64,000 nucleotides of DNA from Deltaproteobacteria bacterium (GTDB lineage: Bacteria; Desulfobacterota; Desulfuromonadia; Geobacterales; Pseudopelobacteraceae). This document shows positions 1-64,000 of the stretch, in pieces; within the stretch, counting starts at the first letter, position 1; each line of letters begins with the position of its first letter. The notes under the pieces are model-generated. The model saw nothing but the letters and a program-made list of their open reading frames with translations, did not search any database and was not told where the DNA came from. The DNA lies in assembly GCA_021781535.1 (NCBI GenBank), contig JAJXWO010000002.1:186001-250000 (forward strand), given 5' to 3'. A program made the position numbers and the translations under genes.

Positions 1-249
1 GAAGAAATTAGAGCGTATTGCCAGGAACGAAACAATGAGGTTGATCCTCAGCGCTTCGTAGATTTTTACGAGTCAAAAGGCTGGATGATCGGAAAAAACA
101 AAATGAAAGATTGGAAAGCAGCGGTGCGTAGCACATGGGAGAAGCCTGTTCCTAAAATCTCTATTCAGGATGCGAAACAACCAGAAACCTCAACCTTAAG
201 CGCTGAACAGATCAGAGAAACAATGGAGCGACGATATGCAGGCAAATGA
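1..249 (+). CDS. Phage replication-initiation protein, C-terminal fragment (cut by window edge)
   Basis: Open from base 1 in frame 1 to a TGA at 247-249, giving 82 residues of a C-terminus. The segment FYESKGWMIGKNKMKDWKAA resembles the C-terminal block of many phage and prophage DnaD/helix-turn-helix replication proteins that sit directly before a helicase gene; this likeness is from memory. It overlaps the start of the DnaB-type helicase by 14 bases, so the two are probably translationally coupled. The N-terminus, and thus the DNA-binding part, lies outside the window, and the product cannot be named with certainty. Confidence 0.6.
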   Translation, partial: EEIRAYCQERNNEVDPQRFVDFYESKGWMIGKNKMKDWKAAVRSTWEKPVPKISIQDAKQPETSTLSAEQIRETMERRYAGK

Positions 250-1537
250 TCACGATCTATTGCAGCAATCAATACTCGGGTCCCTTCTGACTTGGCCTGG
301 TGAAATAGATAAGATTTCATCGGTATTATCTCTCAACGACTTTACGAAAGAGAGCTATCGAGACGTTTATCAATACCTGCTCAAAAACGATGGTGGTGAT
401 CTAGTTACTGTCTCAACGGCACTCAAGGGGAAGGTAAGGCCAGAAGACCTTTGCACCTGGATCGGCCACGAAGTCACCTCGGCATTTCTTCCCCGCTACT
501 GCCAACAACTTAAAGAAATTTCCCGCAAGGTACAAATAGTTGATACAGCAAGGCACATCGGATTGATGTTCGAAGAAAGTACGTCTACTGAAATGTTAGA
601 AAAACTGGAATCGTTGACGACCTCTATTACCGGCAAATCGAGCAGAGAACCAATTGAAGCTATGGCGCTTGTTATCGACTCAGCCCGCCGCCTCAAGTCC
701 CGTTATGAAAATCGCGGCAAGATTCAGGGTGTACCGTTTGGGTATGATGCCCTCGATGCCGTGACATGCGGTATGCAGCGCGGGGATCTGATCATCATTG
801 CCGGGCGCCCATCAATGGGAAAATCTGCTTTTGCAGGCAACGTACTGGAAAATATCTGTGAAGCCGGATTTTCAGGAATGTTGTTCTCGCTGGAAATGAA
901 GGCTGGCAACGTGACTGATAGGATGGTCTCCAGCAGGGGCGGCATTCAGTACGGGAACATCAGGAGCGGCAATCTGACAGATGTGGAATGGACGCGTAAC
1001 TCACAATGTTCTGAAAAAATATCCAAGTATCGATTGGCTATTGATGACACTCCTGGAATTACCCTTCGTGAAATACGGTCAAAAGTGCGGAAGCGGAAAC
1101 GCTTGCTCGGCCTTGACGTGGTGGTAGTTGATTACCTTCAACTCATGGGAATCAACCCGCGAGACAACAGAGTGCAGGCAATCGGTGAAATTACCAGAGG
1201 GCTCAAACAGCTTGCTCTCGAATGTGACGTTACAGTGGTTCTGCTCTCTCAATTGAGCCGTGCACTTGAGAGTAGGCCAAACAAGCGCCCTTTGCTGAGT
1301 GACCTTCGGGACTCGGGAGAGATAGAGCAGGATGCGGACGTTATCCTTTTCCCGTACCGAGAGGCCGTCTATTGCGAGAAATGCAAGCAGCGGGTCAACG
1401 ACGGCACTCACAGGCTTTATGAACACTTGGCAACTGCAGAGTTGATCATTGGAAAACAACGTAATGGAGAGGCAAACCTTACTTTGCCTATGGTGTGGAT
1501 GGGGCATTTTCAGCGGTTTGAAGCTGTGACTGCCTGA
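236..1537 (+). CDS. dnaB: Phage-type replicative DNA helicase (DnaB family)
   Basis: 433 residues. The N-terminal DnaB domain (about 1-100) is followed by a RecA-like helicase domain from about 165. Visible motifs are the Walker A GRPSMGKS (about 190-197), the Walker B VVVVDYLQLMG (about 294-304), LSQLSRALE and the arginine-finger region LRDSGEIEQDADV. This hexameric helicase would unwind DNA ahead of the replication fork; next to a phage initiation protein it is most likely the element's own copy. A short insertion with a CEKC pair after the VILFPYREAVY segment is absent from typical DnaB and could bind a metal. The ATG at 236 lies inside the preceding gene. Confidence 0.92.
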   Translation: MQANDHDLLQQSILGSLLTWPGEIDKISSVLSLNDFTKESYRDVYQYLLKNDGGDLVTVSTALKGKVRPEDLCTWIGHEVTSAFLPRYCQQLKEISRKVQIVDTARHIGLMFEESTSTEMLEKLESLTTSITGKSSREPIEAMALVIDSARRLKSRYENRGKIQGVPFGYDALDAVTCGMQRGDLIIIAGRPSMGKSAFAGNVLENICEAGFSGMLFSLEMKAGNVTDRMVSSRGGIQYGNIRSGNLTDVEWTRNSQCSEKISKYRLAIDDTPGITLREIRSKVRKRKRLLGLDVVVVDYLQLMGINPRDNRVQAIGEITRGLKQLALECDVTVVLLSQLSRALESRPNKRPLLSDLRDSGEIEQDADVILFPYREAVYCEKCKQRVNDGTHRLYEHLATAELIIGKQRNGEANLTLPMVWMGHFQRFEAVTA

Positions 1538-1538
1538 C

Positions 1539-1796
1539 GTGCGGTGCTCCTGTGGCGGTCTCATGCAGCATCGACAGCTGACGTCCGATACAGAGGCGCA
1601 CGTCTGCATCTCTTGTGGCCGGGACGATATGCCGCGAAGAACGGCAACCAACAGAGACCAGGAAGATGACACGCCGCTGCAGCGTAAGCAACGCACGACG
1701 GGATTATGCAAGGTATGCAAGCGGTTAAAGCCTTTACGTGTGGGACTTTGTGCTCGTTGCCAAGCGAGAATCGATAACGGAATTCAAGCCGTTTAA
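1539..1796 (+). CDS. Small phage protein with two zinc-ribbon-like cysteine clusters
   Basis: 85 residues, starting with GTG two bases after the helicase stop. Cysteines fall in two groups: C3/C5 with C23/C26, and C57-X2-C60 with C71-X2-C74. Each group could hold one zinc ion; the second is a clean CX2C-X10-CX2C ribbon. The linker between them is polar and basic (PRR, QRKQR). Family not recognised. Position between the helicase and small early genes suggests a role in phage DNA metabolism or transcription, but that is only inference. An antisense reading frame over the same bases lacks a ribosome-binding site and was not preferred. Confidence 0.6.
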   Translation: MRCSCGGLMQHRQLTSDTEAHVCISCGRDDMPRRTATNRDQEDDTPLQRKQRTTGLCKVCKRLKPLRVGLCARCQARIDNGIQAV

Positions 1797-1811
1797 GCCA
1801 AAGGAGGGGAC

Positions 1812-2102
1812 GTGAAAAACGACAAGAGTGTTTATGAACGCATGGGTGAAGTGCTCAAAATGGTAGAGCAACTACAGCAATCAACGGAAATATCGCGTGA
1901 TGAAGTTGTCCATTATTTTGAAGAGACAATCAGCATCATGGCCCTGTTGACCGCACAGGTTCAAGACGCCGAACAGCATACAGCAAGCACGGCGGCATAC
2001 TACCGAGAAGCAAATCAGCTGCTTTTGAAGCGAAACGACGAGTTGGCGAGAATGGTTTACCGGTCTTCGGGCCTTCCTTTCCACCAGGAGGCCACAGCAT
2101 GA
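1812..2102 (+). CDS. Hypothetical small helical phage protein
   Basis: 96 residues, GTG start preceded by a strong AAGGAGGGG site at 1800-1808. The sequence is rich in Glu, Gln and Leu with no glycine-rich loops, and predicts almost entirely helical, probably coiled-coil (about 10-75). No family recognised. The stop overlaps the next start by four bases (ATGA), so it belongs to the same transcriptional and translational unit. Confidence 0.55.
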   Translation: MKNDKSVYERMGEVLKMVEQLQQSTEISRDEVVHYFEETISIMALLTAQVQDAEQHTASTAAYYREANQLLLKRNDELARMVYRSSGLPFHQEATA

Positions 2103-2299
2103 GCGGGGACAGAACATTTCTTTGCAATACCTCGTCGCAGCGGAAACAGTTAACTGAGGCACTACGCGAAATAGGCTGCCTTCCGAGGACTGGCCGCTTG
2201 ATCGTGAATATTACCGGCAACAGCGTTGTTGAAGTCTACGCACACGAGTGGAAGTTTCTCACCAAGGCGCAAGAAAACGGGGCGGCCGCCAATGAATAA
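2099..2299 (+). CDS. Hypothetical small phage protein
   Basis: 66 residues, ATG inside the preceding stop (ATGA), with CAGGAGG about ten bases upstream. The pattern is a short helical N-terminus followed by strands around RLIVNITGNSVVEVYAHEW. No known family recognised. The 3' end overlaps the next gene by eight bases; the tight packing supports it as real. Confidence 0.5.
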   Translation: MSGDRTFLCNTSSQRKQLTEALREIGCLPRTGRLIVNITGNSVVEVYAHEWKFLTKAQENGAAANE

Positions 2300-2510
2300 C
2301 AGCGACCAGGATAACGCAACACTTCGCTACCAGGCGCTTGACGATGACGGCCTTCCATTTATGTCCATACACGCACACCCCTCCACATCAGGTGAAACTT
2401 TGATTGAGATGCTGGAAGAGGCAATAGAGCACATCAGGTACGATACCAGGGCAGGAGCCAAGGTAGTGAGCCTGGACGAATTCAGAAAAACAGGAGGTAC
2501 AGAATGTTGA
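2292..2510 (+). CDS. Hypothetical small phage protein
   Basis: 72 residues if read from the ATG at 2292. An upstream in-frame start at 2226 would bury 22 residues in the previous gene and has no better ribosome-binding site. The protein is acidic, with a helical stretch around ETLIEMLEEAIEHI. No recognised domain. It overlaps its neighbours by 8 and 7 bases, consistent with an early phage operon. Confidence 0.45.
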   Translation: MNNSDQDNATLRYQALDDDGLPFMSIHAHPSTSGETLIEMLEEAIEHIRYDTRAGAKVVSLDEFRKTGGTEC

Positions 2511-3235
2511 CAATTAAGACCTGGACAAGAGGCACGGAAATAATCCCCGCGATAGACGGCAGAGAGCTTCACAAAGCGCTGGAGGTTGGGCGCGACTTTC
2601 CGACCTGGATCAACGCACGGCTGCAGTATGGCTACGCCGAGAACGAAGATTTTACAAGCTACCTGGTCGAGCGCGGGGCAGGGACACCCGCAAAAGAATA
2701 CCTGTTGACCTTACCAATGGCAGCAGAACTCTGCTTGCTTGAACGGTCCGACACAGGGCGGGCTCTTCGGCGCTTTATTCTCGGGCAACAGTCAGCACAA
2801 AATTGCAAATGTTCAAGCGGAAATTGTGCCGAAGGGAAGCCAGAAGAAAAGCCAATGTGGGAACTCACGCTTGACGATCTGCAGCAGAACACCCTCAAGG
2901 CATGCACAAAATGCAAGACTCCGTTTAAGGGAGACGGCGAACTCTGCCAAGAATGCGTTCACTTCGATAATGTCAGAGAACAGAAAGCGGCGTTGGTACG
3001 CCAGCGGAACGGCTTAAACGTCCCTGAGAACGAGAACGAGCTTGTCCAGTGCCTAATTGAACGGGACGGCGATACTACCATGACGGTGCCCGGTTCATAC
3101 GGGACGATTGTTACTTTTCGACGCAACAAGTACGGGCACTCTGTAGCGAGGGTCGAGAATCCACAGCACCGGGCCAGCATCCTGAAGAGCCTGTTTTATC
3201 GTTCATATACCCCACCAAATCAGGAGGCTGCATAA
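2504..3235 (+). CDS. AntA/AntB-type phage antirepressor with zinc-finger-like C-terminal part
   Basis: 243 residues, start ATG with AGGAGG at 2492-2497. Residues about 10-95 match the AntA/AntB antirepressor pattern (GRELHKALEVGRDFPTWI, then YLLTLPMAAELCLLERSDTG). Such proteins relieve repression of phage lytic or late genes by binding the repressor. The C-terminal half is different: a CTKCKTPF...CQEC cluster (CX2C-X10-CX2C) that may bind zinc, then a mixed alpha/beta tail. The fusion of the two parts is uncommon to my knowledge. Whether it acts on a host or phage repressor cannot be seen. Confidence 0.75.
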   Translation: MLTIKTWTRGTEIIPAIDGRELHKALEVGRDFPTWINARLQYGYAENEDFTSYLVERGAGTPAKEYLLTLPMAAELCLLERSDTGRALRRFILGQQSAQNCKCSSGNCAEGKPEEKPMWELTLDDLQQNTLKACTKCKTPFKGDGELCQECVHFDNVREQKAALVRQRNGLNVPENENELVQCLIERDGDTTMTVPGSYGTIVTFRRNKYGHSVARVENPQHRASILKSLFYRSYTPPNQEAA

Positions 3236-3236
3236 C

Positions 3237-3773
3237 ATGGACAATCTTTCGATTGAACAACTGGAGCAGGCACAGACGCAGCTTATCACCCGAACGAGCC
3301 AGGCGAGGGGGGACCTTGATTATCTGACGCGGGATCAATCACGACTGATTATCGGCAACGTTCTTGGTGTTGTCACGCACGATGAAGTCAAAGCAACCCG
3401 GCAACTCATTGCCGAATGCCTTCGGACTTTGGAAGAAACGCCGCCAGCACTGGCCCTTATCAAGGAATTGATTGCCCAATTACGGAGCCAGGAGGCGCAG
3501 CGGCAGCGCGGAGAAGAGGCAGAACAGACACTCCTTGATTATTTCTCGGCACGTCAGGAGATTATTGACAAACCGGACCTTGCAGGAAAACGGCCAGGGG
3601 GCAGATTGCGCGGCCTCGCTTCTCAAGCGGATCGTGATGTTTCAAATGGGAGGACGGAAAAGCGGGAAGTTCCTTTTGCTTCTGAATGCGAGGCATTGAT
3701 CACCGCAGCCATGGAACACAACAAACGTAACCGGTCAGAGCCGTTCAGCTTTGATGTGCTGATTACGGAATAA
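3237..3773 (+). CDS. Hypothetical phage protein, helical N-terminus
   Basis: 178 residues, ATG one base after the preceding stop with AGGAGG at 3222-3227. Residues 1-100 are strongly helical (NLSIEQLEQAQTQLITRTSQ, then LLDYFSARQEI), followed by a basic, glycine-containing linker and a short C-terminal segment. No known domain recognised. It is the last of the tightly packed genes; an 84-base gap follows before the Ala-rich protein, so a new transcription or translation unit may start there. Confidence 0.5.
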   Translation: MDNLSIEQLEQAQTQLITRTSQARGDLDYLTRDQSRLIIGNVLGVVTHDEVKATRQLIAECLRTLEETPPALALIKELIAQLRSQEAQRQRGEEAEQTLLDYFSARQEIIDKPDLAGKRPGGRLRGLASQADRDVSNGRTEKREVPFASECEALITAAMEHNKRNRSEPFSFDVLITE

Positions 3774-3856
3774 CCAACCGTCTTTATTTTGAATTTGCGA
3801 CGATAACCCCGGCAAGGATGCCTAAACCTAAAAACAACTTGGAAGGAGACAGAGAC

Positions 3857-4423
3857 ATGAGCAGCGGACTTTTAGGCACAGGCAGGAGCATGCAGAACTC
3901 TGCAATGCAGGGGCTTATTTCATCGGCTCAGCTGGAAACGCAGCGGAACAATGCCAACGACGATCTCAAGGCACAAGAGAAGGCTGCAAGTAAAAGCAGA
4001 ACCTCGACTCTTGGGGCGATTGGCGCGTATGTAGCAAAACCGGTGGCAGGGGCAATATCTGGAATGCTGACCCCATCGGCTGCAGCGCTCGGAGACGCCG
4101 CTATTGCTTCGGGAGCAGCGGCAGGGTTGAGTTCCACCGCTCCAATCGGGGCGGCGTCAATAGGCGGGGATCTACTCGGAGCCGGTGCAGCAAGTGCAGG
4201 AGTTGATATAGCAGCTACCGGAGCAGCGGCAGGGACCGCAGCGGGAGCAGGGGCGGCAGCCGGTGGAGCAGCAGCGGCGGGAGGGGCTGCTGCTGGTGGA
4301 TCTGCAGCAGCAGGCGGCACCATGGCGGCAGCAGGCAGCGCTTCTGTCGTACCGGTCGTCGGATGGGTCGCAGCAGCAGGCTTGGCAATTTACTCCATTG
4401 GGTCAATGTTTGACTGGTGGTAA
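3857..4423 (+). CDS. Ala/Gly-rich phage protein, probable virion-internal or membrane-penetrating protein
   Basis: 188 residues from the ATG at 3857, which has GGAAGGAGAC upstream; an in-frame ATG at 3818 has no such site. After a polar N-terminus (1-55) the chain is a long run of Ala, Gly and Ser with glycine-zipper-like spacing (about 60-165), ending in a hydrophobic helix (VVPVVGWVAAAGLAIYSIGS) and DWW. Small Ala/Gly-rich helical proteins next to very large internal proteins are typical of podovirus ejection modules (T7 gp14, P22 gp7 type). That comparison rests on composition and position, not on alignment. Confidence 0.5.
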   Translation: MSSGLLGTGRSMQNSAMQGLISSAQLETQRNNANDDLKAQEKAASKSRTSTLGAIGAYVAKPVAGAISGMLTPSAAALGDAAIASGAAAGLSSTAPIGAASIGGDLLGAGAASAGVDIAATGAAAGTAAGAGAAAGGAAAAGGAAAGGSAAAGGTMAAAGSASVVPVVGWVAAAGLAIYSIGSMFDWW

Positions 4424-4454
4424 CCGGTGTCTAACTTCATAAGGAGATAAAATC

Positions 4455-6233
4455 ATGGTCGCAACAAATAACTGGGTAAAAGACGGACTGGACGCATATC
4501 TCTCCCTTACCAAGGAACATCGAGAAGAGCAGAAAACGGAAGATGATGCGTTATATAAACAGAAGACAATGCAGCTGTTGCAGGATCAAAATCAAAGGGC
4601 CGAGGCGGCCGCAGGTCTCACCAGTCAAACCACACAGCTTGCCATTGACAAAGGTAAGCGGGACGCGGCAGATGAAAACAAGTGGGACGAGTGGGACGGT
4701 AAATTGTTTGATACTGCAGTGGCTAAAGAGATAGTCAATCCCTTCTCTCCCACAGTCGAAACGATTAAAGATCCCGCAAAAGTCGAAATGAGCAAGTATG
4801 TCTATGGCAACAACCTTAAGACGGTTGCTTTTGCCAGGGACGCCGTGGCCAAAAATGGCAACATGAGAATCCCTGTTGATAGGCTGCCGGAAATGGCACC
4901 GCAGTTTGTCATGGACACGGTAAAACATGTCTTTGGCCCTGCTGCTGCAAAACGTGCCGGTCAAGAGGCGGTTGACCCCGTAACGCAGCAGGTAGGTATT
5001 ATCACCGGGAACATGGGTCATGTAAACCTCATGCGTGGTGACGATGGTGACGCATATCTGAGCGCAGATATGGAGATTAAGAACGAAGATGGCTCTATCC
5101 GTTACGCCCCTTACACGAATCGGACTGATGCTGTAGACCAGCCGGTTAAAATGGTCCCGCTCAAAGCCTTAGAACATGAAGCCACCGCGACCATTCAGGG
5201 TATTGACGACGCGTTGCAGACCGGAGCTGATCCAGCAGTAACAATCACAAGCCGGAAGCTGGCCGGATTAAAAGCGGCACCCAGGGAAGTGAAAAAAGAA
5301 ATGTACAAAGCAATGCTGAAAGAAGATGAAAATATGAGGACCAGGGAGTCTGACGTTCTCACAACCAAGAAGGTCGGAAAGGTGCTTGAATCGATGCAGC
5401 CACAGATAGACGCTTTGCCTTGGAAAGATGATCCCCACTCGGCAGTAGTAAGCCTCTATACCACGCTATCGCAAAGCGGCATGACCACAGCCGAAGTCGA
5501 GAAGGCGGTGACGAGAATCACAGCAGCCAAGGTTCCAACAGCCAAGAATCTGCAGATTGAGGAAATAGGAACAGGTGGAGATATGGTGCAAAAAGCGATT
5601 GTCGGGACAGATGGCAAAACGACACCAATCGGCAAACCATATCGAAAGCATGCACCTCCATCTACCGGCGGAAGTGACAAGGAAATACTTCTCGTTAAAA
5701 GGGATGTGGCCACAAGGCTACGCGAAGCGCAACGGGGATACCAGGCAGCAGTAAAGAAAGGCAACCCCGACGCGGTAGCAGAGGCCGTGGATTATATCGA
5801 ACAGCTGAACAGCGACGCTAAAACCTATGGGGTGCCGCCTCTTCCGGTCCCGACTCGCCCTATGACCAGCGACGAAGAAACGGCATTGTATGAACAGGCA
5901 ACCAAGGCCGCCCGAGAAAAACAGGGTAGAGTTGCAAGAGCTATAGGAATGGACCCAAGCAAAGATGATGTAGAAGCGGAGTTTCAGAGATTGAAGATGC
6001 AGCCAAAACCGAGGGCAGCCAGGCCGGTCGGCGCCGATACATCACCATCCGATACCCTGCACACTAAACCCAAACAGCAGCAGCCAGCGCCACAAAAGCA
6101 AACTGCCCCCCAGAACCAAGGCACATTGAACGGTGCCCCTCCTGCAGCACAGCACGCCGGTAGAATCATCAGAGACACTGCAACTGGCAAACGCTATCAG
6201 TCAAACGGTGCAAGCTGGCTGGAGGTGCAATAA
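4455..6233 (+). CDS. Phage structural/ejection-type protein, 592 residues
   Basis: 592 residues, ATG with AAGGAGAT at 4440-4447. The N-terminal 70 residues are a polar helical segment rich in Lys, Glu and Gln; the middle is mixed and highly charged; the tail is Pro/Gln-rich (about 505-560) and ends in a compact module containing GRIIRDTATGKRYQSNG. No signal peptide or transmembrane helix. Lying between the Ala-rich small protein and the 1752-residue protein, with its stop overlapping the next ATG by one base, it fits a virion-internal or ejection protein. Family not recognised with confidence. Confidence 0.55.
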   Translation: MVATNNWVKDGLDAYLSLTKEHREEQKTEDDALYKQKTMQLLQDQNQRAEAAAGLTSQTTQLAIDKGKRDAADENKWDEWDGKLFDTAVAKEIVNPFSPTVETIKDPAKVEMSKYVYGNNLKTVAFARDAVAKNGNMRIPVDRLPEMAPQFVMDTVKHVFGPAAAKRAGQEAVDPVTQQVGIITGNMGHVNLMRGDDGDAYLSADMEIKNEDGSIRYAPYTNRTDAVDQPVKMVPLKALEHEATATIQGIDDALQTGADPAVTITSRKLAGLKAAPREVKKEMYKAMLKEDENMRTRESDVLTTKKVGKVLESMQPQIDALPWKDDPHSAVVSLYTTLSQSGMTTAEVEKAVTRITAAKVPTAKNLQIEEIGTGGDMVQKAIVGTDGKTTPIGKPYRKHAPPSTGGSDKEILLVKRDVATRLREAQRGYQAAVKKGNPDAVAEAVDYIEQLNSDAKTYGVPPLPVPTRPMTSDEETALYEQATKAAREKQGRVARAIGMDPSKDDVEAEFQRLKMQPKPRAARPVGADTSPSDTLHTKPKQQQPAPQKQTAPQNQGTLNGAPPAAQHAGRIIRDTATGKRYQSNGASWLEVQ

Positions 6234-9200
6234 TGGCCTTTGTATTCGAAGACGTGCAGCCGCAGGCAACCAGCCCGCAATTTGTGTTTGATGATGCCGC
6301 GCCGGATCCAGCAACCCCACCAGCAAAGCCGAAGGGAATTCTTGAAAGCGCCATTGATACATTTGCCGGAGCAGGTGCCCGCGTAGCCCAGGGCGTCAAT
6401 CAGTCGCTCGGGGCCATCGATGCTGCTTTCGGATTGGATCAGGGGGCGCAGACTTACAAAGAGGGTGCCGAGTACTGGCAACATAAAGCCGAAGATGCTG
6501 GTTCGGATGGACTGCCGGCCGCCATTTATACCGGAGTTGGGGCAGCCCCCGCAGGAGTGGCAGAGTTCATGGCCGGCCCGGTATATGCCGGAGCCAAGGG
6601 CGCGGCGGAGGGGTACCAAGAGGGTGGCGTCCCTGGAGCGCTTGAAAAGGCGGCAATCGAAGTAACCAAGCGTGTCGGCATTGGTAAGGTGTTTCACGGT
6701 ATCGAAAACACAGCTATATCCGGATTACCCAAAGCCGCAGTAATGGGCGGGACAATGGGAGTCCAGACAGCAGCAGAACAGGCAATGACCGATAAAGGCA
6801 TTCAGCCTCAAGACGTGGCCGCCAGTGCCATAACTGGCACGCTGTTGTCTGTGAGTGGCGGCGGCCGGTCGGAAGTGATCAGAAAGAACCTTCTCAAAGA
6901 GGGTGTTCAGCCTGAAATTGCTGCAGACCTTGCCGGCAGGTTTCAGTTTGACGACCAGGCATCAGCCTCCCCCGCCTCAATTGCCATAACCGACCCCCAG
7001 GGCCGCCCCCTGGATGTGCCGATCGACACCCGCCCACCGGAGAGCATTGGACCGCTTGTGTCTGAAACAGGCAACGGCTCTTTACGTCTTGCGACGGAGC
7101 AGTCGTCAGGACTTGACCCGGAGCGCCAGACATTTATTAAAGACCAGGTAGGAAGTCTCGGCAGCATCGAGGCGGTCAACCGAATGTTCCCGGGCGCAAC
7201 CCCGGCAGACGTTTACGCTCGCCAGGTTGCCGGGGAGTTGTACGGATCTCCTGAACGCGGCTTTACAATGGGGCAGCCTTCACCGCTGCAGGTACGCACA
7301 GACATGCCTGCCACTGAGGGAGAAGTAATCCCGCCAGAACAGCCGACCGTAAAGCCAGCCCCTGAACCACAGACCATTGACGGTGAAATAGTCCCGGCAG
7401 GTTTACTGCCAGCGCCAGAACGTGGCTTTGTCATGAAACCGTACGAGGGTGAAGTGATCTCGCCAGAACCGGCGAAAACAGTTCCTGAACAGCAAGTAGT
7501 TGACGGGCAAATAATCCCGGCCGGTTTGATCGAAGATAGAACGCTCAAAAATGCCCCAGGAAGCCCGAACGGGTTTGACACCTTATCAGCACTTGCACAA
7601 AATAGAGAAGTCAAGCCGGATAACTCCCCATTTTCGTCTGGTGACACATCCAAGCTTGAATCACATGCCGCAAGTATCGAAAACTTTATCAAGCAGATTG
7701 GAGACACGACCGACCCGGCATTATTGGGAACGATCCAGAAAGCGAAAGAGAGTCTGGCAACAATCCGCGAAACAATCCAGAGCAACAAGGCCTCCGCACC
7801 GTCTCCGCTCGAAACAATTTACCATCCTGATAAGCGTATCGAGTTGAGGTTTCCGGAAGCGCCGAATCAGAAGACAATCACCCGCCTAAGGAACAACCGC
7901 TTTGAAGACCAGGGCGGGAATGTCTGGATTGCCAAGGGCAGCGGTAAGGCGCGTCGTGAATTTGTCGAAAAGTTGCAGGGTGAAGCGTCAGAGCAATACA
8001 TGCGCCCGAAGGGAACAGCGCCGGTGCCCATTAAGGAGGAAATACCAGTAAACAACCCTGTTGGGTCAGTCATTCCAGATTCCAGTGAAACAAACCCGAT
8101 TGACACCGGCACCGTCGAGCAGTTCACAGCCACGGCCAAGAAAAGAGGGGGAAAAGATGTATTTGACGTGAAGTTGAACCCCTCACAACGTCGAACCCTC
8201 GAAGCGGTCCGCCAGGAGATCAGCGACGGAGAAGCCGGGAAGCGTGTCGGCATTTACAATACGAACGAACCAGGCAGCACACAGGTTTCCTGGGGAAGTT
8301 CCTTCCCTGAATATTTCCGCGACAAGGGCTACACCAAAACCAAAGCACTGGCAGCAATCGACAATATTCTGAATGGTGACGGCGTGACCGCTCTGCAGAA
8401 AATCATGGTTGAAGATATGCACCAGGAGCGACGCCGGCAGGATACAAACCAGATACTCACTGAACGCGCCAAGCCTTCTGAGGTATCAGCCCTCCACCTG
8501 GACGAAGGCGATACACTCAAGCGCAATGGTGAGAAGTTCGAAGTAACGGACGTCGGCCCCGATGGTGTCACTCTCAAAGACGGTGTTGTTCTCGATCTGA
8601 ATCATGAAGAGGCAATCAATTACGACCGGGGAACGCTTAAGGATGCCGACGGGAAGCATAAAAAGGTTAATCCCGAATCTGGAAACAACGCCGAAAACAG
8701 TGGTGTTGAAACGTTTCCTCATAACGGCGGCGTGATCCTGGATAACCTGGGATTACAGCAGATCTATGAACGGATTTCGAATGCTCGCTTAATCCGTGAC
8801 GTCATGGACGATGTGAAGTCAGTAGGGCGGCACGTCATAGCCAAGGGCGCCACAACCTGGAAAGAGTTTTTCCAGGGTATGAAAGACACCCTCGGGGACA
8901 AGTTCGCCAAAGTCCGTCCGGTAATGGAAAGAGTCTGGAAGATCCTCGACAACGAACGCGGCAGCATCGACATCGAGGCCCCCCGACTTCGGGCAGCCTG
9001 GGACGGAATCCTTCGCGCAGTCAATCCGATGGAGCGGGGAGACCTGGCAGAGAAGACCGGAGAACTGTTGCGGGAGCGTATGGGCGTCAGGGAGATGAAC
9101 CGCGTCCGCTTCTCGGGTGAACTCGACGCCGCAGTCAAGAAGTACGAAGAGCAGACCGGGCTTGTAGCAAGGGGCCTTGATGCAATCCAGAACTCAGGGC

Positions 9201-11491
9201 GCACCATAGCAGACAAGCTGTTCAGCAAAATGAACGAACAGGACGCCTATGATTTCATGCAGGCGGTCGACACCGGCGATAAGGCGTATTTTGCTGACAA
9301 GCCGGCGCTCAATGACATTGCCGCGGTAATTGATAACATGTTTCAGGCGAAAGTGAAGGAGATTCAAAACCTGGGTACCGGCGCCATGCAGAACGTCCGA
9401 GACAGTTATTTCCCTCATATCTGGGAGAAGGGAGAGCCACAAGAGCAGATTGCCAAGGCCATGGGTAAGCGTCCGCTCGAAGGCTCCAAGGGCTTTACCA
9501 AGCAGCGCGTGTTTGAAGACATTCAGGCCGGACTTGACGCCGGATTCAAGCCGGTATCACAGAACCCCCTTGACCTGGTGTTTCTGAAAATGACCGAAAT
9601 GGACAAGTATATAGCAGCCCATAAGGGACTGCAGGCCATGGAGGAAAGCGGAGTCGTAGAACTGGTACCGGCAGGAGAAAAGGCGCCGGAAGGTTTCTTT
9701 GATATCGCGGGCAAATATGGGATCGTTACGAAACAGGCGTATCAGGACCAAGCAAGCGGGATGCCGGGGGAGATGAAGAGTTATCGTTATGTGGCCGTGG
9801 ATGAAGTCGCGCAGGTATTCAACAATTATCTGAGCCCGACACTTTATCAGAACAAATACATTGGCACCCCGTTTGAGGCGTACATGGGCGCAGCCAACAC
9901 CTTGAACCAGTTTCAACTCGGCGTGGGCTCTCTGTTCCATGGGGGGTTTACAAGCCTTGAGGCGGTTATCAGTCGCTTTTCTCTCGGGCTCAAGTCTCTT
10001 TCAACCGGAGACCTGAAAGGTGCAGCGGAATACATCAGCACAAGCCCTGTTGCCATGGTGAACAATTGGAAGCTCGGGCAGAAGGTGCTAGATGCCATGA
10101 GAAACGGGGGAGCGCCACAAGGAGAAATGGCGGACATTATGGACTGGCTGCAGCTGGCCGGAGCTCGTACCGCTCAAGACGAACGATTCAGGACCGACCA
10201 GACACAGAAGGTCTTGCAGTCCTGGAACAACGGAAAGCACTTCGGAGCGGTTGCACATTCACCTCTTGCAGTCGTTGAGCAATCAAGCCGGATCATCCTG
10301 GAGCACATCGTCCCTCAACAAAAAATGGGCGTTTTTGTTGAGATGATGAAGCAATGGGCTGACGCACACCCGGGCGCAACACACGCAGAACTGAGAACCG
10401 CAGCGCAGGCCAAGTGGAGCAGGGCAGATGCAAGGCTCGGGCAAGTTGTCTATGAGCGGTATTTCATCCACAACGCCGTCAAGAACGGATTGCAGGCGCT
10501 TATCAGGGCGCCAGGGTGGACAGCTGGTACCATCTTCGAAATCGGGGGAGGCTCAAAGGATGCGCTCGAATCCATAATCAAACTTTCCAAGGGAGAGAAA
10601 ACGGAACTGTCGGACCGCACAGCCTACACGATCAGCCTTGTTGCGGTCACAGCCATTGCCAACGGCCTGGCCACACTCTTCTTTACCGGGGATATGCCGA
10701 AAGGAAAAGACTTCCTCGCTTTCCGAACTGGTAACCTGGACGAGAAAGGCAAGCCGGAACGCTACGTACTGCCAACCTACATGAAAGACATGTACGCTTA
10801 CAGCCAGGCGCCAGCTTCAACCCTACTACACAAGGCGCACCCCGTTATCGGCCTGGCCGGGGAGATCATCAAAAACCGGGATTATTACGGTACCGAGATC
10901 AGGCACCCTGGAGACAATCCAGCCAAGCAGGTATTTGACAGCGTGTTTCATACGGCGAAAGCCTTCACCCCTTTCTGGATTAGAGGCGTTGCCAAGGAAC
11001 GCGACCGGGGCGGTTCGGTAATGGCACAGGTTGCCCCTTTCTTTGGAGTCATGCCAGCGCCGGCAGATATGAACGCTACAGCTGCAGAGAGAAAAGCGCG
11101 GGAACTGGTAGTTGGTAAACTCCCCCAGGGGAGCAGGACCAAGGCCCAGTTTGAGCAGAGACAGATTGAATACCAGATCGAAACGGCATTGAGAAAGAAG
11201 GACCCCGGCGCCCGAATGATGATCCAGCAGGCCAAGCGTGACAAGCTGATCACCGCAGCAGACGAGCAGCAGATCAGAAAGAAGGCCGCCACCCCCCTGA
11301 TTGTGAGTGCAACCAGATCCCTTGATTTCCCCCAGGCGCTACAGGTATGGGAGGAAGCCACAGACCAGGAGAAAGCCAAACTCAAGCAGTCATTCATCGG
11401 GAAGGGTGAGCGCTATATGGAAACGCACCCATACCAGGAGAAGGATCTCAGGCAGCAGTTACGTGAAATACGGCGCTTTGTGGGGCGGTAG
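6233..11491 (+). CDS. Giant phage protein, large-polyvalent or internal-virion type (1752 residues)
   Basis: 1752 residues. Layout: an Ala/Gly-rich, weakly hydrophobic N-terminus (1-230), a Pro-rich linker with an internal repeat (about 340-435), a mixed central region, then a long helical C-terminal half that includes YFPHIWEKGEPQEQIAKAMG (about 1061-1080), TLNQFQLGVGSLFHGGFTSL (about 1223-1242) and one clear hydrophobic helix (TISLVAVTAIANGLATLFF, about 1465-1483). The C-terminal half reminds me of large polyvalent-protein regions of phages and integrative elements, and of podovirus internal virion proteins that are injected with the DNA. No catalytic signature could be identified. A terminator hairpin follows about 90 bases downstream. 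Confidence 0.6.
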   Translation: MAFVFEDVQPQATSPQFVFDDAAPDPATPPAKPKGILESAIDTFAGAGARVAQGVNQSLGAIDAAFGLDQGAQTYKEGAEYWQHKAEDAGSDGLPAAIYTGVGAAPAGVAEFMAGPVYAGAKGAAEGYQEGGVPGALEKAAIEVTKRVGIGKVFHGIENTAISGLPKAAVMGGTMGVQTAAEQAMTDKGIQPQDVAASAITGTLLSVSGGGRSEVIRKNLLKEGVQPEIAADLAGRFQFDDQASASPASIAITDPQGRPLDVPIDTRPPESIGPLVSETGNGSLRLATEQSSGLDPERQTFIKDQVGSLGSIEAVNRMFPGATPADVYARQVAGELYGSPERGFTMGQPSPLQVRTDMPATEGEVIPPEQPTVKPAPEPQTIDGEIVPAGLLPAPERGFVMKPYEGEVISPEPAKTVPEQQVVDGQIIPAGLIEDRTLKNAPGSPNGFDTLSALAQNREVKPDNSPFSSGDTSKLESHAASIENFIKQIGDTTDPALLGTIQKAKESLATIRETIQSNKASAPSPLETIYHPDKRIELRFPEAPNQKTITRLRNNRFEDQGGNVWIAKGSGKARREFVEKLQGEASEQYMRPKGTAPVPIKEEIPVNNPVGSVIPDSSETNPIDTGTVEQFTATAKKRGGKDVFDVKLNPSQRRTLEAVRQEISDGEAGKRVGIYNTNEPGSTQVSWGSSFPEYFRDKGYTKTKALAAIDNILNGDGVTALQKIMVEDMHQERRRQDTNQILTERAKPSEVSALHLDEGDTLKRNGEKFEVTDVGPDGVTLKDGVVLDLNHEEAINYDRGTLKDADGKHKKVNPESGNNAENSGVETFPHNGGVILDNLGLQQIYERISNARLIRDVMDDVKSVGRHVIAKGATTWKEFFQGMKDTLGDKFAKVRPVMERVWKILDNERGSIDIEAPRLRAAWDGILRAVNPMERGDLAEKTGELLRERMGVREMNRVRFSGELDAAVKKYEEQTGLVARGLDAIQNSGRTIADKLFSKMNEQDAYDFMQAVDTGDKAYFADKPALNDIAAVIDNMFQAKVKEIQNLGTGAMQNVRDSYFPHIWEKGEPQEQIAKAMGKRPLEGSKGFTKQRVFEDIQAGLDAGFKPVSQNPLDLVFLKMTEMDKYIAAHKGLQAMEESGVVELVPAGEKAPEGFFDIAGKYGIVTKQAYQDQASGMPGEMKSYRYVAVDEVAQVFNNYLSPTLYQNKYIGTPFEAYMGAANTLNQFQLGVGSLFHGGFTSLEAVISRFSLGLKSLSTGDLKGAAEYISTSPVAMVNNWKLGQKVLDAMRNGGAPQGEMADIMDWLQLAGARTAQDERFRTDQTQKVLQSWNNGKHFGAVAHSPLAVVEQSSRIILEHIVPQQKMGVFVEMMKQWADAHPGATHAELRTAAQAKWSRADARLGQVVYERYFIHNAVKNGLQALIRAPGWTAGTIFEIGGGSKDALESIIKLSKGEKTELSDRTAYTISLVAVTAIANGLATLFFTGDMPKGKDFLAFRTGNLDEKGKPERYVLPTYMKDMYAYSQAPASTLLHKAHPVIGLAGEIIKNRDYYGTEIRHPGDNPAKQVFDSVFHTAKAFTPFWIRGVAKERDRGGSVMAQVAPFFGVMPAPADMNATAAERKARELVVGKLPQGSRTKAQFEQRQIEYQIETALRKKDPGARMMIQQAKRDKLITAADEQQIRKKAATPLIVSATRSLDFPQALQVWEEATDQEKAKLKQSFIGKGERYMETHPYQEKDLRQQLREIRRFVGR
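7250..7533 (+). repeat. Internal Pro-rich tandem repeat within the giant phage protein
   Basis: Two imperfect copies of a module of about 40-55 residues follow one another: PERGFTM...GEVIPPEQ...DGEIVPAGL, then PERGFVM...GEVISPEP...DGQIIPAGL. Copy one begins at base 7250, copy two at 7415. The module is rich in Pro and Glu and probably forms an extended linker between the N-terminal and central domains. Confidence 0.7.
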
Positions 11492-11560
11492 GGGGTACAG
11501 GGAGGGCGAAAGCCCCTCTTATCAGTGCTGTGCGCATGCTAGGAAATACTAGGACGATAT

Positions 11561-12151
11561 TGATGGAAAATGATGAAATGCAGAGCCCTTCAACAGAGAT
11601 GTTGCGGGGCTTTTTCTCGCTCGACAACTTTGTCAAACGAGCAATAACGGGACTCGTCTGCTTGCAAATGCTTGCATATCCTAAATGATAGAAAATGATC
11701 GAAATAATGCTTCAAAATGCTACAAAGATGCTTCAAAATGCTCAAATTAAATTCCCGGTACGTACGCGCGAAGGTCGTGTAAGAGGTAAGCGCAAAATTG
11801 CGCCGACCTACTTACCAAATGCGTATTTCGGACCCCTTAAAAAACCCTGCAAAAATCTTGCTTTTTACCTTGGCAAACGTAACGTTTTTTTGATGCAAAA
11901 TGATGCAAAAAACACCCTTAAAAATCCTGAAAAAATTGTAGGGTGAAACCAACGGGGGGCCGCATGAATACTGCAAGGGGAGGGTGTCGTAATACGCGGC
12001 GACGTGTTGACAAATGTTGACATTATGCGACAAGTACCCGCGGGCGCGTGCGCGCGAGAGGGTGGATAACCGCAACGGCCTGAAAATTAAGGCGGCCGGA
12101 AAACTCGGCGCGTTTGGAGATTGATCGGAATTGATCGAAAATGATGGAATT
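11561..12151. repeat. Gene-free segment with clustered tandem 10-bp repeats
   Basis: A TGAT-led 10-mer (roughly TGATNGAAAA) occurs in back-to-back groups: 11561 and 11571; 11686 and 11696; 11891 and 11901 (TGATGCAAAA twice); 12122, 12132 and 12142. A second 10-mer, TGTTGACA plus two bases, is doubled at 12005-12024. A 15-base word ATGCTTCAAAATGCT recurs at 11707 and 11728. Two 13-base alternating purine-pyrimidine tracts lie at 11758-11770 and 12044-12056. The only longer reading frame, 11695-11946, has no ribosome-binding site and is built from these repeats. I see no gene from 11492 to 12239. An origin or protein-binding array is possible. Confidence 0.65.
11583..11616 (+). terminator. Rho-independent terminator after the phage genes
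   Basis: AGCCC, then CAACA-GAGA-TGTTG, then GGGGCT form an interrupted hairpin followed by TTTTT. It lies about 90 bases after the stop of the 1752-residue gene and would end the rightward phage transcript. Confidence 0.7.
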
Positions 12152-12239
12152 AAAGCCAGATAAGTACGTTCATGCTCAATGGATGTTTTAACGGAAGAGG
12201 GCGGTATTTCCCTCCCCCGTTAAAAATCAGACTGTTTGT

Positions 12240-12776
12240 TTATAATTTGCTCTCGTAAGCATGTTTCGGGGTCAGATCCGGTATATTGAAAGCTACGCCG
12301 TATGGCTTGCGCGTCAACAGATGTTTCTTCGTAATGCCTTTTTGAATGGTTTCAATTTCTATTGTTGAGCCGATGTCACCATAGACCAGTACAATTTCCT
12401 CTTTTTTGTTTACCTTCACACCATTGATGCTTGTCAGAGTGTCCCCAGGATTGATACCGTTGACAAGAGTAAGAGAAGGATCGAATACCTTCACGATCTT
12501 AAGGCCGAGATCGGTATCCTTTTGTTCTGAAAGCTGCAGGCCAATAGCGCCGACTTCTTCTAGTTCTCTATACCCCAGGCTTTTATAGTTCTTCATGCAA
12601 TCGGCCATTATATTGCCGGCCAATATTACCCCGCCAAGCCCATACCCGCTGCTTGAGCATCTCATGACATCACCTGTAGGGCCTAGAAGCATTTGCGAGT
12701 TTGACGAACAGCCAGCCAGGCCAAAGACCGCCACAGCACACAATCCAGCCAGCATCTTGATTGCTTTTTTTCTCAT
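12240..12776 (-). CDS. Lipoprotein with PDZ-like domain
   Basis: 178 residues, ATG preceded by GGGGAGGTG. The N-terminus is a lipoprotein signal: basic MRKKAIK, hydrophobic core, and lipobox LAGC with Cys23, followed by SSNS, which does not look like an inner-membrane retention signal. Residues about 88-150 fit a PDZ fold (LKIVKVFDP, GINPGDTLTSINGVKV, then a strand-rich end). The protein is probably anchored in the outer membrane, where PDZ domains bind peptide C-termini. It has no protease domain. It stands alone between the phage region and tRNA-Val, so it may be cargo of the element or an ordinary host gene. Confidence 0.75.
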   Translation of the reverse strand: MRKKAIKMLAGLCAVAVFGLAGCSSNSQMLLGPTGDVMRCSSSGYGLGGVILAGNIMADCMKNYKSLGYRELEEVGAIGLQLSEQKDTDLGLKIVKVFDPSLTLVNGINPGDTLTSINGVKVNKKEEIVLVYGDIGSTIEIETIQKGITKKHLLTRKPYGVAFNIPDLTPKHAYESKL

Positions 12777-12881
12777 TCCACACCTCCCCTGTTTATTAAA
12801 TGATCATGACTTACAGGGTAGGTCTCTAATGAACAAGGTAAATTTTAAAGAAAAAATATTTCGAGGTTAAGCAAGGTGCTT

Positions 12882-12905
12882 GGAGGATACGCGGGAGGAT
12901 ACGTG
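12882..12905 (-). repeat. Tandem 12-bp repeat (GTATCC type) downstream of tRNA-Val
   Basis: On the - strand this reads CACGTATCCTCC followed by CGCGTATCCTCC. It directly abuts the tRNA-Val terminator. Related 12-bp doublets lie after tRNA-Gly at 60211 and 60419. Paired direct repeats this close to a tRNA 3' end are what arm-type binding sites of tyrosine integrases look like; no integrase gene is visible here. Confidence 0.45.
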
Positions 12906-12942
12906 ATAAAAAAAGAGGTTGCAGCCAATGCTGTAACCTCTT
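12906..12942 (-). terminator. Rho-independent terminator for the tRNA-Asp/tRNA-Val transcript
   Basis: AAGAGGTTGCAGC and GCTGTAACCTCTT form a 13-bp stem (one G-T pair) with loop CAAT at 12913-12942. On the - strand it is followed by a run of Us (12906-12912), so it ends transcription leaving tRNA-Val. Confidence 0.85.
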
Positions 12943-12950
12943 GTTTTAAT

Positions 12951-13026
12951 TGGTGGGCGAAACAGGGATCGAACCTGTGACATCCAGCTTGTAAGGCTGG
13001 CGCTCTCCCAGCTGAGCTATTCGCCC
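12951..13026 (-). tRNA. tRNA-Val (anticodon TAC)
   Basis: 76 bases including an encoded CCA. On the - strand it starts GGGCGAATAGCTCAGC, has anticodon loop CTTACAA between CCAGC/GCTGG stems, and T-loop GGTTCGATCC. Anticodon bases are 12991-12993. It is co-oriented with, and 9 bases downstream of, tRNA-Asp. Its 3' end faces the phage region, a classic integration geometry. Confidence 0.97.
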
Positions 13027-13035
13027 TTATTGTTA

Positions 13036-13112
13036 TGGCGGGGTTGACGGGGCTCGAACCCGCGACTTCCAGCGTGACAGGCTGGCACTCTAACCAACTG
13101 AGCTACAACCCC
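13036..13112 (-). tRNA. tRNA-Asp (anticodon GTC)
   Basis: 77 bases with encoded CCA. On the - strand it starts GGGGTTGTAGCTCAG, with anticodon loop CTGTCAC between CCAGC/GCTGG and T-loop GGTTCGAGCC. Anticodon bases are 13076-13078. It lies between the HU gene and tRNA-Val and is probably cotranscribed with both. Confidence 0.97.
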
Positions 13113-13130
13113 TCAGTAAATCTGAACTAA

Positions 13131-13424
13131 TTATTTCTTTTTCTTCGGTGCTACGTTTACGGCTTCTTTCAACGTCTTGCCCGGTTTGAACTTGGGAACA
13201 GTTGCGGCAGGAATATCAATCTTCTTGCCAGTCTGAGGATTCTGACCTTTTCGGGCAGCACGTTTAGCAGTAGAGAATGTACCAAAGCCGACAAGGCTGA
13301 GTTTATCTCCGCTTTTCAGAGCAGCAGTTACACTGGCAATAAATGCGGAAACGGCTTTTTCAGCTTCTACCTTTTTCAGGCCGGACTGCTCTGCTACCGA
13401 ACTGATCAATTCTGCTTTTGTCAT
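13131..13424 (-). CDS. HU family DNA-binding protein
   Basis: 97 residues from the ATG at 13424, chosen because GGGGGTG lies just upstream and MTKAELISSVAE is the normal HU start; an in-frame ATG at 13457 would add 11 atypical residues. The DNA-binding signature GFGTFSTAKRAARKGQNP and the following GKKIDIPAATVPKFKPG are complete, and the tail ends in KKKK. HU dimers bend and compact DNA and assist replication and recombination. The gene follows clpX, as hupB does in E. coli, but there is no lon gene between them here. tRNA-Asp lies 18 bases downstream. Confidence 0.95.
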   Translation of the reverse strand: MTKAELISSVAEQSGLKKVEAEKAVSAFIASVTAALKSGDKLSLVGFGTFSTAKRAARKGQNPQTGKKIDIPAATVPKFKPGKTLKEAVNVAPKKKK

Positions 13425-13469
13425 GCGACACCCCCAAAGTTTGATTGTTGAATACAAAGCGAGTCACTG

Positions 13470-13497
13470 TTTATCAGATGTTCTTAAATAGTGTCAA
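13470..13497 (-). promoter_or_regulatory. Sigma-70-type promoter for the HU gene
   Basis: On the - strand, TTGACA (13492-13497) is separated by 16 bases from GATAAA (13470-13475), about 45 bases upstream of the HU start codon. The -35 box is a perfect match to consensus. It probably also drives tRNA-Asp and tRNA-Val. Confidence 0.65.
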
Positions 13498-13616
13498 GTG
13501 TTTTTTCGTGCAAAGGTGCATATTATGGGCGGTTGAGCGTATTTATAAGTGTTATGTAATAAAATTGTGCTAATTTACCAGGTGATGCAACTCTGGAAAC
13601 AGAACTAACGGTACAA

Positions 13617-14873
13617 TCAGGCAGCCTCTTTTAAGTCCTGCTCGTATACGATAATCGGTTTTTCTTTATGATATATGACATCTTCACTGATAACAACTTC
13701 CTGCACATTCGATTGCGACGGAACTTCATACATGATATCAAGCATCGAATTTTCCAGTATTGCCCGTAATCCGCGTGCTCCCGTGTTGCGTTTTAAAGCC
13801 TCCTTAGCGATGGCAACCAACGAACCGTCGGTAAACCGCAGGCGTACTTTCTCGAGGTCAAAAAGCTTCTGATATTGCTTGACCAGAGAATTTTTCGGTT
13901 CTTTCAGAATCTGAACCAAGGCCTCTTCATCCAGCTCGGACAGTGTGGCAAGCATGGGAAGGCGCCCAATGAACTCAGGAATATAGCCATACTTCAGGAG
14001 GTCCTCAGGAGTCAGGCTCTTCAGAAGTTCGCCAAGTTTTTTCTCTTCCCTTTTCTTGATATCAGCTCCAAAGCCAAGTGATTTTTTCCCAATACGTTGC
14101 TGAATAACCGTTTCCAGTCCCGCAAAGGCACCTCCACAAATAAAGAGAATATTTGTGGTATCCACTTTCATGAATTCCTGCTGCGGATGCTTTCTGCCGC
14201 CTTTTGGTGGAATGCTGGCAATAGTGCCTTCGATGATCTTGAGTAGCGCCTGTTGAACGCCTTCGCCGGAAACATCGCGGGTAATCGAAGGTGAATCAGA
14301 CTTACGCGCTATTTTATCAATCTCATCAATGTACACTATGCCTTTCTGGGCACGCTCGACATCATAATCTGCTGCCTGCAAAAGTGTGAGAATGATGTTT
14401 TCAACGTCTTCACCAACATATCCGGCTTCTGTGAGGTTGGTCGCATCAGCCATTGCAAATGGCACTTTGAGAATGCGCGCCAGCGTCTGGGCAAGAAGTG
14501 TTTTGCCGGACCCGGTTGGTCCGAGCAGCAGAATATTGCTTTTCTGCATTTCTACATCGCCCGGTTTGCCGCCGGTTTCAATTCGCTTATAGTGATTATA
14601 AACAGCAACCGAGAGAACTTTTTTAGCCATTTCCTGGCCAATAACATATTCGTCCAGGATGTCTTTTATTTCTCGCGGTTTGGGAAGTTTCTTCAAATCC
14701 GGACCGGTTGTTTCTTCCAGTTTCATCTCTTCTGCAATGATGTCATTACAGAGTTCAATACACTCATCACAGATGAAAACGGCAGGTCCGGCAATGAGTT
14801 TTTTTACATCTTCCTGGCTTTTTCCGCAGAAAGAGCAGGTCAGGTGTTCCTGTGTTGGTGTGCGACGACTCAT
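13617..14873 (-). CDS. clpX: ATP-dependent Clp protease ATP-binding subunit ClpX
   Basis: 418 residues. The N-terminal zinc-binding domain has C13-X2-C16 and C35-X2-C38. The AAA+ core carries Walker A GPTGSGKT (118-125), Walker [11 protein letters not shown], and the pore loop and sensor region up to IPEFIGRLP. An IGF-type ClpP-docking loop lies around [12 protein letters not shown]. ClpX unfolds substrates and feeds them to ClpP in the cytoplasm. Its start overlaps the clpP stop by four bases, and length and order (tig-clpP-clpX) match the usual cluster. Confidence 0.98.
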
Positions 14874-15469
14874 GGTGTGTCTCCTGTGAGCGGTTTGCGC
14901 GTAAAAATTGCGTCAATCAAACCATACTCTTTTGCATCTTCGCCGGACATAAAAAAGTCACGCTCAGTATCCGCTTCAACTTTCTCTTTTGGCTGCCCCG
15001 ACAGCTCTGCCAGAATCCCGTTTAATTCGTCTTTCATGCGCAGGATTTCCTTGGCATGGATGCTGATGTCGGTTGCCTGTCCCTGAAAACCACCCAAGGG
15101 CTGATGAATCATGATCCTTGAATGGCTGAGACTGAAACGTTTTCCCTTTTCACCGGCAGTTAACAGTATTGCTCCCATTGATGCTGCCTGACCGACGCAA
15201 ATAGTTGATACGGGAGCTTTAATATAGCGCATTGTATCAAAAATAGCCATGCCTGCGGTGACAACGCCACCTGGTGAGTTGATGTACAGATGGATATCCT
15301 TGTCCGGATCCTCTGCTTCAAGGAACAGCAACTGTGCGATGATCAGGTTCGCTACCGTATCGTCAATCGGCCCGCCAAGAAAAATAATCCGTTCTTTAAG
15401 CAGACGTGAATAAATATCATATGCACGCTCGCCTCTACCGCTTTGTTCTACAACCATTGGGATGTACAT
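14870..15469 (-). CDS. clpP: ATP-dependent Clp protease proteolytic subunit ClpP
   Basis: 199 residues, the usual length. The catalytic triad is visible: Ser97 in GQAASMGA, His122 in [10 protein letters not shown] and Asp171 in DTERDFFMS. The N-terminal axial loop starts [17 protein letters not shown], and the first residues would be removed by self-processing. It forms a double heptameric chamber and degrades proteins delivered by ClpX. It lies 11 bases downstream of tig and overlaps clpX by four bases, so the three are one operon. The site GGAG is just before the ATG. Confidence 0.98.
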
Positions 15470-15480
15470 GGAAAAACTCC

Positions 15481-16791
15481 TTAGGCTGCTTTAAGTTGCT
15501 CTGCGTCAACTTCAGTAACAACAGCATGGTCAATCAGATACGTAATGGCCTTATCTTCTTTTATTTCCGAGATGATAGAACTCTTTGCATTCGGGTTGGA
15601 CGTATAATATTCTTTGATGCGATCGAGCATTTCAGGATTTCCTGCGGCAATCTTTTCGTAGTGTGCAGCCAGATCATCGTCGGATACGGACACATTTTCC
15701 TTTTCTACCAAAGCCATCAGGAGTAATCCTCCTTTAACCTTGTCAATGGCATCGTCACGGAAGCGCGCGCGGAAACCCTCCGCATCAAGTCCCATCATTT
15801 CCAGTGACATCTGCTGGCTTTTAAGGCGGTTTTTAAGGTTTTCAAACATATGATCAAGTTGCCGTTTGACCATGGATTCTGGGACATCCAGGGGATTTTT
15901 CTTGATCAGGGCCTGGATAATCCGCTCTTTAAATTCATTTTCAATGCGGTCTTTTTCGTGTTTTTCGTGGTACTCGACCATTTTTGCGCGTAATGCGTCC
16001 ATGGTATCGTATTCGCCGAACTGTTGCGCAAACGCATCATCCAGTTCCGGGAGCTCTTTGCGCTTTATTTCATTTACGGTAACTGTGAATAAACCCTTTT
16101 TCCCGGTGGGCTCGGTTTCATCGCCGCCTGCGGGAAGATCAAGAGTAAATTCCTTGGTATCGCCTGACTTCATTCCAATCAATTGCTCTTCAAAACCGGG
16201 GATCAAACGGCCCGAACCAACTTCAACCTCGGCAGTCTGAGCGCCGCTGTTTTCCTCCGGTGAACCTTCTACCGCAATTGAATAGTCGACTGATGCGGAA
16301 TTGCCATTTTCAATAGCAGCGTCTGCATCAAGCGGAATCAATTGTGCCATGTTTTCCTGCATGCTTTTCAGCTCACTATCGATGCTTTCGGGCTTGGAAA
16401 CGTATGTTTCTTTGTTTACGACCAGTCCGGTATATTCGTTTAACAGTATTTGAGGCATGACCTCAAAAACAGCGCTGTATTTAAACGGAACGCCTGGTTC
16501 AAGTATATCACTTTCGATAGTAGGAGAGTCAATCGGCTCAACCTTGTGCTCATCCATCGCCTTGTAAAGGGTTTCCTGATATAAGCGGCGCATGACGTCA
16601 TCACGCATTGCATCACTGTAGGTACGCTTGATAAGCTGCATCGGTGCCTTGCCGGGGCGGAAACCCTGCAACTTGGCTTTTTTCTGGATGGCTGCATACG
16701 CTTTCTCGATCTCCGCGTTAACTCGTTCAGCGGGGATTTCGATAGTAATCTTTTTTTGAACCGAACTAATGTCTTCGACGTGAACCTGCAT
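15481..16791 (-). CDS. tig: Trigger factor, ribosome-associated chaperone and prolyl isomerase
   Basis: 436 residues. The N-terminal ribosome-binding domain contains the G-F-R-P-G-K-A-P signature (residues 43-50), the FKBP-type isomerase domain spans about 155-245 ([20 protein letters not shown]), and the C-terminal chaperone arms follow. It binds nascent chains at the ribosome exit and is the first gene of tig-clpP-clpX. AGAGGA precedes the ATG. tRNA-Leu lies 76 bases upstream on the same strand, so the operon may start at or read through from the tRNA promoter. Confidence 0.98.
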
Positions 16792-16867
16792 GATAGCTAT
16801 CCTCTTCTATAGTGAAATGTAATGTTTGCATGTGAGTATATCGAAACAAACATCGGGGAATCTTGGA

Positions 16868-16952
16868 TGGTGCGAGAGAGGAGACTTGAACTCCTATACC
16901 GTGAGGTGCCAGATCCTAAGTCTGGTGCGTCTGCCAATTCCGCCACTCTCGC
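16868..16952 (-). tRNA. tRNA-Leu (anticodon TAG)
   Basis: 85 bases with encoded CCA and the long variable arm typical of tRNA-Leu. On the - strand it starts GCGAGAGTGGCGGAATTGG; the anticodon loop is CTTAGGA between CCAGA/TCTGG. Anticodon bases are 16916-16918. It is upstream of and co-oriented with tig. Confidence 0.97.
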
Positions 16953-17082
16953 ATCTGTCTTGAACCATGAAACGATTGATCATGGTTGCTGTTTACTTGT
17001 GTTAAAAGATTTACAAAGATAGGTGATAAACATTGATAGGTCAAGAAATTATTGAGATATGCATGGTATACGGCCTGTTTTT

Positions 17083-17418
17083 TTATCCGCCTGCCAGTTT
17101 GACCTTAAAGCCGCGAGCCTGCAATTCTGTTGACAGGGTGTCACGGTGATCACCCTGAATTTCAATGACACCGTCTTTGACGGTGCCGCCGCACCCGCAC
17201 TTTTTCTTCAAAGCGCCTGCAAGGTCCTTGATTTCAGGTGCGGAAAGCGGGATGCCGCTGATAACGATCACTGTGCCGCCACCCCGGCCCTTTACTTCGC
17301 GGCGAAGCCGTACAATGCCGTCACTCGGCTGAGGAGTTGATTTATTTCCGGCTGTTACCGGTTTTTCCCGTCCCTTTTCAGAAGAATAGACGAGGATGCT
17401 ATCGGACCAATTTGTCAT
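17083..17418 (-). CDS. yciH: SUI1/YciH family translation-initiation-factor-like protein
   Basis: 111 residues. The C-terminal two-thirds (about 35-110) is a SUI1/eIF1-type fold: [20 protein letters not shown], then [18 protein letters not shown] and a closing [16 protein letters not shown]. Bacterial YciH proteins bind the ribosome and influence start selection, but their physiological role is modest and not settled. The ATG overlaps the nadE stop by four bases, so it is the last gene of the yraN-amidase-nadE unit. The N-terminal 30 residues are variable and polar. Confidence 0.9.
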
Positions 17419-18239
17419 TTTCCCCAGTCCCTCGCATATCTGAAATCACGGTCAATTGTGCGGTTTGAGACCTTGGCAATAACCGGCAGGCGTCGTTTGA
17501 AATGGGAGTTCTGAATCTTCGAATAAATGGATTCAACGAACTCAGACTCGAAACCGTCGGCAACCAATTCCGGCTTGGTCAGGCGCTGGTCCACCATGCG
17601 ATACAATAGCTCATCCACCTGGCGGTACGAGAATCCCAGTTCTTCCTCATCGGTTTGACCGGCCCAGAGATCGGCGGAGGGTTGTTTCTCAATGACTTCA
17701 GTCGGGACGCCCATTGCGGCGGATAGCTGCCAGACCTGGCTTTTGTATATGTCACCGATCGGATTCAGGGCTGAAGCCATATCTCCGTAAAGTGTTCCAT
17801 ACCCCAGCAGCAGTTCTGTTTTGTTGCTGGTGCCGAGCACCAGAGCGCGCAACAGCGCCGAGTTATCAAAAAGAATCGTCATCCTCTCCCGGGCCATCTT
17901 GTTGCCGCGCCGCATAGTATCTGCATCAGGGAACATGCCAAAATAGGCGTCCACCATTGCTGTTATCGGCACCACGGAAAAATGTACGCCGCATGCCGTT
18001 GCCACCAGCCGGGCATGCGCCTCGCTTTCCGGATTACTGCTCTTGTAGGGCATGCAGATCGCGTGGACGTTCTCAGGGCCCAGTGCTTCAGCAGCGATGA
18101 AAGCCACCAGCGCTGAATCAATTCCTCCGGAAAGGCCCAACACCACGGTGCTGACGCCGACTTTACGAACTTCATCCCGTACAAAACCGACCAGAAGTTT
18201 TCTCAGTAAATCTGTATTGGCGTGCAATCCAGCCATCAT
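17415..18239 (-). CDS. nadE: NAD+ synthetase (ATP pyrophosphatase subunit)
   Basis: 274 residues. The PP-loop SGGIDS (37-42) and downstream [20 protein letters not shown] and [19 protein letters not shown] are typical of NadE, which adenylates and amidates deamido-NAD+ in the last step of NAD synthesis. It lacks the glutaminase domain; that activity is supplied by the preceding gene, whose stop overlaps this start (ATGATGG holds both). Together they would make a two-gene glutamine-dependent enzyme. The first of two adjacent ATGs was used; the second is equally possible. Confidence 0.95.
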
Positions 18240-19084
18240 CGCCCCCTTTCGTGCGCAATGCGCCCAAGTTCCTGCATCGTCACAAACAGGTTTTCGTCAC
18301 GCATCATCGGTGAAAAAATGCGTTCACGGCGCAGAGCGCCTTCATCAACCCTGGCGGTGACAAAATCTTCCTCAAGGAGAGAACCGCGAACGATTGATTC
18401 ACCTGATGGCGCGATGTATTCCGAGCCACCCCAGAAGTTGACACCGTCTTCAAATCCGACCCGGTTGCTGTAGAGAACCCGGCAGTTGAGAAACAGGGCG
18501 GTGGTTGAGACCAGTTTCTGCCAGGCCGAGGCTGATCCGAGTGACTCTCCTTCAATGCCGCGGGCGGGACTGCTTGAAAGGCAGATCAGTGTTGTGGCAC
18601 CATCCATTGCGAGAATATAGGAGGCTGACAGGTGCCACATATCCTCGCAGATCAGCATACCAAACCGTCCAAACTTGGTATCATACGCCCGAAACGACTC
18701 GCCATGTGCCAGATAACGCTGCTCATCGAACAGGCCGTAGGTCGGGAGATAAACCTTGCGGTGCAGGTGACGGATTGTGCCATCTTCAAGGTACAGGGCC
18801 GAGTTGAAAAAATGGTAGTCATCGGTCTCTTCGACAAAGCCGATGGCGATGGATATGCCACGGGAAAGTTCGATCAGATGGCGGATCTCGGGAGAATCGG
18901 TACGCAGCGCCACCTCGGGCACGAGGTCTTTCAAAAAATAGCCGGACAGCGCCAGTTCCGGGAAGATAATCAGGTCGGCGCCAGCTTCCCGAGCTTTTAC
19001 GATCTGTCCTTCAATGATTGCCAGATTGTCGGCAACGCAACCAAGTTTCGGTTTTATCTGAGCCAGAACTGCTGTGAAATCCAT
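18236..19084 (-). CDS. Nitrilase-superfamily glutaminase partner of NadE
   Basis: 282 residues. It has the nitrilase triad: Glu43 ([10 protein letters not shown]), Lys110 ([16 protein letters not shown]) and Cys146 ([10 protein letters not shown]). The sequence around the triad is like the N-terminal amidase domain of glutamine-dependent NAD synthetases rather than that of stand-alone nitrilases. Overlap with nadE by four bases supports a role in supplying ammonia from glutamine. AGGAGTC lies upstream of the ATG. No channel-forming fusion with NadE is present, so ammonia transfer would need complex formation. Confidence 0.9.
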
Positions 19085-19171
19085 GGCGACTCCTTATTTA
19101 AGCCTGATAACAGCGATAAGTGCGGTAACGAAAATTAAATTAAAAAAGCGCAGAAATTAATTTCTAACATA

Positions 19172-19594
19172 CTAATAAGCAAGGTCGAAGGCGTTTTTTA
19201 TGTGATCAATGGCGTGAAGGCCGTCAGTATGCAGCAGAATTGCAACAACGTCAAATCGTGCGTTGGTGTCATGCAGCCGATTTTTTGCAAGCCAGGTCAG
19301 CGCCGCTTTGGAAATCTGGCGCTGCTTGAACGGGGTTACCGCCAGTTGCGGCACGCCATAGGAGAGTCCCCGCCTGGTTTTTACTTCGATAAAAACGAGG
19401 CTTTTGTCCCCGGGATCACGGGCGATAATGTCAACTTCGCCCCCTTTGCAACGAAAGTTGCGTTCCAGAATGCGGTAGCCGTGCGTGAGCATAAAGTTTG
19501 TTGCTATCTCCTCGCCCAGATCGCCGGTGCCTTTGTTGCCTCCTGGTACGGAAGGAGGGCTGATCTTTGAGATGAGGTTTTTAACGATGCCCAC
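19172..19594 (-). CDS. yraN: YraN family (UPF0102) putative endonuclease
   Basis: 140 residues. The conserved core G-LGEEIATNFML, FRCKGGEVDIIARD, FIEVKTRRGLSYG and ARFDVVAI is complete and resembles Holliday-junction-resolvase-like nuclease folds (E, D and E-x-K residues). Its function in bacteria is not established. It has a somewhat longer N-terminus (20 residues) than the shortest family members. It sits 87 bases upstream of the amidase gene on the same strand. Confidence 0.92.
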   Translation of the reverse strand: MGIVKNLISKISPPSVPGGNKGTGDLGEEIATNFMLTHGYRILERNFRCKGGEVDIIARDPGDKSLVFIEVKTRRGLSYGVPQLAVTPFKQRQISKAALTWLAKNRLHDTNARFDVVAILLHTDGLHAIDHIKNAFDLAY

Positions 19595-19957
19595 TGCTTT
19601 ACTCCGGCGGAGAAACTCTCTCCATGTATTGACAGCAATTTGTAGCAGGATACATTACTTCGACTGCCACCTTGACTGATTCAAATCGCGCAGTACTATA
19701 ACATGAGATTATGATTTTGACAGCACTTACGGAGAGTTGAAGTCTTCGGCGCAGCGGATATGTTCCACTGTAATACCACTGGCCTGTTTTTTTTATCATA
19801 TTTTCTCACGAAACACGGATCTTGACCGCTTTCACGGCCTCCCTGATTCTCCCGAAATTGCTTTGACTGAGGCGTATTCAAGGTGGTACGGTCTTTTTCC
19901 CATAAAAAACATAATCCTGTCAATCGCCGGTAAATACGTCAGCAAGGAGCCCGTGAC
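19595..19957. other. Divergent intergenic region between yraN and the multiheme cytochrome gene
   Basis: 363 bases without a supported gene. It holds a possible rightward promoter: TTGACT at 19672-19677, 16 bases, TACTAT at 19694-19699. I looked for a cyclic-dinucleotide GEMM riboswitch, common before cytochrome genes in this group, and did not find its conserved sequence. AAGGAG at 19944-19949 is the ribosome-binding site of the cytochrome. Confidence 0.4.
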
Positions 19958-21697
19958 ATGAGATTTTATTTTATACCGTTGATGATGGTGGTGCTGTCTG
20001 CGCCTGCATATGCGGCAGATTCCTGTCGCGACTGTCACGAAAACAGCCGGAAAATGGCCTCGCTTGGATACGGGCATTTTGTGGTCACGCAGAAAGAGGT
20101 GGAAGCACAGAGCCACATGGCGGCCAACTGCAGTGAATGCCATCTGGGCAACCCCCAGGCGAGCGAAAAGGATGCAGCCCACCAGGGCATGGCACGTCTC
20201 CTGGTTGTTCGTAAGAAGGGGTTGACGGCAGACACCTCGCCACGGAAATTTCCTCTCGCATTCGGCACAAATCAGACGAACCGGGTCTATGCCGTAACGG
20301 AAAGAGATGGCAAAAAAACCAGGGATTCCTCGGTAGCTGCCCTGTCCTGGCACGACAAACGAACCGATACGCTTACCCAGGATTTCGAGGTGATGAGAAA
20401 AACCTGCGGTGCCTGTCATGAAAAGGAATTTAACGAGTTTACCAAAAGCACGATGGGAACCAATGGCAAGCAAAGCCAGTACCGTGGGTGGACCAGCAAG
20501 CGGGGCCCCCATAACTGCGGTCCCTGGTTTGAGGGGACCTTTGACCTGATGCAGGCCAACACGGCTTTGCCAATGGACAAGAAAAGCCAGACCATCAACC
20601 AGAAGGCCTGTAATACCTGTCATGTGGGGTGTCTGGACTGCCACTACAACCCCATGCCGAAAAGTGCCGCCAATCCTGTCATGGGAAGCCACACTTTTGC
20701 CAAAACACCTCCGGTATTAAGCTGCTACGGCAACGGACGAGCCTCCATATGCCACGCCGGACCCGAGGATCGCCGCCGTGGCGCCGGATATTTCGGCGGT
20801 TCTTTTTCCTATCCTGAAGGCAATGTGCCCGATGTGCATCTCACGGCAAAGGTTGGCTGCCTCGATTGCCATGATAACTCGAAATCAGACCCATCCCTCG
20901 GCCATGGCATGGTGAAGCGCCAGGCAGGAAGTTCCTGTAAGCGCTGCCACTCCGAAGCGGTCAAAAGCCATGCCGGTTCACTCCACAAAAACCTTTCCTG
21001 CGAAGCCTGTCACATCCAGAAAGTGGCGGGTTATCAGGGGACCTACTGGGGGCCGGGCACAATGGCAGGAGTGAAAACCCTCTATGTCAAATACAAGGCC
21101 TATTACGGCATCATGCCGGAGCCGATCCTGATCAAAGACCAGAAGGGGCGCTGGATACCGGTCAAGCCGTTCCCGATGGCGGTTATGAACCAGTTGGGCT
21201 CACCCTATAAGCCCGGGTTGCATTGGCGCTTTCCGGCAACGCTGCCAGACCTGCAGCGGACCGATGATGCCTGGGCCTATGTAGGGCTCTTTGGAGGACT
21301 GCCGGAAAACAACAAGGCGCTGCTCTGGATCCAGATGGACAAGATGTCGCATAAACTGGGCAAGAGCCGCAGCTGCGATTCATGCCACGGTGACCTGCAC
21401 GGCGTCCAACGGCAGCCGGTTACCTGGGATTACAGCGATCCCGGCGCGGCGCCATTCAGCGGCAGCCATACGGTTGTAGGTGACCAAAAAGGCTTGTCAA
21501 TCAGGGATATGCGCTCTGAAAAGATCGAACCGGACAAAGGTGTAGCCATCTCTGCATTTGCACCGTGGGTGTATCTGAAAAATGCGTGGCGGGTGGCGGG
21601 TGACTTCTCGCTGCCGGTCATCCGTGACCGGAAAATGTACGACAGGGCCAAGAGCAGTACTGAAGCAGCCCGTGCGTCCGGTGCGTTGCACCGGTAA
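19958..21697 (+). CDS. Periplasmic multiheme c-type cytochrome (9 CXXCH plus one CX8CH)
   Basis: 579 residues with a Sec signal peptide (MRFYFIPLMMVVLSAPAYA, cleavage about 19). Canonical heme motifs are at C23, C58, C150, C218, C225, C301, C327, C348 and one near residue 472 (CDSCH). A tenth site, C256 to C265-H266, has eight residues between the cysteines instead of two. Two motifs at 218-229 are only two residues apart. Such proteins carry electrons across the periplasm in metal- or sulfur-respiring bacteria. The exact family is not certain; no active-site signature for nitrite or hydroxylamine conversion was recognised. The gene is alone, with AAGGAG before the ATG. Confidence 0.9.
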   Translation: MRFYFIPLMMVVLSAPAYAADSCRDCHENSRKMASLGYGHFVVTQKEVEAQSHMAANCSECHLGNPQASEKDAAHQGMARLLVVRKKGLTADTSPRKFPLAFGTNQTNRVYAVTERDGKKTRDSSVAALSWHDKRTDTLTQDFEVMRKTCGACHEKEFNEFTKSTMGTNGKQSQYRGWTSKRGPHNCGPWFEGTFDLMQANTALPMDKKSQTINQKACNTCHVGCLDCHYNPMPKSAANPVMGSHTFAKTPPVLSCYGNGRASICHAGPEDRRRGAGYFGGSFSYPEGNVPDVHLTAKVGCLDCHDNSKSDPSLGHGMVKRQAGSSCKRCHSEAVKSHAGSLHKNLSCEACHIQKVAGYQGTYWGPGTMAGVKTLYVKYKAYYGIMPEPILIKDQKGRWIPVKPFPMAVMNQLGSPYKPGLHWRFPATLPDLQRTDDAWAYVGLFGGLPENNKALLWIQMDKMSHKLGKSRSCDSCHGDLHGVQRQPVTWDYSDPGAAPFSGSHTVVGDQKGLSIRDMRSEKIEPDKGVAISAFAPWVYLKNAWRVAGDFSLPVIRDRKMYDRAKSSTEAARASGALHR

Positions 21698-21719
21698 CTG
21701 AAAGCAGGGCAATGTCTGC

Positions 21720-23459
21720 TTATGGCTGTTTGCTCAGGAAATCGGTATCTTCAAAACAGCCATTCTGGTTGAGGCCGCGAATACGATAGTATTTGTCCAG
21801 CTCGATCTCAAAGCGGACTTTGTCGAGCGGAGGCACGGTGATGCCGTCACCGCTGCTGCCCGGTTCCGTGAAAAAACGCTGCGGCAGGATGTCGTCGGTT
21901 CGCGAAAAGCCATTGGCGCAGTTGTAATAGCGCTCGGTCAACACTATCCGGCGACCAATCTCTTTCAAGCGCTGCGGCGAATATGGTACTCCGGTGACGG
22001 CGGTCAAGATTTCAGCGTATTCCTCAAGGCTGGCGCCCAGGAAGGCAAATGTGCAGGCTGCCAGTGAATCCACAGCAGCGTTGGTATCCTCGGCGATGCT
22101 GATGATACGGGCTTTGCCGGAGAATGAAAAACGGTCGGTCGGAACCGGCTTGCGTAGAATCTCGTGTGAAATCGGAAAGGCGCTCAGGTGACAACCGCCT
22201 CGGGTGCTCGTGCAGTAGGACAGGGCCATGCCGTATGCACCGCGCGGATCGTACGCCGGCAATTCCAGGGATTTGACCTGCATGGAGAGTTCCGGATGCT
22301 CCAGTTTCTCCGCAAGGCGGCGGGAACCGAGTGAGAGTACCGTGCCATCCCCCTGCCGGCTGGCAATGTCGCTCAACAGTCCGGGTATCTCCCCGGCGGT
22401 TGGAAAGGCTCCCCTGATTTCTCCCCATGCCGAGAGGGTCGCTGCCGCGCTGATGGGATCCATGCCCAGTTCATTGCACAGATCATTCGCCGAAATTATG
22501 GCCTGTAGCGAATCAGTATTGTTAAGTGCGCCGAAATGGGAAACGGTTTCATATTCCGGGAGGGGAGTGCCGGTCCCGGATGATTTAAGGCATTGGATCG
22601 GGCAGTCGTGGCACCCGTATTTTGTTGCTCCGCAGGCATCTTTGATGGTAGGGCCGGAGTAGTTGGCGGAGTGTTCATAAAATGTTTTGCGAAAGTTTTC
22701 CGTCGGAGTCATACGGCGCTGCGCCATCAGATCAACCAGCACCGGGGTGCCGAATTCGGAGATGCCGAGAGGCCCGAAAATAACCGGGGATGCTTTGAAA
22801 AGCCGCATGATGTCCTGACGGGCCTTTTCAAACAGCTTTGGATCGGCAATACCGGTTGTATGCTGCCCGTTCACCGTCACCGCTTTAAGGTTTTTGCCCC
22901 CCATGACAGCGCCCAATCCGCCGCGGCCAGCCGAATTACCTTCCCCCATCATGATGTTCGCAAACAGGACGCCGTTTTCTCCGGCCGGGCCGATAGCGGC
23001 CACGCTCCCCCGCTCTTTGAGCGCGGCAACGGTTGTCGGGATGTTGCCTCCCCACAACGGAACCGCTGGTAAAAGTTCAACCTTTTCGGCTGTTATGGTC
23101 AAAGCGACCGGTCGGGGACTTCTGCCGGTGATAAAAAGGACATCAACTCCGGCCGCTTTCAACTGCCATGCAAAGCTTCCCCCCGCAGAACAATCGTATA
23201 TGGTTCCGGTCAATGGCGAACGCGACACTATGGAAAGACGGGCGGATGTCGGTGCCGGCGTGCCACATAACGGGCCGGCGGCAAAGATCAGCGGCATGGC
23301 GGAATCGAACGGATCGAGGTGATAATAATCGCGCATCAGGCGCACACCGAGGCCGCGCCCTCCGAGATACTCCTCCAGCAGTGTACGGGGGAGCTCCTCT
23401 CTGTGTGACGTTCCCGCTGTCAGGTCAACCCGCAGTATCGTGCCGTTCCAACCGTTCAT
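21720..23459 (-). CDS. Tungsten-type aldehyde:ferredoxin oxidoreductase
   Basis: 579 residues, the normal AOR length. The N-terminal pterin-binding half shows YLGGRGLGVRL and SAGGSFAWQLKAAGVDVLFI, then GEGNSAGRGGLGAVMGGKNLKA. The [4Fe-4S] ligands are C283, C286 and C290 (YGCHDCPIQC), with a likely fourth Cys in VDSLAACTF. It oxidises aldehydes to acids with ferredoxin as acceptor, or the reverse, in the cytoplasm. No ferredoxin-like partner or MoaD-type gene is adjacent. gph lies 8 bases upstream. The gene converges on the cytochrome gene with a 22-base gap. Confidence 0.93.
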   Translation of the reverse strand: MNGWNGTILRVDLTAGTSHREELPRTLLEEYLGGRGLGVRLMRDYYHLDPFDSAMPLIFAAGPLCGTPAPTSARLSIVSRSPLTGTIYDCSAGGSFAWQLKAAGVDVLFITGRSPRPVALTITAEKVELLPAVPLWGGNIPTTVAALKERGSVAAIGPAGENGVLFANIMMGEGNSAGRGGLGAVMGGKNLKAVTVNGQHTTGIADPKLFEKARQDIMRLFKASPVIFGPLGISEFGTPVLVDLMAQRRMTPTENFRKTFYEHSANYSGPTIKDACGATKYGCHDCPIQCLKSSGTGTPLPEYETVSHFGALNNTDSLQAIISANDLCNELGMDPISAAATLSAWGEIRGAFPTAGEIPGLLSDIASRQGDGTVLSLGSRRLAEKLEHPELSMQVKSLELPAYDPRGAYGMALSYCTSTRGGCHLSAFPISHEILRKPVPTDRFSFSGKARIISIAEDTNAAVDSLAACTFAFLGASLEEYAEILTAVTGVPYSPQRLKEIGRRIVLTERYYNCANGFSRTDDILPQRFFTEPGSSGDGITVPPLDKVRFEIELDKYYRIRGLNQNGCFEDTDFLSKQP

Positions 23460-23466
23460 AGAATGA

Positions 23467-24120
23467 TTATTGCAGGTCTGCTGCTATGACTGCAAGCAGT
23501 TCCTGAGGAGATGAGGCAAAAGCGTCTGCCCCGGCCAGCTCCTCCGAGCTTCCGTATCCCCAGGTACACGCAATCGAGGTGATCTTGGCCAGTATACCTG
23601 CCTGAATATCATTGATGCTGTCGCCGACCATAACGCACTCGTCCGGGGCAATGTGCAGTTTTTCCGCCACTTTCAGCAGGGGAAGGGGAGACGGCTTTCT
23701 TTCCGGGTACGAATTTCCGCCACAGACGATTTCAAACAGATCGTGAATTCCGAGAATCCGCATTATCAGGGCGCTCAGATCTTCATTCTTATTCGAAATG
23801 ACCGCCATCTTTATGTCTCGGGCTGCTAGTTCACGCAGAATTTCCGCAATTCCCGGATAGAGGCGGCTTTTGTCGGCAATATGCTGTTTGTTAAATTCCA
23901 GAAACATACCGAGAGCGCGGTCGATCTCGAAGCTGGAAATGTCAGGCAGAGTCTGCTGTATTAAATGTCGTGCGCCTTTGCCGACTTTCAGCCGCACTGC
24001 GTCCGTTGTCAGCGGCACTAGGGAAAAGGCGTTCCTGATATAATTGACGGCATCGGTCAGATCTTCCAGGGAGTCGACCAAGGTGCCGTCTAGATCAAAG
24101 AGAACGGCGCGGATGGTCAT
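23467..24120 (-). CDS. gph: HAD-family phosphatase, phosphoglycolate phosphatase-like
   Basis: 217 residues. Motif I is FDLDGTLVDS (8-17), with a helical cap domain, motif II VISNK, the motif III lysine in ERKPSPLPLL, and motif IV VGDSINDIQAG. This is the Gph subgroup that removes phosphate from 2-phosphoglycolate formed during DNA repair, although related phosphatases act on other small substrates. It overlaps the YhbY gene by four bases, so the two are coupled. Confidence 0.88.
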   Translation of the reverse strand: MTIRAVLFDLDGTLVDSLEDLTDAVNYIRNAFSLVPLTTDAVRLKVGKGARHLIQQTLPDISSFEIDRALGMFLEFNKQHIADKSRLYPGIAEILRELAARDIKMAVISNKNEDLSALIMRILGIHDLFEIVCGGNSYPERKPSPLPLLKVAEKLHIAPDECVMVGDSINDIQAGILAKITSIACTWGYGSSEELAGADAFASSPQELLAVIAADLQ

Positions 24121-24461
24121 GCCGGTGTTGAATCCATGGGTGATTTCGCGGCTGATTTCAGTGGCGTGTCAGCTTTCGGAAGAATAATCACTGGTGGAGT
24201 CGCCGCACGGTAAAGGAGGAAGGTTTTGCCAAGTATCTGGGCAACATCGGCCTGGCAGGCTCCGGACAGGGCCTCTGACGCTTCATGTTTATCCAGCATG
24301 CAGCTCTCGAGAAGTTTAACTTTGATCAGTTCGTGGTGGTCAAGCGCAGCATTGGCTTCTGCAATCAGAGCGCCTTCAATCTCTTTTTTGCCGATCTGGA
24401 TAAGGGGTTTCAGCTTGTGTCCGAGGGCCCGCAGGTGTCGTTTCTGTTTTCCGGTCAGCAT
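24117..24461 (-). CDS. yhbY: YhbY/CRS1 family RNA-binding protein
   Basis: 114 residues. The CRM-type fold is clear: MLTGKQKRHLRALGHKLKPL, the GxxG-like loop IQIGKKEIEGALI, and HELIKVKLLE. In E. coli the homologue associates with pre-50S ribosomal subunits. The C-terminal 20 residues (LPKADTPLKSAAKSPMDS) are an extra polar tail. First gene of a YhbY-gph-AOR run on this strand. Confidence 0.92.
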   Translation of the reverse strand: MLTGKQKRHLRALGHKLKPLIQIGKKEIEGALIAEANAALDHHELIKVKLLESCMLDKHEASEALSGACQADVAQILGKTFLLYRAATPPVIILPKADTPLKSAAKSPMDSTPA

Positions 24462-24536
24462 AAGTTCGTAAGCTCCTGATGGTGCAAGGTATACATATGT
24501 TTAAAGCTATATCATATTAGGCGAGCCGCTGGCAAA

Positions 24537-26663
24537 TCACAATTCCATGGTCGGCTGCTTCTGCTGATTACGTCTGGATAACCCGCTCTGTTGAAGAAGC
24601 CGCTCCAGTTCATCCCCGGTGGCGACTGCAGGGTAGCAGATGCCGGCTGCGCACAGGGAGAGGGATAGTGGAGAGGGGCGCTTGTCGCAGCGGACAACCA
24701 GATTATTGATCGCGTATTTGTGCAGGACCGCGTTGAGCGCGAATGTTTCAGGGGAGTCGGTGTTCCCCGCGAATGTAGCTATGGTTGGGTCACTATCCAC
24801 TCGTGTGAGCATCTGCAGAGCGCCCAGGTGCCCTAACGGATTATGCTGAATATCACTCCGGAATCCATCCAGTGCTTTGCGAGCCGGGTCAAGCAGTTCG
24901 GTCCGGTTGTCGATCCACGCCAACCGGTAGAGGGTATGGGCGGTTCGGGCAAGGGCCGATGGTGTCACCCCGTCGTGGTCGGACGAAACACGGCCCGGCA
25001 TCTGCTCTGCGTCGTGACCGGTCAGGGTGAATTCGCCGGAGTCGGGATCCCGGAACAGGCGCAGCATATCTTTCGCAAGCGAGCGCGCCTCAACCAGCCA
25101 GTTCTGATCCAGAGCCGCTTCGTACAGGTCCAGCAGCCCGCCGGTAAGAAAGGCATAATCCTCCAGAAAGGCGGGGACATCCCCTGCGCCGTTCAGGTAA
25201 CTGCGCAGCAGTCTGCCGTCGGTGCGGCGGAGGGAACAGATGATGAAAGAGGCTGCCCGGGAGGCAGCGGCAATATATTCCGGCTTGTTGAATGTAATGC
25301 CCGCAGTGGCAAGTGCCCCGATTATCAGGCCGTTCCAGGAGGTGATGATCTTGTCGTCACGGAGCGGGCGAATGCGTCTCTCTCGCTGTTCCAGAAGCTT
25401 TACCCGGCATCGATTTAGCAGTTCGTCCGCCTCTTTCAGGTCCAGGCCGTACCGGCTGCAGAATTCGCCAGGAACAAACGGAGCGGTAAGGATGTTTTGG
25501 CCCTCGAAATTTCCCTCATCGGTCACCGCATGGTAACGGCAGAACAGCTCGGCATCCGGGCCGAGGCAGGCGTCAATTTCGCTCTTGTCCCAGAGATAAA
25601 ATTTCCCTTCGACCCCTTCCGAATCAGCATCCAGTGCCGAGCAAAATGCTCCTTCCGTTGCGTGCAGTTCCCGGCTGGCGAAGGTGAGGATATCTTCGGT
25701 GATGGCGCGATAAAGCGGGTCGCCGGTGGCTTTAAAGGCTTCAACAGCGACATGGGCCAGCATCGCCTGATCGTAGAGCATCTTTTCGAAGTGCGGCGCC
25801 AGCCAGAACTCATCGACTGAATAACGGTGCAAACCGCCGCCAAGCTGATCCCAAATGCCGCCGGCTCTCATCTGCCGTACGGTGTGAAGTGCCATATCCA
25901 GTGCCGCCGGGTTGTTGGACAGCCCCTGGTCTATCAGCCAGCTCAGGTAGATCGGCATCGGGAATTTGGGGGCGGTGCCGAAACCGCCGTTTTTCGGGTC
26001 ATAAAGCTCTCTCAGCTGCTGCAGCGACTTTTCGGTAACAAGCCTGATGTCTGGAGCTATCTCGCTCCTTTGAAGTCCCCGTGCTCCCTCAAGAGCCTCC
26101 ATGATACCCTGGCAATTCCGTTCGATCATATCCGGACGCTGTCGCCAGAGCGTGGCAATATTTGCCAGCAGTTCCATCAGGCCGCTCATGCCGCCCCGTC
26201 CCCGCTTGGGGAGGTAGGTTACCGCCATAAACGGGCGCTTCTCGGGAGTCATGAAGATATTCAGCGGCCAGCCGCCGCTCCCGGTCAGCGTCTGGGAGAC
26301 TGCCATATAGAAATCATCGATGTCAGGGCGCTCCTCCCGATCAACCTTGATGCAGACAAAATGGCGGTTCAGCAGCGCGGCGACCTCGTCGTCACCGAAT
26401 GATTCATGGGCCATGACATGGCACCAGTGGCAGGTGGCATAGCCGATGGAGAGCAGAATCGGCAGACTCTCCTTCCGGGCCCTGTCGAAGGCTGCAGGTC
26501 CCCATTCATACCACTGGACAGGATTTTCGGCATGCTGCAGCAGGTAGGGGGAACGGGCGAAAATCAAGCGGTTGAAGCGTTCGCCGCCATCGGCGGGAAG
26601 AGTAGTTTTGTCGATTGCCATCAGGCTGGCAACGTATGCTGCGATGTCATTAGAGGAGTTCAT
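24537..26663 (-). CDS. DUF255 / YyaL family protein (thioredoxin-like plus glycosidase-like fold)
   Basis: 708 residues, full length for the family. The N-terminal thioredoxin-like domain (about 30-200) has CHWCHVM (C78-X2-C81) and [13 protein letters not shown]; the rest is an alpha/alpha-toroid with [20 protein letters not shown] and [10 protein letters not shown]. No signal peptide, so cytoplasmic. The biochemical role of the family is not known (animal homologue: spermatogenesis-associated protein 20). The gene stands alone between the YhbY gene and a thioesterase. Confidence 0.9.
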
Positions 26664-26719
26664 GTTGCCTCCTGTGGACGGTAGGCTTATTCAAAACGAG
26701 GCATGTCGTAATGAACCGG

Positions 26720-27223
26720 TCAGTTAATGATGTAGGCGGCCGTGCCGGTGGCGATCAACAAGTCGGCGTCGTTTTTCAACGTCATCTGCACGGAGGCGAT
26801 ACGCCCGCCAAGGCGCACAACAGTGGCACTGGCGTGGAAGCTGCGGCCAATCCCCTGATGCAGGTAATCCACCCGTAAATCGATGGTTCCGAAGCGGCCA
26901 AAACGCGCGGCAATCTGTTCAGCCGTCTCAGCTGCATATTTTTCGGTAATAGCCACCGCAACGGCAAAACCGCCGACCGTATCCAGTGCCGTTGCAATAA
27001 CGCCGCCATGAAGGCGGTTATGAAGATAGCTGCCGACCAGTTCCGGGCGCATAGCAAATGTCAAACGGGGTGATTCGGGGTCAAAAGACTCGACCCGGAG
27101 ACCAATTACCTCATTAAAGCTGAAACGATGTTCAAAAATTTCAATAAACATCGCTTCAAGGCGTGTCTGCTCCTCCGGAGAGCGGCGAACGAGTGCTATA
27201 GATGTATCCATGGGTGTGTCCAA
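26720..27223 (-). CDS. YigI-like hotdog-fold acyl-CoA thioesterase
   Basis: 167 residues. The hotdog core RLHGGVIATALDTVGGFAVA has the HGG turn and catalytic Asp of PaaI/YigI-type thioesterases, followed by GTIDLRVDYLHQGIGRSFHA. The sequence reads closely like E. coli YigI along its length (from memory). It would hydrolyse medium- or long-chain acyl-CoA. Two possible starts lie four codons apart (27223 and 27211); the longer was kept. Neighbours give no pathway hint. Confidence 0.85.
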   Translation of the reverse strand: MDTPMDTSIALVRRSPEEQTRLEAMFIEIFEHRFSFNEVIGLRVESFDPESPRLTFAMRPELVGSYLHNRLHGGVIATALDTVGGFAVAVAITEKYAAETAEQIAARFGRFGTIDLRVDYLHQGIGRSFHASATVVRLGGRIASVQMTLKNDADLLIATGTAAYIIN

Positions 27224-27345
27224 CTTTCGGCTGCAGAATTTGAGAATGATGGAAAGAGTTGTGCATCCCTGACCGCACCAGCGGTCCGCATAATGGCGAT
27301 TTGTTTCATGGCAGTAGTCCTGTGGCTGCAGACTCCGCTGCCGGA

Positions 27346-29445
27346 TTATTGCCTGAAGGTAGCCATTTCTTCCTGAAGCAAGGTAACCTGCAGGGAAAGG
27401 TTTGCAATTACATCGTTGAGCGCTTTGGTTGAAGTTGCATTGGAATGCGCCGAGGTCTGGATTGCATCCATCGATTGGACTATCTGATTACTGCTGCCGC
27501 TCTGTTCGTTTGTGGCCTGTTTGATCTGGTGGATCATATCGGTGATTTGCTCGGTGTTGGTGGCTATGAAATTACTCACGGTAGCCTGCTCCCTGATGGA
27601 AGTATTGACCTCTTCGGTGAGCGATTTCATGATCTCGGCCGACTCCCGTATCAGTTCGCTTCCTTTGCTCTGTTCGCTGGTGGCATTGGCTATCTGTTTG
27701 ACCATTTCTGACACGTGTTCAATCGATTCGCTGATCATCCGGCTTCCTTTGGCCTGTTCGCCGGTTGCCGTGGCGATCTGCCCCATCCGTTCAGTGGATA
27801 GTTGTATGCCGACGACTATTTTCTGCAATGCGCCTTCGGACTCTTTGGATAGCCGTTCGCCGTTGGCGATACTTTTTTCAGCCATTACTATGGTGCCGGT
27901 CGCTCTGTGAGTATCATTTTGAACCGCCTTGATCACATGGGCAATCTCCATGGTGGACATCTTGGTCCGATGGGCAAGTTCCTTGATTTCATCTGCCACC
28001 ACGGCGAATCCCTTGCCGTGTGGACCTGCCTGGGCGGCAATAATCGAGGCATTGAGCGCCAGAAGATTTGTCTGCTCTGCTACCTCGTTGATTACCTGAA
28101 GGATTTTGCCGATATCGCCGGCCTTGGCATCAAGTGATGTGATCGCTTCACTTGTTAAACCCGAGGCCTTGCGGATCTCTTGAATCCCAATTATGGTCGC
28201 TTCAACTGATTCCTTGCCCAAGTTGGCATCATAAAGGAGTTCTTCGGAAATGGCAGCGGTCTCGAGCGCGTTGCGCTCGACTTCGTTTATAGAATAGTTC
28301 ATTTGAGCTATTGAAGATGAGGTTGACACGGCTATTTCTGACAGTTGCTGGACACTGCCATTAATTTGTTTGACCGTCGCTGCCATCTCGTTGATAGAAC
28401 AGCTGACATCCGCTACCGACCTGTCAAGGCCCTCCACGTCGAGAACAACTGCCTCGATGTTTGCCGCCATTTCAAGCGTGGATGCTGAGCTCTCGCTTGC
28501 CGAGATGGAGAGCTTCTCCACACTCTGTGCCACACTCTGGATCGAAGAGGTTATTTCTACTACGGCGCATGAAGTCTCTTTGACCCCAATAACCTGGATT
28601 TCGGATGCGGCAACAACCAGTTGCGTTGTGCCAGCAATCTGTGTGGCGGCTGATTGTAACTCACCGGAAGTGCCGGCGATCTTCACTACCATGCTGCCGA
28701 GCTTGCTTACCATGGTGTTAAACTCTGATGCCAATTTGCCCAGTTCATCCTGATTGCCGACCTTGATTTTTTGGCTAAGGTCTCCGGTTCCTACCTTGGC
28801 AACTGCTGATACAAGTCTTTCAAGTGGGCGTAAGACACGCCGGAATGCAATCAGAACTGTGATAATTATGCCGAACATTCCGGTGAGCAACAAACCTGCA
28901 ATTGCCAGACGACTTTTTCGAATCGATTCTCTATTCTCCTGTATGGATGCCGCCAACTCCTTGTCCTGCTCTGTTTTGGCCTGATCAATGAGCGCCTTGA
29001 TGTCACGTAATATTTCAGTGTCTTCACCGATCTCCGACATCGCCTGCTCGCGTTTTCCTGCCTCGATCAGCCGCACTATCCGGTCTCTGATCGGATCCCC
29101 CGTGGCCCAGAGAACAACAGCCTCTCCCATAAGCGCTCCGGCTTTGCCGGCGTTCGTTTTACGTGATTCATTGGCCTTGGTGACGAATTCCTGCCGTGCT
29201 TTTTTAAATGTGATGGCCGGTAATTCATCCTCCGGATCTATCGCCATGGTTCTCAGGGCGATGCCGGCGCGCAAAGCATTGTTGTATGCCTGGTCAACCG
29301 CTCTGGAAAAGACAAAATCTTTGGTGATCAAGCGTTCAAGCTTGTCACCCTGGTGTTTGCTGAACACGACAAAGCCAATCATAATGACAAATAAGATGAT
29401 GGCATTGGCAATGCTGAAAGCGATTATAGTAGCCCTGATAGTCAC
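27346..29445 (-). CDS. Methyl-accepting chemotaxis protein
   Basis: 699 residues. A first transmembrane helix (about 7-28), a periplasmic four-helix sensor of about 155 residues, a second transmembrane helix (LLLTGMFGIIITVLIAF), HAMP (RRVLRPLERLVSAVAKVGTG) and a long cytoplasmic coiled coil. The hairpin tip is EQTNLLALNASIIAAQAG and GKGFAVVADEIKELAHRT; the usual IEAARAG is IIAAQAG here. No C-terminal NWETF-type pentapeptide. It would signal to CheA/CheW at the cell membrane; the ligand is unknown. No che genes are nearby. Confidence 0.93.
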   Translation of the reverse strand: MTIRATIIAFSIANAIILFVIMIGFVVFSKHQGDKLERLITKDFVFSRAVDQAYNNALRAGIALRTMAIDPEDELPAITFKKARQEFVTKANESRKTNAGKAGALMGEAVVLWATGDPIRDRIVRLIEAGKREQAMSEIGEDTEILRDIKALIDQAKTEQDKELAASIQENRESIRKSRLAIAGLLLTGMFGIIITVLIAFRRVLRPLERLVSAVAKVGTGDLSQKIKVGNQDELGKLASEFNTMVSKLGSMVVKIAGTSGELQSAATQIAGTTQLVVAASEIQVIGVKETSCAVVEITSSIQSVAQSVEKLSISASESSASTLEMAANIEAVVLDVEGLDRSVADVSCSINEMAATVKQINGSVQQLSEIAVSTSSSIAQMNYSINEVERNALETAAISEELLYDANLGKESVEATIIGIQEIRKASGLTSEAITSLDAKAGDIGKILQVINEVAEQTNLLALNASIIAAQAGPHGKGFAVVADEIKELAHRTKMSTMEIAHVIKAVQNDTHRATGTIVMAEKSIANGERLSKESEGALQKIVVGIQLSTERMGQIATATGEQAKGSRMISESIEHVSEMVKQIANATSEQSKGSELIRESAEIMKSLTEEVNTSIREQATVSNFIATNTEQITDMIHQIKQATNEQSGSSNQIVQSMDAIQTSAHSNATSTKALNDVIANLSLQVTLLQEEMATFRQ

Positions 29446-29656
29446 GCCTGATTCTCCAGATGATTTTGATCAGTAAAAGTCCAAAGGACAGTGGTTTGTT
29501 AACTGAAAAGGTGTAATTAATCTAATTATCGGGCAAAACAATAGCACCACGGGAAAGTCTCGTCAAAGCTAATATGTAAAGGGTATAAGACCGTGCTGAA
29601 GCTACTCTTTGATTTCGTTCACAGGGAGTGACGGCGGGCACGCGGAGGCCCACGGC

Positions 29657-31663
29657 CTATTCCGCCAGCATCCGCGCAAAGAAATCCGCCGCCAGATCGG
29701 CGGGTTCTGCCGCATTGACGCCAGCCCCTTCCATAGCTCCATTCAGCAGATGCTCCGGGATCTCGGCCAGAAAGCGGCTTGGTTTTTGCCCTTCCACCGC
29801 GCCGTATTTGCGCCGGGTCATGCAGCGCGAGATCGTGAGGTATTTCCGGGCCCGCGTAATGCCGACATAGCAGAGACGGCGTTCTTCGGCCACGGTGGGG
29901 TCCTCTTCGATGGAGCGTTTGTGCGGCAGCAGGTTTTCCTCCATGCCGACCAGCCAGACATGGCTGAATTCCAGCCCTTTGCTGGAGTGCAGCGACATCA
30001 GGGTGACGGCATTGGTGCCATGCTCCTTGCCATCTTCGGCCGGCTTGTCTTCATCCATGAGCGAAATCCGTTCAAGGAATGCCGAAAGCGTCGCCTTGGG
30101 GTACTGTGCCTCGTAGGCCGCCAGCGAGTTGACCACCTGCTCGATGTTCTCAATCCGTTTGCGGGACTGCTTGGCGTCGTTGAGGGTCCGATACAGCTCG
30201 TCCTCGATCCGCAGTCGGTTGAAGAGGGTGTTGACCTGCGCCCCCATATTGATAGAGGTGAAACCGGCCATGACCTCTTTCATCATGGCGTGAAATCCGA
30301 GCACCGTTTTTCTGCATGACGGCGAAATCTCTTCAATTTCGCCCGCCCGCCCCAGTGTTTCAAACAGCGGCACGTCATTGTTCATCGACCACTGGTTCAG
30401 TTTTATCAGCGTCGTGTCGCCGATTCCTCGCCGGGGAAAGTTGATGATGCGCAGCAATGATGCTTCGTCGCTCGGGTTGTCGATCACTTTCAGATAGGCG
30501 ATGGCATCCTTGACCTCTTTGCGCTCGTAGAACTGCTGCCCGCCGATGACCACGTAAGGGATGCGCTCCAGGCGCAACTTTTCCTCAAAGGCCCGGCTCT
30601 GGGCGTTGGAGCGATACAGGATGGCCAGATCGGACCAACGCAACTTTTCGCGATACTGCTCCAGCATGATCTGTTCCACCACCAGTGCCGCTTCCTCCTC
30701 CTCACTGCCCGCCACGATCAGATCGATCTCGCGCCCTTTGCCGTCGGACGTCCAGAGCGCCTTGTCCGTCCGCACCGGATTGTTCTTGATGACACAGTTG
30801 GCGGCATCCAGAATTGTACCGGTGGAGCGGTAGTTCTGTTCCAGTTTGATCGTCACGCAACCGGGATGATCCTGGGCGAAGTTGAGAATATTCTGCACCT
30901 CGGCACCGCGCCAGCCGTAGATGGACTGATCGTCATCACCGACGACACAGATATTGCCATGTTTTTGGGCCAAGAGTGAAATAAGCAGATATTGCGAGGC
31001 GTTGGTATCCTGGTATTCGTCCACCATGATGTAGCGGAAGCGCTCCTGCCAGTGGCCGAGGATGGCCGGGGTGGTTTGTAGCAGGCGTACGGAGAGCATG
31101 ATGATATCATCGAAGTCGATGGCGTTAAACCCCTTCAGCAACTCCTGATAGCGGGGGTACACTGCGGCGGTTGCGATCTCCAGCGGATCGTTTCTGTCCG
31201 GGGTGAACTCCTTCGGTCCGATCAGACGGTTTTTAAGTCCCGATATCTTCCAGAGAATCCGGTCCGGGTCGATTTTTTTTGGATCAATGTCCCGTTCCCG
31301 CACGGCCTGACGTATGACACCGGCCTGGTCGGAAGTCGAATAGATCGAAAAGTTGGGCTTGAAGCCGAGCGCCCGGATGTCACGCCGGAGGATGCGGACT
31401 CCCAGTGAATGAAAGGTCGAGATGACGATCCCTTTGGCCAGGCTGCCTGCCATGCCGAGTACGCGTGCGTTCATCTCGCGGGCGGCCTTGTTGGTAAAGG
31501 TCACTGCGAGGATATTCTCGGCCGGAACGCGCAGATCTTTCAAAAAATGGACGATACGGGTGGTAATTACCTGGGTTTTTCCGGAACCGGCCCCGGCCAG
31601 GATCAGTAGAGCGCCGTCGACAGTGTTGACGGCGCGTTGTTGTGGTGGATTGAGTTTTTTCAT
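29657..31663 (-). CDS. UvrD/Rep-type ATP-dependent DNA helicase (superfamily 1)
   Basis: 668 residues from the ATG at 31663 (MKKLNPPQQRAVNTVDG), which matches the normal start of Rep/UvrD; an in-frame ATG at 31699 would add 12 odd residues. Motifs: Q-motif LNPPQQRAV, Walker A GAGSGKT (24-30), TFTNKAAREM, VDEYQDTNASQY, GDDDQSIYGWRGA, and LMSLHSSKGLEFSHVWLVGM. A 3'-5' helicase for repair or fork restart. Length and start favour Rep, but UvrD/PcrA is not excluded. No clear Shine-Dalgarno is visible before either start. The C-terminus reaches the region upstream of the chemoreceptor. Confidence 0.92.
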   Translation of the reverse strand: MKKLNPPQQRAVNTVDGALLILAGAGSGKTQVITTRIVHFLKDLRVPAENILAVTFTNKAAREMNARVLGMAGSLAKGIVISTFHSLGVRILRRDIRALGFKPNFSIYSTSDQAGVIRQAVRERDIDPKKIDPDRILWKISGLKNRLIGPKEFTPDRNDPLEIATAAVYPRYQELLKGFNAIDFDDIIMLSVRLLQTTPAILGHWQERFRYIMVDEYQDTNASQYLLISLLAQKHGNICVVGDDDQSIYGWRGAEVQNILNFAQDHPGCVTIKLEQNYRSTGTILDAANCVIKNNPVRTDKALWTSDGKGREIDLIVAGSEEEEAALVVEQIMLEQYREKLRWSDLAILYRSNAQSRAFEEKLRLERIPYVVIGGQQFYERKEVKDAIAYLKVIDNPSDEASLLRIINFPRRGIGDTTLIKLNQWSMNNDVPLFETLGRAGEIEEISPSCRKTVLGFHAMMKEVMAGFTSINMGAQVNTLFNRLRIEDELYRTLNDAKQSRKRIENIEQVVNSLAAYEAQYPKATLSAFLERISLMDEDKPAEDGKEHGTNAVTLMSLHSSKGLEFSHVWLVGMEENLLPHKRSIEEDPTVAEERRLCYVGITRARKYLTISRCMTRRKYGAVEGQKPSRFLAEIPEHLLNGAMEGAGVNAAEPADLAADFFARMLAE

Positions 31664-31956
31664 GGAAATAGATGTACCACGGAGTGCGGGCTGAGGCAAT
31701 TTTGTTTAAATTTTCAATTTTTAATAAATGTTGACGCTGCCGCGAAGCGGGGGGTAACTGTTGGCAGAGATCTCTGTACAATTTCGTAATCGGTGTCGCG
31801 TCAGAAATTAGTCTCAGATCCTGTCACTGCTGTTTAAAAAAATGACCTTCTAACCACGTGGCAACAGACGGGCACGCCGCTTGGATAAAAAAGTGTGGCA
31901 ATCTTTGTTTGATATTGATATATATAACTTTATATATACTTTACAGGAGTGGTGCT

Positions 31957-32244
31957 ATGAAGATTACGGATGCAGCGAAGACAGCTTTGGAGCCGATTCT
32001 GGCCCAAAACCCCGGCAAGGTGCTGCGGGTGGTGTTTGAAGGTTTTGGTTGAGGCGGCCCCCGTCTGGGGTTGGCTCTGGATGAGCCGAATGAAAACGAT
32101 AACAGGTTTAATCTGAGCGGTATTGAGCTGCTTGTTGAAGAATTTTTGAACCCCTATCTGGAAGGGCAGATGATCGACTTTGTTAACTTTGGTTATGGGG
32201 AGGATTTTGTAATTTCTCCGGAGAGGGGTTCTGCCTGCGCGTAA
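31957..32244 (+). CDS. HesB/IscA-like selenoprotein (UGA at codon 32 read as selenocysteine)
   Basis: Reading from the ATG at 31957 (CAGGAG at 31944-31949) there are 95 codons to TAA at 32242, interrupted only by TGA at 32050-32052. Both sides are one protein: the first 31 residues end ...VVFEGFG and the frame resumes GGPRLGLALDEPNENDN, then IDFVNFGYGEDFVISPERG. In HesB/IscA proteins this position is the first conserved Cys of the iron-sulfur or metal-binding site. HesB-like selenoproteins are known from Geobacter relatives. Only one further Cys (near the C-terminus, SACA) remains. A SECIS-like hairpin follows the TGA. The role of this subfamily is not known. Confidence 0.88.
32050..32089 (+). 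promoter_or_regulatory. In-frame Sec UGA and candidate bacterial SECIS hairpin
   Basis: TGA at 32050-32052 is followed by TTGGCTC / GAGCCGA (32071-32077 with 32083-32089, one G-T pair) and loop TGGAT, about 25 bases after the TGA, within the range known for bacterial SECIS loops. A shorter hairpin, CCCC-GTCT-GGGG at 32059-32070, lies nearer the codon and is a rival. Needs SelB binding in the cell. Confidence 0.6.
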
Positions 32245-32268
32245 TGGAGGCATGAACAAAGGAGGATA

Positions 32269-32314
32269 AAAATTATTACGGGGAAGCCGACGGCGGTTTC
32301 CCCGTAATAATTTT
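32269..32314. terminator. Bidirectional terminator between the selenoprotein and the AAA/Lon gene
   Basis: AAAATTATTACGGGGA pairs with TCCCCGTAATAATTTT around a GC-rich centre; both ends give U-rich tails. It serves the two convergent genes. Confidence 0.85.
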
Positions 32315-32414
32315 GCATCTTCGCGCCGAAATAAATAAAGCCTGATCTCCATCAACTGATAGAGCAAAGTCCTCCCCGCCACGTACCACATCCCCCAATC
32401 AGTATCACGGCCTC

Positions 32415-35400
32415 TCAAACAGGTTCTTTAATAATGGCGTAAATTTGATCCATGCTGTCGTAGCTTGAGCCCTGCTTGTTTACATGGTTCTGGATCGCCT
32501 GCAACCGTTGGCGGATATTTGCTTCGGCCATTCTGCGCAATCCGGCGGCCTGGGTGATCATATCCTCTGTGGTTGCTGGCGGGATCGCCTGCGAGTCGGG
32601 AGTCAGTTCGATGGTGATCCGGCGTTTAAAGAAATCATGCAGAAGCTGCAGGTGGTTTGCGCCAAAATAAAAGACCTCCGGAACCAGAGAGGAAAAGCTG
32701 GTGACGGGCAGAACGTCCTTGCCCTGCAACCGGTAAGAGTCGAGCGTTTCCCGTTCCAGGTCAAGGTGATTCTGCACCGGCATATACATCCTCTGAAGAT
32801 ACTGCAGAACTTTCTCGGTTTTTTTTCGGTGACCGCCGATGATTACCGATGCGCCGATCTCCCCTTTGCGTGCTCCCTTGATCCAGGGAGCACCGGTAAT
32901 ACCGAAATCATTCAGGACCGGTAGATTGACCAGTACGGAGAGGGTGTTGATGGCCAGGGCAAAACCGGCTGAGGGGCCGCCGACACTATAGGAGGCGGAG
33001 AGCAGCTGGTGGTGAAGCGAATAGCCGTTGAGGAACTCGCCCAGCAGGCGTGACATGTTGACCTGCGGCAGCAGCGACTGCAAGTAGCTTTCAACCAGGG
33101 TTAACGCTTCGCGGGAACTCTGGTGCGTCATCTGTACGGCCATATCCAGTTCTGCGCCGGAGGCTGAATTGGTCGAGACGGCGCCGGTAACAACAATTTT
33201 TTCCGGGTATATCCGGTAGACCAGCGTTGAGGCGATCGGCAGCAGGACACCGCTGGTGTCGTTGGCACCGACCCCGACGACGAAACCAACCTGCGGCTCT
33301 TTGGAAAGCTCCGTTTCCAGGAATTCATCGAGCTGTTGCTTCCCCTTGCGTTGCGGACTGCCCGCCAGTTGCTGGCGGGCGTTCTGCAGGTGCCAGCGGG
33401 TGATCGGAAAGTCCTTGTCGGCTTTAATCCCGGAAAAAAGGGTGAAGATTTCATCCAGCCGGTCGAGCATACCCTCTTCCCCCTGGCGGGCTCGCTGGGT
33501 CAGGGCGCTGTTCGGCACCATCCCTTCCAGCAGGCCGAGCAGAATCTTGTAGTTGTAACGGACTACGTGGATTTTTTCTTCGCTGTCGGCAGTTCTGGTG
33601 CTGAGCAGTTTCTGGATCACCTCCATCTCGGTTGTCCGCAGGGAGCGGACTTTTTCCGCATAGGCGCTGTAGTCTGCCGGGGTTTCGCAAATTGAATTGC
33701 TCTGGCGGGAGACTTCCTCAATCGTCAGTTCGTCGGTCAGCGGAATTCCTGCAAGCGCCTGGACGATGATGCGAGAACGGTCTTCATCGCGCAGATGGCC
33801 GGTGACGTTGAGAACCTTCAGCCGCTTCGAGCGGATCAACGCCGGATCGATAATATCGAGCCGGTTGGTGGTCAGCACGGTAAAGACCCGGTTCAGCGGG
33901 GACTCGCCATCAATGATCGAGAGAAACTTATTGGTGATCTTGTCATAGGGGCTCCCTCCCTGCGACGAACGCCGGGGGGCGACGGCATCACCTTCGTCGA
34001 AAAAGACGATTGCCGGTGAGATCATTTTGGCGATATCGTAAATCCGTTCCAGGTTCGCTATCATCCCTTCGAGCGGACTGTTGATATCGGTCAGATCCGC
34101 TAGATTGGCCGAAATGTCCTGAACGTCATGATTGTCCCCCAGCCAGGCGCGCACCATAAAAGTTTTTCCTGAGCCGGGCGGGCCGGCCAGCACCACACCC
34201 TTTTCTTCGTTGATGTTGTAGAACAGGGCGTTGTTCGCCATTTCGGAAAATTCGTTCTTGATGGTCCCGATATAATCCTTCCAGGTGATGCTGCGGTCGA
34301 GTCCCCCGACCACCTTGTTGTAGAGCGAACCATAGGCATTGCGTGCCACGGCCTTGAGTGCGTCGCGGATCAATAGCTGGTCGTCAAGGTACTCGACGCA
34401 AAAATATCCCTTGATAGTGATGAGTGAGGCTATCAGCCGCCGGACATAGGACGGGGTGATGCGCAGGCTGCGCTGGCGAAAGATCGGGTAGAGCCTTTCT
34501 ACCGAGCTGTCGAGATCCTCTTCAGAGAGGTGTGGCGGCGGTTCGGCCAGTGGGTCTTGCGGGTGGTTGCTCCGTCGCAGTTCCAGGCAGACTACCTCGC
34601 GCAGGTTGGCCGGGTCATCCCATATGTCGTTGACGTCGATAATCAGCCCCCGCTCCATGAAACGGCGGTAAATCGCCGGATCGAACTGCTCCGGCTGGTC
34701 GGTGGTGGCGATTATGATGCAGTCGCGGCGGCCGTAGGCTATCTCGTCAAGAATGATATTCGCTGCATCAATCAGGGTTGCCTGCTGGTTCTTTATGGTG
34801 CTGCGCTCGTCGGGACGGCCGAAGGCGGAATGCGCTTCTTCCAGGTGGCGGATCGTCAGCTGCCGTGGGTCACCCATCGCCTTGCGCAGGTAGTTGCCGG
34901 GTTCTCCGGCCCAGGCGGTCTGATAGTCGTTGGGTGTAATGACGCCGTAATCGACCGGCACCCCTTCTTCATCAACTGTGGAGAGAGCCCGGCTGATCAG
35001 GTTGCGGAAAAAATAGCGGATGAGTGGCACCCGCGAAAAGAAACGCAGTCTGGCGCGTTTGCGCCGATGCTCGATGCGGGCGGCCAGCTCCGGGTCTACT
35101 TCGGTCAAGCTGCGCCAGATCGGCTGGTCGGCCATCACCTCTTCCCTTTTGGCGTCCAGATCGACCACCGGTTTGACCTCGGAGGAGAAGAAAGCCGCTT
35201 CGATCGCCTGCTTGACCGTGGCGCTCTTGCCGCTCCCGGAATTGCCGATCACCAGTACCAGCGGTGCACGCGGAACCAGCGGGTCATTGCTGTATTCCTT
35301 GAGGATAAAGGCGTGATAGAGCCTGTCGAAATAGTCATGAATCGATTTTGGCACAAAGGTGTCGATGGTTTTTTTTTCAAGCAGGAAGGTCAGGTACTGG

Positions 35401-35732
35401 TGATCCTGGGGGTCGAGTTCCCTGGCCAGGATATGATTCCAGGCCGCAGTGGCGTTCTGTGAGCCGGCGGCTTCAAAGCGCTGGTGCCAGTCGTTGAGCA
35501 GGCTCGGATTCTGCAAATGCCTGAAATCATGCTGCGTTGGCTTGAAAATCCGCTGCAGCCAGCGGCGAAGGCGCCGCAATAGCGAGTGGTTCGGCTCGTA
35601 CTGGTGAAGCCGGCGCAAGACGAAACGGCGGGTCTCATTGCTCCAGCCGTCGACCAGCTTCTCAATCTGCCTGATTCTGGTTTCCGACAGGCTGACGTAG
35701 ATCGGTGTCCTAGTTTTTCGTGTTTGTGTCAT
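32415..35732 (-). CDS. Tandem AAA-ATPase fused to a divergent Lon-type protease domain
   Basis: 1105 residues. A basic helical N-terminus (1-150) is followed by a first P-loop module (GNSGSGKS 163-170; sensor-like IIIATTDQP), a second AAA module (GPPGSGKT 517-524; Walker B IVFFDEGDAV 575-584; sensor LTTNRLDIIDPALIRSKRL), and a C-terminal Lon-protease-like domain (about 810-1040) with the nucleophile Ser921 in GPSAG. The lysine expected four residues after the conserved GG is displaced: the sequence is GGHRKK (966-971). No transmembrane helix. It starts inside the 3' end of the SPFH gene (23-base overlap), so they are made together. Predicted as an ATP-driven protease or unfoldase at the membrane; I do not know a named family with this layout. 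Confidence 0.8.
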   Translation of the reverse strand: MTQTRKTRTPIYVSLSETRIRQIEKLVDGWSNETRRFVLRRLHQYEPNHSLLRRLRRWLQRIFKPTQHDFRHLQNPSLLNDWHQRFEAAGSQNATAAWNHILARELDPQDHQYLTFLLEKKTIDTFVPKSIHDYFDRLYHAFILKEYSNDPLVPRAPLVLVIGNSGSGKSATVKQAIEAAFFSSEVKPVVDLDAKREEVMADQPIWRSLTEVDPELAARIEHRRKRARLRFFSRVPLIRYFFRNLISRALSTVDEEGVPVDYGVITPNDYQTAWAGEPGNYLRKAMGDPRQLTIRHLEEAHSAFGRPDERSTIKNQQATLIDAANIILDEIAYGRRDCIIIATTDQPEQFDPAIYRRFMERGLIIDVNDIWDDPANLREVVCLELRRSNHPQDPLAEPPPHLSEEDLDSSVERLYPIFRQRSLRITPSYVRRLIASLITIKGYFCVEYLDDQLLIRDALKAVARNAYGSLYNKVVGGLDRSITWKDYIGTIKNEFSEMANNALFYNINEEKGVVLAGPPGSGKTFMVRAWLGDNHDVQDISANLADLTDINSPLEGMIANLERIYDIAKMISPAIVFFDEGDAVAPRRSSQGGSPYDKITNKFLSIIDGESPLNRVFTVLTTNRLDIIDPALIRSKRLKVLNVTGHLRDEDRSRIIVQALAGIPLTDELTIEEVSRQSNSICETPADYSAYAEKVRSLRTTEMEVIQKLLSTRTADSEEKIHVVRYNYKILLGLLEGMVPNSALTQRARQGEEGMLDRLDEIFTLFSGIKADKDFPITRWHLQNARQQLAGSPQRKGKQQLDEFLETELSKEPQVGFVVGVGANDTSGVLLPIASTLVYRIYPEKIVVTGAVSTNSASGAELDMAVQMTHQSSREALTLVESYLQSLLPQVNMSRLLGEFLNGYSLHHQLLSASYSVGGPSAGFALAINTLSVLVNLPVLNDFGITGAPWIKGARKGEIGASVIIGGHRKKTEKVLQYLQRMYMPVQNHLDLERETLDSYRLQGKDVLPVTSFSSLVPEVFYFGANHLQLLHDFFKRRITIELTPDSQAIPPATTEDMITQAAGLRRMAEANIRQRLQAIQNHVNKQGSSYDSMDQIYAIIKEPV

Positions 35733-36672
35733 CGCGTTTGACCGGAACCTGAGGATGATTGACGACGGGAGAGGGAAGGGTCACCGGAACAGTTGAGGAG
35801 GTGTTGTTCAGGACAAAGGTATTCTGACCCTGTTGATTTTTCTGATACGCCGCCGCCCACTTCTGTTGATTGAGAAAATCCAGCAGGTACGGTTCGTTGT
35901 TGCTGCTTATGCCAAGAGAATGGCGCATCTGCCGGATTGATTCAGTGTAGGCGGCATAGAGTTTCCTCGTCTGGCTTGCCTCCTGATCGGCCGCGTAATT
36001 ATCCGCTTCGGCGAGCAACTCGCGACGTTTTTTCTCTTCACTTGCTTCGGCCAGTTTTTCGCCGTAGCGGGTATCCCGGAGGACAAAAGAGATGATTTCG
36101 ATACCGTACTTTTGCCCGAGAGTCAGTCCGCCATCATTGATCGGCCGGTCCTTGAGGGTCCGGAAAATCTGCTCCTTGATGCGTACCCGGTCGGAGATCA
36201 GTGCGTTGATTGATTCGCTCTGCATCACGTCCTTGACGATCCCGTCGAATTCTGTCTGCAACAGCGTTTGAGGTGAACGATTTTCGATTCCCCAGCGGTT
36301 CAGATCGTGAATTCTGAAGGTGAGCATGGCGCTGGTCCAGAGGGCGACATTTCCCTTGGACATTATCCGCTGCGGTTCGCTGCTGTTCCCGAGGTGCAGT
36401 TCCTGGTTCATCAGCGGGACTTCAAGTTCCAGGCGGGTAAAGATCGGCAGGCGCATATGCCAGCCAACCTCGGTGACGGCAATCCGTTCCCCGGACAGGG
36501 TTTCCAGGATGACAGCATAGTTTTTGCGGATTTTATAGATAGTTTTGGTGGCATAAATCATCGCCATGCCACCGTAGAGAAGGACAACGGCAACCAGCGC
36601 CAGGACGGCTTTTTTGAGGAGATTTCTTAGCCGGGCGCGGTGGAGCAGACTGGATTGCAATACCTGATTCAC
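35710..36672 (-). CDS. SPFH/Band-7 domain membrane protein (HflK/HflC/prohibitin-like)
   Basis: 320 residues. One transmembrane helix (about 24-46, AVLALVAVVLLYGGMAMIY), then an SPFH domain (about 50-230) with MRLPIFTRLELEVPLMNQEL and a helical Glu/Ala-rich segment (EKLAEASEEKKRRELLAEAD), the part that forms rings in HflK/C. The tail (about 290-320) is Pro-rich and disordered. HflK/C surround FtsH and control its proteolysis; here the next gene is a AAA-Lon protease overlapping by 23 bases, which suggests the same kind of pairing with another protease. GGAGGCAC lies before the ATG. Confidence 0.85.
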   Translation of the reverse strand: MNQVLQSSLLHRARLRNLLKKAVLALVAVVLLYGGMAMIYATKTIYKIRKNYAVILETLSGERIAVTEVGWHMRLPIFTRLELEVPLMNQELHLGNSSEPQRIMSKGNVALWTSAMLTFRIHDLNRWGIENRSPQTLLQTEFDGIVKDVMQSESINALISDRVRIKEQIFRTLKDRPINDGGLTLGQKYGIEIISFVLRDTRYGEKLAEASEEKKRRELLAEADNYAADQEASQTRKLYAAYTESIRQMRHSLGISSNNEPYLLDFLNQQKWAAAYQKNQQGQNTFVLNNTSSTVPVTLPSPVVNHPQVPVKRDDTNTKN

Positions 36673-36995
36673 AATGTGCCTCCGGATATAACAATGATAT
36701 CAGACCGAAAACATCAGGCCAACCGGCAGCGGGGCTATCCCGGGAGTAAGCGCCATTTATATAATGCTAACAGGTAAATTATGTATGTCAAACAGTTTTA
36801 TATCTCGATTAATGACACCATAAGGCACCGGCGCCATTCAATGCCACATACACCTGTCTGCTGATGTCTGGTGCCAATGGCAAACAGCATATTTATTTTG
36901 TTTACGCATTTACTGTTGGACAGCCGGTTCTTGGGGTATAATTCAATTAGTTAGATTTTCAGGTTAACTGCGGTGACGGAAAGGAAAAACCAGGC
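36673..36995. other. Divergent intergenic region between the SPFH gene and pfkA
   Basis: 323 bases with no supported gene. AT-rich in part. It contains the candidate pfkA promoter listed separately and, on the other strand, must contain the promoter of the SPFH-AAA/Lon unit, which I could not assign. Confidence 0.5.
36916..36942 (+). promoter_or_regulatory. Candidate sigma-70 promoter for pfkA
   Basis: TTGGAC (36916-36921) and a perfect TATAAT (36937-36942) are 15 bases apart, slightly short, 53 bases before the pfkA ATG. Confidence 0.5.
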
Positions 36996-38105
36996 ATGAG
37001 TAAAATGATCGGTATCTTGACTTCCGGCGGTGACAGTCCGGGACTGAATGCGGCCATCCGTGGAATCGGCAAGGCTCTTCTGGGGCGGTACGGCATGAAG
37101 GTGATCGGGTTCCGCGACGGTTTTCGCGGCATGATGGAAAATCGGACCCAACTGCTTGATTCAGAGGCGCTTTCCGGTATTCTCACCTTGGGAGGTACCA
37201 TCCTGGGGACAAGCCGCGACAAACCCTATGCCATGCCCGTTGCGGGAAAAATGAAAGACATGACCGAGGTTATTGTTGATAACTACCGCAAGCACCATCT
37301 GGACGCCCTGGTCTGTCTGGGGGGAGGCGGTACGCAAAAAAACGCCTACCACCTTATGAAGCAGGGGTTGAACGTCATAACTCTGCCGAAGACGATCGAC
37401 AACGACGTGGCGATGACCGACGTGTCATTCGGCTTCGATACCGCCCTCGGTATTGCAACCGAGGCGATCGACCGGTTGCATAGCACGGCTCACAGCCATC
37501 ATCGCATTCTCGTGCTGGAGCTGATGGGAAACAAAGCCGGCTGGCTGGCCCTGGGGGCCGGCATTTCCGGAGGAGCGGACGTGATTCTGATCCCGGAAAT
37601 TCCCTACGATGTAAAGAAAGTGGCCGCGGCAATTCTGCGGCGCAGTCACCGTGGGCAGGGTTTCAGCATTGTTGCCATGGCAGAGGGCGCTATTTCCCGC
37701 GAGGTCGCCGCCGAACTGAATGAGGCGGGTAAGGACAAGGTGGGCAAGAAAAAAGAAAAAAAACGACAGGTTCAGGAACAGGCCGGCAGCAAAAGAACCG
37801 GTAACAGCCAGTTTCTGGCGCAGCAGTTGGAAGAGCTTACCGGTCTGGAATCACGCCTCACGATTCTGGGGTATCTGCAACGCGGGGGAACACCTTCGGC
37901 AGGGGACCGTTTGCTGGCTACCCGCCTCGGGACCGCGTGCGCTGACCTCATCAATGATGGCGTTTTCGGTGTTATGGTTGCGGCACGCGGTGATGGTGTT
38001 GAACCGGTAGCGCTCAAGGACGTTGTCGGCAAGCGCAGGACGGTGCCGCTTGATCATTGCTGGATAGACAGCGCCCGCAGTGTGCATACCTGCTTTGGTG
38101 ATTGA
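36996..38105 (+). CDS. pfkA: 6-phosphofructokinase with Lys-rich insertion
   Basis: 369 residues. [13 protein letters not shown] (11-23), [10 protein letters not shown] and [20 protein letters not shown] are the nucleotide and fructose-6-phosphate loops. The GG-G/K combination at the positions that set phosphoryl donor choice (Gly104 and Gly124 in E. coli) is Gly and Lys here, as in ATP-using group III enzymes, so ATP is more likely than pyrophosphate. Residues about 247-273 are an unusual lysine-rich insert ([18 protein letters not shown]) before the conserved [25 protein letters not shown] precedes the ATG. ppk follows on the same strand after 139 bases. Confidence 0.93.
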
Positions 38106-38244
38106 TCTCACAATAGCGGGTAACCGCATGTCAACTTTTGTAAGAGGGACGCGTAGCGGCGGTAAATTCGTACCAAGCGCTTGCGATTGAGCGGAAACAA
38201 TGTAGTATTGATACACCAATCTATCTTCAACAGGGAGTTTTACG

Positions 38245-40656
38245 GTGCCGGAACTGGAAAATAACACGTTGTATACCACAGCTATGGATAAGGCCGGCAG
38301 CAGTTCGCTTCCTGCCGATGTTAATGACAGTACTAATCCAAAATTACCTGAATCAAATGCAGCCAAACCGAAGAACGGCAAGCCCAAGAGCCCCAAACCC
38401 AAAAGCCCCAAACTGAAGGTGGTCAAACAGAAAGTTGTCAAGTTAAAACCGGGTCTCCGGGTCAAGAATACCGCATCAAAAGCCTCGAAGCGGGTGTCTG
38501 TCAAAGCGAAGGCCGCTGCTAAAGCAAAAGGCGATAATCCTTCCCAGGAACCGGCACCCTTTGATCTGCACGACAGCCAGTGGTTTTTGAACCGGGAACT
38601 GACCTGGTTGGCGTTCAATCGCCGTGTGCTGCACGAAGCTGACGATGAGCGTACGCCACTGCTGGAGCGGCTGAAATTTATTGCCATTGTCAGCGGCAAT
38701 CTGGACGAGTTCTTTATGAAGCGGATCGGCGGTCTCAAGCAGCAGATCGGTGCCGGAATGCGGGAGTTGACGCTCGATGGCCGTACGGCTCGTCAGCAGG
38801 TGACCGAGTGTTATGCAGAAATTCGTGAACTGGAAGCCCATAAGGAGCGATCGTTTCAGGAGATTTGCGTCCATCTGGAAGAAAAAAATATCCTGATCGA
38901 GAGCTATGATGAGTTGACCTCCAAGGAAAAGACACTGCTGAAAGAGTTTTACTATACAAACATTTTTCCGCTTCTGACGCCGCAATCAATTGATCCGGCC
39001 CATCCCTTTCCCTTTATCTCGAATCTGTCGCTCAATCTGCTGGTGTCACTGCGCTACCCGAGGGCCAAACAGGATTCACTGGTCCGGATCAAGGTGCCGG
39101 TTGACGCCGGCACTCCCCGCTTTATCAGGATCGGCAAGGGGGAACATTTTATCCGGCTCGAAGAGGTCATGATGAACAACCTGGGTATGCTTTTCCCGGG
39201 TATGGAGGTCGTGACGTGCGAACTTTTCAGGGTTACCAGGAACGCCAATACCGAGAAGGATGAAGATGAGGCCGACGATCTGATGGCGATGATCGAATCG
39301 GAGCTGAAGGAACGCAAATTTGCCCCGATTGTGCGGCTGGAAATCGGCGCCGGTATGGATCCGGTACATCGCGGCCGTTTGGCGGCAGAACTTGAACTGG
39401 ATGAGGCGACTGATGTTTTTGAAGCTCCCGGTCTGCTCGCAATGAGCGACCTGTCTGAGTTGACGCAACTGGACTTTCCCCGGCTGCATGACACTCCTCA
39501 CCATCCGATAGATCATCCCCAGCTGCAGACGACGCGTAATATTTTTCATATTATTCGCGACGCTGGCGCGATTCTGCTGCAGCACCCCTATGAATCCTTT
39601 TCAACGTCGGTCGAGCGCTTTTTGCGCGAGGCGGCGACCGATCCCAAGGTCCGCGGAATCAAGATGACGCTCTATCGAACCTCCCGCAAGAGCCGGATCA
39701 TCGATGCCCTGATTCTGGCAGCACATAACGGCAAGCAGGTCGCCGTTGTTGTCGAGTTGAAAGCCCGCTTTGACGAGGCAACCAATATCAGTCTGGCAGA
39801 GCGGATGGAAGAGGCTGGTGTACATGTCACGTACGGTGTTGTCGGTTTGAAGACTCACTGCAAGGTCGTCATGGTTGTGCGCCAGGACTATAACGGTCTG
39901 CGGCGCTATTTGCATATCGGGACCGGGAATTATCATGCCGGTACCGCCCGATTGTACAGTGACGTCGGTTTGTTAACCTGCGATCAGGTCATTGCCGAAG
40001 ACGTCACCGAGTTGTTTAATTTTCTCACGACCGGATTCATGCTCAAGCGCAAGTATTCAAAACTTGCCGTTGCTCCGAGGATGCTGAAAAAAGCCTTGCT
40101 CGATAAAATAGAACGCGAGATCACCCTTCATCGGGCTGCCGGTGGCGGCCTGATTCAATTCAAAATAAACGCCCTGGAGGATGGTGATGTCGTACGGGCA
40201 TTGTACCGGGCGTCAATGGCCGGAGTCAAAATTGATCTGATAGTCCGTGACACCTGTCGATTGCGGCCGGGGATACCGGGGCTCTCCGAAAATATCCGGG
40301 TGGTCAGTGTCGTGGGGAGGTTCCTGGAGCATGCCCGCATCTACTATTTCCGCAATGGCGGCGCCGAAGAATATTATATCGCTTCAGCGGATGCGATGAA
40401 GCGCAACCTCGAGGCCCGGGTTGAGATCATGTGCCCGGTGGAGCCCCCTGAACTGGCCCGGGAGCTTCGTACGGTTTTTGAAACGTATCTGGCGGACCGG
40501 CGCTCAGCGTGGGACATGCAGCCGGATGGCACTTACATCCAGCGCACTCCTGGCGATGAACCGGGTGAAGGAAGCCATCACCTGTTGATTGCGCGGGCTG
40601 AAAAGCGGATTAAAGAACATCTCAAAAAGAAAAAGATTAAAAAAACTGAAAAATAA
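38245..40656 (+). CDS. ppk: Polyphosphate kinase 1 with Lys/Pro-rich N-terminal extension
   Basis: 803 residues, about 100 longer than usual PPK1. The GTG start has GGGAG upstream. Residues 1-107 are low-complexity, with repeated KPKSPK and KVVKQKVVK units; the catalytic core starts at DSQWFLNRELTWLAFNRRVL. The autophosphorylated histidine is His538 (GLKTHCKV) and the second conserved one His557 (RRYLHIGTGNYH), spaced 19 residues as in E. coli. It reversibly makes polyphosphate from ATP, probably at the membrane. The C-terminus is again basic (EHLKKKKIKKTEK). pfkA upstream also carries a Lys-rich insert. Confidence 0.95.
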   Translation: MPELENNTLYTTAMDKAGSSSLPADVNDSTNPKLPESNAAKPKNGKPKSPKPKSPKLKVVKQKVVKLKPGLRVKNTASKASKRVSVKAKAAAKAKGDNPSQEPAPFDLHDSQWFLNRELTWLAFNRRVLHEADDERTPLLERLKFIAIVSGNLDEFFMKRIGGLKQQIGAGMRELTLDGRTARQQVTECYAEIRELEAHKERSFQEICVHLEEKNILIESYDELTSKEKTLLKEFYYTNIFPLLTPQSIDPAHPFPFISNLSLNLLVSLRYPRAKQDSLVRIKVPVDAGTPRFIRIGKGEHFIRLEEVMMNNLGMLFPGMEVVTCELFRVTRNANTEKDEDEADDLMAMIESELKERKFAPIVRLEIGAGMDPVHRGRLAAELELDEATDVFEAPGLLAMSDLSELTQLDFPRLHDTPHHPIDHPQLQTTRNIFHIIRDAGAILLQHPYESFSTSVERFLREAATDPKVRGIKMTLYRTSRKSRIIDALILAAHNGKQVAVVVELKARFDEATNISLAERMEEAGVHVTYGVVGLKTHCKVVMVVRQDYNGLRRYLHIGTGNYHAGTARLYSDVGLLTCDQVIAEDVTELFNFLTTGFMLKRKYSKLAVAPRMLKKALLDKIEREITLHRAAGGGLIQFKINALEDGDVVRALYRASMAGVKIDLIVRDTCRLRPGIPGLSENIRVVSVVGRFLEHARIYYFRNGGAEEYYIASADAMKRNLEARVEIMCPVEPPELARELRTVFETYLADRRSAWDMQPDGTYIQRTPGDEPGEGSHHLLIARAEKRIKEHLKKKKIKKTEK

Positions 40657-40789
40657 TGCGTCCGGCTATTGAAAACAGGATATATTCATATAAACTATTA
40701 ATGAATGTCGCTACAGGGTGTATCAAAAAACCATTGCAATAGAACCATTTTATATTTAGAATCTTGCGCGATTGTTAATAATTCTGTGT

Positions 40790-40803
40790 TGAATGGTCAT
40801 TCA
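40790..40803. promoter_or_regulatory. Perfect 14-bp palindrome upstream of the hydrogenase genes
   Basis: TGAATG-GT-CATTCA, 41 bases before the hydrogenase small-subunit ATG in a 187-base gap. It could be an operator for a dimeric regulator; no promoter boxes were assigned with confidence. Confidence 0.3.
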
Positions 40804-40843
40804 TGTGTGTTACATCGGCAAAAACTTCTGAAAGGGGGTTGGT

Positions 40844-41980
40844 ATGAGTACACAAAAAGGTCGTGATGTCTCTGGAAAAACAGAACATGGTTTAGGAGAA
40901 CAGGAATACTCTGTCGGCGAGATTCTTAAGCAGCGCGGGGTCTCCCGGCGCGACTTCCTCAAGTTCTGTACTGCGATGACCGCGGCACTGTCGCTGCCGG
41001 CGACGTTTGCCCCAACCATTGCTCAGGCTCTGGATGAGGTCAAACGTCCGACGCTGGTCTGGCTGGAATTCCAGGATTGCGCCGGAGACACCGAGGCCCT
41101 GCTGCGTGCCGCCAACCCGACCGTCAGTGAAATTATCCTCGATATTTTGTCGGTAGACTATCATGAGACGATCATGGCTGCTGCCGGGCATCAGGCCGAG
41201 GAAGCGCTGGAAAATGCCATTACCAAGTACAAAGGCAAATACCTCTGCGTTGTTGAAGGCTCCATCTCCATGAAAGATGGCGGTGTGTACGGCTGCACGA
41301 GTGGTAAAACGCATCTGGAAACCGCCCGCCGGGTATGCGAAGGTGCCCTGGCAACCATTGCGATTGGAACGTGTGCTTCCTATGGCGGCATTCCTGCCGC
41401 TATGCCGAATCCGACCGGCGCTGTCGGGGTTCAGGAGGCCGTTTCCGGTGCTACTGTCATCAACCTGCCCGGCTGCCCGTGCAACGCAGATAACCTGACC
41501 GCTACCGTTGTCTATTATCTGGTATTCGGCAAAATTCCCGCGATGGACAGCAAGGGACGTCCACTGTTCGCTTATGGCAAGCGGATTCATGACAACTGCG
41601 AACGGCGTCCCCATTTTGATGCCGGGCAATACGTTGAGCATTGGGGTGATGATGCTCATCGCAAAGGGTTCTGTCTTTACAAAATGGGGTGCAAGGGACC
41701 GGCTACATTTCATAACTGCCCGACGCAACGGTACAATGAAAAAACCAGCTGGCCGGTCGCTTCCGGCCACGGCTGTGTCGGCTGCTCGGAACCACATTTC
41801 TGGGATACCATGTCACCAATGTATCAGCGTCTGCCCAATGTTCCCGGTTTTGGTATTGAGGCAACCGCCGACAAGATCGGTCTCGGCCTGGTGGCGGGTG
41901 TCGGTGCGGCTTTCGCTGTCCACGGTATCCTGAATGCGCTGCGTAAAGATAAAGACCCTAATGAAACCAAGGAGGGATAA
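40844..41980 (+). CDS. [NiFe] hydrogenase small subunit, Tat-exported, membrane-anchored
   Basis: 378 residues. A long N-terminal leader ends in a Tat signal, SRRDFLKFCTAMTAALSLPA (34-53), with cleavage near AQA62. Cluster ligands are visible: C79 of the proximal site, GTCASYGG and NLPGCPCN, then HDNCERR, GFCLYKMGC and HNCP for the distal and medial clusters. The second proximal cysteine (CXXC) is replaced by Asp82 in CAGDTE. A C-terminal helix (IGLGLVAGVGAAFAVHGIL) anchors it in the membrane facing the periplasm. AAGGGGG precedes the ATG. First gene of small-large-cytochrome b; resembles the Geobacter HyaSLB type. Confidence 0.95.
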   Translation: MSTQKGRDVSGKTEHGLGEQEYSVGEILKQRGVSRRDFLKFCTAMTAALSLPATFAPTIAQALDEVKRPTLVWLEFQDCAGDTEALLRAANPTVSEIILDILSVDYHETIMAAAGHQAEEALENAITKYKGKYLCVVEGSISMKDGGVYGCTSGKTHLETARRVCEGALATIAIGTCASYGGIPAAMPNPTGAVGVQEAVSGATVINLPGCPCNADNLTATVVYYLVFGKIPAMDSKGRPLFAYGKRIHDNCERRPHFDAGQYVEHWGDDAHRKGFCLYKMGCKGPATFHNCPTQRYNEKTSWPVASGHGCVGCSEPHFWDTMSPMYQRLPNVPGFGIEATADKIGLGLVAGVGAAFAVHGILNALRKDKDPNETKEG

Positions 41981-41983
41981 ATT

Positions 41984-43681
41984 ATGGCCAGGATTGTTGT
42001 TGATCCGATCACCAGAATTGAAGGGCATCTTCGTATTGAAGCCGAGATTGAAGGGGGCTTCATAAAAGATGCCTGGAGTTCATCCACCATGTTTCGCGGC
42101 ATTGAAAAAATCCTCCGCGGTCGCGATCCCCGTGATGCCTGGTACTGGACCCAGCGCTTTTGTGGTGTCTGCACCACCGTTCATTCGATAGCTTCCATTC
42201 GGGCAGTTGAAGATGCGCTCAAAATCAAGATCCCGCCAAATGCCCAACTGATCCGCAATATCATCATCGGTATTCAGAATGTTCAGGATCACGTCATCCA
42301 CTTTTACCATCTGCACGCCCTCGACTGGGTTGATATTACGTCCGGCCTTAAAGCTGACCCGGCCAAAACAGCGACCCTGGCGGCGTCACTTTCAGATTGG
42401 CCGAACAACTCGGCCACCTATTTCAAAGAGGTTCAGGACAAAATAGCGGCTTTTGTTGCGTCCGGCCGCCTGGGGCCTTTTGCCAATGCCTACTGGGGGC
42501 ATCCCGCCTACAAGCTGCCGCCTGAAGCAAACCTCATGGCAACTGCTCATTATCTTGAAGCGCTTGAGTGGCAAAAGGATATCATCAAGATTCACGCCAT
42601 TCTGGGGAGCAAGAATCCGCATCCTCAGACGTTCCTCGTGGGCGGCATGGCGATTCCGATCGATCCGGACTCCCAGAATGCCCTTAATGCCGATAAACTG
42701 ATTGAAATAAAGCGGCTGCTGAAAAAGGCTCAGGATTTCGTTGAAAAAGTGTACATCCCCGATCTGCTGGCAGTCGCCTCATTCTATAAGGAATGGGCTG
42801 GAATTGGCGGAGGAGTCGGCAACTACCTGTCCTATGGTGAATTTCCGGATGCCAACGGTGCCCTGTGGCTCCCCGCCGGAGCAATTCTGAACAAGGATCT
42901 CTCCAAGGTTATCCCGGTCGATCAGGGCAAGATTGCTGAGTACGTCGATCACTCCTGGTTTGAAAACAGCGCCGGTGCAGGAAAAGGTTTGCATCCGTAC
43001 GATGGTGAGACTGATGTACTCTATACCGGGCCAAAACCGCCGTATGAAAATCTTGATATCGATGCGAAGTATTCATTCGTGAAATCTCCCCGGTATGAAG
43101 AAAAAGCGATGGAGGTAGGCCCTCTTGCCCGAATTCTGGTGGCGTATGCGTCCGGACACAAGGAGACCAAGGCGGCCGTAGATATGGTGCTCGGCAAGCT
43201 TGGGGTCGGTGCTCCGGCGCTTTTCTCGACGCTTGGCCGTACTGCTGCCCGAGGCGTTGACTGCCTGCTGATTGTCCAGCAAACTCCCAAATGGCTGGAT
43301 GAGCTGGTCGGCAATATTTCCAAGGGCGATTATCGTATTCACAACAATGAAAGCTGGGATCCCGCCAGTTGGCCGGATGAAGCCAAGGGCTACGGTTTTC
43401 ACGAGGCTCCCCGTGGTGCGCTTGGCCACTGGATCAAGATCAAGAATAAAACGATTCTCAATTATCAGGCGGTTGTCCCTTCAACGTGGAACGCGTCGCC
43501 GCGAGATGCCAAAGGCCAGCGCGGTCCATATGAAGCGGCACTGGTGGGAACGCCGGTTGCTGATCCGAACAAGCCGCTCGAAATCCTGCGAACAATTCAT
43601 TCCTTTGACCCCTGCCTTGCCTGCGCAGTTCATGTGATGGATGTTGACGGCAATGAAGTTGTCACGGTGAAGGTGTCATAG
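41984..43681 (+). CDS. [NiFe] hydrogenase large subunit
   Basis: 565 residues, ATG 3 bases after the small-subunit stop, with AAGGAGG upstream. The N-terminal nickel ligands are C60 and C63 (RFCGVCTTVHS), and the C-terminal pair C544 and C547 (DPCLACAVH). The tail after His550 (VMDVDGNEVVTVKVS) is the peptide that a specific endopeptidase must remove after metal insertion; no such protease gene follows here. It oxidises H2 and passes electrons through the small subunit to the cytochrome b. It has no signal peptide and would be carried out with the small subunit. Confidence 0.97.
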   Translation: MARIVVDPITRIEGHLRIEAEIEGGFIKDAWSSSTMFRGIEKILRGRDPRDAWYWTQRFCGVCTTVHSIASIRAVEDALKIKIPPNAQLIRNIIIGIQNVQDHVIHFYHLHALDWVDITSGLKADPAKTATLAASLSDWPNNSATYFKEVQDKIAAFVASGRLGPFANAYWGHPAYKLPPEANLMATAHYLEALEWQKDIIKIHAILGSKNPHPQTFLVGGMAIPIDPDSQNALNADKLIEIKRLLKKAQDFVEKVYIPDLLAVASFYKEWAGIGGGVGNYLSYGEFPDANGALWLPAGAILNKDLSKVIPVDQGKIAEYVDHSWFENSAGAGKGLHPYDGETDVLYTGPKPPYENLDIDAKYSFVKSPRYEEKAMEVGPLARILVAYASGHKETKAAVDMVLGKLGVGAPALFSTLGRTAARGVDCLLIVQQTPKWLDELVGNISKGDYRIHNNESWDPASWPDEAKGYGFHEAPRGALGHWIKIKNKTILNYQAVVPSTWNASPRDAKGQRGPYEAALVGTPVADPNKPLEILRTIHSFDPCLACAVHVMDVDGNEVVTVKVS

Positions 43682-43694
43682 GGAGGAGGCCATT

Positions 43695-44360
43695 ATGCCG
43701 AAAACGCCAAAATATAAGCATTATATCTGGGAATTGCCGGTGCGCTGCAGTCACTGGATCAACGTGCTGTCGATCACGATTCTGGCAATAACCGGCTTCT
43801 TTATCGGTTCTCCCTACAACTTCGGCGGATCGGCTTCCGACTTCAGTATGGGATGGATCCGTTTCGTTCATTTTACTGCGGCCTACGCTTTTGCGGTTAG
43901 CGTCGCTTCCCGCGTCATCTGGTCGCTGATGGGCAACAAATACGCCAGTTGGCGCGAGTTTTTTCCGTTTCTTACTTCAACCGGACGTAAAAAAATGGTC
44001 AAGATGCTCCGGTACTACATGTTTTTAGAAAAAAAGGTGCCGGAAACCTATGGCCATAACCCGATGGCCACCACCGCCTATATTGTACTGTTCGGTCTGT
44101 ATGTAATGATGATCCTGACCGGCTTTGCACTGTACGCCCAGCATAGTCCCGGCGGGGTCATGTATAAATCGCTCGGTTTCATGTATGCACTTTTCAGCAG
44201 CCAGGGGATGCGTCTGGTCCATCATCTTGGCATGTGGTTTATCGCGGGATTCATCATCAACCATATTTACAGCGCAATACTGATGGATATCAAAGAACAT
44301 GATGGCGAAATATCCAGCATTTTCAGTGGGTTCAAATACCGCATCAATAAGCCGGAGTAG
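43695..44360 (+). CDS. Hydrogenase-associated cytochrome b subunit
   Basis: 221 residues, four transmembrane helices (about 22-45, 58-78, 124-148 and 172-200). Heme-ligand histidines lie in helix 1 (RCSHWINVLSI), helix 2 (FVHFTAAYAF) and helix 4 (RLVHHLGMWFIAGFIINHIY), as in the HyaC/b561 family. It would take electrons from the small subunit into the quinone pool. The gene is 13 bases after the large subunit, with GGGAGGAGG upstream, and is the last of the operon, ended by a strong terminator. The usual maturation protease gene is missing. Confidence 0.95.
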   Translation: MPKTPKYKHYIWELPVRCSHWINVLSITILAITGFFIGSPYNFGGSASDFSMGWIRFVHFTAAYAFAVSVASRVIWSLMGNKYASWREFFPFLTSTGRKKMVKMLRYYMFLEKKVPETYGHNPMATTAYIVLFGLYVMMILTGFALYAQHSPGGVMYKSLGFMYALFSSQGMRLVHHLGMWFIAGFIINHIYSAILMDIKEHDGEISSIFSGFKYRINKPE

Positions 44361-44384
44361 GGGTTTCAGCACAGTTTTATTCTG

Positions 44385-44411
44385 GGGCGCACATCGATGT
44401 GCGCCCTTTTT
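44385..44411 (+). terminator. Rho-independent terminator of the hydrogenase operon
   Basis: GGGCGCACAT-CG-ATGTGCGCCC is a perfect 10-bp stem followed by TTTTT, 24 bases after the cytochrome b stop. The other strand lacks a U tract, so it does not serve emrB. Confidence 0.9.
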
Positions 44412-44439
44412 CTTTGGTGGTGATGGGAAAACGCGATTG

Positions 44440-45996
44440 TTAATGCCCCATGCCGCCACCTTCTGAGTGTGAAGTACGCTTAAGCAGGAACAGTAGCGGG
44501 ATGATGATGAGGAAAGCCAGGCCGATGACGAAGAAGATGCGGTTGAAGGCCAGCGCGCCCACCTGCCGGTGAACGGCCCCATACATCATGCCGAGCGCAG
44601 TGGTGCCGGCTTGGGAGGCGGGGATACCCTTGGCAACCAGTGCTTGCTTCAAGCTCTCAACACGGGTTTGCCAGATCGGATTGTAGGGATTGATATTGGC
44701 GACAAGGCTGGTCTGGTAAAATTGCTGGTAGCGCGCCAGCAGGGTGGCGGCCATGGCGATGCCGACGCTGCCGCCAATGTTGCGCAACAGGTTGAACATT
44801 CCGGTCGCATTGCCCATCTCCGTTCGGGAAATTGTGGCGAGAGTAACGGTTGTCAGTGGCACGAAGATCATTGCCAGACCGAAACCGAGGACAATCCGGG
44901 GCCAGGTGTAGTCCCAGAAAGCTCCCTGCAGGTTAAGTCCCTGCATGATAAACATGGATGTTGCTCCGAGCAGCAGCCCGATAAAGACAATTTTCCGGCC
45001 GTCTCTTTTGGCCAGTGCCGCCCCGACCAGCGGCATGGTGATGAGCGTTGCAATTCCGCCCGGTGCCATTACCATGCCGGCATCGGTGGCCGAATAGCCC
45101 ATCAGGGTCTGCAGAAACAGCGGTATCAGCATGATGGAGCTGTAGAGGGCAAAACCGACCACAAACATGATCAGATTGCCGGCCGAGAACGACACGTTTT
45201 TAAACAGGCGCAGGTTGATGATCGGATGTTCATGGGTCAGTTCGACCCAGATCAGCGCTATCAGGGAAATAACGGTAATGATACTGAATGTGATGATAAA
45301 AGCCGAGTTGAACCAGTCCTCCTGCTGCCCCTTGTCCAGCACGATTTGTAGGGATCCCATACTCGCAACGAGCAAAAAAAGCCCCCAGTAATCTATCTTG
45401 ATCGCCTCAGCCTTCCGGCGCAGATAATCCGGGTCAAAAATGAAGAAGGCGCACATGATCATTGCAACAATGCCGATCGGGAGATTGATATAAAATATCC
45501 AGCGCCAGTTCATGTTGTCGGTGATCCATCCGCCCAGAGCAGGCCCGACGATCGGGCCGAACATGGCCCCAACTCCGAAAATGGCCATGGCCATGCCGCG
45601 CTGGTTAGGCGGAAATGTTTCCATCAGAATCGCCTGGCTGATCGGGATGAGAGCGCCGCCAGCCGCTCCTTGCAGCACCCGGAACAATATCAGTGACGCC
45701 AGATTGGGAGCCGCACCGCACATGAGCGACGCCAGCGTGAAGAGCACGATGCAGGTCATCAGGAACCGCTTGCGGCCGAAAATGCGTGACAGCCAGCCGG
45801 TCATCGGTAGTACCACGGCGTTGGCAACAAGATATGAGGTCAGAACCCAGGTAACCTCATCCGTCCCCGCATTGAGGGCCCCCTGCATGTGCGGCAGGGC
45901 CACATTGGCGACCGAGGTGTCGATGATTTCCATGATGGCCGGCAGCATGACGGTAATGGTAATCAGCCACTTGTTTATGGTTTTTTCGTCGCTCAT
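44440..45996 (-). CDS. emrB: DHA2-family drug efflux permease (EmrB/QacA type)
   Basis: 518 residues with about 14 transmembrane helices. Family motifs are the N-terminal DTSVANVALPHMQGAL, GWLSRIFGRKRF (loop 2-3), and the antiporter motif C GVGAMFGPIVGPALGG. It is the inner-membrane, proton-driven part of a tripartite pump. Its start overlaps the emrA stop by four bases. The C-terminus, rich in Gly and His (SEGGGMGH), is unremarkable. Substrates cannot be told. Confidence 0.95.
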   Translation of the reverse strand: MSDEKTINKWLITITVMLPAIMEIIDTSVANVALPHMQGALNAGTDEVTWVLTSYLVANAVVLPMTGWLSRIFGRKRFLMTCIVLFTLASLMCGAAPNLASLILFRVLQGAAGGALIPISQAILMETFPPNQRGMAMAIFGVGAMFGPIVGPALGGWITDNMNWRWIFYINLPIGIVAMIMCAFFIFDPDYLRRKAEAIKIDYWGLFLLVASMGSLQIVLDKGQQEDWFNSAFIITFSIITVISLIALIWVELTHEHPIINLRLFKNVSFSAGNLIMFVVGFALYSSIMLIPLFLQTLMGYSATDAGMVMAPGGIATLITMPLVGAALAKRDGRKIVFIGLLLGATSMFIMQGLNLQGAFWDYTWPRIVLGFGLAMIFVPLTTVTLATISRTEMGNATGMFNLLRNIGGSVGIAMAATLLARYQQFYQTSLVANINPYNPIWQTRVESLKQALVAKGIPASQAGTTALGMMYGAVHRQVGALAFNRIFFVIGLAFLIIIPLLFLLKRTSHSEGGGMGH

Positions 45997-47117
45997 TTAA
46001 AGGGGTTCAGTTCCCTGAAGACGTCACCTGCAGTTCTGCCGGTAAGGACAACCGGTATGACACTCATGCCGACCCGCAACAATTGCTCCGGATCGGAACT
46101 TTTATCGATGGTGATCTTGACCGGGACGCGTTGGACGACTTTTACGTAGTTTCCAGTGGCATTCTCGGGTGGCAGCAGGGAAAAAGCCGCTCCGGTGCCT
46201 GCCATGATGCTGTCCAGCGTGCCGCTGAATTTTTTGCCCGGATAGGCGTCGACGGAAAACTCGACTTTTTGTCCCGGTTTCAGATTTGTAATCTGGCGCT
46301 CCTTGTAATTGGCCGTGATCCAGGCATCCTGCAGTGGTACAAGAGCCATCAGCGGCTGCCCTGCCTGGATGTTGACACCAGCCTCTACCGATTTACGGGT
46401 GATATACCCATCACGGGGAGCATAGACTTTCGTGTACGAGAGCTGCAGTTCAGCTTCGTCCAGTTGTGCTTTGCGCTGCAGTATCTTGGCCTTGCCGCCG
46501 GACTTGACGACCAGTCCGGCTTCAAACTGCGCTCGTTTGAGCGCTTCATCAGCTTCTTTCAGTTGCGCTTCGCTGACCCGTCGTGCCGTCATCAGGCGGT
46601 CCAGCTGCTCCTTTGGCAGCACATCGCGACGGAACAGTTTCTCGGCACGCTTCTGATCCACCACCGCTTGATCGAAACGTGCTTTTGCCGATTGCAGTGC
46701 CGCGCGAGCCCCCTCTACCTTCAACTGTTCACCACCGGTTTCGTTTTCGGCTATGCCGACTCCGGCAGCTGCCTGTGCAATATGAAGTTTATAATCGCGC
46801 GGGTCGATTTCAAACAGCAGGTCACCCTGCTTGACAAGCTGGTTGTCGTTGACCAGCACCCGCGCTACCGTACCGGAAACCTTGGCTGACACCGGAACAA
46901 TGCGGGCTTCTATAAAGGCATTATCCGTCTCGATGTTGGTCCGGGAGGAGACAAACAATCTCAGACCGTAAAATCCCGCCACGATAATGACCGCCAGCAA
47001 AATGATCACTGCCCTTGTTTTCTTGCGGCCCGGTTTTGCCTCTACAGCGGCGTTCGCCGGTTCTGATTCAGCTGCTACCTGCTCTTCTTGTGCTGGTGGT
47101 ACACTATCTTCTGCCAT
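45993..47117 (-). CDS. emrA: HlyD/EmrA-family membrane fusion protein
   Basis: 374 residues. An acidic cytoplasmic N-terminus (1-30), one transmembrane helix (TRAVIILLAVIIVAGFYGLRLFV), then lipoyl-type and coiled-coil segments (IETDNAFIEARIVPVSAKVS, about 60-200) and a beta-barrel domain (YAPRDGYITRKSVEAGVNIQ). It links the EmrB permease to the outer-membrane channel through the periplasm. It lies between tolC-like and emrB genes, 32 bases after the former. Confidence 0.95.
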   Translation of the reverse strand: MAEDSVPPAQEEQVAAESEPANAAVEAKPGRKKTRAVIILLAVIIVAGFYGLRLFVSSRTNIETDNAFIEARIVPVSAKVSGTVARVLVNDNQLVKQGDLLFEIDPRDYKLHIAQAAAGVGIAENETGGEQLKVEGARAALQSAKARFDQAVVDQKRAEKLFRRDVLPKEQLDRLMTARRVSEAQLKEADEALKRAQFEAGLVVKSGGKAKILQRKAQLDEAELQLSYTKVYAPRDGYITRKSVEAGVNIQAGQPLMALVPLQDAWITANYKERQITNLKPGQKVEFSVDAYPGKKFSGTLDSIMAGTGAAFSLLPPENATGNYVKVVQRVPVKITIDKSSDPEQLLRVGMSVIPVVLTGRTAGDVFRELNPFK

Positions 47118-47149
47118 ATATCCTCCGGAATTTTCTTTTTAGGTGGTGT

Positions 47150-48424
47150 TTACAGTTCTCCGCGTGCATTCTGCAGGCGGGCCGTGGCGGTCTGATAGTC
47201 ATAGAGCGCCCGGTAGTAGTCGGTTTTGGTCTGCGTAACCAGGGTCTGGGCATCCAACACTTCCGAGGCAATGCCGACCCGTGCCTGGTAGCGCTCTTCG
47301 TTGATGCGCAGATTTTCTTCACTCTGCTTTATTGCCGCTTCGGTTACGCTGATCCGTTCCTGGGCAACATTTGCATCATTGCGGGCAGTGGCAATCTCAA
47401 GTCGTGCGCGCTGCTCCGCCAGTCGGAGGGCGTCCTGCTGCTGGGAACGCTTTTTAATCGCCCGGTCATGGACCGCCTGCGCAGCGTAGCCGTCGAACAG
47501 GTTGATGCGAATGCCCACTGTTGCCGAGTAGATTGTCTGCTCACGCACTTTGTCGTTTTGGACATAATCCATGCTCAGCCGCGTGTAGATCTCGGGACTG
47601 TAATTGTTGCGATTTTCCTGCACCTCAAATTCGCGGGCATCAAGTATCTGTTTCTCTGCTTTGATGTCGTGACGGTTGCCCAGAATATCAGGGGTCTCCG
47701 GTGTATTCTGGCGGGAATTGATAAGCGTTGTCGCGTCATCCAGCTCGCCACGGAAACCGGGGTCACTGCCGGTGAGAAAATTAAGCAGCAACCAGTCGTT
47801 ATCACGTTTGCTGATAACAGCCAGCTGTTTCTGACGGGCGGAAGCGAGGCGCACATCAGCCTGCAGAACATCGTTGCGGGTGACGACTCCCTCCTCAAAG
47901 AGAACCTGTGCGATGCGGCGATGTTCCGTTATTTGTGCGACCTCCTCATCTGCCGCCTGGATCAGGCGCTGCGTTTCAAGAATCCCGAAGTATGCCGCGA
48001 TTACCTGCAAGGCATAATCACCGCTGGTTGACAGGAAACTTTGAGACGCCGCTTTGGTATATGCGTGTGCCTGCCGGATACGGGCATTGCGGCGTCCGAA
48101 GTCGTACAATGTATAGGTGGCCGCAAGACCGGCGGTAGCAAAATCCGGCTCCTGGGTTTCTGCTGTGAACCCATCAATTTTTACCGCCTGCGGATCCAGC
48201 TGCATCGTATAACCGGCGGTGGCGTCAATACGAGGATATTTGGCAGCCGAGGCCAGACGGCCGTTATCTTCGGCAATGCGGCTGTCCCAGGCTATGCTCT
48301 TCAGAGCCGGATTATTGTCGTGCGCTTTGATCAGGCACTCCCGCAGGGAGAGAGGTGCGGCCCCGGAGTTGGATGCCATGCCGAGGAAGAGAACCGCAAC
48401 AAGACTAGCATGAAGGAATTTCAT
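47150..48424 (-). CDS. TolC-family outer-membrane efflux protein
   Basis: 424 residues from the ATG at 48424, which gives a normal signal peptide (MKFLHASLVAVLFLGMASNSGA) and has GGAGGG just upstream; the longer frame from 48481 adds 19 residues lying inside marR. Two OEP repeats of long helices follow (LRECLIKAHDNNPALKS; VLDAQTLVTQTKTDYYRALY near the end). It forms the outer-membrane channel of the pump. Its start overlaps the marR stop by 20 bases, so translation is coupled. Confidence 0.93.
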   Translation of the reverse strand: MKFLHASLVAVLFLGMASNSGAAPLSLRECLIKAHDNNPALKSIAWDSRIAEDNGRLASAAKYPRIDATAGYTMQLDPQAVKIDGFTAETQEPDFATAGLAATYTLYDFGRRNARIRQAHAYTKAASQSFLSTSGDYALQVIAAYFGILETQRLIQAADEEVAQITEHRRIAQVLFEEGVVTRNDVLQADVRLASARQKQLAVISKRDNDWLLLNFLTGSDPGFRGELDDATTLINSRQNTPETPDILGNRHDIKAEKQILDAREFEVQENRNNYSPEIYTRLSMDYVQNDKVREQTIYSATVGIRINLFDGYAAQAVHDRAIKKRSQQQDALRLAEQRARLEIATARNDANVAQERISVTEAAIKQSEENLRINEERYQARVGIASEVLDAQTLVTQTKTDYYRALYDYQTATARLQNARGEL

Positions 48425-48848
48425 AGACCCTCCGTTCCCCGCGTAAGATTTCCAGCATCCGTCTGAGTTCTTTGAGCTCATTTTCGCTCAGCCCGGCGGT
48501 AATCCGCTGCAACGACCGTCCGGCACATGCCGTCAGGGTGTCCTCCATCTCTTTGCCGTGTTCGGTAAGATAAATCTTGTGTGCTCGGCGGTCCTGCGGG
48601 TGCTGCCGTCGTTCAAGCAGACCGTTTCGCTCCAGACGGTCAATGAGCCCGCCAACAGTGGAACGATCTATCTGCCCTTTTTCAGACAACTCGACCTGTG
48701 TCAAGCCATCCTGCAGCCAGAGGAACGAGAGAAGGGCAAATTGCGGAGGGGTAAGATCGTACGGCTCGATTTCCTCTCTCATAATAGCCCAGGCGCGCTG
48801 GTAGGCCTTTGAGAGCAGGAATCCGATACTGTTTTCAATGTTATACAT
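48405..48848 (-). CDS. MarR-family transcriptional regulator
   Basis: 147 residues. Winged helix core: PPQFALLSFLWLQDGLTQVE, the recognition helix region QIDRSTVGGLIDRLERNGLL, and the wing RRQHPQDRRAHKIYLTEHGK. MarR dimers release DNA on binding small phenolic or drug-like ligands. As first gene of the tolC-emrA-emrB operon, it probably represses its own promoter, which overlaps repeated GTAAGTA words. Confidence 0.95.
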   Translation of the reverse strand: MYNIENSIGFLLSKAYQRAWAIMREEIEPYDLTPPQFALLSFLWLQDGLTQVELSEKGQIDRSTVGGLIDRLERNGLLERRQHPQDRRAHKIYLTEHGKEMEDTLTACAGRSLQRITAGLSENELKELRRMLEILRGERRVYEIPSC

Positions 48849-48863
48849 TTAAAGGGATACCTC

Positions 48864-48909
48864 GTAAGTAGAGTTATTATATTTATACAGATAGTAAGTA
48901 TGCTGTCAA
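48864..48909 (-). promoter_or_regulatory. Promoter and candidate MarR operator of the efflux operon
   Basis: On the - strand TTGACA (48904-48909), 16 bases, TATAAA (48882-48887), about 35-40 bases from the marR ATG. The + strand word GTAAGTA occurs at 48864-48870 and 48894-48900, exactly 30 bases apart; one copy lies in the promoter spacer and the other just past the likely start of transcription. Confidence 0.6.
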
Positions 48910-48968
48910 TATCAAATATAAGTTTAAAGCGTTTACAAGAGCTGAAGGTTTGCTTATTATGTCCCGCT

Positions 48969-49430
48969 ATGGAACTCCTGCCGAAGATTCATGTCCGACC
49001 GATGATCGAGGATGATCTTGATGCCGTCATGGCAATAGAAATCGCTTCCTATTCATCACCCTGGAGTCATGAACATTTCCGGGATGAGTTGATGTCGCGC
49101 TATTCGTGGCCATTTGTAGCCGTTGAAACGGGGAATGTCGTCGGCTATGTCTGTCTTATGTCGCTGTTTGAAGAAGCGCAGATATTGAACATCGCTGTGG
49201 CACTGGCCCATCGCGGCAGGGGGATTGCGCGGATGCTCCTTGATCACGCATCAACGCAGGCGCTTGAAAAAGGGGCTGAGATTATGGCGTTGGAGGTGCG
49301 TGCATCAAATGTTGCCGCCATTTCGCTTTATGAGAAGCTTGGATTTACGCGCGTCGGCATTCGTGGCGGATATTATGAGTCGACCGAAGATGCAATTCTG
49401 ATGGAAAAACCACTTAAGGAGAACTCTTGA
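48969..49430 (+). CDS. rimI: Ribosomal-protein-alanine N-acetyltransferase-like (GNAT)
   Basis: 153 residues from the ATG at 48969, the usual RimI length; an in-frame ATG at 48900 would overlap the efflux promoter and add 23 unusual residues. Neither has a good ribosome-binding site, so the start is uncertain. The GNAT core is clear: IRPMIEDDLDAVMAIE-like start, YSSPWSHEHFRDEL, acetyl-CoA loop HRGRGIARMLLDHA, and VRASNVAAISLYEKLGF. It acetylates an N-terminal amine, in E. coli that of ribosomal protein S18. Its stop overlaps pyrK by four bases. Confidence 0.88.
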   Translation: MELLPKIHVRPMIEDDLDAVMAIEIASYSSPWSHEHFRDELMSRYSWPFVAVETGNVVGYVCLMSLFEEAQILNIAVALAHRGRGIARMLLDHASTQALEKGAEIMALEVRASNVAAISLYEKLGFTRVGIRGGYYESTEDAILMEKPLKENS

Positions 49431-50248
49431 TGCAGTTTACTTCACTTATTCTTTCAAATGTGGAGGTCTCCCCCGGCTATTGGCGGATGCGCATGACCGC
49501 TCCACCTGAATGTGCGGCGGCACGTTCCGGCCAGTTCATGATGGTGCGTGTCAACGGCGCCATCGATCCACTGCTGCGGCGGCCGTTCGGAATATTTGAT
49601 GTCGGCACCTATGTACCGGCTCAGAGCGGTGCGAACCCGCAGCCATATCTGGAAATGCTGTACCGGGTGGTGGGGAAGGGTACTGCTATGCTGGCGACTC
49701 TGCATGAAACCGACCTGCTTGATGTGCTTGCTCCGCTCGGCAAAGGGTTTGATCTTGGCGATGTGGAAGAAGAAAAGCTGATTGTCGGTGGCGGAGTCGG
49801 ATTGGCGCCGCTGTACCTGCTGGCAAAAGAACTGGCTGCAACTTCAAAGGTACGGCTCTTTGCCGGCGGCCGGACACGGGACGATATTCTCTGCATCACC
49901 GAATTCGAACGGCTCGGCGTCGAATGTTATACCGCCACCGAGGATGGTTCGCTTGGTGAGTGCGGCCTGGTGACCGAGGCACTGGTGCGGCGGCTGGATG
50001 AGTTGCAGGGAAAAGCAACTATTTATGCCTGCGGTCCGCACGGCATGCTGAACGCTGTTGCGGGAATTGCGGCACAGCACAGTATCCCCTGTCAGGTCTC
50101 GCTGGAAGGGTATATGGCGTGTGGGGTCGGAGCCTGTCTCGGTTGTGTTGCCCCGGGGCACTCCCATTCACCGGAAACACCTGACTTCCGCTGTGTCTGC
50201 ACCGAGGGACCGGTTTTTGAGTCAGGCGAACTGAAGTGGGAGGAGTGA
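49427..50248 (+). CDS. pyrK: Dihydroorotate dehydrogenase electron transfer subunit
   Basis: 273 residues. FAD-binding beta-barrel (about 1-100; [13 protein letters not shown]), NAD-binding fold ([18 protein letters not shown]), and C-terminal [2Fe-2S] cysteines ([13 protein letters not shown], then FRCVCTEGP). With PyrD it forms the NAD-dependent class 1B enzyme of pyrimidine synthesis. ATG overlaps the rimI stop and pyrD starts 2 bases after its stop, so it is one operon. Confidence 0.97.
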
Positions 50249-50250
50249 CC

Positions 50251-51177
50251 ATGAAATCTGCCATGAAACCTGATATGACTGTCAACCTTGCCGGGATGAA
50301 ACTCCGAAATCCGGTAATGACCGCCTCCGGCACGTTTGGGTACGGTGAGGAATTTGCCGGATACGTCGATCTGGAATCGATCGGCGCCTTCGTTACCAAA
50401 GGACTTTCTCTCAAGCCGCGGGCTGGCAACCCGACGCCGCGCATTGTCGAAACACCCGGTGGGATGTTGAACGCTATCGGCCTGCAAAATGTCGGGATTG
50501 ATGCTTTTATTGCCAAAAAAGTCCCCTTTCTGCGCACGGTCAACACTCCGGCCGTTGCCAACTTTTTCGGCAATACCGTTGCCGAATACGCCGAAATGGC
50601 ACGCCGCCTCGATGAAATCGCCGAAGTGACGGCTCTGGAAGTTAATATTTCCTGTCCGAATGTCAAGCAGGGGGGGATCGTCTTCGGCACCGACCCCGAC
50701 TGTGCGGCCTCGGTCGTGTCAGCCTGTCGTGCTGCGACGAAAAAGCCGCTGATTGTCAAGCTCTCCCCTAACGTGACCGACGTGGTAGTCATGGCCACGG
50801 CATGCGAAGCTGCCGGCGCCGATGCGTTGTCGCTGATCAACACCCTGACCGGCATGGCCATCGACCTGAACAGGCGCCGGCCGGTACTGGCCAATATCAC
50901 CGGCGGTTTTTCCGGTCCGGCCATCAAGCCGATTGCCCTGCGTATGGTCTGGCAGGTGGCACAGGCGGTCAAGGTACCGATTATCGGCATCGGCGGGATC
51001 ATGAATGCGGTCGATGCGCTCGAGTTCATGCTGGCAGGAGCTACCGCGGTCCAGATTGGTACCGCCAGTTTTATCAATCCGGGTGCAGCCCAAAGAATAG
51101 CCGAAGATATGGAAGCCTGGCTGATTGCCAACGGAGTTGCCGACATCAAGAGCATGATCGGTGCGCTGGAATCCTGA
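50251..51177 (+). CDS. pyrD: Dihydroorotate dehydrogenase, class 1B catalytic subunit
   Basis: 308 residues from the ATG at 50251, with GGGAGGAG directly upstream; an in-frame GTG at 50236 would start inside that site. FMN-binding and active-site segments: [30 protein letters not shown], and [11 protein letters not shown] with the catalytic Cys of class 1B. It oxidises dihydroorotate to orotate, passing electrons via PyrK to NAD+. Confidence 0.97.
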
Positions 51178-51291
51178 GAGGCCCGAAAATCAGGTTGTAG
51201 AGAGTTCGTCCATCGGGTTAAGGGGGCATGTTTGAGTCCTGCTGTGAACAAATCTAAATAGGAACGTAATTTCTCAAATAAGGGAACTACT

Positions 51292-53640
51292 ATGAAAGAA
51301 CCCCAGCAATCACTCGGCTTGCGGACACTGGAAGACATCAGTTCAATCATTCTGCATTCACATGACCTGCAGGACACCCTTGACAACATCGTCACCCTGG
51401 TGGCTAAACGCATGGGAAGTGATGTCTGTTCAATCTATCTTCTGGAAAACGATGGCGAAACCCTGACCCTGAAAGCTACCAAAGGCCTCTCAAAGGCCTC
51501 GGTAAATCGTGTTACCATGAAAATTCACGAAGGTTTGACCGGCCTTGCTGTTGAAACCCGCGAGATGGTCATGACCGATAATGCCCCGGTACATCCGCGC
51601 TACAAATATTTCAAGGAGGCGAAAGAAGAACAGTTCCTCTCTTTTCTGGGGCTGCCGCTGTTCGAACACAAGGCTCCAATAGGTGTCATTGTCGTACAGA
51701 CCCGCGCAACTCGCCATTTCAGCGACGATGAGATCAGTATCCTGCGTACCATCACCTTTCAGATTGGCAGCATTGTCCACACGGGCCGGTTACTTGATTC
51801 GATACAGAACAAGGAACAGGAACGGGCCTGGTTCGAGAAGGAGCTTGCCAAGGTCCGGAACGGATCGGCGGGGGGGATGGAATCACCCTGCTCCGGGAGT
51901 ACGAAGCGGAAATCCGGTGCCAAAATGCTGGCCGGAACCTCCGTGTCTGCCGGCTTCAGCCGCGGCAAGATTTACATCCTTGACCGTTTCAACGACAAAG
52001 TCATCAAGCTGGCAAAGGTGGGTAGCGCCACAGAAGAGTACCATAAATTTACCCTCGCTCTTGAAAAGGCCAAGATCCAGACCATCTACATGGAAAAGCG
52101 GGTGAGCGAAACGCTTTCGGCCGACGATGCGGCAATATTTCATACGCATCTGATGATACTGGAAGACCGGAGTTTTTCCGCCAAGGTCACTGACCTGATC
52201 GAACAGGGAATGGGTGCTGGCCGTGCGGTTAATGATGTTGTTCAACATTATATCCAGGCATTTTCAGCGATGGAAGATCCGTATCTGCGGGAGCGTTCGG
52301 CGGATATGGAAGACATCGGGCGACGAATCATTGATGCGATTGAAGGAAATAATTCCAGCGAGGTTATTCTTAAGGAAAAACGCGTACTCGTCGCTGATGA
52401 AATATTCCCCTCCAACCTTGCAATGCTTGATCCGAACAAAATTCTCGGCATTGTTACCGAAAAGGGCAACACCTATTCTCACGCCGCCATCATGGCGAAG
52501 TCACTCGGTATTCCGGCCGTACTTGGCGTGCATGGATTGATGGCGGCTGCCAATGTCAAGGATGAAATAATTGTTGACGGTACCTCCGGGCATGTCTACC
52601 TCAATCCGGATGAGTGCATTAAAAAAGAATACGTGCGTCTCGAACAGGAATATGCGGAACGAATGAAGGAGTTGGAAAGTATTCGTGATTTGCCGGCGGT
52701 AACGACCGATGGCGTTGCGATTACCCTGAGCGCCAATATCGGATTGATCTCCGATGTCCGGGTTGCCAATCTGCACGGCGCCGAAGGGGTAGGGCTCTAT
52801 CGTACCGAGTTCCCATACATGGCTCGCTCCGCATTTCCAACCCGTGAAGAACAGGCCGGCATCTACCGTAAAATCTTGAAGGGCTTTCCCGGCCAGACGG
52901 TCAACATCCGCACGCTTGATATTGGCGGCGACAAGGGGCTCTCCTATTTTCCGTATCCTCATGAGGATAACCCCTTTTTGGGGTGGCGCTCGATTCGTGT
53001 CTCGCTGGAGCGACAGGACATATTCAAGGAACAGCTGGCCGGTATTTTGCTCGCAGCACATGCCGGCAGTCCGACGATCATGTTTCCGCTGATCAGCAGC
53101 CTGGATGAAATCCGCCAGATCAGGGAGATTCTGACTGCGGTGAGAAATGAGCTGCTGCGTGCAGGCCATGATGTACCCGGCTATATCCCGCTCGGGATTA
53201 TGATCGAGGTACCGGCGGCGGTGCTGATTATCGATTATCTGCTGCAGGAGGTCGATTATGTCAGCATCGGTACCAATGACCTGATTCAGTATACCCTGGC
53301 TGCCGACCGCAGTAATGCCAGCGTCAAGCAGTATTATGATCCGTACCATCCCGCAATCCTGCATTCCATTAAACGTGTTGCTGATGCTGCCAACAAAGCC
53401 GGTAAAAAAGTATCCCTTTGCGGAGAAATGGCAGCTGATCCCTTGTGCGCACTGCTTCTGACCGGCATGGGTGTCCGGGAATTCAGCCTCTCGGCCCCCA
53501 GTATACCGGTCGTGAAACAGGCAATCCGCTCCAACAGCTTTGATGCCTGCAAGCGCTTGGCGCGGGCGGCGTTGGCCTGTCGTAACAGCATCGAAATGGG
53601 GCGCTGCCTGACTGCCGCGAGGAAAAAGCTGGTTCTTTAG
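51292..53640 (+). CDS. ptsP: Phosphoenolpyruvate-protein phosphotransferase PtsP (EI-Ntr)
   Basis: 782 residues. GAF domain (about 14-165), then an EI-like PTS phosphotransferase: the active His in GNTYSHAAIMAK, VGLYRTEFPYM, and GIMIEVPAAVL, SIGTNDLIQYTLAADRSN and SLCGEMAADP of the PEP-binding barrel. PtsP phosphorylates NPr in the nitrogen-related PTS, with the GAF domain sensing a small molecule (glutamine in enteric homologues). It has its own terminator. Confidence 0.96.
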   Translation: MKEPQQSLGLRTLEDISSIILHSHDLQDTLDNIVTLVAKRMGSDVCSIYLLENDGETLTLKATKGLSKASVNRVTMKIHEGLTGLAVETREMVMTDNAPVHPRYKYFKEAKEEQFLSFLGLPLFEHKAPIGVIVVQTRATRHFSDDEISILRTITFQIGSIVHTGRLLDSIQNKEQERAWFEKELAKVRNGSAGGMESPCSGSTKRKSGAKMLAGTSVSAGFSRGKIYILDRFNDKVIKLAKVGSATEEYHKFTLALEKAKIQTIYMEKRVSETLSADDAAIFHTHLMILEDRSFSAKVTDLIEQGMGAGRAVNDVVQHYIQAFSAMEDPYLRERSADMEDIGRRIIDAIEGNNSSEVILKEKRVLVADEIFPSNLAMLDPNKILGIVTEKGNTYSHAAIMAKSLGIPAVLGVHGLMAAANVKDEIIVDGTSGHVYLNPDECIKKEYVRLEQEYAERMKELESIRDLPAVTTDGVAITLSANIGLISDVRVANLHGAEGVGLYRTEFPYMARSAFPTREEQAGIYRKILKGFPGQTVNIRTLDIGGDKGLSYFPYPHEDNPFLGWRSIRVSLERQDIFKEQLAGILLAAHAGSPTIMFPLISSLDEIRQIREILTAVRNELLRAGHDVPGYIPLGIMIEVPAAVLIIDYLLQEVDYVSIGTNDLIQYTLAADRSNASVKQYYDPYHPAILHSIKRVADAANKAGKKVSLCGEMAADPLCALLLTGMGVREFSLSAPSIPVVKQAIRSNSFDACKRLARAALACRNSIEMGRCLTAARKKLVL

Positions 53641-53677
53641 CGCCACGCATCGGCTTCGGTGAGACTTTCTCTGCCCC

Positions 53678-53700
53678 TCCGCGTGAGGCGGATTTTTATT
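53678..53700 (+). terminator. Terminator after ptsP
   Basis: TCCGC-GTGAG-GCGGA stem followed by TTTTTATTT, 38 bases after the ptsP stop and before alr. Confidence 0.7.
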
Positions 53701-53731
53701 TAATAAGTGACTGACTTGAGGAGATACTGCT

Positions 53732-54871
53732 TTGTACGATGGACGCCCGACCTACGCCGAAATTGATCTTTCCGCTCTTAAGCACAACTATCAGTTAATC
53801 CGCTCATCCATTCCCCGGCGGACGGAGATTCTTGCGGTTGTGAAAGCGGATGCCTACGGGCACGGTTTCATGGATATCAGCCGGGAGCTGGAAGCTCTGG
53901 GGGTCAACGCCTTCGGCGTCGCATTCCTGGCCGAAGGGATCCAGCTCCGCAAAAGCGGCAGCGATAAGCCGATCCTCCTGCTGGGTGGCATCTATCCCGG
54001 TCAGGAACGAAAATGTATCGGCTACAACCTCTCCACGGCTATTTTTACGCTGGAACAGGCACAGGCGCTCAACCAGGCTGCCTCTGCCGGGAAGCTTTTT
54101 CGCAGGGCGCAGGTGCATCTCAAGATCGATACCGGCATGGGGCGTCTTGGGATCCCTTATACCGAAGTCCCCCAATTTCTAGCCGAGTTGAAGAAGTTGC
54201 AGAATATTGCTCTCGAAGGGGTGATATCGCATTTTGCCAGCGCTGATGAACTTGATGAATCGGGCCAATATTTCACCAGGCTTCAAGGCGAACGGTTCGC
54301 CTGGGCGTTGGCCGAGATCCGCAAAGCCGGTTTCAAGCCGCGCTATATACACATTGCGAACAGTGCCGCCGCGTTGCTGCGGGATATCCCCGACTGCAAC
54401 CTGATCAGGCCCGGAATCACCATGTATGGCGCTCTGCCATCTGCCGACTTTCAGGGGAAGCTTGACATCAAGCCGGTAATGCGCCTTAAAAGCCGCATTG
54501 CCATGCTCAAATGGGTGGAACCGGGGACTACGATCAGTTATGCCCGTCGCTTTACCGCAGGCCAGCGCACGCTGATTGCCAGTGTTCCGGTCGGATATGC
54601 CGACGGATATCCGCGTTCGCTCACCAACAAGGGCGAAGTGCTGATCCGCGGCCAGCGGGCCACAGTTGCCGGCACCGTTTGCATGGACTGGACCATGATC
54701 GATGTGACCGGCATTGAAGGTGTTGCTGTGGGAGATACCGTGACCCTGATGGGGCCAGACGACCGGGGAAACTGCATACATGCCGAAGAGTTGGCGGGTT
54801 GGGCCGACACCATCCCCTATACTATTTTCTGCGGCATCAGCAAACGGGTGCCGAGGGTATACCTGAAGTAA
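53732..54871 (+). CDS. alr: Alanine racemase
   Basis: 379 residues with a TTG start; GAGGAGA at 53718-53724 fixes the start. The PLP lysine is in [11 protein letters not shown], and the second catalytic base, Tyr, in [13 protein letters not shown], next to [11 protein letters not shown]. It makes D-alanine for the cell wall. A weak TTG start may lower expression. Confidence 0.96.
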
Positions 54872-54896
54872 TTATGCTGAATGGCCAGATAATGTT

Positions 54897-56132
54897 ATGT
54901 ACGCAGTTGCAATAGATCTTGGAACCACAACCCTGGCCGCTTCGCTGGTCGATTGCGGCAGCGGTGAGCGTCGTGCCCTTACCGGCGCTCTGAACCCTCA
55001 ACGCAGTTTTGGCGCCGATGTGGTCTCTCGTTTGGATGCCGCCGTCAACTCGGCATCGATCCGGAATGAAATGTCGACGCTGATTCGTGCCGAGCTGAGG
55101 AGGATGGGGCAGGAACTGTGCGATACAGCCGGCATCCCCTGGAATTACGTACATACGGTGGCTATTGCGGGAAATCCGGCCATGCAGCATATGTTGATGG
55201 GGCTGGAGCTCAACTCGCTGGCCTTTCCCCCGTATCGCCCTCTCTACACGGCCGGTACGCATCTCTCTGCTGCAGATCTGGAGTGGGACGGCAGCGCCGC
55301 TATCTATCTGTTTCCGATGCCGGGCGGCTTTGTTGGCGGTGATACGGTAGCGTTTGTCTACGGGGCTGAACCGGGTGAAGCAACACTCTGCCTTGATATG
55401 GGTACCAACGGGGAAATTGCGCTGGTTACGGGAGAGACGATCTGGGCAACATCTGCTGCAGCCGGCCCTGCCTTTGAAGGTGGCAACCTCTCCTGTGGCA
55501 TGGCTGCCCTGCCGGGGGCCATCAGCTCGGTCCGGATCGAAGATGCCCGTCTTAAACTGCAGGTTATTGGCAGCGGTCATCCCTGCGGCATCTGCGGTTC
55601 GGGAGCAATTGAGGCGGTTACGGAACTGCTGCGCTGCAATCTTGTGGAATCCAGCGGCAGGCTGCGGAACCCGGCTGAACTTGACTCCAACCTGGCGACG
55701 CGCGTGATTGAGTACCGGGGAGCTAACGCTTTTGTCCTGTTTCGAGACGCAGAACGGCTGATTGTGTTGTCCCAGGAGGATATCCGGCAGGTGCAACTTG
55801 CCAAAGCTGCAATTCGTGCGGGGATCGATGTCCTTGCAGAACACTCCCGTATACAGTGCAATGCCTTGAAACAGGTGATTTTGACCGGTTCTTTTGGCGC
55901 TTTTTTACGGGCCGAATGGCTGAAAACGATTGGAATTTTTGATGGAAGCATGGTACAAACTACGCGTTTTATCCCTGAAGGGGTTTTAGCAGGCGTAGAA
56001 AAGGCGCTTGCGCGCAAGGAAGGTATCGGGGCAGTTGAGCAGCTGGCGCATCGCTTCCGGGTAGTGCCTCTTTCCGGAACACCGCTTTTCGAAACCCTTT
56101 TTATGCAGCATATAGATTTTCCTCATAGTTGA
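54897..56132 (+). CDS. RACo-like ASKHA ATPase (DUF4445) without ferredoxin domain
   Basis: 411 residues. It starts directly at the ASKHA ATP-binding fold: AIDLGTTTLAASLVD (5-19), VAIAGNPAMQHMLMG, CLDMGTNGEIALV, GPAFEGGNLSCGM, GICGSGAIEAV and ILTGSFGAFL. Reductive activators of corrinoid enzymes (RACo, RamA, RACE) normally carry an N-terminal [2Fe-2S] ferredoxin domain and run to 600 residues or more. Here nothing of it is seen and upstream bases are alr. So either an independent ferredoxin supplies electrons, or the protein has another role. No corrinoid methyltransferase is nearby. No strong ribosome-binding site is seen. Confidence 0.85.
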   Translation: MYAVAIDLGTTTLAASLVDCGSGERRALTGALNPQRSFGADVVSRLDAAVNSASIRNEMSTLIRAELRRMGQELCDTAGIPWNYVHTVAIAGNPAMQHMLMGLELNSLAFPPYRPLYTAGTHLSAADLEWDGSAAIYLFPMPGGFVGGDTVAFVYGAEPGEATLCLDMGTNGEIALVTGETIWATSAAAGPAFEGGNLSCGMAALPGAISSVRIEDARLKLQVIGSGHPCGICGSGAIEAVTELLRCNLVESSGRLRNPAELDSNLATRVIEYRGANAFVLFRDAERLIVLSQEDIRQVQLAKAAIRAGIDVLAEHSRIQCNALKQVILTGSFGAFLRAEWLKTIGIFDGSMVQTTRFIPEGVLAGVEKALARKEGIGAVEQLAHRFRVVPLSGTPLFETLFMQHIDFPHS

Positions 56133-56177
56133 TCACTTCGATATTTCAGATAATCTATCACAGCAAGGAGTAAGAGC

Positions 56178-57734
56178 ATGGCAAAGATTACCAGGGCGCT
56201 GATCAGTGTCTCTGACAAGAGCGGTGTAATTGAGTTTTCACAGCAGTTGGCGGAATATGGTGTGGAACTGCTCTCCACCGGTGGTACAGCGAAATTGTTG
56301 CGGGAAGCAGGGTTGACCGTTAAGGATGTCTCTGATTTTACCGGCTTTCCGGAAATGTTGGATGGCCGGGTGAAAACCCTGCACCCAAAGGTGCACGGTG
56401 GTCTGCTCGGGATGCGTTCGAATCCGGAACATGTTGCCAAGATGAAAGAACACGGCATCGAAAACATCGACATGGTGGTCGTAAATCTTTACCCCTTTGA
56501 GGCGACAACAGCCAAGGAAGGGTGCCATCTGGAAGATGCCATTGAAAATATTGATATCGGCGGGCCGACCATGCTCCGCTCGGCAGCCAAGAATTATCCG
56601 GATGTCACCGTGCTGGTTGACAGCGCTGATTATGCGCAGGTGCTTGAAGAGATGAAAGCAACGGCAGGCGCCGTTTCGGCGACGACCAACTTCGCCCTGG
56701 CGGTAAAGGTGTTTCAGCACACTGCAGCGTACGATGGCGCCATCTCCAACTATCTGGGAGCGCGACTGACCAGTGAAGTGCAGGAATATCCACCGGTCTT
56801 TACCCTGCAGGTCAAAAAAGCCCAGGATCTTCGCTATGGCGAAAACCCGCACCAAACGGCCGCATTTTATGTTGAGAACCGCATCTCCGAGCCGTGTGTC
56901 TCCAATGCCCAGCAACTCCAAGGCAAAGAGCTATCCTTCAATAATATCATTGACCTGGACGCTGCCATTGAAACCGTCAAGGAATTTGAACAGAGTGCCG
57001 CTGTCATTATCAAGCATACCAACCCCTGCGGTGTTGCGCTGGCTGATTCTCCGCTGACGGCATATCTCAAGGCTCGCGAATGTGATCCGGTTTCAGCCTT
57101 CGGCGGTATCGTCGGATTCAATCGTACCGTTGACGCCGCAACCGCAAAAGAACTGACTTCAACATTTCTGGAAGCGGTCATTGCCCCCGGTTACAGTGAT
57201 GAGGCCTTGGACATATTCACCGCGAAAAAGAATGTTCGGGTTATGCAGGTTCCGCTTCTTGACAGCTATGTTCCCGGAGGATTCGATTTCAAGCGTGTAA
57301 CGGGTGGATTGTTGCTGCAAGGCCGGGATCTGGGGATGATACATGCCCTTGATTGCCGTGTGGTTACCGAACGTACACCGACGGCGTCAGAATACGAAGC
57401 GCTCGATTTTGCCTGGCGGGTCTGCAAACATGTCAAATCCAATGCCATTGTGTTTTGCAATCGCGATCAGACGGTTGGCATTGGCGCCGGTCAGATGTCT
57501 CGTGTGGACTCATCCAAGATTGCCGTTCAAAAGGCGCTGCTCCCTACCCAGGGTACGGTACTGGCTTCTGACGCATTTTTTCCGTTTCGCGACGGGGTTG
57601 ACGCCGCCGCAGAAGCAGGTGTGACGGCAATTATCCAGACCGGTGGCAGCGTACGCGATGAGGAAGTCATTAAAGCTGCCAATGAACATGGAATAGCAAT
57701 GATCTTTACCACCATGCGGCATTTCCGCCATTGA
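56178..57734 (+). CDS. purH: Bifunctional AICAR formyltransferase / IMP cyclohydrolase
   Basis: 518 residues. N-terminal cyclohydrolase (about 1-200; [49 protein letters not shown]) and C-terminal transformylase ([25 protein letters not shown] with the catalytic Lys-His). The last two steps of IMP synthesis. GCAAGGAG precedes the ATG. Followed by purD and purE in the same direction. Confidence 0.98.
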
Positions 57735-57774
57735 GTCATCGAACGATCAGAACTGAATATAGAGGCGTCTCACT

Positions 57775-59049
57775 ATGAAAATACTTGTAATCGGCGGCGG
57801 TGGCCGCGAACATGCCCTGGTCTGGAAAATTGCCCAATCTCCGCTCGTGAGCAAAATCTATTGTGCGCCGGGTAATCCGGGGATGGCGGCGTTGGCTGAA
57901 AATCTGCCGATTGCCGTTGATCAATTGGACAAACTGCTGGCATTTGCCTATGAAAACAAGATCGACTTAACGGTGGTCGGACCTGAACAGCCGCTTTCAC
58001 TCGGGATCGTCGATCTGTTCGAGTCGCACGGCCTCAAGGTGTTCGGGCCGTCACAAAAAGCCGCTTTTATCGAGGGAAGCAAGGCCTTCTCCAAAGATCT
58101 GATGCAGAAGTACAATGTGCCGACCGCTGCCTATGGTGTGTTTACCGACCAAGGGGAGGCTGAAGCATTTATTAATCGTACCGGTGCGCCGATTGTGGTC
58201 AAAGCCGATGGCTTGGCCGCTGGTAAGGGTGTCATTATTGCCCGGACATGCGAGGAAGCGATTTCAGCCGTTCGCGACATGCTGAGCGGCAATGCTTTCG
58301 GTAGCGCCGGATCGCGAGTCGTCATCGAAGAGTTCCTTACCGGTGAGGAAGCTTCGTTCCTGGTAATCACCGATGGGAAAAATGTCATACCGCTGGCCAG
58401 CGCCCAGGATCATAAGGCTGTTTTTGACGGTGATCAGGGTCCGAACACGGGCGGTATGGGTGCCTATTCGCCCGCTCCTGTGGTAACGCCGGCCATTCAT
58501 GAAAAAGCCATGGAACTGGTTATCCGCCCGACAGTGGCTGGTATGGCTGCCGAGGGGCGACCGTATCGCGGGGTATTGTATGCCGGGTTGATGGTCAAGG
58601 ATGGTGAGATAAAAACCCTTGAGTTCAATGCGCGTTTTGGTGATCCCGAGTGTCAGCCGTTGCTGATGAGGATGAAATCGGACATTGTTCCGGTGTTGCT
58701 GGCTGTCGCTAATGGAGATATGTCAAAAGAGGTCATTGAATGGCATGACAAGGCGGCTGTCTGCGTTGTCATGGCTTCGGAAGGCTATCCGGGCGATTAT
58801 CGGAAGGGTGATGAGATCCAGGGACTGGAACAGGCGGCCGAACTGGATGATGTCTATGTGTTTCACGCCGGCACTGCCGCAAAAGCGGACAAGTGTGTTA
58901 CAAACGGTGGACGGGTGCTGGGAGTAACCGCTCGTGGGGCAACCGTTAAAGAAGCAATTGACGGGGCCTACCGGGGTGTGGCATGTATCACCTGGCCCGG
59001 TGTCCAGTTTCGACGCGATATCGGTCGTAAAGCACTTGATCGCATTTGA
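57775..59049 (+). CDS. purD: Phosphoribosylamine-glycine ligase
   Basis: 424 residues with ATP-grasp layout: N-domain MKILVIGGGGREHALVWKI, VVGPEQPLSLGIVD, the glycine-rich ADGLAAGKGVIIA, and PNTGGMGAYSPAP, FNARFGDPECQPLL. Joins glycine to phosphoribosylamine in purine synthesis. It follows purH by 40 bases. Confidence 0.98.
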   Translation: MKILVIGGGGREHALVWKIAQSPLVSKIYCAPGNPGMAALAENLPIAVDQLDKLLAFAYENKIDLTVVGPEQPLSLGIVDLFESHGLKVFGPSQKAAFIEGSKAFSKDLMQKYNVPTAAYGVFTDQGEAEAFINRTGAPIVVKADGLAAGKGVIIARTCEEAISAVRDMLSGNAFGSAGSRVVIEEFLTGEEASFLVITDGKNVIPLASAQDHKAVFDGDQGPNTGGMGAYSPAPVVTPAIHEKAMELVIRPTVAGMAAEGRPYRGVLYAGLMVKDGEIKTLEFNARFGDPECQPLLMRMKSDIVPVLLAVANGDMSKEVIEWHDKAAVCVVMASEGYPGDYRKGDEIQGLEQAAELDDVYVFHAGTAAKADKCVTNGGRVLGVTARGATVKEAIDGAYRGVACITWPGVQFRRDIGRKALDRI

Positions 59050-59091
59050 GTTACAACTCCTGAATACGTTTGCATATTTTCGAGGATACTA

Positions 59092-59592
59092 ATGGCAACT
59101 GATCCACAGGTTTTATTGATTATGGGTAGTGATTCCGATCTTCCGGTTATGCAGGAAGCCGCGGCTATCCTTAAAAAGTTCAGCATTCCCTATGAAATGC
59201 GGATTTCTTCGGCGCACCGCTCCCCGGAACGGACAATGGCGCTGGCTGCAGGAGCGGCCGGTCGTGGTGTGAAAATTATTATTGCCGGAGCCGGGATGGC
59301 CGCTCACCTGGCCGGTGTCGTTGCCGCCAAAACTATCCTTCCGGTGATCGGTGTCCCCATGCCAGGCGGCGCCTTGAACGGGGTGGACGCCCTATACTCT
59401 ACCGTCCAGATGCCAGCCGGCATTCCTGTTGCAACTATGGCAATCGGCAAGTCCGGTGCCAAAAATGCCGCACTGTTTGCTATACAGATCCTGGCTCTTG
59501 CAGACCCTCGGCTTTGCGAAGCACTTGTAGGCTATCGTGTTGAAATGGATGCAGAGGTGGAAGCCAAGGATGCTGCCGTGCAGACTTCTTAA
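59092..59592 (+). CDS. purE: N5-carboxyaminoimidazole ribonucleotide mutase (class I PurE)
   Basis: 166 residues, normal for class I. MGSDSDLPVMQEAAAILKK, the active-site SSAHRSPERT, and AGAGMAAHLAGV and GVPMPGGALNGVDAL are complete. Converts N5-CAIR to CAIR. No purK is adjacent. GAGGA precedes the ATG. Last gene of the purH-purD-purE group. Confidence 0.97.
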   Translation: MATDPQVLLIMGSDSDLPVMQEAAAILKKFSIPYEMRISSAHRSPERTMALAAGAAGRGVKIIIAGAGMAAHLAGVVAAKTILPVIGVPMPGGALNGVDALYSTVQMPAGIPVATMAIGKSGAKNAALFAIQILALADPRLCEALVGYRVEMDAEVEAKDAAVQTS

Positions 59593-59939
59593 TCCACAGA
59601 TTTTAGCTGGATATGCTGATGGATTGAATTACAACTATCAGTGTTTTTTATCCGAAAGGGGCGAGAAACAGCAATGAAGAAGGCCCCACTTCCTGCACAG
59701 GGTGCCACAGGCCTTAATTTATGTTGCAAAGTGCCCTATTCTGCAGGGTAAACAGTCTCGGCATTTGGGGATGATATTTTTTATCTCCGAAACTATTTCT
59801 AGTTGACTTTGCCGGGATCACTATGATACTAAATGGAACGCTTTTGGAACGGAGTACTTAGTACGTTTCAATTGCTAAGTGAAGAGAATCATTCTGTTAC
59901 GTGTTTTAATTCTGTAATATTTTCATATTGCAGAAATAT
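59593..59939. other. Intergenic region before tRNA-Asn
   Basis: 347 bases without a supported gene. Contains the candidate tRNA-Asn promoter. A small hairpin (CCCT...AGGG near 59740) has no U tract. Nothing else recognised. Confidence 0.5.
59803..59830 (+). promoter_or_regulatory. Candidate promoter for tRNA-Asn
   Basis: TTGACT (59803-59808), 16 bases, GATACT (59825-59830). The tRNA starts 110 bases further on, so a long leader would be trimmed. Confidence 0.4.
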
Positions 59940-60015
59940 TCCCCTTTAGCTCAGTTGGTAGAGCAGGTGACTGTTAATCACCTTGTCCGTGGTTCGAGTC
60001 CGCGAAGGGGAGCCA
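59940..60015 (+). tRNA. tRNA-Asn (anticodon GTT)
   Basis: 76 bases with encoded CCA. TCCCCTT pairs with AAGGGGA; anticodon loop CTGTTAA between GGTGA/TCACC; T-loop GGTTCGAGTC. Anticodon bases are 59973-59975. Confidence 0.97.
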
Positions 60016-60022
60016 ATCAAAA

Positions 60023-60068
60023 ACGAGTCTGATTACCTAATTAAAGCTGGTAGTCAGACTTGTTTTTT
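60023..60068 (+). terminator. Terminator between tRNA-Asn and tRNA-Gly
   Basis: ACGAGTCTGATTACC and GGTAGTCAGACTTGT make a 15-bp stem with two wobble pairs, followed by TTTTTT. It implies tRNA-Gly has its own promoter or depends on readthrough. Confidence 0.8.
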
Positions 60069-60079
60069 ATCAGTTAAAT

Positions 60080-60154
<75 letters not shown>

Positions 60155-60162
60155 AGAAAATC

Positions 60163-60195
60163 AAGGACTTAGCCGACAGGGTTAAGTCCTTTTTT
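60163..60195 (+). terminator. Terminator after tRNA-Gly
   Basis: AAGGACTTA pairs with TAAGTCCTT, followed by TTTTT, 8 bases after the tRNA. Confidence 0.85.
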
Positions 60196-60577
60196 GTTGC
60201 CTTGGCGGCTTTTGTTTCCGTTTTTGTTTCCGTTTGGCGGAAAAAACACCCAGAAAAAAAGTGCGCTATCGTGAATATTTTTGAAACCCGAATCCGCATA
60301 AAGTCTGTCCCATGCGGATTGCGCCAGCAGATTTATTCCTTCCTAACCGGAATAGATCCTGAAGAACGGACGGGAACTGTTACGCGGTGGACCTCGCAAT
60401 TCAGCTATTTGTCTCCGCTGTATCCGTTTTTGTATCCGTTTTACGAAAAAGATATTAAAAAACAGGCTGATAGCGTGGATGATTTGTGGTCGCAGAAACG
60501 ATATGGAACGAATAGAGGGCAAACAATCCGGCTAAACTGCCCGTAAATGCGGGCCAAACATTTTCCAGGAGGTAAAA
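60196..60577. repeat. Gene-free stretch with two 12-bp direct-repeat doublets, att-like
   Basis: TTTGTTTCCGTT is doubled at 60211-60235 and TGTATCCGTTTT is doubled at 60419-60442. Both resemble the GTATCC doublet downstream of tRNA-Val. A frame running through from tRNA-Gly (to 60546) has no start signal of its own and is not credible as a gene. The order tRNA, terminator, repeats is the same at both tRNA sites, suggesting integrase arm sites or scars of integrated elements. Confidence 0.45.
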
Positions 60578-61243
60578 GTGAGCATTCCAGCACATTCACG
60601 GCCTTTTGAGATGGCAAGGGACAATACTATTGGCGCTGTTTACGGGTGGATGGCAGCCGGTCTCTTCCTGACGGCACTCGTTTCGGTGGCGGTCGTCAGT
60701 TCACCGGCGCTATTCACCATGCTCTTCGGTAACAGAGCGGTGTTTTTCGGCCTCTTCATTGTTGAACTTGGGCTAGTCTTCGCGATCAGCGGCTTCGCGC
60801 TTCGCATGGGAGCGGCTATCGCTGCGCCACTTTTTCTGCTCTATTCGGCACTCAACGGTGTGACGCTCTCCGGAATATTCCTCATCTATACCGGCCAGTC
60901 CATATCCTCGGCGTTTTTCACCACGGCCGGGACCTTTGCCGTGATGAGTGTCTACGGCCTCACGACAAGGCGCGACCTGACATCACTCGGCTCGTTCTGC
61001 TTCATGGGCCTGGTAGGGATTGTCATCGCCTCCATCGTCAATATCTTCCTGCACTCCAACATGCTCCAATTTGTCGTCAGCGGCATCGGCCTGATCGTCT
61101 TTATCGGCCTGACAGCCTATGACACCCAGAAGCTCAAGGGGGCCAGGGGCGGGGCAGCGGTTGCCGGCGCACTGGCGCTTTACCTCGACTTCGTCAACAT
61201 GTTCCTTTTCATCTTGCAACTATTCGGGAGCAGGAGGGACTGA
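60578..61243 (+). CDS. BAX inhibitor-1 (YccA/YbhL) family membrane protein
   Basis: 221 residues with a GTG start after AGGAGG. About seven transmembrane helices; family features are YGWMAAGLFLTALVSVAV, the fourth-to-fifth helix region LFLLYSALNGVTLSGIFLIY, and TAYDTQKLKGARGG with the conserved Asp near the C-terminus. Inner-membrane protein; bacterial members associate with FtsH quality control (YccA) or calcium leak (BsYetJ). The role here is unknown. Confidence 0.92.
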   Translation: MSIPAHSRPFEMARDNTIGAVYGWMAAGLFLTALVSVAVVSSPALFTMLFGNRAVFFGLFIVELGLVFAISGFALRMGAAIAAPLFLLYSALNGVTLSGIFLIYTGQSISSAFFTTAGTFAVMSVYGLTTRRDLTSLGSFCFMGLVGIVIASIVNIFLHSNMLQFVVSGIGLIVFIGLTAYDTQKLKGARGGAAVAGALALYLDFVNMFLFILQLFGSRRD

Positions 61244-61335
61244 CCACCGGTGAATGCTTAACGGGGGATTTGTGAGATGGGGTGAGCCTTTTGGGCTTGC
61301 CCTTTCTTATAGGCGGGACTGTTCAGATTATCACT

Positions 61336-62586
61336 TCATTTGGGCGGCGCGTGCAGAAACAGATGTTCTGCCTCAGCACATTCCTGCGAGGTCAGGCCAA
61401 GCTTCCTGGCGCGGGCCTTCCATCCACCCACCACCTTGCACACGTCATTGACGATCTTCCTGGCACGGCCGAGTTCCAGTCTGTAATAGTCGGCGGTTGC
61501 AAGAACTACCTCCAGATCGGGTTGGCGGTTATAAAGATCCAGAGAAAGGACGTGCTCGTCCTTTCTGAAGGACGGATTCATGTCGAAAGCCGGGGCCAGG
61601 TGCCACCCGTCGGGAGACCTGATGAAGCCATGATTTCGCAGGTGGTCATCTCGGTTGGCGGTGGCGACGTTGAAGACAACCCTGGTGAAAAGCTCTTCGA
61701 GGTTTTGTGCGATGTGATCAGCCTCGCCGTACGTGGCCAGAAATTCCGCCATCTCCAGATAACTGGCGTCTTCGGTGTCGATGTGGCCGAGCATCGTCAT
61801 GGCCGAGGCAAAAAAACGCCTGTTGCCGCCGATGCGATCAAATCTCTTCACCAGGAAGGTATGATAGCCGCCACCTATCTGCAAGAGGCGGGATTCGGGC
61901 ACGGCGATACCGCATTCCTGCGCCAGGCCCTGAAGCAGCATTTCCCAGACGGCGACATCGTAGTCATCGTCGGCAGAAGGGAACTTGGCAATCCAGAGGC
62001 TGCCGTCTTCATCGACCAGGTTGGCCTTGGGGCGGGCGCCCCCGAGCGAAGACCCCGGAGCAACCAGAACCTTCAGCCACTCCCTGATTTTGTCGAGATC
62101 GTCCTGCTTCTTCCTGGTCAGCTCATAGGCAACAGCCTGCAGCTCGGCAATCCTGGCGACAGGGGGAGCGGATAACGCTTCGTTGGCCAGGAAAATCTGC
62201 TCACCCGGGCGGCTGAAACGCAAAGCGCCCATGCGCGTACAATCCTGAACTCCCAGCAGGAATTCCCACGGTCCCAGGGTTCTCGGAGTACGACCTTCTT
62301 CTTTGGCCTCGACCGCCTCCAGGCGTTTCATCAGAATCTGGCCCCAGCGGTCGGGGCATGAATCCATGAACACGCCGAAATTGGAATCCCCCGGAAAGAA
62401 TTCACCGGCAAAAAGATCCAGTTCCGGGTCCAGGGGGAAGGCGTGGGCATGCTTGAGCCAAGTCGGCTCGTAGGCAAAACGTACGCTGCCGCGCTCCCCA
62501 TGCGAGAGCGTACCTATGTGCTGAAGGGAACCGAATCCGGGATCGTCAAACCAGACCCAGATCTGGTCCCCCTTTGCTTTAGCCAT
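61336..62586 (-). CDS. hipA: HipA-type serine/threonine kinase toxin
   Basis: 416 residues from the ATG at 62586 (GGAGAC upstream); the longer frame to 62670 lies inside hipB. N-terminal HipA domain with FFPGDSNFGVFMDSCPDRWG, P-loop-like GSSLGGARPKA (178-188) that carries the autophosphorylation Ser, catalytic NRDDHLRNHGF (311-321) and AFDMNPS with the metal Asp335. HipA phosphorylates glutamyl-tRNA synthetase in E. coli; the target here is unknown. It overlaps hipB by eight bases. Confidence 0.93.
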   Translation of the reverse strand: MAKAKGDQIWVWFDDPGFGSLQHIGTLSHGERGSVRFAYEPTWLKHAHAFPLDPELDLFAGEFFPGDSNFGVFMDSCPDRWGQILMKRLEAVEAKEEGRTPRTLGPWEFLLGVQDCTRMGALRFSRPGEQIFLANEALSAPPVARIAELQAVAYELTRKKQDDLDKIREWLKVLVAPGSSLGGARPKANLVDEDGSLWIAKFPSADDDYDVAVWEMLLQGLAQECGIAVPESRLLQIGGGYHTFLVKRFDRIGGNRRFFASAMTMLGHIDTEDASYLEMAEFLATYGEADHIAQNLEELFTRVVFNVATANRDDHLRNHGFIRSPDGWHLAPAFDMNPSFRKDEHVLSLDLYNRQPDLEVVLATADYYRLELGRARKIVNDVCKVVGGWKARARKLGLTSQECAEAEHLFLHAPPK

Positions 62587-62917
62587 CGCTGTCTCCTGTC
62601 GGCGGCTTCTTGCGCGGAGCCCTTTTCCGGTGGGGAAGTGATTCGTCCTGCAGACGACGCCCGAGAACATCCTCCTTGGCTATCAGAGACAAGTCCTCAA
62701 CCAGTCCCAGGACACGTAGCACCTGGACGTAGATCCCGATAGCAACCGAGGGATCGCCATTTTCGACCTTGTAGAGTGTCGGCCGTGAAATATCAGCCCT
62801 GGAACAAACCGTTTCCATGGAAAAGCGGCGACGAAGCCGCGCATCCTTGAGGCGTTGCCCCAAAGCCTCCATTTCCTTCGCCGAAGCTGGGTAGATTGTA
62901 ACGGTTCTCTTGGCCAT
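62579..62917 (-). CDS. hipB: HipB-like antitoxin, XRE-family helix-turn-helix
   Basis: 112 residues. Helix-turn-helix about 20-75 (LGQRLKDARLRRRFSMETV, SRADISRPTLYKVENGDPSV). C-terminal tail is basic and Pro-rich. It would bind HipA and repress its own promoter. The ATG lies only about 6 bases from the predicted transcript start and has no ribosome-binding site, so translation may be nearly leaderless. Confidence 0.92.
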   Translation of the reverse strand: MAKRTVTIYPASAKEMEALGQRLKDARLRRRFSMETVCSRADISRPTLYKVENGDPSVAIGIYVQVLRVLGLVEDLSLIAKEDVLGRRLQDESLPHRKRAPRKKPPTGDSDG

Positions 62918-62971
62918 AACGGTAATAATTATTTACACATTATGCCTGTTATGTCAAACATAATTATCGTT
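62918..62971 (-). promoter_or_regulatory. hipBA promoter and operator-like palindromes
   Basis: On the - strand TTGACA (62952-62957), 16 bases, TAAATA (62930-62935). The -35 box lies in a perfect palindrome TTATGT-CAA-ACATAA (62949-62963). Outer inverted arms AACGGTAATAATTAT (62918-62932) and ATAATTATCGTT (62960-62971) also pair. A plausible HipB binding site. Confidence 0.55.
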
Positions 62972-63061
62972 AAATTGTATGGCTACCGCATGTTGTTTTT
63001 TTAGAGTAAAGCCCAAACCAATGCGTTGCAGGTACATCTTTTGCCGGGGTATTGCAAACCA

Positions 63062-63691
63062 TTATCGCCCGCACCCTGCCTCCAACCGCACCAGCATCAG
63101 TCCAAAGTTGTGACTTACTTTGAGATTCCTGATCGCGTCTTCCATGCTCAACCCGTATCCCCGCACAGTGCGGTTCTCAATCTTCTCTGCACGGTAGCAG
63201 AGCTCCTCATCATCCCAGATGACGTTGGCTTCCAGCTTGTTCGACGGACATTGAGGCGGATGGACATATTCAGGGTATTCCTTGAGCTTGCGAATCTTCA
63301 CGTAACAGCCGGGAAAGTCCCGCCGCACGGCATCCAGCACCGGCCCATCTGCGTTTTCTCTGATGGCATGCCCAGCGTCCCAGATGTCGAATTCCCAGCC
63401 GGCGCACCATTTGGCAAAGGATAGCGAGCGTCTGGAAAGGTAGGTGGCCATTACTGGGGGGACGGAGTCCTTTGCCGGTCGGCCCCGTTTCCCCTGGTTG
63501 ATTACCCGATGTTTTACGAGAACGGCGTGGGCGTAATCAGCCTTCTTGGAACCGATGATTCTGGTGATTTCAACAACGGAAAACCCCTTTCGGTAAGCTG
63601 TGCAGATTCGATCCTCGACCTGATCGAAGAGTTGCTGATGCCCGGATAGAACATGGAAACGATAAGCAATGATGGCTGTCTTTGACGGCAT
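63062..63691 (-). CDS. Hypothetical protein, unrecognised, downstream reader of hipBA region
   Basis: 209 residues. No signal peptide or transmembrane helix. The first 70 residues are helical and basic with an arrangement that could be a helix-turn-helix (YRKGFSVVEITRIIGSKKAD, then a GKRGRP basic turn). The rest is mixed with conserved-looking WCAGWEFDIWDAGHAI and a small alpha/beta end. I do not recognise the family. It is on the same strand as and 145 bases upstream of hipB. ATG chosen as the first; its ribosome-binding site is weak (AGAAGGG). Confidence 0.5.
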   Translation of the reverse strand: MPSKTAIIAYRFHVLSGHQQLFDQVEDRICTAYRKGFSVVEITRIIGSKKADYAHAVLVKHRVINQGKRGRPAKDSVPPVMATYLSRRSLSFAKWCAGWEFDIWDAGHAIRENADGPVLDAVRRDFPGCYVKIRKLKEYPEYVHPPQCPSNKLEANVIWDDEELCYRAEKIENRTVRGYGLSMEDAIRNLKVSHNFGLMLVRLEAGCGR

Positions 63692-63956
63692 GGTGCGAGC
63701 CCTTCTAAAGTCTGTTATAGATCACATTTATTTCATAAATGTATATAGAGAAATTCTCGTCCGATTCGCATCCGATTTTGTCCATTTTCGGATGCATTTC
63801 CGGGTATATTATGGTCAGCTCTTTTGGGGACCAATAAGGAGCCATCGTTTCTTTTCTCAAGACGGTACCATCCATCATCCGATTTCTCCCGGGACTACTT
63901 CAGAATTTTTTCCATAACATCACAGCAAGAGTCTTTTGCCAGGTTGGAGGTGGGTG

Positions 63957-64000
63957 ATGGGAAATCGTTCCGTGTCTTGGGAACTGAATCCTTGGGTTGT
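63957..64000 (+). CDS. Possible start of a gene, cut by the window end
   Basis: ATG at 63957 with TTGGAGG at 63944-63950 opens a frame reading MGNRSVSWELNPWV up to the end. Too short to identify. From 63692 to 63956 I see nothing else; the longer frame 63669-63917 lies partly antisense to the previous gene and has no ribosome-binding site. Confidence 0.3.
   Translation, partial: MGNRSVSWELNPWV

Follow-up and report, generated by a model that had tools for sequence, protein, structure and literature searches.

An SPFH membrane protein gene is conserved beside a tandem AAA+/Lon-type protease gene in bacteria and archaea

A gene for an SPFH-family membrane protein lies directly upstream of one for a protease in which a C-terminal Lon domain follows two AAA+ modules (AAA-Lon) in a Deltaproteobacteria bacterium, and this pairing is real. 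Conserved adjacency in related genomes, originally put forward as a check on it, was found in 21 of 22 loci, in 12 of 12 genomes and in all five archaeal genomes; these counts come from different surveys and overlap, as some genomes occur in more than one. The domain identities, the ATPase and protease motifs, the gene pair and its co-occurrence are direct observations. The window was a stretch of 64,000 nt (assembly GCA_021781535.1, contig JAJXWO010000002.1, 186,001-250,000), and positions given without a locus name are relative to it. The features of the pair are as follows:

35710-36672, minus strand: SPFH (Band 7) protein gene, 320 aa, GTG start (ORF call).
32415-35732, minus strand: tandem AAA+/Lon protease gene, 1105 aa, ATG start (ORF call).
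34323-35273, minus strand: first AAA+ module, residues about 154-470, boundaries by reading of the sequence.
Residues 163-170: Walker A of the first module, GNSGSGKS.
Further motifs of the first module: pore-loop-like AWAGEPGN (residue 274), Walker-B-like RHLEEAH (E299) and arginine-finger candidates R356/R357.
33633-34283, minus strand: second AAA+ module, residues about 484-700, nearest p97/Cdc48 by sequence, boundaries again by reading.
Motifs of the second module: Walker A GPPGSGKT (residues 517-524), Walker B VFFDEG, and RSKRLK.
32754-33323, minus strand: Lon (S16) protease domain, Pfam Lon_C at residues 804-993, 23.2 bits against a cut-off of 21.1.
32970-32972, minus strand: codon of the predicted catalytic Ser921, in GGPSAG (GPSAG starts at residue 919).
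32820-32822, minus strand: codon of the predicted catalytic Lys971, in GGHRKK, 50 residues after Ser921.
32268-32314, minus strand: strong stem-loop, U-rich on its 3' side, located about 100 bases beyond the protease gene.

The two genes overlap by 23 bases (35710-35732), and both reading frames are conserved across many genomes, rather than being one-off ORFs. The ORF coordinates and membrane-segment prediction agree with the original prediction, which had described this overlap and a one-helix SPFH protein with a 1105-residue partner; likewise, the two P-loop modules and C-terminal GPSAG that it reported correspond to motifs found at residues 163, 517 and 919, and its numbering of Ser921 is correct. 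The stem-loop (z -5.1, with 0 of 200 shuffles equally stable) is absent from the site list of the consensus scan, and is perhaps the terminator of the two genes; given such a strong structure shortly past the second gene, the pair may form an operon of its own. A search for sigma-70-like promoters returned four sites against 2.6 expected, and is not relied on.

The first collection of loci, obtained by scanning contigs with six exact peptide patterns taken from one sequence, comprised 22, with adjacency judged by tblastn and start-codon checks. At one of the 21 paired loci (L035) the SPFH gene runs off the contig. The sole exception, L052 (4818-6221), holds a protease remnant that lacks residues 1-409, runs off the contig at residue 816 and has no SPFH gene; as the front of the protease is also gone, a deletion or misassembly has removed both. 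Profile surveys covered 395 bacterial and 371 archaeal genomes, one phylum of each, the best few first-look candidates being scored in each genome. At a threshold of 1e-40, the protease profile matched 12 of the 395 genomes of the source phylum; the SPFH profile, run separately at 1e-10, matched the same 12, and the two genes were adjacent in every one. The protease is present in 5 of the 36 other genomes of the source genus, and in none of the 21 others searched in the source order. The spacing between the genes ranges from -71 to +91 nt, plus a single value of -142 that depends on the choice of start codon. When neighbours were compared across 26 loci, some of them nearly identical, no other gene cluster occurred in more than six, once ORFs antisense to SPFH had been set aside; this count took the longest ORF on either strand, which was antisense to SPFH at 10 of the 26 loci, and missed the protease cluster at two. 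Malonomonas rubra DSM 5091, of the order Desulfuromonadales, is a cultured carrier of the pair (locus L042).

The SPFH protein belongs to that superfamily on the basis of a Band_7 (PF01145) match to residues 47-232 (1e-15, 58.7 bits against a cut-off of 23.6). It is not a member of the curated HflK/HflC families, which provided its only NCBIfam matches (hflC, 17.7 bits against a cut-off of 134.4; hflK, 14.3 against 159.4), and stomatins are the best PDB matches of its profile (E 3e-4). A single transmembrane segment is predicted, at residues 22-40, beyond which the most hydrophobic 19-residue window averages only 0.79. Across 29 loci, the positively charged N-terminal tail (residues 9-21) has a mean identity of 0.69, against 0.52 for the adjacent membrane helix; residues 205-235 reach 0.91, and the variable C-terminal tail (292-320) has the lowest value among the regions compared, 0.37. 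Lysine and arginine residues around the helix are at least as numerous on the N-terminal side as on the C-terminal side in 18 of 18 sequences, being equal in two, a count that leans weakly towards a cytosolic N-terminal tail and an SPFH domain on the outside. If the tail is indeed cytosolic, its conservation fits a role in docking.

Both ATPase modules of AAA-Lon are of the classic AAA kind (PF00004, 3.5e-27, in two stretches), the second being the nearer to p97/Cdc48, a point absent from the original prediction. Similarity of the first module to Cdc48 is weak (E 9e-4; best stretch 0.5), and its predicted fold is that of a classic AAA module. In an alignment of 34 sequences, 33 of them distinct and one being the copy in the window, E299, R356 and R357 of the first module and K523, E580, R634 and R637 of the second are invariant, and K169 is kept in all 33 rows that cover the position. 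The pore-loop residue 274 is tryptophan or phenylalanine in 24 of the 34 sequences and leucine in the other 10; the equivalent position in the second module, 554 by manual alignment, is mostly leucine or isoleucine and aromatic in four. In a comparison with the stacked double ring of p97/Cdc48, aligning both modules together gave an rmsd of 13-22, with low confidence in the model. Residues 1-130, where p97 would have its adaptor-binding N-domain, had no sequence match among those listed. No membrane segment is predicted in AAA-Lon, the five most hydrophobic 19-residue windows all falling within the Lon domain and the fifth of these averaging 1.37, which makes the SPFH protein its natural anchor.

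The C-terminal domain is Lon-like according to Pfam, to profile comparison and to a structure model of moderate confidence. On this point the original prediction had declared itself refutable in advance, and it is upheld by both profile and predicted fold. All 34 sequences retain the predicted catalytic dyad, with the serine within GxPSAG and the lysine within GGxxxK, and the lysine always follows 50 residues after the serine, with 49 between. In the source genome's own LonA the lysine comes 43 residues after the serine, in agreement with the exactly 42 intervening residues given for LonA and LonB in excerpts of PMC9569914. The same excerpts describe the known Lons as having one AAA+ module, and LonC as having its essential ATPase residues replaced. 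AAA-Lon resembles LonA, LonB, LonC and LonBA (MEROPS S16) in having a Lon fold with a Ser-Lys dyad C-terminal to AAA+, but differs from them in its two AAA+ modules, its spacing and the lack of a LonB-like membrane insert. It is not a LonA, with 36.9 bits against the 608 of the NCBIfam lon model, two AAA stretches and 49 residues between serine and lysine; nor an archaeal LonB, since its AAA+ modules have no membrane anchor and proline, not aspartate, precedes the serine, in addition to the spacing. Membership of LonC likewise appears to be excluded, judging from the retention of K169, E299, K523 and E580 in the alignment. Hence the earlier claim that a double AAA layout ahead of a Lon domain is unlike LonA, LonB or LonC holds against the layouts, including LonBA, described in the PMC9569914 excerpts.

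The pair also occurs in archaea, the named carrier being a metagenome-assembled genome (MAG) of Pacearchaeota (Archaea, Nanobdellati). The SPFH gene is beside the protease gene in each of the five archaeal genomes found, although in two it is a fragment at a contig edge. Among 371 genomes of the phylum of this MAG, the protease profile matched three and the SPFH profile, at 1e-5, two of those; the third genome (G753) has one of the contig-edge fragments, which scores 25.1 bits against the Band_7 cut-off of 23.6, and gave 3.9e-13 when the SPFH profile was run on a small set. The protease is present in 3/3 genomes of one archaeal family, with an SPFH ORF upstream in each, the SPFH gene being the second contig-edge fragment in G772, and lying beside the front piece of a protease gene cut between two contigs in G819. 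Two other families have the protease in 1/49 and 1/138 genomes. The neighbours at the archaeal loci include a TFIIS-type zinc ribbon, a YGR210-like GTPase and a PF04013 methyltransferase, all typical of archaea, which argues against simple contamination as the source of these copies. In one archaeal genome (L054/G448) the protein is encoded by two ORFs, AAA-AAA (5001-7163) and Lon (7141-8352), the latter in a shifted frame, which may be a sequencing frameshift; the copies in G772, G753 and G820 are single ORFs, and the gene is absent from the other 137 genomes searched in the family of the split copy. The split is therefore not counted here as a variant.

We consider it reasonably probable that the two genes encode a membrane-linked AAA+ protease system, an oligomer of the SPFH protein tethering to the membrane a p97-like unfoldase that has its own Lon protease. 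SPFH proteins in general assemble into rings and domes at membranes; by analogy with them, the present one would sit in the cytoplasmic membrane by its single helix and assemble into a ring or dome. AAA-Lon would assemble as a hexamer, its AAA rings stacked as in p97 and followed by a Lon proteolytic chamber, and would dock on the SPFH assembly in the place that FtsH takes elsewhere. Substrates brought or released at the membrane would then be threaded through the AAA channel and cut at the Ser921-Lys971 site. The original prediction had cast the two as a distinct membrane proteostasis pair of a scaffold and a Lon-type protease: the conserved adjacency and the Lon-like domain bear this out in part, whilst contact between the proteins, a cage around the protease, membrane substrates and proteolysis itself are what we infer.

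Such a system would resemble the bacterial HflK/HflC-FtsH and mitochondrial prohibitin-m-AAA complexes, in which an SPFH scaffold is linked to an AAA+ protease. HflK and HflC have one N-terminal membrane helix per subunit, as does the present SPFH protein; FtsH combines a single AAA module with a membrane anchor of its own and a zinc protease domain. The present protease carries two AAA modules and a Lon Ser-Lys domain, lacks a membrane anchor and is accompanied by one SPFH gene. AAA-Lon is not an FtsH, matching that model with 67.9 bits against 600, through its AAA part only, and with a Lon domain at its C terminus. With p97/Cdc48 it shares two classic AAA modules in tandem, of which the second is the closest in sequence; it differs in its fused C-terminal protease domain and in an N-terminal domain lacking a listed match, and is not a member of the curated CDC48 family (87 against 802.65 bits, NCBIfam). 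Operons that combine SPFH and protease genes are also described for stomatin (SPFH1b) and NfeD, in excerpts of PMC2636767, where NfeD1b proteins carry a ClpP-type domain in contrast to the AAA+-Lon partner found here; the word Lon is absent from that text. Neither an SPFH-Lon pair nor a double-AAA Lon is described in the open-access PMC literature searched.

In outline, the pair would work like FtsH-HflKC, or like p97 with Erlin. The Erlin1/2 assembly is an SPFH structure at the membrane proposed, in excerpts of PMC12624060, to assist a pathway that includes an extraction motor of the p97 type. Erlin/p97 ERAD differs from the present pair in being eukaryotic and ubiquitin-dependent, and in having the separate proteasome as its protease. 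Tentatively, the pair might be a two-gene prokaryotic counterpart of ERAD: membrane proteins could be gathered or released by an SPFH dome outside the membrane, placed as Erlin is in the ER lumen, and a cytosolic p97-type double motor docked on the SPFH N-terminal tails could extract them into its own Lon chamber, with neither ubiquitin nor a separate proteasome, in a form common to Desulfuromonadales and related bacteria and to Pacearchaeota-like archaea with small genomes. The AAA+ proteases are few and well studied, and a p97-like double motor fused to a Lon chamber and tied to SPFH would add a new class to them. The pair would also show that SPFH scaffolds have partners beyond the FtsH-type and ClpP-type proteases, and would give a simple bacterial model of how SPFH domes and such motors cooperate on membrane proteins, which is still asked of prohibitins and erlins.

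Several other readings of the pair have to be weighed. The dome could plausibly, if less probably than otherwise, be cytosolic, like those of stomatin and flotillin, enclosing or capping the AAA-Lon hexamer and gating access of substrates, rather than periplasmic as in HflKC. The stomatin matches in the PDB and the lack of a membrane segment in AAA-Lon favour this arrangement; the charge distribution around the helix points, weakly, the other way, and the sole NCBIfam matches, far below cut-off as they are, are to hflC and hflK. It is unlikely that AAA-Lon acts chiefly on the SPFH protein itself, or on the C-terminal tail of that protein, with general membrane proteolysis not the role of the pair. 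An operon of this sort in the archaeal stomatin/NfeD pair, PH1510/PH1511 of Pyrococcus horikoshii, is associated with cleavage of the stomatin in excerpts of PMC2636767 and PMC13086221, and the poor conservation of the present C-terminal tail is as expected of a disordered, cleavable one. However, clipping a tail should need far less machinery than a double unfoldase, and the conservation of the N-terminal tail and of residues 205-235 suggests a lasting structural role. That the genes are cotranscribed yet encode a Lon-like protease and a stomatin-like protein that are unrelated and function separately seems very unlikely: the protease remnant at L052 stands without an SPFH gene, and the pairing is seen here at the level of sequence, but the two profiles pick out identical sets of genomes, and the adjacency persists across bacteria and archaea whilst other neighbours change.

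Compared with the membrane-linked protease system that we favour, an anti-phage or stress-defence module spreading by gene transfer is the least probable reading. The patchy distribution in the source genus and order would suit it, as would the weak similarity of the AAA modules to the defence ATPase IetA; yet that similarity is the one shared by classic AAA domains, the source genome's own FtsH scoring 110 bits against the NCBIfam IetA model and AAA-Lon 36. The search of viral contigs gave five pattern matches and no relatives, and none of the matches in 504 plasmid records or 27 phage records covered 80% of the query; a phage, plasmid or viral origin is rejected on these results. A defence island is likewise rejected, on a scan of six of the 12 other ORFs picked between 24 and 46 kb of the window. 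These neighbours were mostly housekeeping genes: a PcrA/Rep-type helicase, phosphofructokinase, polyphosphate kinase 1, a hydrogenase small subunit, a chemotaxis protein and one without an NCBIfam match at 1e-20.

The helicase (29657-31699) reaches the cut-off of none of the 11 NCBIfam models listed (pcrA, 776.6 against 911 bits), matches the PADLOC RTasHel model with 409.9 bits, and is probably an ordinary helicase. The PADLOC matches were to this protein, the 25 of 52 listed coming from the RTasHel and GajB helicase models, apart from a weak JetC match to the chemotaxis protein. Five tRNA genes lie within the window (12954-13112, 16871-16952 and 59940-60151).

FtsH and LonA are both encoded in the source genome, elsewhere than the pair. 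At three loci, hflC is adjacent to, or no more than about 3 kb from, the pair or its remnant, so that the pair looks like an addition to the usual set rather than a replacement. NCBIfam models identify hflC and hflK at L041 (1749-3703; the same sequence occurs in L077), divergent to the pair, and hflC at L042 (120-1052); at L052 (1-1880), hflC and hflK were recognised by eye near the protease remnant. In L042, the pair is followed by a response regulator (9038-9880) with an MshE-type c-di-GMP-binding N-terminal domain, this being the one locus in which the domain was scanned, and similar ORFs follow the pair in L038, L043, L049 and L051, making five related loci in all.
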